Shown: one piece after another, positions 1 through 20,591 of the stretch | Position numbering within the stretch: the stretch's first letter is position 1 | Layout of the letters: every line of letters starts with the position of its first letter | DNA from: a virus | IMG/VR virus record: IMGVR_UViG_3300039092_000054 | Location: 1-20,591 of that record | Length of the DNA: 20,591 bases | Direction: 5' to 3' (one strand) | Position numbers and translations under genes: made by a program | The notes under the pieces: generated by a model | The model's input: only the letters and a program-made list of their open reading frames with translations | Database searches by the model: none | Told to the model about the DNA's origin: nothing

Positions 1-681
1 ATGGTTAATGCTTTAATACAAGGTTCAGCCAAGAAGGTTAATCATATGTTTAATCTTATTGACGAGGACCTACAAGATATGGAACCTGTACTACCTAGTT
101 TATATTCTAAATTAATGTCTAGTGCAGATTACATGTATATGGTTCAAGATGATACTAAACCTAGAATGATAGGTGGTTTAGTTAATGTTGAATTCCCTAA
201 GACTGAAAATGATGTACCAAAGATAAAAGCTCAAGCCATTTGCTTACCTGTATTGATACATGAGATGGTCAAGGGTCTAATGGAAGTGTTAGCTTATCAC
301 AGCCTACCTAAAGACCCTAAGATAGCCCAGTTTGTTATCGATAAAGCCGACTTTATGTCTGCTGAGACTTGGGATATGAGATTAGGTCCACCTTTATGGG
401 AAAAATTCTTGGATGCGTTACCTAGTGACGACTATAAATTAAAGCATCACGTGTTTGTTGATTTGGTCTCATTACCACCTGAGAAGTTTAATGATTGTTT
501 CAGAGAAATCCTTATGGGTTCAAGAAAGGGTAAGGCTATTGTCAATGATATGTTGAATGATGTTAAAGACGAATTAAGAGATGACGAGTTCGACAATGTG
601 GTAGATAGAATAAGTGATGATGAATTTTTAGGTCCAGAGGATTTAGATAATTTAGATAGTGGAACTTGGTTTAATAACTAA
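1..681 (+). CDS. Unrecognised acidic protein upstream of terminase, possibly 5'-partial
   Basis: The reading frame is open from the first base of the window and gives 226 residues. An ATG happens to sit at base 1, so I cannot tell whether the gene starts there or extends upstream. I do not recognise the family. The first two thirds look like a folded helical domain, with a Pro/Trp-containing stretch around residues 120-140 (WDMRLGPPLWEKF). The last 40 residues are highly acidic (DDEFDNVVDRISDDEF), like a disordered tail. There is no signal peptide or membrane segment. It lies 85 nt before the terminase gene but is separated from it by a strong terminator and a late-promoter-like motif, so it ends an upstream transcription unit. 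Its position next to the large terminase makes a packaging or head role possible, but nothing in the sequence proves it. Confidence 0.75.
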   Translation: MVNALIQGSAKKVNHMFNLIDEDLQDMEPVLPSLYSKLMSSADYMYMVQDDTKPRMIGGLVNVEFPKTENDVPKIKAQAICLPVLIHEMVKGLMEVLAYHSLPKDPKIAQFVIDKADFMSAETWDMRLGPPLWEKFLDALPSDDYKLKHHVFVDLVSLPPEKFNDCFREILMGSRKGKAIVNDMLNDVKDELRDDEFDNVVDRISDDEFLGPEDLDNLDSGTWFNN

Positions 682-701
682 ACTTATATAAAATTAAGAA
701 T

Positions 702-730
702 AAAGGGCGCTAATAAGCGCTCTTTTTATT
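702..730 (+). terminator. Rho-independent terminator after the 226-aa gene
   Basis: The arm AAAGGGCGC (702-710) pairs with GCGCTCTTT (717-725) across the loop TAATAA. This gives nine pairs with one G-U, and the T-rich tail (TTTTTATTTT) follows directly. It separates the first gene from the terminase transcription unit. Confidence 0.88.
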
Positions 731-744
731 TTAGATAAGTTTAG

Positions 745-754
745 CATATTTATA
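745..754 (+). promoter_or_regulatory. Late-promoter-like motif before terminase
   Basis: The sequence CATATTTATA lies 11 nt before the terminase start codon. The same block occurs before the portal, the 257-aa gene, the protease, the scaffold and the minus-strand 473-aa gene. Its core TATTTATA is the exact reverse complement of the T4 late promoter TATAAATA. The promoter role is inferred from recurrence and position. Confidence 0.6.
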
Positions 755-765
755 TAGAAAGATAG

Positions 766-3700
766 ATGTTAACTGGAAATGAAATTTTAAGTGAGTATAC
801 TAAGTGTTTAGTCGACCCATGTTATGCAATTACCGAATATTTAAAAACCTTTGATAAAACAAAAGAAGGGTTTGTTCCGTTCAAACTATTCCCTAAACAA
901 AGAGATATTATAAAAGCCTATAAAAATCACAGGTTCACTATGGTTACTAAACCTAGACAGGCTGGTGTATCTACAACAACAGCTGCTTATGCCGCAGTAA
1001 AAGCTATATTCGCTGACCCTAATAACCCAGAGGCTATTCTAATTCTTGCAAATAAGCAAGATATGGCCTTTGAATTCCTTGATAAGATTAAAGATTTTGT
1101 TAATCAATTCCCTAGATGGGCATGGGGGTCTGAGTATTATGGTACTGAAGAAAAAGAAAATAAAAAGATTTATTCAACTGAGTCTAAAAAAGAACTTAAA
1201 TTACCTAATGGTAGTAGAATTAGGGCTGTTGCTACATCTAAAAACGCATTAAGGGGGTTTACACCTACTTGGTTAATTATGGATGAGGCGGCGTTTATCG
1301 AAAACGGTGCTATTGTTTTTGGTACAGCTTTGACGGCTTTAGGTTGTCTTAAGAAAGATAGTTTAATATTAACCGAAGGTGGGTTAGTAAGTATGGATGA
1401 GTTAGTAACTGAGAAAGATATATTAGGGTTTAGTGATTTAAAAACACCTCATAGAGTTTGTAATAAAGATGGTGTAATTGTAGACGCTACACAAACATTC
1501 GTTAGTGAATATGGGGAAACATTTAAAATAAAAACTAAATTAGGTATTGAATTGGAAGGTAGTTGGAAACACCCTATTCTAGTTAATAGAAACAATTCTG
1601 AAAAATGGGTTAGAATGAATAAATTGGAAGTTGGCGATAAACCGATTATACAATATAATCAAAATTATTTTGGTAAGTCAAGTAAGTTTGAGTTCAACTT
1701 TGAAAAAACACCTAATAATAAACCTGTGAATATTCCAACAAATTTGGAATCTAATTTAAATTTTTGTTATTTATTAGGGTTGTTTGTAGCTGAAGGTAAC
1801 TTCACTTCTAGAGGTATTACAATAACTAATACAGATAAAAGAATTCAAGAGTTTTTATTAAATGATGAAGCTGATTTAGGTAATGGTTTCACTCAAGTTG
1901 ATGATAGACATTTTCAATTTTATTCAACTGAATTAGTTTCTTGGTTTGAATCGTTTGGATTAAATAAACATAACGCTAGGGATAAAGAAATCCCCTTAGC
2001 TTTATTGAAGATGCCCAAGAGTGTTATTAAAGCCTTTTTACAAGGTATGTTTGATGGTGATGGAATGTCAACTATTAAAGATATTAAATATTCTAGCACA
2101 TCTAAAAAATTAATTAAAACATTACATACATTATTATTGAATTTTGGTATAATTTCTCATGTAAAGAAAAATAAATATAAAACAAGTGAATCTTCAATAA
2201 TCAAAAATAAAGACCGCGTTTGTATTATTTACAATTTAAAAATCTATTCTATAAACGCCCTTAGATTTTATGAGGAAATTGGGTTTAGAATTGGTAGAAA
2301 ACAAAATAACTATGAATATTTACTGAATAAAGTTGATAATAGTAGGTATGTATTAATAAATAAAGAGTTAATTTCTAATTTACTTAAGGAACATAATCTA
2401 CCTAAATATAAAGTTAGATTTTTAGATAGGTTTTGGGAGTCTAAATATGAAAGGTTAACTTATCATTCATTATATAAATTAATAGAAATAATACCAAATA
2501 GTGATTTATTAACTTATCTATTATCCCAAGTTAAATATAACGAATCATTTTATATTGATGAGATAGTGGATATTGAAAAATCTGAAGATTATACTTACGA
2601 TTTACACGTACCTGAAACAAATTCATTTATTTCTAATGGTCTTATTAGTCACAACACTGGTGGTAGAGCTTCTTTGGTTTCTACACCTAACGGTATGGAT
2701 TCGTTATACTACAAAACCTATGAACAGGCTATGAGTGGTGATAACGATTTTCATGTTATTGAAATGAAGTGGTATCAAGACCCTAGATATAACAAAGACC
2801 TGCGTTGGATTAATGAAGATGATGATGATGATATTATAGAAGAGGTTAAGTTTACGAAAGAGGGTGATTCTGAGGAAAGTGTTAGAGCTATCCACGAACA
2901 CTACGACAAAATGTTACAGAAAGGTTATAAACCTGAATCTAGTTGGTATCGTGAAATGTGTCGTGGTATGAACAACGATAAAAAGATGATTGCTCAAGAG
3001 CTTGATGTATCTTTTATTGGTTCTGGTGGTGCTGTTATTGACGATAAGTACATCACAATGCAAGAAAAGGAGAATGTTATTGAACCTGAATTTATTTCTG
3101 GTGATGAAAAAGAAATTTGGATATGGGAGGAACCTAAAGAGGGACGTCAATATATTTTATCTGCTGATGTTGCTAGAGGTGATGGAGAAGATTCTTCAAC
3201 TATAGTCATTATAGATTTTAATACCATGACTCAAGTTATGGAATATAAAGGTAAATTGAGACCAGACTTATTAGGTGATTTGGTTAATGAATATGGTAGA
3301 ATATATGATGCATTGGTGGTTGTAGATATTACTGGTGGTTGGGGTGTTGGTACTATTAACCGTTTATTAGATTTGGGTACACCTAATTTATACTACGCCG
3401 ACAGTTCAAGCAAACCTCTAGAAAAGAAGAGTAGAACCCCAAAGAATTATTCTGATGAAGGTAAATTCCCAGGTTTCAATGTAGGCGCTGGTCTCAGAGC
3501 GCCTATTGTAAGTCATCTAGAAATGATGGTCAGGATGAATGGCGTAAAAGTTAGGTCTAGAAGACTAACCTCAGAGATGAGAACGTTTGTATTTAAAAAC
3601 GGTAGGGCCGACCACATGGATGGGTATCATGATGATTTACTTATGGCTCTAGCTTATGCTTTATGGGTTGCTGAATACTCATTTAAAAAATTAAACGAAT

Positions 3701-3909
3701 CTAAAGAGAAAAGTAAGGCTATGTTATCTGGTTGGATGGTTAATAAGGGTGAAGTTAGTAATGAGGAATATAGACGTAATGGTTTTACATCAAAAAAAGA
3801 TAGAAGGAAGAAATTAACCACGAAACAACCTAACTTTAGTCACACTGTAGCTAAGAATATGCAAGACCCTAAGGGTAAGTATATGTGGTTATTTAGTGGT
3901 TCAAGATAA
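766..3909 (+). CDS. Terminase large subunit (gp17-like) interrupted by an intein
   Basis: This is the ATP-driven DNA packaging motor and headful nuclease. The precursor has 1047 residues. Removing the intein (residues 194-630) leaves 610, the usual size for T4 gp17. The ATPase domain shows Walker A KPRQAGVST (62-70) and Walker B LIMDEA (170-175). After the intein comes the coupling motif STPNG. The C-terminal RNase H-like nuclease has its acidic clusters: D801 in SADVARGDGEDS, D854 in VVVDITGG, and D956-D957 in GYHDDLL. The ATG at 766 is chosen because a late-promoter-like motif lies 11 nt upstream and the frame has no better start. The gene forms its own unit between the terminator at 702-730 and the portal promoter region. 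Splicing is required for function because the intein separates Walker B from the coupling motif. The family call is very secure. Confidence 0.96.
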   Translation: MLTGNEILSEYTKCLVDPCYAITEYLKTFDKTKEGFVPFKLFPKQRDIIKAYKNHRFTMVTKPRQAGVSTTTAAYAAVKAIFADPNNPEAILILANKQDMAFEFLDKIKDFVNQFPRWAWGSEYYGTEEKENKKIYSTESKKELKLPNGSRIRAVATSKNALRGFTPTWLIMDEAAFIENGAIVFGTALTALGCLKKDSLILTEGGLVSMDELVTEKDILGFSDLKTPHRVCNKDGVIVDATQTFVSEYGETFKIKTKLGIELEGSWKHPILVNRNNSEKWVRMNKLEVGDKPIIQYNQNYFGKSSKFEFNFEKTPNNKPVNIPTNLESNLNFCYLLGLFVAEGNFTSRGITITNTDKRIQEFLLNDEADLGNGFTQVDDRHFQFYSTELVSWFESFGLNKHNARDKEIPLALLKMPKSVIKAFLQGMFDGDGMSTIKDIKYSSTSKKLIKTLHTLLLNFGIISHVKKNKYKTSESSIIKNKDRVCIIYNLKIYSINALRFYEEIGFRIGRKQNNYEYLLNKVDNSRYVLINKELISNLLKEHNLPKYKVRFLDRFWESKYERLTYHSLYKLIEIIPNSDLLTYLLSQVKYNESFYIDEIVDIEKSEDYTYDLHVPETNSFISNGLISHNTGGRASLVSTPNGMDSLYYKTYEQAMSGDNDFHVIEMKWYQDPRYNKDLRWINEDDDDDIIEEVKFTKEGDSEESVRAIHEHYDKMLQKGYKPESSWYREMCRGMNNDKKMIAQELDVSFIGSGGAVIDDKYITMQEKENVIEPEFISGDEKEIWIWEEPKEGRQYILSADVARGDGEDSSTIVIIDFNTMTQVMEYKGKLRPDLLGDLVNEYGRIYDALVVVDITGGWGVGTINRLLDLGTPNLYYADSSSKPLEKKSRTPKNYSDEGKFPGFNVGAGLRAPIVSHLEMMVRMNGVKVRSRRLTSEMRTFVFKNGRADHMDGYHDDLLMALAYALWVAEYSFKKLNESKEKSKAMLSGWMVNKGEVSNEEYRRNGFTSKKDRRKKLTTKQPNFSHTVAKNMQDPKGKYMWLFSGSR
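1345..2655 (+). mobile_element. Intein with LAGLIDADG homing endonuclease in the terminase
   Basis: This is an in-frame insertion of 437 residues (precursor residues 194-630). It begins with Cys (CLKKDSLILTEGG, splicing block A). The block-B histidine is H269 in GSWKHP. The element ends with a block F/G region (YDLHVPETNSF, then LISHN) followed by Thr as the +1 extein residue. Between the splicing blocks lie two dodecapeptide endonuclease motifs, LLGLFVAEG (E343) and GMFDGDGM (D432), so both metal-binding acids are present. The flanking extein halves GTALTALG and TGGRASLVSTPNG join into a normal gp17-like ATPase sequence, which supports precise boundaries. The element should excise itself from the protein, and its endonuclease should cut intein-less terminase genes. 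No frameshift or missing block is seen, so it looks active. Confidence 0.94.
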
Positions 3910-3926
3910 ACAAGTCAATAACTTGA
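3910..3926. other. Short hairpin between terminase and portal
   Basis: CAAGT and ACTTG can pair across a five-base loop directly before the late-promoter-like motif. The stem is only five pairs and has no T-run, so it is a poor terminator. It may be incidental or may mark the end of the terminase mRNA. Confidence 0.25.
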
Positions 3927-3936
3927 CATATTTACA
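3927..3936 (+). promoter_or_regulatory. Late-promoter-like motif before portal
   Basis: CATATTTACA lies 31 nt before the portal start. It matches the recurring CATATTTATA block except for one T-to-C change. The leader that follows is AT-rich and has no Shine-Dalgarno sequence. Confidence 0.5.
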
Positions 3937-3967
3937 ATATATAGTATCATTAATAAAATAAATTAAA

Positions 3968-5989
3968 ATGGCAGAAAAACCAACAGTATTTCAAAAATTA
4001 AGCAATGTCTTCGGTAAAGAGGGGATAAATCCAGAGGTTAAAAAAACCAATAGATATTCATTGGGTAATGGTACTGAATTACTAAAAACTAAATCAAAAG
4101 AGGAATACGAGACTGCTAAGTTGCAAGCTCAACAAGATAAGTACTTACAAGGTCAGTGGACTAAAGTAGATGGTGAGCTTTATCAACAAGCAATACACTA
4201 TGAAACAACTAGAGTTGGGTCATATTCGGATTTTGAAACAATGGAATTCTATCCAGAGATTTCTGCCACATTGGATATATTCATGGAAGAGTCTACAACC
4301 CCTAATGATAAGGGTGATGTAATAAACATATACTCTGGTAGTAAGAGGGTTAAAAGAATATTGCAGGATTTATTCATTAATAGATTAGACATACACACTT
4401 CACTACCTATGTGGTCTAGGAATTTATGTAAGTATGGCGACAACTTTGTACACCTAAACATTAATAGTAAAGCTGGTGTTGTTGGTGTTAGACAGCTACC
4501 TAACTTTGAAATCGAAAGAAGAGAGAATGACATTAGAGGTGTTATATCCCCATCGCAACTATCTGATGTAAATCAAGATGAGGCTAGAAATAAAACACAA
4601 TTTTATTGGAAGAGAAATGAGATGACATTTCAATCATGGCAAATAGGTCACTTTAGACTATTAGGTGATGATAGGAAATTACCTTATGGTACTTCATTTT
4701 TAGAGAAAGCTAGGCGTATATGGAAACAATTGATACTGGCTGAGGATGCTATGTTAGTTTATAGGGTAACTAGGGCACCAGAAAGACGTGTCTATAAAGT
4801 TTATGTTGGTAACATAGATAATGAAGACGTTAGTGGTTATGTTGATGATATTGCTAATAGATTTAAGCGTACCCCACTTATTGACCCTCAAACAGGTCAA
4901 ATGGATGTCAGGTATAATCAATTAGGTATTGACCAAGATATTTTTATACCAGTTAGGGATGAAAATGCTCAAACCCCTATTGATACCTTACCTGGTGCTC
5001 AGAACTTAGACCAGATTGCTGATATTGAATACCTACAAAGAAAGTTATTTACGGCGTTAAGGGTACCTAAAACCTTCTTAGGTTTTGAAGAAGCTCAAGG
5101 TGAGGGTAAGAATTTAGCATTGCTAGATATTAGATTTTCTAGAACAATCAATAGAATACAACAAGCCCTTTTACACGAGCTGAATAAAATTGCTATAATT
5201 CACTTACATTTATTAGGTTTTACTGATGATTTAGATAATTTTACACTTACATTAAATAACCCATCTACACAAGCTGAAATGCTTAAAGTTGAACATACAG
5301 CGGCCAAGGTTAATCTATATAAAGATGCAGTTGCTGATTCTGGAAATGGTTTTGGTGCAATGTCTATGACTAGGGCTAAAAGAGAGATATTAGGTTGGAG
5401 TGATGAAGAAATAAAACAGGATTTACTTGAACAAAGAATTGAAAAGGCTGCGGCTCAAGAGTTAGAAAACACAGGTAATGTTATTAAGAATACAGGTGTG
5501 TTTGATAACGTTGATAGAGTTTATGGTGATATGGAAATGGCCAGACTAGGTGGTGTTGTTGATGAGGAAGGTGACGGACCCGATGGTGGTGGTGGTAACA
5601 CTGGTAGTGTCGGCGGTGGCTTTGGTGGTGGCTTTGATGATAATGGTTTAGACTTAGATGATACTGACGTTGAAGACGGTGGTTTTGGTGATACCGAACC
5701 TTTAGATGACGCTGGTGCGGATAATGCCGATGTAGATACTGAAGACACCACTGATGAGTCTAAGAAAAAGAAAGGTAAGATAATTAACGAAAATTTAAAA
5801 CGTAACCCTAAAAATAGTTCAGTTAATAAATTCATTAACATGTTAGATGAGAGTAAAAAGGCTGAAAAGAAAAAGAAAAATGAGGTAACTAAATTTTATG
5901 ATAAATCAGTTAAATTTAACAAAACAATGGATTCTATGATAAATGAAATTGATGATAAATTGGGCGAGACTGAAGATATTAATGAGTAA
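3968..5989 (+). CDS. Portal vertex protein (gp20-like)
   Basis: This is the dodecameric head-tail connector through which DNA is packaged. It has 673 residues. Residues from about 70 to 470 carry the gp20-type core: a MEFYPEISATLDIFMEE helix, the TPNDKGDVINIYSG segment, the RRENDIRGVISPSQ region, and LRVPKTFLGFEEAQGEG leading into the long stem helices. T4 gp20 is roughly 520 residues, and most of the excess is a C-terminal extension. That extension is a Gly/Asp-rich low-complexity tract (about 535-590), then a Lys-rich stretch (SKKKKGK) and a charged helical end. The ATG at 3968 is preceded by an A-rich leader typical of Bacteroidota genes. Its position between terminase and protease is as in T4-like genomes. 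The family call is strong, but the function of the tail is unknown. Confidence 0.93.
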   Translation: MAEKPTVFQKLSNVFGKEGINPEVKKTNRYSLGNGTELLKTKSKEEYETAKLQAQQDKYLQGQWTKVDGELYQQAIHYETTRVGSYSDFETMEFYPEISATLDIFMEESTTPNDKGDVINIYSGSKRVKRILQDLFINRLDIHTSLPMWSRNLCKYGDNFVHLNINSKAGVVGVRQLPNFEIERRENDIRGVISPSQLSDVNQDEARNKTQFYWKRNEMTFQSWQIGHFRLLGDDRKLPYGTSFLEKARRIWKQLILAEDAMLVYRVTRAPERRVYKVYVGNIDNEDVSGYVDDIANRFKRTPLIDPQTGQMDVRYNQLGIDQDIFIPVRDENAQTPIDTLPGAQNLDQIADIEYLQRKLFTALRVPKTFLGFEEAQGEGKNLALLDIRFSRTINRIQQALLHELNKIAIIHLHLLGFTDDLDNFTLTLNNPSTQAEMLKVEHTAAKVNLYKDAVADSGNGFGAMSMTRAKREILGWSDEEIKQDLLEQRIEKAAAQELENTGNVIKNTGVFDNVDRVYGDMEMARLGGVVDEEGDGPDGGGGNTGSVGGGFGGGFDDNGLDLDDTDVEDGGFGDTEPLDDAGADNADVDTEDTTDESKKKKGKIINENLKRNPKNSSVNKFINMLDESKKAEKKKKNEVTKFYDKSVKFNKTMDSMINEIDDKLGETEDINE

Positions 5990-6013
5990 AGTTGTTTTTT
6001 ATTGCATATTGAC

Positions 6014-6023
6014 CATATTTATA
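6014..6023 (+). promoter_or_regulatory. Late-promoter-like motif before the 257-aa gene
   Basis: CATATTTATA is identical to the block before terminase and protease, and lies 13 nt before the start codon at 6037. It probably drives the three-gene group 6037-7632. Confidence 0.6.
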
Positions 6024-6036
6024 ATAAAAAAGAACA

Positions 6037-6810
6037 ATGCAAAATTTTGGTCAAATACATGAAACTTTTAAGGATATTTTAATAGATGGAATCGTCGAAG
6101 GTAATAATAAAAACAGAAAAGTTTTTAAAGCCTACGCTAAAACCCTTAAAGAGAATTCAACACTAAGAGTACAATTTGAAGTTTATGATAGTTTAGAGAA
6201 TAAAGTAAATGAAGACTTGGAAAATTCTAAACTATTTGTTGATGAATGTTTATCTCTATTGAGTAAATTAGATGTTAATAAGGTTAATGAATGTAACAAT
6301 AAACTAACTAAGTTTTTAAATAAGAACGGTTATATGTTAATTGAGGATTATGACAATAAAGAGTTACATGAGCACATCTATAGGTTAACCGTAACACCTA
6401 GGTCTGCTAAGAATTTATCATCTATTGTTGAATCTAGAATGTACCTGAATAATTTCACAGGTAAAAAGATTATGACTGAGAACACTAAGGTTGAACCTTA
6501 CACTAATAAATTCTTGGCTCCAATAATGATTGAGAAGTTCAATAAAAAATACTCTACTGTTTCAGAAAGTGAAAAGAAAGTTATTAGAACCATTATTAAC
6601 GGTGATGAATCTCAAAAGAAAGACCTTTACAAAACAACAATAAGAGAATGTTTAGATGTTGTAAATACTAAATTGAAAGAGGAATGTTCAATTGAAGAAA
6701 AAGATACTTTTTTAAGAGTTAAAGATAAAGTACTAAGGTACGACTATAATCCAGAGACTTTTATTAGTGAAATGACTGAGCTTAGTTATTTAAAAGAAAC
6801 ATTAAATTAA
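6037..6810 (+). CDS. Hypothetical helical protein between portal and protease
   Basis: The gene encodes 257 residues of a mostly helical, charged protein with no signal peptide or membrane segment. I do not recognise a family. T4-like genomes carry small prohead core genes (gp67, gp68) at this place, so a prohead or head-assembly role is a reasonable guess from position only. The start at 6037 fits the promoter-like motif 13 nt upstream. The next gene begins one nucleotide after its stop codon, so the two are translated from one message. The C-terminal half contains several basic/acidic helices (SEKKVIRTIINGDESQKKD, for example), with no obvious catalytic residues. Confidence 0.8.
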   Translation: MQNFGQIHETFKDILIDGIVEGNNKNRKVFKAYAKTLKENSTLRVQFEVYDSLENKVNEDLENSKLFVDECLSLLSKLDVNKVNECNNKLTKFLNKNGYMLIEDYDNKELHEHIYRLTVTPRSAKNLSSIVESRMYLNNFTGKKIMTENTKVEPYTNKFLAPIMIEKFNKKYSTVSESEKKVIRTIINGDESQKKDLYKTTIRECLDVVNTKLKEECSIEEKDTFLRVKDKVLRYDYNPETFISEMTELSYLKETLN

Positions 6811-6811
6811 A

Positions 6812-7111
6812 ATGACTCATATACTATTTCAAGCAGATGTAAACATAATTAATTGGTTATTGCAGCAAGCGCCAGTGGTGGTTGTTATGGGTGCTGCTAT
6901 ATACTGGTTGGCTGATAGATTAAAGAAAGCTGAAAATGATAAAGACGAGTTAGCTAAAGACGTCATCAAACTTACAACCCTATGGGAAGAAAAGAGTGAT
7001 AAGTTAGACGTTAGGAACGAAAAGTTAGGTGAGAAAAACACTAAAGTTAACGAAGAAATTTTAGTTTTATTAAGGCAAATAAAGATGATAGTTACTGAAA
7101 GAGGTTTATGA
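6812..7111 (+). CDS. Small single-pass membrane protein with coiled-coil tail
   Basis: The protein has 99 residues. A short N-terminus is followed by one hydrophobic segment (about 20-36, APVVVVMGAAIYWLADRL). A long, highly charged helical tail follows, with heptad-like spacing to the end (KKAENDKDELAKDVIKL onward). This layout resembles small BhlA-type holin-like phage proteins, but the same layout is found in many unrelated proteins, so the holin reading is weak. The start lies one nucleotide after the stop of the preceding gene. Its stop overlaps the start of the cupin gene in an ATGA arrangement, which implies translational coupling within the 6037-7632 group. It could equally be a membrane-anchored assembly factor for proheads. 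Confidence 0.75.
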   Translation: MTHILFQADVNIINWLLQQAPVVVVMGAAIYWLADRLKKAENDKDELAKDVIKLTTLWEEKSDKLDVRNEKLGEKNTKVNEEILVLLRQIKMIVTERGL

Positions 7112-7632
7112 ACAGTTTTATAGATAACATTTTTGGAAAGAAAAATGAAAATTACAATAAGGCCGTTGATGGTCTAAAGAAAATGAAAGATAAGTTTGAT
7201 GGTTTAATTATGTCCTTCCCTGACGTTACTCCAATAGAGATTGTTTTACTTACAGACACATGGCAAAAATTACCTAAAGAGATTTCTAAAGGGGTTGAAG
7301 TCATGATTCTTAAAACGAATATGAGTGAATGCAAAGCTTTTATTACTAGCTATGACCCATACTCTTATGTGATACCACATAAGCATGACGAAAGATATGA
7401 ATATGGGTTAATATTAGAAGGTACTATAATTAATGAAACCATTGGTTGTGAATATAAAAAAGGTGATGTTTATAAATTTGGACCTAACGAGATGCATTAC
7501 TTGGTTTCTGGCCCAAAAAAAGCTTTAGTTTATTCTTTACACTCTAAGAAGTCAAATTTAGATGATTTACTTTCACCTATCCAGATAGACAAAGCATTAA
7601 AATCGCTTAATAATTTAGAGATATTAAAATAA
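7108..7632 (+). CDS. Cupin-fold protein
   Basis: The 174-residue protein has a single cupin domain. The first cupin motif is seen as H91-x-H93-x4-E98-x6-G105 (PHKHDERYEYGLILEG). The second is G119 to H130 (GDVYKFGPNEMH). The three histidines and the glutamate that usually bind a metal are therefore all present. The N-terminal 85 residues have no recognisable motif. The start codon overlaps the stop of the upstream membrane protein (ATGA). Cupins include dioxygenases, isomerases and sugar-binding proteins, and the substrate cannot be predicted here. A metal-binding cupin between portal and protease genes is unusual for T4-like head modules. It could be a virion component or a metabolic enzyme carried as cargo in a late operon. 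Confidence 0.85.
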   Translation: MNSFIDNIFGKKNENYNKAVDGLKKMKDKFDGLIMSFPDVTPIEIVLLTDTWQKLPKEISKGVEVMILKTNMSECKAFITSYDPYSYVIPHKHDERYEYGLILEGTIINETIGCEYKKGDVYKFGPNEMHYLVSGPKKALVYSLHSKKSNLDDLLSPIQIDKALKSLNNLEILK

Positions 7633-7651
7633 AGTTTTACCAAATATTGAC

Positions 7652-7680
7652 TAATCCATTTTTTTCCATTATACTTGAAG
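7652..7680 (+). promoter_or_regulatory. Host-type promoter (TTG-N20-TATACTTG)
   Basis: TTG in ATATTGAC is followed after exactly 20 nt by TATACTTG, one mismatch from the Bacteroidota -7 consensus TAnnTTTG. The spacing equals that of two other promoters in the window. The start codon at 7682 is only a few bases past the -7 box, so the transcript would be nearly leaderless. Confidence 0.55.
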
Positions 7681-7681
7681 T

Positions 7682-8161
7682 ATGAAAAAAAGCAGAGGTA
7701 CAGAGAAAGAAATACAAATCGATAATAACTTAAATACACATTTTGGTTCCGTAGACAAAAACGACCCAAAGAGCATATATATCAAATTTAGTTCGTGGTC
7801 CAACACAATTAGTTATGATGAAAGTAATAATTATAAGAGGATTATTACTGACCTAACTAAAAAAATTAAAAGTTATTTATATAGAGATATAAACACAGAT
7901 ATATTCCATAACGATATAGTTATCGTGGATATGGATATGAGAGAGTCTGGGATATCAGGTGATAAACCTAGTTTCATGAGTTGCGAAGTGACTCTATATC
8001 AAAGAGGTAATTATAAACTGAATAATAATACGTTGTTGGATGAAATGAATAAGTTAAGTGAAACCGCATGTAAAGAGATATTTAATAGACATCGACATTT
8101 CGAGTTTTATAAACATAAGGAAGAAGCACTAAAAGTAGCAAATGAAAGCCTAATCGTTTAA
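7682..8161 (+). CDS. Small unrecognised protein with its own promoter and terminator
   Basis: The protein has 159 residues. It lacks a signal peptide and membrane segments. The most ordered, conserved-looking part is residues 78-103, with IVIVDMDMRESG followed by PSFMSCEVTLYQ: a beta strand, an Asp-rich turn, then another strand. I do not recognise the family and assign no function. Unlike the surrounding structural genes, it has a host-type promoter immediately upstream and a strong terminator that overlaps its last codons. It is therefore a self-contained unit that may be expressed at a different time from the head genes. The ATG at 7682 is the first in-frame start after the promoter. Confidence 0.8.
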   Translation: MKKSRGTEKEIQIDNNLNTHFGSVDKNDPKSIYIKFSSWSNTISYDESNNYKRIITDLTKKIKSYLYRDINTDIFHNDIVIVDMDMRESGISGDKPSFMSCEVTLYQRGNYKLNNNTLLDEMNKLSETACKEIFNRHRHFEFYKHKEEALKVANESLIV

Positions 8162-8177
8162 GATTAGGCTTTTTTTA
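8145..8177 (+). terminator. Rho-independent terminator overlapping the stop of the 159-aa gene
   Basis: AAAGCCTAATC (8145-8155) pairs perfectly with GATTAGGCTTT (8162-8172) across the loop GTTTAA, followed by more T residues. The left arm lies inside the coding sequence, and the stop codon TAA is in the loop. Confidence 0.88.
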
Positions 8178-8186
8178 TTTTATTAA

Positions 8187-8196
8187 CATATTTATA
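8187..8196 (+). promoter_or_regulatory. Late-promoter-like motif before prohead protease
   Basis: CATATTTATA lies 16 nt before the protease start. It is identical to the motifs before terminase and the 257-aa gene, and follows directly after a terminator, which supports a real transcription start here. Confidence 0.62.
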
Positions 8197-8212
8197 GACA
8201 AAGCATTTAAAG

Positions 8213-10024
8213 ATGACCAATGATTATAAAATATTAAGAGGTGGAAAAACTGGTAGCGGTTTATTGATTGAAGGTGACGCTGGTTTTATTGAACCTAGTG
8301 ACATTAGAAATAAATCTTTTATTTCAGAAGTTAATAAAGTTGGTAATGGCCCTGTTATGGCTGAACCGTTAGTTCTATTTGTAATTCTACAAAAATATGG
8401 TATTGAAAACAGAAATGGTAGGATATATCCAGAAGACATTTTAAGGAGAGAAGCGAACAGATATCAAGAGTTAATTGACCAAAGATTATCTATTGGTGAA
8501 TGCGTACCAAGAGGTACTGAAATATTTACTAAAGACGGTTGGAGGGAAATTCAAGATATGGTTATTGGTGATGAGATATTCACTTTAAATACTAACACTA
8601 ATGAATTAGAAGTACAATCAGTTTCTAGAACCACAGATAAAAAATATAATGATGATATGATTCATATATACAACTCTTCATCATTAGATATGTTAGTAAC
8701 CAAAAAACATAAAATTGTTTTATGGGATAGGAATGACAAGCCATATATTTTAACAGCTGAAGAATTATATGATAAAATTAATAATGGTGATTCTAAAGTT
8801 TCACATTCATATATTAAAAATTCAGGTGAGTGGGTTGGTGAGGATTCTAAAAAAATAAATATCCCGAATTCGAATTATGAAATAGATTCTGAATTATGGG
8901 CTAGATTTCTAGGTATATTTATCGCTGATGGTCATTGCTCTGGAACTAGAGGGGGTAAAAATAAAAATTCGGTTACTATTACTCAGGTTAAAAAAGAATC
9001 TTCAGAAAAAATAATAAACTTATTAAATGAGTTACCATTTGAATATTCGATTAGTGATGATAGACAATTCATAATTTATGATAAACCATTATATAATTTT
9101 CTATTTGATTTAGGAAATTCCGAAGAAAAATATATACCTAATTACGCAAAAAATTGGAATGTTAATTTATTGAATATTTTATTAGATTGGATGCTTTTAG
9201 GGGATGGTAGAAATAGAAGTGATAAAAATGGTAAATTAATGAAAGAATATTATACTATTTCAGATAAATTATCAGAAGACGTTTTTGAAATTATGCTTAA
9301 GATTTCTAATGGCGCAACTTTTAATACCCGCATACCAGAAGATAGGTATATTACAGATACTAAAATAATTAATGAAGAGGTTGAAACTGATGGGATGTTA
9401 GAATTAGTTAAACGTAAAGTTAAAACTAAGCGATTAATAGAAGCGTCTAATTCTAAACCATTGCATATCATTTCTGAAAGACGTTCTAAGGGGATTTCAC
9501 TAGATACACGTTTTACTAAAGCAGAAAAAATACCATTTAATGATAATGTTTATTGTGTTACTGTTGATAATGGAACTTGGTTAATGAGACATAATGGTAA
9601 AATTTCTTGGACACACAATAGTGACCACCCAGAGTCATCTGTTATTTCAAATAGAAATGTATCACATGAAATTAAAAAAATATGGTGGGAAGGTACAACC
9701 TTAGTTGGTGAAGTCGAAATCATCATGTCACCTGGTTTTATTAACCAAGGTATAATATCTTGTGAGGGTGACCAAATAGCTAACATGTTAAGAAAGGGAA
9801 TCCGTGTAGGTGTATCTTCTAGGGGTGTTGGTTCGTTAGATAATATAAATGGTAAATTAATTGTACAAGATGATTTCGAAATCATATGTTGGGATATAGT
9901 AACTAGTCCTAGTACGCCAGGTTCTTATATGTTCAACAATAAGTCTGACGCACAGCCATTTATGGAATCTAAAATGAAGAAAGACAATCTATTAATTGAT
10001 AAATTAAACAAGTTTTTAATTTAG
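8213..10024 (+). CDS. Prohead core protease (gp21-like) interrupted by an intein
   Basis: This serine protease cleaves scaffold and capsid proteins during head maturation. The precursor has 603 residues. Removing the intein (97-469) leaves 230, close to T4 gp21. The N-terminal extein has the strand-rich region with LFVILQKYGIENRNGRIYPEDIL. The second part starts with the catalytic-histidine motif SDHPES (H472). It also has the serine motif GVSSRGVGS (S535/S536), and D561 in CWDIVTSPS is the candidate third triad member. The His-Ser-Asp order and spacing fit the gp21 family. The ATG at 8213 follows a late-promoter-like motif by 16 nt. The intein splits the GE-SDHP motif directly beside the catalytic histidine, so the unspliced precursor should be inactive. 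The scaffold, its substrate, is the next gene. Confidence 0.94.
   Translation: MTNDYKILRGGKTGSGLLIEGDAGFIEPSDIRNKSFISEVNKVGNGPVMAEPLVLFVILQKYGIENRNGRIYPEDILRREANRYQELIDQRLSIGECVPRGTEIFTKDGWREIQDMVIGDEIFTLNTNTNELEVQSVSRTTDKKYNDDMIHIYNSSSLDMLVTKKHKIVLWDRNDKPYILTAEELYDKINNGDSKVSHSYIKNSGEWVGEDSKKINIPNSNYEIDSELWARFLGIFIADGHCSGTRGGKNKNSVTITQVKKESSEKIINLLNELPFEYSISDDRQFIIYDKPLYNFLFDLGNSEEKYIPNYAKNWNVNLLNILLDWMLLGDGRNRSDKNGKLMKEYYTISDKLSEDVFEIMLKISNGATFNTRIPEDRYITDTKIINEEVETDGMLELVKRKVKTKRLIEASNSKPLHIISERRSKGISLDTRFTKAEKIPFNDNVYCVTVDNGTWLMRHNGKISWTHNSDHPESSVISNRNVSHEIKKIWWEGTTLVGEVEIIMSPGFINQGIISCEGDQIANMLRKGIRVGVSSRGVGSLDNINGKLIVQDDFEIICWDIVTSPSTPGSYMFNNKSDAQPFMESKMKKDNLLIDKLNKFLI
8501..9619 (+). 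mobile_element. Intein with LAGLIDADG homing endonuclease in the prohead protease
   Basis: This is an in-frame insertion of 373 residues (precursor residues 97-469). It begins with Cys (CVPRGTEIFTKDGW, block A). The block-B histidine is H166 in LVTKKHKIV. It ends in VYCVTVDNGTWLM followed by SWTHN (blocks F and G), with Ser as the +1 extein residue. The central endonuclease has LGIFIADGH (D239) and WMLLGDGR (D331), so both acids are kept even though the second motif is divergent. The flanking exteins join as IGE/SDHPES, the normal protease motif. The sequence differs clearly from the terminase intein in its +1 residue and endonuclease region, so the two look like independent elements and not a recent duplication. 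Confidence 0.93.
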
Positions 10025-10091
10025 ATTTTAATAGCTTAAATACTTAATAATAATTTTTTTTACTAAAATCATGTGTTTTGTAGAAATAATA

Positions 10092-10101
10092 CATATTTAT
10101 T
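10092..10101 (+). promoter_or_regulatory. Late-promoter-like motif before scaffold
   Basis: CATATTTATT lies in the 134-nt gap before the scaffold gene, 57 nt from its start. The longer leader contains a possible short ACACA/TGTGT stem and is otherwise AT-rich with no Shine-Dalgarno sequence. It probably serves both the scaffold and the capsid gene. Confidence 0.55.
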
Positions 10102-10158
10102 AAGTAAACACACAAAATTTACTGTGTAATAATTTAAATTATAAAAAATTATAACCAA

Positions 10159-11769
10159 ATGAAAGACGAAAAAAACAAGTCTATTATAGAAGAAGCCTTA
10201 GCGGAATTTAATCTTATTGAAGAGAATATAAATTCGAATACCAAAGAAATACTTCGTTCGGTTGCGAAAGAAGAAATTACAGGTTCGCTAAAAGAATCCT
10301 TGAATGAGGATGATTATGATATCGAAGATATCGAAGATGTTGATGCTGACACTGACAGTGATGTTGATGTTGACGTTGATGAATTACCAGTTGATGATGC
10401 CGCTGAAGAAAGTGGCTCAGAAGAACTAGAACTTGATGACATGGATATGGACTCTGAGGAAGAAGGTGAAAGCCTTGACGGAGAAGGTAGCGAAGACTAC
10501 GGAATGGACATGACAGGTGCATCAGACGAAGAAGTTATCTCAGTTTACAAAAAATTAAGCGGAGATGATGAAATTGAAGTTGTATCATCAAATGAGGTAG
10601 TAATTACAGACCCAGAATCAGGTTCACAATATAATGTGAAGATGGATAAGGGTGATAGTCTTATCGACCAAGGCGAAATGGAAGCTTCTAGTTTAGAAGC
10701 TGAAGGTCACGATAAAATGGAAGAAGAAAATTCTGAAATGGAAGATGGTGACCACAAAATGCAAGAAGAAGAAGATGAGGGTGTAGTTTACGAAATTGAG
10801 TTATCAGAAGAAGAAGATGACGTAAATGAAGAAACTAAAATTGGAGCTACCGCTGGAAACAGTAATAATCCACAAGTAAGTGATGTAAATAAAGGTTCAG
10901 ATGTAGCTGCTGTTAACACAGGAGATATTGACAACCAAAAAGCATCTACTGACACTGAAACTTCAGGTGATAATCTTGAAGGTGGATTTGATGAAGAAGG
11001 ACAAAACGGTAGTGGTGACGCTCACGCAGAACACGTTATGGAAATGGATAGTTTCAATGGCGGTGGAAGTGATGTCGAAGGAGCCGCAGCTGGATTAGGC
11101 GAAATAATCGATGGTCTTAAAAAGCTTATGAAAATGGGTGGAGCTGTCGGTCAAAGAGCTAAAAATGCTTTAATGGGTCTATCTAAAAATTCAGAAATGG
11201 ATGAGGAAGAATCAATTGAAGAGCATATTCCAAAAGCTAAAGGTGAAGCGCACAGAGCACCAGCAAAAGCTGACATTGGTCAGCCAGTTGGAGCGGGAGC
11301 TAAGAATGTTAAAGGTGTTAAAGGTGAAAGTGTTGCAGAAAAGAAATTAGCTACAGCAATTTCAAAATATAACACACTTTTAGGTGAAGCTAAAAAGATT
11401 AAGGAAGAGAACGAAATGTTCAGAAACTCTCTTAAAGATTTTAGAAAGTCAATTACTGAGACTGCCGTATTTAATACTAACTTAACTTATGCTACTAAAT
11501 TATTTTTAGAGCACTCAACTACTTCAGAAGAAAAACAAAATATCTTAAGTAGATTTGATGAAGAGGTTAGTACAATCGGAGAGTCAAAGAAATTGTATAA
11601 ATCAATAAGCTCTCAATTAGGTGAAAAAACTCCTATCACAGAGTCAATTGAAAATAAATTAGGTTCTGAGAAAAGTACAAGTCAGTCAAATCAATTAAAT
11701 GAGACGACAGCTTATGTTGACCCAGCACAAAAAAGAGTTCTTGACTTAATGAAAAGAACAAATAAATAA
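10159..11769 (+). CDS. Prohead core scaffold protein (gp22-like)
   Basis: The protein forms the internal core on which the capsid assembles and is then destroyed by the prohead protease. It has 536 residues. The N-terminal 25-30 residues form a helix. Residues from about 50 to 225 are extremely acidic, with DVDADTDSDVDVDVDE-type repeats and many Glu/Asp/Ser. A Gly/Asn/Asp-rich linker follows, then from about 390 a helical coiled-coil region (AEKKLATAISKYNTLLGEAKK onward). The C-terminus VLDLMKRTNK is short and basic, a common capsid-contact feature of scaffolds. T4 gp22 is about 270 residues, so this one is about twice as long, mainly through the acidic region. The assignment rests on composition plus its place between protease and capsid genes. 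No stand-alone motif proves it. Confidence 0.82.
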   Translation: MKDEKNKSIIEEALAEFNLIEENINSNTKEILRSVAKEEITGSLKESLNEDDYDIEDIEDVDADTDSDVDVDVDELPVDDAAEESGSEELELDDMDMDSEEEGESLDGEGSEDYGMDMTGASDEEVISVYKKLSGDDEIEVVSSNEVVITDPESGSQYNVKMDKGDSLIDQGEMEASSLEAEGHDKMEEENSEMEDGDHKMQEEEDEGVVYEIELSEEEDDVNEETKIGATAGNSNNPQVSDVNKGSDVAAVNTGDIDNQKASTDTETSGDNLEGGFDEEGQNGSGDAHAEHVMEMDSFNGGGSDVEGAAAGLGEIIDGLKKLMKMGGAVGQRAKNALMGLSKNSEMDEEESIEEHIPKAKGEAHRAPAKADIGQPVGAGAKNVKGVKGESVAEKKLATAISKYNTLLGEAKKIKEENEMFRNSLKDFRKSITETAVFNTNLTYATKLFLEHSTTSEEKQNILSRFDEEVSTIGESKKLYKSISSQLGEKTPITESIENKLGSEKSTSQSNQLNETTAYVDPAQKRVLDLMKRTNK

Positions 11770-11799
11770 TAAAGTAAATTAAAATTAAATAAATAAATT

Positions 11800-13617
11800 A
11801 TGTCAAATTTTTTAACCTCAGGTAAAGTTGGTAATGTAGGTCTTAACCACATGAAAACAATTCGTGAAAACACTATCAACAAATGGAATTCTTTAGGATT
11901 CTTAGATGGTCTTAAAGGTCACGTTAAAGAGAACATCGCTCAGTTATATGAAAACGAAGCTTCTCACTTGTTAAACGAGTCTACTGACGCTGGAAGTTCA
12001 GGTTCATTCGAAACTGTTGTGTTCCCTATCGTAAGAAGAGTATTCTCAAAGTTATTAGCTAATGATATTGTATCTGTACAAGCTATGAATATGCCAATTG
12101 GTAAATTATTCTTCTTTGTACCACAAACATCATCTAGATATGACTCTGCTAGTGGTAGCTACGGTGACCCTTACAAAGACGGTCCTGAATTCTCTGCTCA
12201 CACTTCAATGGGTTCAGATGGTTTACCAGTTGTAAAAGGTGTTGATGGATATACTCCAACAAAATACCAAGAGAAAAACCTATATGACCTTTATTACAAT
12301 GATGGATTATTTGATGCATCAAAAGGTGAAATAACAATTCAAACAGGTTCTCTTAACCTAGTAACGTTAAATGAAAGCGGTAAGTTTGAAGCTGCAAGTA
12401 ATGTAAATGAACTTCCAACTGGAACTGATGGTTCTTTAAGGAATGTCATTATTCAAGTTTCTGGATTTAGTTCAGAGAACAAAGGAAGATTAACTGGACC
12501 AGATGGTAACCCAATGGACACTGAATCTTTCATGGCATCTTTAAAAGTTACTAACAACGCGGATGGTGATTTAAATGACCAAGATGATAATGTAATTTTT
12601 GGTAAAGGGGGAGAAATTCCTTTCAGATTAGTAACTCAAAAATACGGTAAAGGTATTGTTGAATATAATGATGTGTGTGATGACGCTGGTGTTATCTACT
12701 TAGAATTAGATTTAACTCACCCAGTAGAAGCTAACGGAACGTCAACATACGATGGTTATGTAGGTGTTGATTTGGATACGGTTCCAACAACTACAATAGG
12801 TTCTACTGGATTAACTTCTAATGACTTTGCAGTATCATGGGCAGAATATGCTCCATTAGAACTTGAAACTGAAATGGGAGAAGTATCTTTCAAATTAGAC
12901 GAAGTTGTTGTTTCTGTTGAAGAAAGAAAATTGAGAGCTACATGGTCTCCAGAATTAGCGCAAGATGTTAGTGCATTCCACAACATTGATGCTGAAGCTG
13001 AATTAACTGCAATGCTTTCTGAGCAAGTTGCTGCTGAAATTGACAGGGAAATCTTAAGAGACTTAAGAAAAGCTGCTGCATGGCAACTAAGATGGGATTG
13101 GAACGGATGGAGAAAAGCTTCATTGGCAGCCAATGCTTATACTCAAAAAGACTGGAATCAAACTTTAATTACTAAAGTTAACCAAATTTCAGCACAAATC
13201 CACAAGTCTACTCTTAGAGGTGGTGCTAACTTTATCGTAGTTTCTTCAGAGATTTCTGCTGTATTCGATGATTTAGAGTACTTCCACGTAAGTGATGCAT
13301 CTCCAGAGCAAGACCAATATAACATGGGTATCGAGAAAATCGGTTCATTATCAGGTAGATATCAAGTATATAGAGACCCTTATGCACCTTCATGGTCATT
13401 GATTATGGGACACAAAGGTAAGTCTTTATTAGATACTGGTTACATTTACGCACCATACGTGCCAATGCAACTAACACCTACAATGTATAACCCATTCAAC
13501 TTTGCACCAGTTAAAGGTATAATGACACGTTATGCTAAGAAAGTGGTAAACAACAGATTCTACGGAGCTGTTAGAGTTGATGGATTAACAACATTTAACC
13601 CGAACGAATTAAGATAA
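11800..13617 (+). CDS. Major capsid protein (gp23-like)
   Basis: The HK97-fold shell protein has 605 residues (T4 gp23 has about 520). The N-terminal region (1-60) is helical and ends in LLNE-S. This matches the gp21-type cleavage rule (L/I-x-E before a small residue), so E60/S61 is the likely maturation site. After it come ETVVFPIVRRVFSKLLAND and the MNMPIGKLFFFVPQ strand, both typical of gp23. The C-terminal half has the conserved WSPELAQDVSAFHNIDAEAEL and DREILRDLRKAA helices, and ends with VDGLTTFNPNELR. The extra length lies around residues 190-340, a Gly/Asp-rich segment likely to be a surface insertion domain. The gene starts 30 nt after the scaffold stop with an A-rich leader and no promoter-like block of its own. 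A strong terminator follows. Confidence 0.95.
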   Translation: MSNFLTSGKVGNVGLNHMKTIRENTINKWNSLGFLDGLKGHVKENIAQLYENEASHLLNESTDAGSSGSFETVVFPIVRRVFSKLLANDIVSVQAMNMPIGKLFFFVPQTSSRYDSASGSYGDPYKDGPEFSAHTSMGSDGLPVVKGVDGYTPTKYQEKNLYDLYYNDGLFDASKGEITIQTGSLNLVTLNESGKFEAASNVNELPTGTDGSLRNVIIQVSGFSSENKGRLTGPDGNPMDTESFMASLKVTNNADGDLNDQDDNVIFGKGGEIPFRLVTQKYGKGIVEYNDVCDDAGVIYLELDLTHPVEANGTSTYDGYVGVDLDTVPTTTIGSTGLTSNDFAVSWAEYAPLELETEMGEVSFKLDEVVVSVEERKLRATWSPELAQDVSAFHNIDAEAELTAMLSEQVAAEIDREILRDLRKAAAWQLRWDWNGWRKASLAANAYTQKDWNQTLITKVNQISAQIHKSTLRGGANFIVVSSEISAVFDDLEYFHVSDASPEQDQYNMGIEKIGSLSGRYQVYRDPYAPSWSLIMGHKGKSLLDTGYIYAPYVPMQLTPTMYNPFNFAPVKGIMTRYAKKVVNNRFYGAVRVDGLTTFNPNELR

Positions 13618-13640
13618 TATCTTAAAAACGTAATGATAGT

Positions 13641-13671
13641 AAAAAGGCCTAGATTAAATCTAGGCCTTTTT
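13641..13671. terminator. Bidirectional terminator between convergent transcription units
   Basis: AAAAAGGCCTAGAT (13641-13654) pairs perfectly over 14 bases with ATCTAGGCCTTTTT (13658-13671) across the loop TAA. T-runs occur on both strands. It ends the capsid transcript from the left and the small-gene operon from the right, whose last stop codon is 13 nt away. Confidence 0.92.
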
Positions 13672-13683
13672 TATTGTCATAAA

Positions 13684-13842
13684 CTAATACCCTTTAACTA
13701 CTTTTAAAACCACCTCATCGATAGTGGCACCTATTAACCCTCTATTATTTATTAAGGTTTCATTGTCAAATCCTCTCATTAACAATTTATTCCTTATATC
13801 AGTTTCAAAACTTTTCTTTATTTTAGCATCAAACTTATTCAT
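13684..13842 (-). CDS. Small 52-residue hypothetical protein
   Basis: The reading frame starts with ATG (complement of 13840-13842) and stops with TAG at 13684-13686. The product starts MNKFDAKIKKSFETDIRNK and ends in VVKGY. It is a soluble, basic and probably helical protein with no recognised family. The start lies 2 nt after the stop of the preceding 51-residue gene, as for every junction in this operon, which is the main reason to accept it as real. It is the last gene before the bidirectional terminator. Confidence 0.7.
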   Translation of the reverse strand: MNKFDAKIKKSFETDIRNKLLMRGFDNETLINNRGLIGATIDEVVLKVVKGY

Positions 13843-13844
13843 AG

Positions 13845-14000
13845 TTAATTGTTTTTATTATTTTCGTATATTTCATATCGTATAATAAGTAAGGTGAACA
13901 TTATTAGAGCAAATCTACTAGGTTCTCTAGCTCCTTCAGGTAGAATGGCTATCATTAATAAACATAGCGCTGTTAATACTATAGCATATATTAATTTCAT
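13845..14000 (-). CDS. Small 51-residue membrane protein
   Basis: The frame starts with ATG at 13998-14000 and ends with TAA at 13845-13847. The product has two hydrophobic helices: residues 3-20 (LIYAIVLTALCLLMIAIL) and about 30-42 (FALIMFTLLIIRY). A short loop with charges (PEGAREPSR) lies between them, and the Asn/Lys tail is hydrophilic. No family is recognised. The small size with two helices is compatible with a holin or another membrane-acting phage peptide, but this is inference from topology only. It is 2 nt from its neighbours on both sides. An overlapping plus-strand frame exists, but only this one fits the operon. Confidence 0.7.
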   Translation of the reverse strand: MKLIYAIVLTALCLLMIAILPEGAREPSRFALIMFTLLIIRYEIYENNKNN

Positions 14001-14002
14001 AC

Positions 14003-14575
14003 TTATCTTATTAGGTGTACGAATTGTTCAAACAAATATAATTTTGGGAAAAAAGTGACTTTAATCGCATCAGATATATTAACCAGTATGATGATAATAC
14101 CGATTAGTGTAAACAAGATGTCAATTATTAACGTTAAGACTTGCTCGTAGGTAAAGTCATTATCATCTGCATCATACCTTAACCAATTATCTCGACTAAC
14201 GTATCTATAATCTACATGTCTTTTATCAGATGTTGGTTTATCTTTTGATTTGACATAAAAAATGGTTTTAACACCATATCTTATAATAGTCATGAGTGAT
14301 ATTGCAAATAATATCAATAACCAGTAAATAATGGCTTCAAAATATAGATATTGTTTAATGACAACAGGAGTTTCTTCAACTACAAAATCAACACCCTTTT
14401 CAGCAGACCTCATTAATTTTTCAATGTAAGGTTTGGCTATTTTAAGAATTTCACCACCGCTGGATGTACTTTCTGAGACGCTTACATCATTTGATGTATT
14501 GGTCCCTTCTGATTGATTAAATGACAGTACTGACAATGGTAATAACACCATAATTGTAATTAGTAATTTTTTCAT
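14003..14575 (-). CDS. Exported or membrane protein with signal peptide and two further membrane segments
   Basis: The protein has 190 residues. It begins with a typical signal peptide (MKKLLITIMVLLPLSVLSF), with cleavage likely near residue 19 and no lipobox cysteine. A Ser/Thr-rich stretch and an amphipathic region (about 45-75) follow. Then come a first membrane helix (about 80-97, AIIYWLLILFAISLMTII), a charged loop with many Asp/Lys/Arg, and a second helix (about 145-165, TLIIDILFTLIGIIIILV). I know no family with this arrangement. The context of small membrane proteins and a winged-helix regulator suggests a host-envelope function such as lysis or superinfection control, but this is not shown. 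It starts 2 nt after the stop of the winged-helix gene. Confidence 0.78.
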   Translation of the reverse strand: MKKLLITIMVLLPLSVLSFNQSEGTNTSNDVSVSESTSSGGEILKIAKPYIEKLMRSAEKGVDFVVEETPVVIKQYLYFEAIIYWLLILFAISLMTIIRYGVKTIFYVKSKDKPTSDKRHVDYRYVSRDNWLRYDADDNDFTYEQVLTLIIDILFTLIGIIIILVNISDAIKVTFFPKLYLFEQFVHLIR

Positions 14576-14577
14576 AT

Positions 14578-14811
14578 TTATTTGTTTTCTTTAATTAATG
14601 TATATCTAGCAAATTTAATTTTATCACCAAATCTGTTCACTCCTTTTTCAGTAACGGTTTTAATTTCATGTCCGTCTTTCTTCAGTTCGAATATGGTAGC
14701 CGCCAACCTAGTGTTACCTAAGTGATTAATCGCATACCATGAAGTAATCGACTTTGATGAATGATTTCTCATTGCATCTAAAACTCTTTGTTTACGTGTT
14801 ACTTTGCTCAT
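14578..14811 (-). CDS. Winged-helix DNA-binding protein
   Basis: The 77-residue protein has a compact winged helix-turn-helix fold. KQRVLDAMRNHSS is helix 1, SITSWYAINHL is helix 2 with its turn, TRLAATIFELKKDG is the recognition helix, and the wing is formed by HEIKTVTEK through KFARYTLI. The pattern closely matches the small phage helix-turn-helix family (Pfam HTH_39 type), in which 'ITSWEAI...LG.TRLAA.I..L...G' is typical. It probably regulates transcription of phage or host genes. It is the first gene of the four-gene operon ending at 13684 and has a near-perfect host-type promoter 20-50 nt upstream. The ATG at 14811 is the first start after that promoter. Confidence 0.88.
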   Translation of the reverse strand: MSKVTRKQRVLDAMRNHSSKSITSWYAINHLGNTRLAATIFELKKDGHEIKTVTEKGVNRFGDKIKFARYTLIKENK

Positions 14812-14830
14812 ATATTTATTTATTAGGTTA

Positions 14831-14862
14831 CAAATATAAAAATAATCTTTTAGTTACGCAAG
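14831..14862 (-). promoter_or_regulatory. Host-type promoter of the winged-helix operon
   Basis: On the minus strand, CTTG (14862-14859) is followed after exactly 20 nt by TATATTTG (14838-14831), a perfect TAnnTTTG -7 box. The -33 box lies inside the last codons of the upstream 51-residue gene. The context AACTTGCGT at -33 is the same as in the next promoter to the right. Confidence 0.78.
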
Positions 14863-15005
14863 TTTTTATTAATTAATTCTAGTTTTTTATTTTCCATTTT
14901 ATTAATCAAATCCAAAGACTTAACAACAGGGTTGGTCTCAACCCAGAATTTAGCCCTATTTAGTTCAGTGTTTAATTCATCCAATGACATTTTATTTATC
15001 TTCAT
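14850..15005 (-). CDS. Small 51-residue charged helical protein
   Basis: The product begins MKINKMSLDELNTELNR and ends KKLELINKNLRN. It is a highly charged, probably two-helix or coiled-coil protein with no membrane segment and no recognised family. The same frame can be opened 51 nt further upstream. However, that extension would run through the promoter's -7 box and into the terminator hairpin, so the ATG at 15005, 20 nt past the -7 box, is the start. It has its own promoter, and the next gene's -33 box lies in its C-terminal codons. Confidence 0.7.
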   Translation of the reverse strand: MKINKMSLDELNTELNRAKFWVETNPVVKSLDLINKMENKKLELINKNLRN

Positions 15006-15025
15006 AATTAAATTTATTACTCTCA

Positions 15026-15057
15026 CAAAAATACATAAAAAAAAGGAGAAACGCAAG
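15026..15057 (-). promoter_or_regulatory. Host-type promoter embedded in a terminator
   Basis: On the minus strand, CTTG (15057-15054) is followed after exactly 20 nt by TATTTTTG (15033-15026), a perfect TAnnTTTG box. The -33 TTG falls in the loop of the terminator hairpin at 15040-15069, and the terminator's T-tract is the spacer of the promoter. Confidence 0.78.
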
Positions 15058-15069
15058 TTCCTCCTTTTT
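15037..15069 (-). terminator. Terminator of the minus-strand structural operon
   Basis: Minus-strand AAAAAGGAGGAAC (15069-15057) pairs with GTTTCTCCTTTTT (15052-15040) across the loop TTGC. This gives 13 pairs with one G-U, followed by more T residues. It lies 24 nt after the stop of the VWA gene and ends the structural transcript. Confidence 0.85.
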
Positions 15070-15092
15070 ATCTTAATTACATACTTTAATGA

Positions 15093-15512
15093 CTACTCAT
15101 CATCAACCAAATTGTCCGTATTTACATTTGACATATCTGTTGAATTCATTGCCGTTGCAAAATACATTTGCTTAGATTTAAGTCTGGTATTGTTAGCGCT
15201 TCTAGTTCCCATTACATCGTTACTGTATTGCATGGTATTACCAGCCTTAATTCCCCAAGACTTAGCGGACTCTACAGCGTCTTTTGTTGTACCCATGAAG
15301 GTAACACCCCAGTTACTATCTTCCGCTTCACTGAACAACTCCTCAACGTCCTCAACGCTGTATTTCTTAGAGTCATTCTCGTCACCATCAGTTAAGATGT
15401 TAACAAAAACCCCGTCTTGCTTCTTACCTACCAAATCAAATGATTCACCAATGGCATCAAATAAAATGCAGAAATTAACCCTTTCTTTGGTCAACTTGAC
15501 TTGTGATATCAA
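15093..15512 (-). CDS. VWA-domain protein lacking the N-terminal half of the domain
   Basis: The open frame has 139 codons from a TTG at 15512. A second TTG at 15494 would start the protein as MTKERVNFCIL, right at the first VWA strand, and is about as likely. Recognisable VWA parts are DAIGESFDLVGKK, the FVNILTDGDEND strand with a late MIDAS aspartate, and SNWGVTFMGTTKDA with the following WGIKAGN. The DxSxS metal motif and about 65 residues that normally follow it are absent: strand 1 (RVNFCILFD) runs directly into AIGESFD. The protein is therefore either a degraded remnant or a reduced form without normal MIDAS binding. It overlaps the end of the 473-aa gene by 38 nt (20 nt from the second TTG). 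Phage VWA proteins are often virion- or chaperone-associated. Confidence 0.7.
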   Translation of the reverse strand: MISQVKLTKERVNFCILFDAIGESFDLVGKKQDGVFVNILTDGDENDSKKYSVEDVEELFSEAEDSNWGVTFMGTTKDAVESAKSWGIKAGNTMQYSNDVMGTRSANNTRLKSKQMYFATAMNSTDMSNVNTDNLVDDE

Positions 15513-16896
15513 AACTAATAATGTTTTGCATTGTCCTCACTTCAGAATTTGACGTAACTTTAACATCTAAATGATACCTAGTAGGTAATAAACTCTGAGT
15601 ATCAAGTAGGAAGTAATTGTAATTAAACGCCCTATTAACTGGTGTGTAATCAATTACCGTGTATTCGGCCTGACCCTCTCTTGTATATAGTCTATATTCA
15701 ATAGATGATAACACTTCTTGGTCATTAGTAGTATAAGGTACTTTAGCCATAACCCTCACTTTCCTAATATCACCACGTTTTATTTTTTCTGAATCTTTAA
15801 TACCTGATACATTAAATTTGTAATTCTTAGGTGTTGAGTTGTCACTACCAATGCTATAGTATTCATTAGAGTCTTTTAATTCGAACTCTAATTCAATAGG
15901 TGGTCTAGTTATACCGTTTACAGTAATTCCTTCCCAAATATCTTCATATAAAACACAACCTATTTCTGTAGTAGGTACGGTTAGTTCTATTGAATACACT
16001 CCTATGTCTTCATGAGTTATGTCTGAAGAAGTAAAGGCTGAAAATGTCTCACCTAAATTATCTAATATTGTAACGCTCATACCAGACATTGAGTCTACGT
16101 CTGTTGGTATACCTCTTAGATTAACATATAGATAAAGTTTATTTGGTTTATCTAAATAAAAGTCAGCTCTGTCATCTTGTATTGAATTTTCATATCTAGT
16201 TTCAACGTATGGTTCATAAAAAGTTTGTGTATGTCTTGTAAAGAAACCTACGTACTGTAATTCTTCTCTAATTGTATTTTCTAATGACTCATCAAAAGCT
16301 AAACCCAAACCATTATTTGTATTACCAGTTAAATAACCATTAACAATATCAGTAACATCAATCTCTAGGTTTTCATTACCATCCTCAAAACTTTGCGTCG
16401 CTAGAGTAGTGCCACTGGTCCATCCACTAAAGACACCATTACCATTATCCCAAGTATCACCATTTCTAGGTTGTAACCAATTAGATGGTTCTGTACTTGT
16501 CACCGTACTATCACTGGATGTAAAGTATTTTTGACCAGCAAAGTCATAACCAACACCCTCATCCCATTCTTGATTGATTTCAAATAAATTCAAGTCGAAA
16601 GATGAAGCTCTATCTTTACCGTCAACAGTTTGACCACCTAATAGTGAGGTATCAAACGTACTGGTGTTAGTCATTTTTAGAGTATGTTTTAATTTAGATA
16701 TATCAGGGTATAAACCTTTGGTCCTTAAGTCTATTATACGTTGTACGTCAAATTGGAATAAATATCTGCTAAAGAATGGTTCGTCCTTTTCAACGTTACC
16801 GCCATAAAACATTTCAGCTACAGGGTTTTTACCTGTATTTTCGGTTCTATTATATATAATTGTGTTGTTTCTATCAAAGTAAGTCCTGATTACCAT
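15475..16896 (-). CDS. Probable virion appendage/structural protein (DNRLRE-like N-terminal domain)
   Basis: The 473-residue protein is beta-rich and has no signal peptide. Residues 1-235 look like the DNRLRE/carbohydrate-binding-like beta sandwich found in surface proteins. It begins with a YFDRNNTIIYNRTENTGKNP stretch, then the SRYLFQFDV strand. The pattern also includes FEINQEWDEGVGYDFAGQ and the IDVTDIVNGYLTGNTNNGLGLAF signature. The rest (about 245-473) forms further Ig-like strands. In a T4-like baseplate operon this could be a baseplate wedge, fibre-attachment or decoration protein, and I cannot choose between these. A late-promoter-like motif lies 13 nt before its ATG, so it can start its own transcript with the VWA gene. 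The domain call is by pattern only and moderately sure. Confidence 0.78.
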   Translation of the reverse strand: MVIRTYFDRNNTIIYNRTENTGKNPVAEMFYGGNVEKDEPFFSRYLFQFDVQRIIDLRTKGLYPDISKLKHTLKMTNTSTFDTSLLGGQTVDGKDRASSFDLNLFEINQEWDEGVGYDFAGQKYFTSSDSTVTSTEPSNWLQPRNGDTWDNGNGVFSGWTSGTTLATQSFEDGNENLEIDVTDIVNGYLTGNTNNGLGLAFDESLENTIREELQYVGFFTRHTQTFYEPYVETRYENSIQDDRADFYLDKPNKLYLYVNLRGIPTDVDSMSGMSVTILDNLGETFSAFTSSDITHEDIGVYSIELTVPTTEIGCVLYEDIWEGITVNGITRPPIELEFELKDSNEYYSIGSDNSTPKNYKFNVSGIKDSEKIKRGDIRKVRVMAKVPYTTNDQEVLSSIEYRLYTREGQAEYTVIDYTPVNRAFNYNYFLLDTQSLLPTRYHLDVKVTSNSEVRTMQNIISFDITSQVDQRKG

Positions 16897-16909
16897 ATTA
16901 ATCTTTCTT

Positions 16910-16919
16910 AATAAATATC
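16910..16919 (-). promoter_or_regulatory. Late-promoter-like motif before the 473-aa gene
   Basis: The minus strand reads GATATTTATT, 13 nt before the start codon at 16896, the same motif and spacing as on the plus strand. It lies in the 30-nt gap after the hub gene. Confidence 0.55.
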
Positions 16920-16926
16920 TATTTAT

Positions 16927-17868
16927 TTAGTTAATTTTTATATTTTTAGATAAGAAGGACTCAAGGTTGAACTCTAATAAACCATCGATGTCGTTTGAAC
17001 CTGATAAATCTTGTGGTTTCATACCTGGGTATGCGTGTACGTGATTTACGAATGCATTGATTAAAACTTTTAAGAATTCGATTAAGTTGTCACCATATAC
17101 CAAAGGATGTGCGTCTTTAACAATTCTCTGCAACTCTTCATCAGATATCATATTGTTTTGGTCATTTAAAGCAAACCTAGGACTTCCATTCTTATGTGTT
17201 AGTAGGTTAATTTTATTACTAACAACATTAATAGCACCACCTATTTCGGTTTCTGTATTCTGTGTACCTCTTTTTAAGATAGCATCGTGCTTTATTTGTA
17301 TGTAAGAAGGGTTTACCTTGTTGAATTTAGGTATTTCACCCTTGGGTGTGTCAGACTCAAACTGCCCTGCTCTAATTAATACCTCTTTTTCTTTTAACCT
17401 AATGTCAGTGTTGTCCCTACCTTGTAATGCAATGTCTTTTACGTCTGGATAAACACCCCTATTTTCAGGTATTGTAAATGGTGCTGGTTGTGGTTCTTTC
17501 ACACCACTATCTAAAGCTGATTTTGATGAGAATAATTCACTATCTTTGAACAGTAGTTGAGGTTGGGATATGATTGGTCCCATGTACATTCTATCAATGT
17601 TAGGATTCTTAACGTCTGGTATAAAAACTAACACACTTTCACCCACTTTAGGTATGACATGTAAAAATTTCTGTACCATAGGGAAAGCGAATGGAATATT
17701 ATCTCTAGTAACACTATCATCAATACCAGTAATCCTAGCTTTTATCCTATTAGCGCCAAGATTATCTTCATTTGATACAACTTTACCATAATAAAATACA
17801 GTGGTCTCTAGACGTTCTCTAGCACCCTTATTGTATATACTACTACCACCAAAAGCAAACTTACTCAT
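16927..17868 (-). CDS. Baseplate hub/spike protein with gp5-type OB fold
   Basis: The 313-residue protein has an N-terminal OB-fold domain (about 22-105) of the T4 gp5/VgrG type. It shows YYGKVVSNEDNLGANRIKAR, with an ARITGIDD strand, then FPMVQKFLHVIPKVGESVLV and FIPD. In T4, gp5 joins the gp27 hub to the spike, and its family has this shared OB fold. No lysozyme domain is present, so it is a spike/hub version without muralytic activity. The C-terminal part has strand-rich stretches and an NHVHAYPG motif (275-282). Paired histidines like these occur at metal-binding tips of some phage spikes, but here this is only a suggestion. It follows the 65-residue gene by 3 nt. Confidence 0.82.
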   Translation of the reverse strand: MSKFAFGGSSIYNKGARERLETTVFYYGKVVSNEDNLGANRIKARITGIDDSVTRDNIPFAFPMVQKFLHVIPKVGESVLVFIPDVKNPNIDRMYMGPIISQPQLLFKDSELFSSKSALDSGVKEPQPAPFTIPENRGVYPDVKDIALQGRDNTDIRLKEKEVLIRAGQFESDTPKGEIPKFNKVNPSYIQIKHDAILKRGTQNTETEIGGAINVVSNKINLLTHKNGSPRFALNDQNNMISDEELQRIVKDAHPLVYGDNLIEFLKVLINAFVNHVHAYPGMKPQDLSGSNDIDGLLEFNLESFLSKNIKIN

Positions 17869-17871
17869 ACT

Positions 17872-18069
17872 TTAAAATTTTAATCTTTCATCCAACACTT
17901 TTTTAGATGTTAAATATTCAGCGTCCATGTCATCTAACTTACCTTTCAGTTTGTTTATTTTAGTGGCAAGACTAGCAATTTCTAATTTAATAGCCTCATA
18001 CTCCTGATGCATCTCAATTTGAGCTGACCTTATCTCATTATTACTTTTATGTTCCCATTTATATTCCAT
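17872..18069 (-). CDS. Small 65-residue coiled-coil protein
   Basis: Nearly the whole product is one charged helix with heptad-like spacing (EYEAIKLEIASLATKINKLK, then GKLDDMDAEYLTSKKVLDE). It has no membrane segment or known family. It sits between the 134-residue gene and the hub gene with 1-3 nt gaps, so it belongs to the baseplate operon and may be an assembly factor or small structural piece. Confidence 0.72.
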   Translation of the reverse strand: MEYKWEHKSNNEIRSAQIEMHQEYEAIKLEIASLATKINKLKGKLDDMDAEYLTSKKVLDERLKF

Positions 18070-18070
18070 A

Positions 18071-18475
18071 CTATCTAATTACACCGTTACCAGAAGCAAT
18101 ATTTGTTGTAACTCCTTGGCTAATTATTGGACCACCTAAATTACCGACACCAGTGGTTGTTACTTGAACACCAGGTGGTACAGCTATTTCTATTTTGGCG
18201 TCTAAAACTAACGCATTAACAATTTCTTCAACCATTATAGATGTCATAGATTCCATTACATTACTATTTTCTGAAAATATATCACCAGACGGAGCGCCAG
18301 CTTCAGATTGCCTAGATATAACATTAGATGTTATTTTACGTGGACTTAAACCTGGCCTTAGGTTAGCGCCAACAACTAACAATTGAGGTGGTAATGGTTC
18401 TATTGGTTTTCTAGTTGCGTTGAAAGCGGCTTTAAGACTTTCAATAACTTTTGTCATTGAACTTTTATTTGCCAT
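18071..18475 (-). CDS. Small baseplate-operon protein, unrecognised
   Basis: The 134-residue protein has a basic N-terminal helix (SSMTKVIESLKAAFNATRK), a Pro-rich linker (PIEPLPPQLL), and a middle helix. The C-terminus is Gly/Thr/Val-rich with repeating turns (VPPGVQVTTTGVGNLGG, then ISQGVTTNIASGNGVIR). That tail is typical of small baseplate or tail proteins with short beta repeats, but I know no named family. It is 6 nt after the 480-aa gene and 1 nt before the coiled-coil gene, all in one transcript. Confidence 0.75.
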   Translation of the reverse strand: MANKSSMTKVIESLKAAFNATRKPIEPLPPQLLVVGANLRPGLSPRKITSNVISRQSEAGAPSGDIFSENSNVMESMTSIMVEEIVNALVLDAKIEIAVPPGVQVTTTGVGNLGGPIISQGVTTNIASGNGVIR

Positions 18476-18481
18476 ATTATT

Positions 18482-19924
18482 TTATGTTAATCCAGATATA
18501 TTTCTAAGTATCTCAGTATCTACACCAACCAAGCTGCTTAGTTGTGCCTGACTATACTTAACTCTTTCTACTTGAGTTCTTATTATATTATCCGCTACTA
18601 GAGTTTTAATTTCTTTTAAAACCCTTTCCAGTAATATTGACACCACTGAATCACGAATTGTTCTTAACACTGAAGTTAGTAAACTTTTATTTTTAATCAT
18701 GAATTCCTCTATATCTTTAAATGTTTCTCCGTAAACAATTAAATGATTTAAAGCTAATATACCTATTAGTTTAGGTGATAATATAACACCTACGATAGAA
18801 TTCATTATATTCCTTAACATCTCTTCAATAAGATTGACCTTAACGTTATACCTATCTCTACTGTCGACATTACTTGCTGACTCTTCGGCCAGAGAATCTA
18901 ATGCATTTCTAACAATCCTAGTCTTTCTTTCAATTAATTGAGGTGTTACAGTCTGAGTATTGAATTCATCTAGTTCACTATCTAAAGACTTTATTGACTC
19001 GAATGATATTTCAGACTCTACGTTATCGCATGTAGTTATAAGTCTTTTACCTTTCCTTTTCATTTCAGCCTTGCTCTCAATGTTTGATAGTTCTTCATTA
19101 CTAAACTGAAAAAAACTATTATCTACTATTTCCTCTTCATCTAGGTTAATAACTCTATCTATTATCTCCTGAATTTTAATTTCATTCTCAATAGTGTTTT
19201 TATTTTTAGAAGTGTTCAGACTAATGCTACCAAATAAAGACTCTATAACTGAGTTTATTAATTTATTAGTCTCAAATAGCTTGATGCTGTCGATATAGTC
19301 GTTATTTATGTCGGTCAACTTACTATCCTCATAATTTGAACTAGGTTTAATGTTTAAGGTATTATTATTACCGTTAGATGTGGTTGCATTTTGTGTGAAT
19401 CTGATGTTTAGTATATCTTCACCTAAAGTCTGATTCCCCCAAGAACTAGTACCACCGTTGTCTTGTATTACTTCGTATAAGAAAGTATTGAAGTCAGTGC
19501 TGTTGGTCCCAGAGTTTACATCATTGTAAAGCAATTTACCAGCCCCTGAATTTGGGTTCACCTTAAACTTATCTAGTAAATCTACTCTATCGATTTCCAA
19601 AGTAATTCCATCCTGAACAAACGAATCTGGTAATGAAGGGTTAATACTACAACTAACGAGCGATTTTAAAGCCTCCTTAAGGGCTTTTTTAACATCTAAC
19701 TCTATATCTTCTAGGTTATGGGTTAAAACGTCTATAAGGCCTTCCTTTAAAGGCTCAAAACCTATTAACGACTTAGTTAAGTCTAATAAGAAATCTAAAC
19801 TGTTAGTTTCCTGTGAAATTGAGTCAATAGAATTTGTATTAGAGAATTTAGGGTAACCTTCTGAAGATACCCTTAAAGCCGCTATTTGAGCAAATATGTC
19901 AGATTTTTCTCTAGTAACATTCAT
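18482..19924 (-). CDS. Probable virion structural protein (480 aa), unrecognised
   Basis: The N-terminal 200 residues are mixed helix and strand, with helical segments such as SLDFLLDLTKSLIGFEPLK. An Asn/Thr-rich middle region (about 135-200) follows. From about 275 onwards the protein is a long series of charged helices. A hydrophobic stretch around residues 370-400 (NSIVGVILSPKLIGILALN) could be a buried or membrane-contacting helix, followed by amphipathic helices to the end. There is no signal peptide. Its place directly upstream of the hub gene group suggests a baseplate or tail-completion role, but I recognise no family. The ATG at 19924 lies 6 nt after the stop of the 122-residue gene, so the two are co-transcribed. 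Confidence 0.78.
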   Translation of the reverse strand: MNVTREKSDIFAQIAALRVSSEGYPKFSNTNSIDSISQETNSLDFLLDLTKSLIGFEPLKEGLIDVLTHNLEDIELDVKKALKEALKSLVSCSINPSLPDSFVQDGITLEIDRVDLLDKFKVNPNSGAGKLLYNDVNSGTNSTDFNTFLYEVIQDNGGTSSWGNQTLGEDILNIRFTQNATTSNGNNNTLNIKPSSNYEDSKLTDINNDYIDSIKLFETNKLINSVIESLFGSISLNTSKNKNTIENEIKIQEIIDRVINLDEEEIVDNSFFQFSNEELSNIESKAEMKRKGKRLITTCDNVESEISFESIKSLDSELDEFNTQTVTPQLIERKTRIVRNALDSLAEESASNVDSRDRYNVKVNLIEEMLRNIMNSIVGVILSPKLIGILALNHLIVYGETFKDIEEFMIKNKSLLTSVLRTIRDSVVSILLERVLKEIKTLVADNIIRTQVERVKYSQAQLSSLVGVDTEILRNISGLT

Positions 19925-19930
19925 TAAATC

Positions 19931-20299
19931 TTATTCTTTACTTTTAGACTCGTTAATCATTTCTCTAATCTTAGCAAAACTATCGTTAGATACTACTTCT
20001 GGATTATTATCTAAAGCGGTTTTAATTTCACCACTAAATTTAATAATATCACTTTGAAGTCTACCTACATCTAATTTAGTTTTTATTGCAGAATCTTTAA
20101 CCTTTAAAGCATCAGTTTTAGCTTTGGCTACTTTAGCCCAATCATCTACATCTTCAGGTACCGAACCAACACCAATTTCATTAACGACCTTTTGAGCGTC
20201 AGTTATTTGATTACAAGCGTTATTGTAGACTTCTTGTAACAATCCTTGAAGAGAACTGTTATCATTTATTTTTATTTCTTGTTTTTTACTTCTAGGCAA
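19931..20299 (-). CDS. Small helical protein, possibly terminase-small-subunit-like
   Basis: The 122-residue protein starts with TTG at 20297-20299. The only other possible starts before an in-frame stop (TAA, five codons upstream) are non-standard. It has a basic N-terminus (PRSKKQEIK) and helical segments SLQGLLQEVYNNACNQITDA and DDWAKVAKAKTDALKVKDSA. The latter continues as a heptad-like helix to LQSDIIKFSGE. The central AKAKTDALKVKDSAIKTKL helix with an Asp/Trp-rich lead resembles the oligomerisation helices of small terminase proteins. T4 gp16, however, lies next to gp17, whereas this gene is far away, so I treat that as a weak alternative. It starts the minus-strand structural operon. 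Confidence 0.7.
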   Translation of the reverse strand: MPRSKKQEIKINDNSSLQGLLQEVYNNACNQITDAQKVVNEIGVGSVPEDVDDWAKVAKAKTDALKVKDSAIKTKLDVGRLQSDIIKFSGEIKTALDNNPEVVSNDSFAKIREMINESKSKE

Positions 20300-20311
20300 A
20301 ATCTTATATTT

Positions 20312-20413
20312 TTAATATTTGTTATACTTATTTAGGTTACCTTCATATATTATACCATTAATTTCCCTTGTAGTTGCCCACAATGGTTGTAAATTACTTA
20401 AAGCATTAATAAT
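20312..20413 (-). other. Coding-like 33-codon stretch without a standard start
   Basis: The minus strand has an open frame ending with TAA at 20312-20314 that reads like protein (INALSNLQPLWATTREING, then IIYEGNLNKYNKY). It has no ATG. Possible starts are an ATT near 20413 or a TTG in the middle (MWATTREING...). An ATG at 20417 is one frame off, which could mean a recent frameshift. It lies 15-20 nt past a late-promoter-like motif and just before a gene that also starts with TTG. It may be a tiny gene or a broken remnant. Confidence 0.35.
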
Positions 20414-20425
20414 ACATGTGTTTAT

Positions 20426-20435
20426 TTATAAATAG
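20426..20435 (-). promoter_or_regulatory. Possible late-promoter-like motif at the head of the minus-strand operon
   Basis: The minus strand reads CTATTTATAA, matching the TATTTATA core but not the leading CA. The surrounding TTTATAAATA is nearly palindromic and also contains TATAAATA. The support is weaker than for the other copies. Confidence 0.35.
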
Positions 20436-20463
20436 ATAAAAACTTTATTTTTATTAAATACCT

Positions 20464-20500
20464 AAAAAAAAAAGATAAGAATTATAAAAAACCCTTATCT
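20464..20500 (-). terminator. Probable terminator of the gene cut by the window edge
   Basis: On the minus strand AGATAAG pairs with CTTATCT across a loop of about 14 bases, followed by a run of ten T. The loop includes the stop codon of the partial gene. The stem is short and AT-rich, so confidence is moderate. Confidence 0.6.
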
Positions 20501-20591
20501 ATTTTATCAGCTTTAGTTAACTCATATATTGTCTTATATCTCCGCATAGCAATCCTAATGTCTTTAGTTACTAACCCTGTGTATTCTCTAA
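20482..20591 (-). CDS. Partial gene, C-terminal 35 residues
   Basis: The frame is open from the window edge to TAA at 20482-20484. The visible end reads RIAMRRYKTIYELTKADKIDK and finishes GFL, a basic helical C-terminus. Too little is visible to name the protein. It lies upstream of the structural operon and is followed by a probable terminator. Confidence 0.6.
   Translation of the reverse strand, partial: REYTGLVTKDIRIAMRRYKTIYELTKADKIDKGFL

Follow-up and report, generated by a model that had tools for sequence, protein, structure and literature searches.

The window, a 20.6-kb virus record, carries a T4-type head gene cluster, in which the portal-like and scaffold-like genes were assigned by position. 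The following genes were recognized:

766-3909, terminase large subunit
3968-5989, portal-like gene
8213-10024, plus strand, gp21-like prohead protease, intein included
10159-11769, scaffold-like gene
11800-13617, gp23

A further gene of the cluster (7108-7632), lying after the portal-like gene and before that of the protease, gave weak cupin matches, below the Pfam cut-off.

The protease ORF (8213-10024) encodes 603 amino acids in one unbroken translation. It matched Peptidase_S77, the T4 gp21 family, over residues 471-573 (5.9e-13, over the Pfam cut-off), the PHROG head maturation protease (3.7e-29) and, by sequence, PDB 5JBL (6.2e-12). The protein is interrupted by an intein, and its parts are as follows (a slash in the motifs below marks an intein junction):

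8213-8500, plus strand, N-extein (residues 1-96), from end-to-end alignment with intein-free relatives
8501-9619, plus strand, intein of 373 amino acids (C97-N469), from Pfam and NCBIfam matches, the empty site in relatives and same-site inteins elsewhere in phages
8699-8710, plus strand, splicing block B, TKKH (TxxH), intein residues 67-70; T67 and H70 are invariant in seven aligned inteins
8906-8932, plus strand, first LAGLIDADG motif, FLGIFIADG, intein residues 136-144; found in the family
9179-9208, plus strand, second LAGLIDADG motif, LLDWMLLGDG, intein residues 227-236; found in the family
9605-9619, plus strand, C-terminal splicing block SWTHN with the His-Asn end; HN ends 11 of 15 site-a inteins (see below)
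9620-10024, plus strand, C-extein (residues 470-603 and stop codon) with Ser470 as the +1 residue, from the Peptidase_S77 match and relatives
9626-9628, plus strand, catalytic His codon (precursor H472, spliced H99, T4 His85)
9815-9817, plus strand, catalytic Ser codon (precursor S535, spliced S162, T4 Ser140)
9893-9895, plus strand, probable catalytic Asp codon (precursor D561, spliced D188, T4 Asp168)

A His-Ser-Asp triad has been named for a related protease (PMC5694885). H99 of the spliced protein aligned with T4 His85 and was invariant in 34 intein-free relatives, and H99, S162 and D188 were all invariant among the relatives, as befits a gp21-type protease. T4 gp21 itself reads GE/LNHPP around His85, which is replaced by Ala in the solved chain (5JBL). 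The predicted model of an intein-free relative also matched 5JBL (E 7.5e-8), with loop 97-107 poorly defined. T4 gp21 shares the extein fold and the three catalytic residues with the protease of the window, but it has no intein, and control of its activity lies with an N-terminal segment (PMC9958956). Since His, Ser and Asp all lie in the C-extein, the intein does not part the catalytic residues from one another; it cuts them off from the N-terminal 96 residues, a point missed in the initial annotation. The N-extein ends with Ile-Gly-Glu (8489-8500, the E96 region), which resembles the preference of T4 gp21 for cleavage after Glu (PMC9026906). This likeness may be a coincidence, because the intein-free relatives likewise have an invariant GE. 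Features named I-TevIII-like stand beside Salmonella phage proteases.

Relatives were collected using the extein sequence as query, and at least 80 loci were found, about 75 of them intein-free across the site. The intein-free relatives listed, up to 85% identical, are uninterrupted through GE/xDHPES, which fixes the intein boundaries at C97 and N469 (8501-9619). The joint is GE/SDHPES, two residues upstream of the His equivalent to T4 His85. The initial annotation had placed the intein between E96 and SDHPES, two residues before the catalytic histidine and with Ser as the first extein residue, and had proposed an alignment with T4 gp21 and intein-free relatives and a search for intein-free alleles; both were carried out, the joint fell where it had been predicted, and Ser470 indeed follows N469. 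Four further contigs with the whole gene carry an identical or near-identical allele (0 or 4 nt differences). This recurrence of the intein allele rules out an assembly artefact.

The residue directly after the junction was then compared. It is Ser or Cys in the intein-bearing alleles of this site, whereas in the listed intein-free alleles it is Leu in 60 of 75 (Ser in 8, Ala in 5, Cys in 1 and Val in 1). The clade of the window has Ser at this position in its intein-free relatives as well, so that the residue there either predates the intein or was left behind when the site was occupied at an earlier time. Conservation of the DNA was also measured along the gene: the homing target is well conserved, its 24-bp segment ranking 20 of 219, but the motifs around the catalytic Ser and Asp rank higher. 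The idea that homing simply favours the best conserved DNA in the gene was consequently rejected, and conservation is part of the reason for targeting of the His loop by this family, not all of it.

The intein was matched by Pfam Intein_splicing (4.4e-6, below Pfam's own cut-off) and LAGLIDADG_3 (3.3e-4, just under it), and the NCBIfam intein N-terminal model begins at residue 97. Its sequence has what is expected of a class 1 (standard) intein, namely the nucleophile C97, the TxxH block, His-Asn followed by Ser470 and an exact empty site. It also has the two motifs with acidic residues of a LAGLIDADG homing element, together with movement independent of the host gene (see below). Both acidic residues are intact in the window intein, and its endonuclease is apparently active, in agreement with the initial annotation.

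In order to gather the family, the intein served as the first query and alignments of inteins as the later ones, and 119 loci were classified. The intein lies in a gp21-like protease, at the His motif, in 108 of them; the remainder comprise one locus cut off inside the intein, three with broken frames and seven in other genes. In three loci (L289, L290 and L291), relatives of the protease inteins have frames broken around the match and could be decayed, split or misassembled. After removal of copies at 95% identity at least 62 non-redundant members remained, and the following counts are lower bounds. At least 15 members occupy site a (two residues before His, as in the window), at least 10 site b' (two residues after His) and at least 37 site b (three residues after His). 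All three junctions fall within five residues, and the protease is interrupted there in 62 of the 62 listed members, each of which has an N-terminal Cys and is followed directly by Ser or Cys. In the motif GE/SDHPE/SS, site a and site b each coincide with a Glu/Ser step. Peptidase_S77 was above its cut-off in all 10 precursors picked for diversity. The intein is thus a member of a family of phage inteins that specialise in this one catalytic loop. Two members are in named but unannotated phage records, those of the huge phage LR756508.1 and the cultured Desulfovibrio phage 7757; the other relatives are all metagenome contigs. A viral scan using the LR756508 site-b intein as a lone query gave no matches, whereas alignment queries did. 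In the scan of genome contigs only distant relatives were obtained (21-31% identity), and the ten with flanks read were in other genes and none in a prohead protease.

The intein and extein trees are in conflict. L136 and the window are 62% identical in the intein and 39% in the extein; between L194 and L247 the values are 55% and 28%. In L168 a site-b intein lies inside a protease that nests with site-a hosts. The intein tree, the deep branches of which are weakly supported, requires six site changes, with the site-b inteins of L147 and L154 placed within the site-a clade. When intein presence was mapped on a 59-row protease tree, 9 changes were counted against 10.3 with shuffled labels, which, the set having been chosen by hand, shows patchiness and not a rate. 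These results indicate that the family has shifted its point of insertion on several occasions and has passed from one protease to another, distant one.

Alternatively, the inteins at the three junctions might be unrelated, each the product of its own invasion of the conserved loop, instead of forming a single family with a shifting junction. The weak resolution of the deep branches would fit this, as would the identity between the window intein and site-b inteins, down to 27-36% in most cases. Nevertheless, L147 and L154 (40-50% identity) lie inside the site-a clade, and when site-a inteins were compared with 50,697 phage records, the best matches were protease inteins of site b. Three of the four non-protease inteins fall outside the protease inteins, the fourth, on a very long branch, not doing so, and the AU test spoke against a single site-a clade with a borderline p of 0.046 for a group chosen after the tree had been seen. 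Independent invasions are for these reasons considered unlikely, and a single family remains the preferred reading.

The acidic pair of the endonuclease is intact in 57 of the 62 listed members. In L109 and L110, with inteins at the same site as in the window, the first motif is without its acidic residue, the second motif without its GDG, and the intein is 27 residues shorter. A pair that is mostly intact, with decay in L109/L110, is what the homing cycle predicts. Between the window and L085 the intein had a dN/dS of 0.12 and its endonuclease part one of 0.13, with 0.11 for the C-extein; the endonuclease is accordingly under purifying selection. The decay in L109/L110 could suggest that the window intein is likewise a fixed remnant, with a dead endonuclease and kept only because precise loss is rare; with both acidic residues intact and a value of 0.13 for its endonuclease part, this is extremely unlikely.

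Patchy presence, conflict between trees and an intact endonuclease are the marks of a homing element. The locus is very probably occupied by a selfish, self-splicing homing intein in a gp21-like prohead protease, a member of a phage-borne family with three junctions around one His. The site, the motifs, the distribution of the family, the conflict between trees and the selection on the endonuclease are shown by the sequences themselves; from there we infer splicing, DNA cleavage and homing, which would proceed as follows. The LAGLIDADG endonuclease would cut intein-free alleles at the DNA for the conserved loop of the catalytic His (GE-x-DHPES), and repair from an intein-bearing copy would insert the element along with flanking codons. 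After translation the intein would be excised by attack of C97, transfer to Ser470, cyclisation of N469 and ligation of E96 to Ser470, leaving an ordinary protease. Members of the family, each at one of the three neighbouring junctions by the His, move between distant proteases. A conserved homing target, together with the lethal effect that imprecise loss would have, explains the position beside the active site.

The unspliced precursor is probably inactive, as is reasonable for a 373-amino acid domain inserted two residues from the His in a motif that is invariant in relatives. In the precursor model the intein is confident and the main helices and strands of the extein are kept. The His loop is of low confidence in both the precursor and the intein-free models, with a pLDDT below 50 in the precursor. 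The initial annotation had suggested that the speed or conditions of splicing could act as a timer for head maturation; the unspliced precursor would keep the protease inactive until the prohead is complete and so prevent premature digestion of the scaffold. The junction two residues from the catalytic His and the interruption of the same loop in every listed member are in favour of this proposal, and a regulatory role has been put forward for phage inteins before (PMC5050341). However, relatives at 85% identity do without the intein, its presence is patchy (9 against 10.3 changes), it moves between distant proteases, and nearly all members have kept their endonuclease intact, a sign of homing. 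Retention in lineages beyond that of a mobile element, as expected for a regulatory intein, was not seen in the hand-chosen 59-row set. Moreover, T4 gp21 already has its own control: in its pre-active form the N-terminal region holds it inactive until it is triggered in the finished prohead, activation being thought to follow the joining of gp24 to the prohead vertices (PMC9958956). The timer is therefore regarded as very unlikely, and the suggestion was not upheld. Equally slight is the chance that the His loop has been colonised repeatedly because the intein is an assembly-linked switch, with splicing that stays slow as long as the protease has not been packed into the core of the prohead; if true, the switch would be a natural intein-based zymogen for capsid maturation. 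The protease inteins also supply natural zymogen-like constructs for studying how the prohead protease is switched on.

Inteins in the active centres of phage proteins were already known, above all in terminases (PMC5050341). The inteins of the mycobacteriophage terminase large subunit, like those described here, are patchily distributed LAGLIDADG inteins in active centres of head or packaging proteins, and they have been shown to splice and to cut intein-free targets (PMC5050341). They differ in the host protein and in occupying seven sites across the ATPase domain, compared with three within five residues here. The haloarchaeal MCM inteins a-d (PMC10643990) also occupy several close sites in a catalytic domain, and at MCM-d the +1 residue is Ser if invaded and mostly Pro if not, comparable with the Ser/Cys and mostly Leu found here. 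That gene is cellular, however, and two neighbouring inteins are often present in one allele (PMC10643990), an arrangement that was not seen here. The protease inteins of Desulfovibrio phage 7757 and LR756508.1 have the host protein and the intein family in common with the window, but their junction is three residues after the His and they are 27-28% identical to the window intein. No report of an intein in a prohead protease was found in the open-licence literature, to which the search was confined. What is new is a family that is specific to one host protein and uses three adjacent junctions beside a single catalytic residue. A family true to one loop, with a junction that shifts by one to five codons around that residue, offers a way to study re-targeting of an intein together with its endonuclease.

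A second intein is present in the window at 1345-2655. It comprises 437 amino acids (C194-N630 of the terminase large subunit) and matched LAGLIDADG_3 with 2.4e-19. This intein is missing from the 99-100% identical terminase in the L091 record, a phage of the same kind that keeps the protease intein, and the terminase intein is thus a strain-level presence/absence polymorphism, which is a further point in favour of the homing reading. In the L110 record (G007:C1:9033-13028) the terminase appears to hold two insertions in a 1335-amino acid open frame, one near the intein site of the window and the other, about 1.1 kb long, close to query residue 799.
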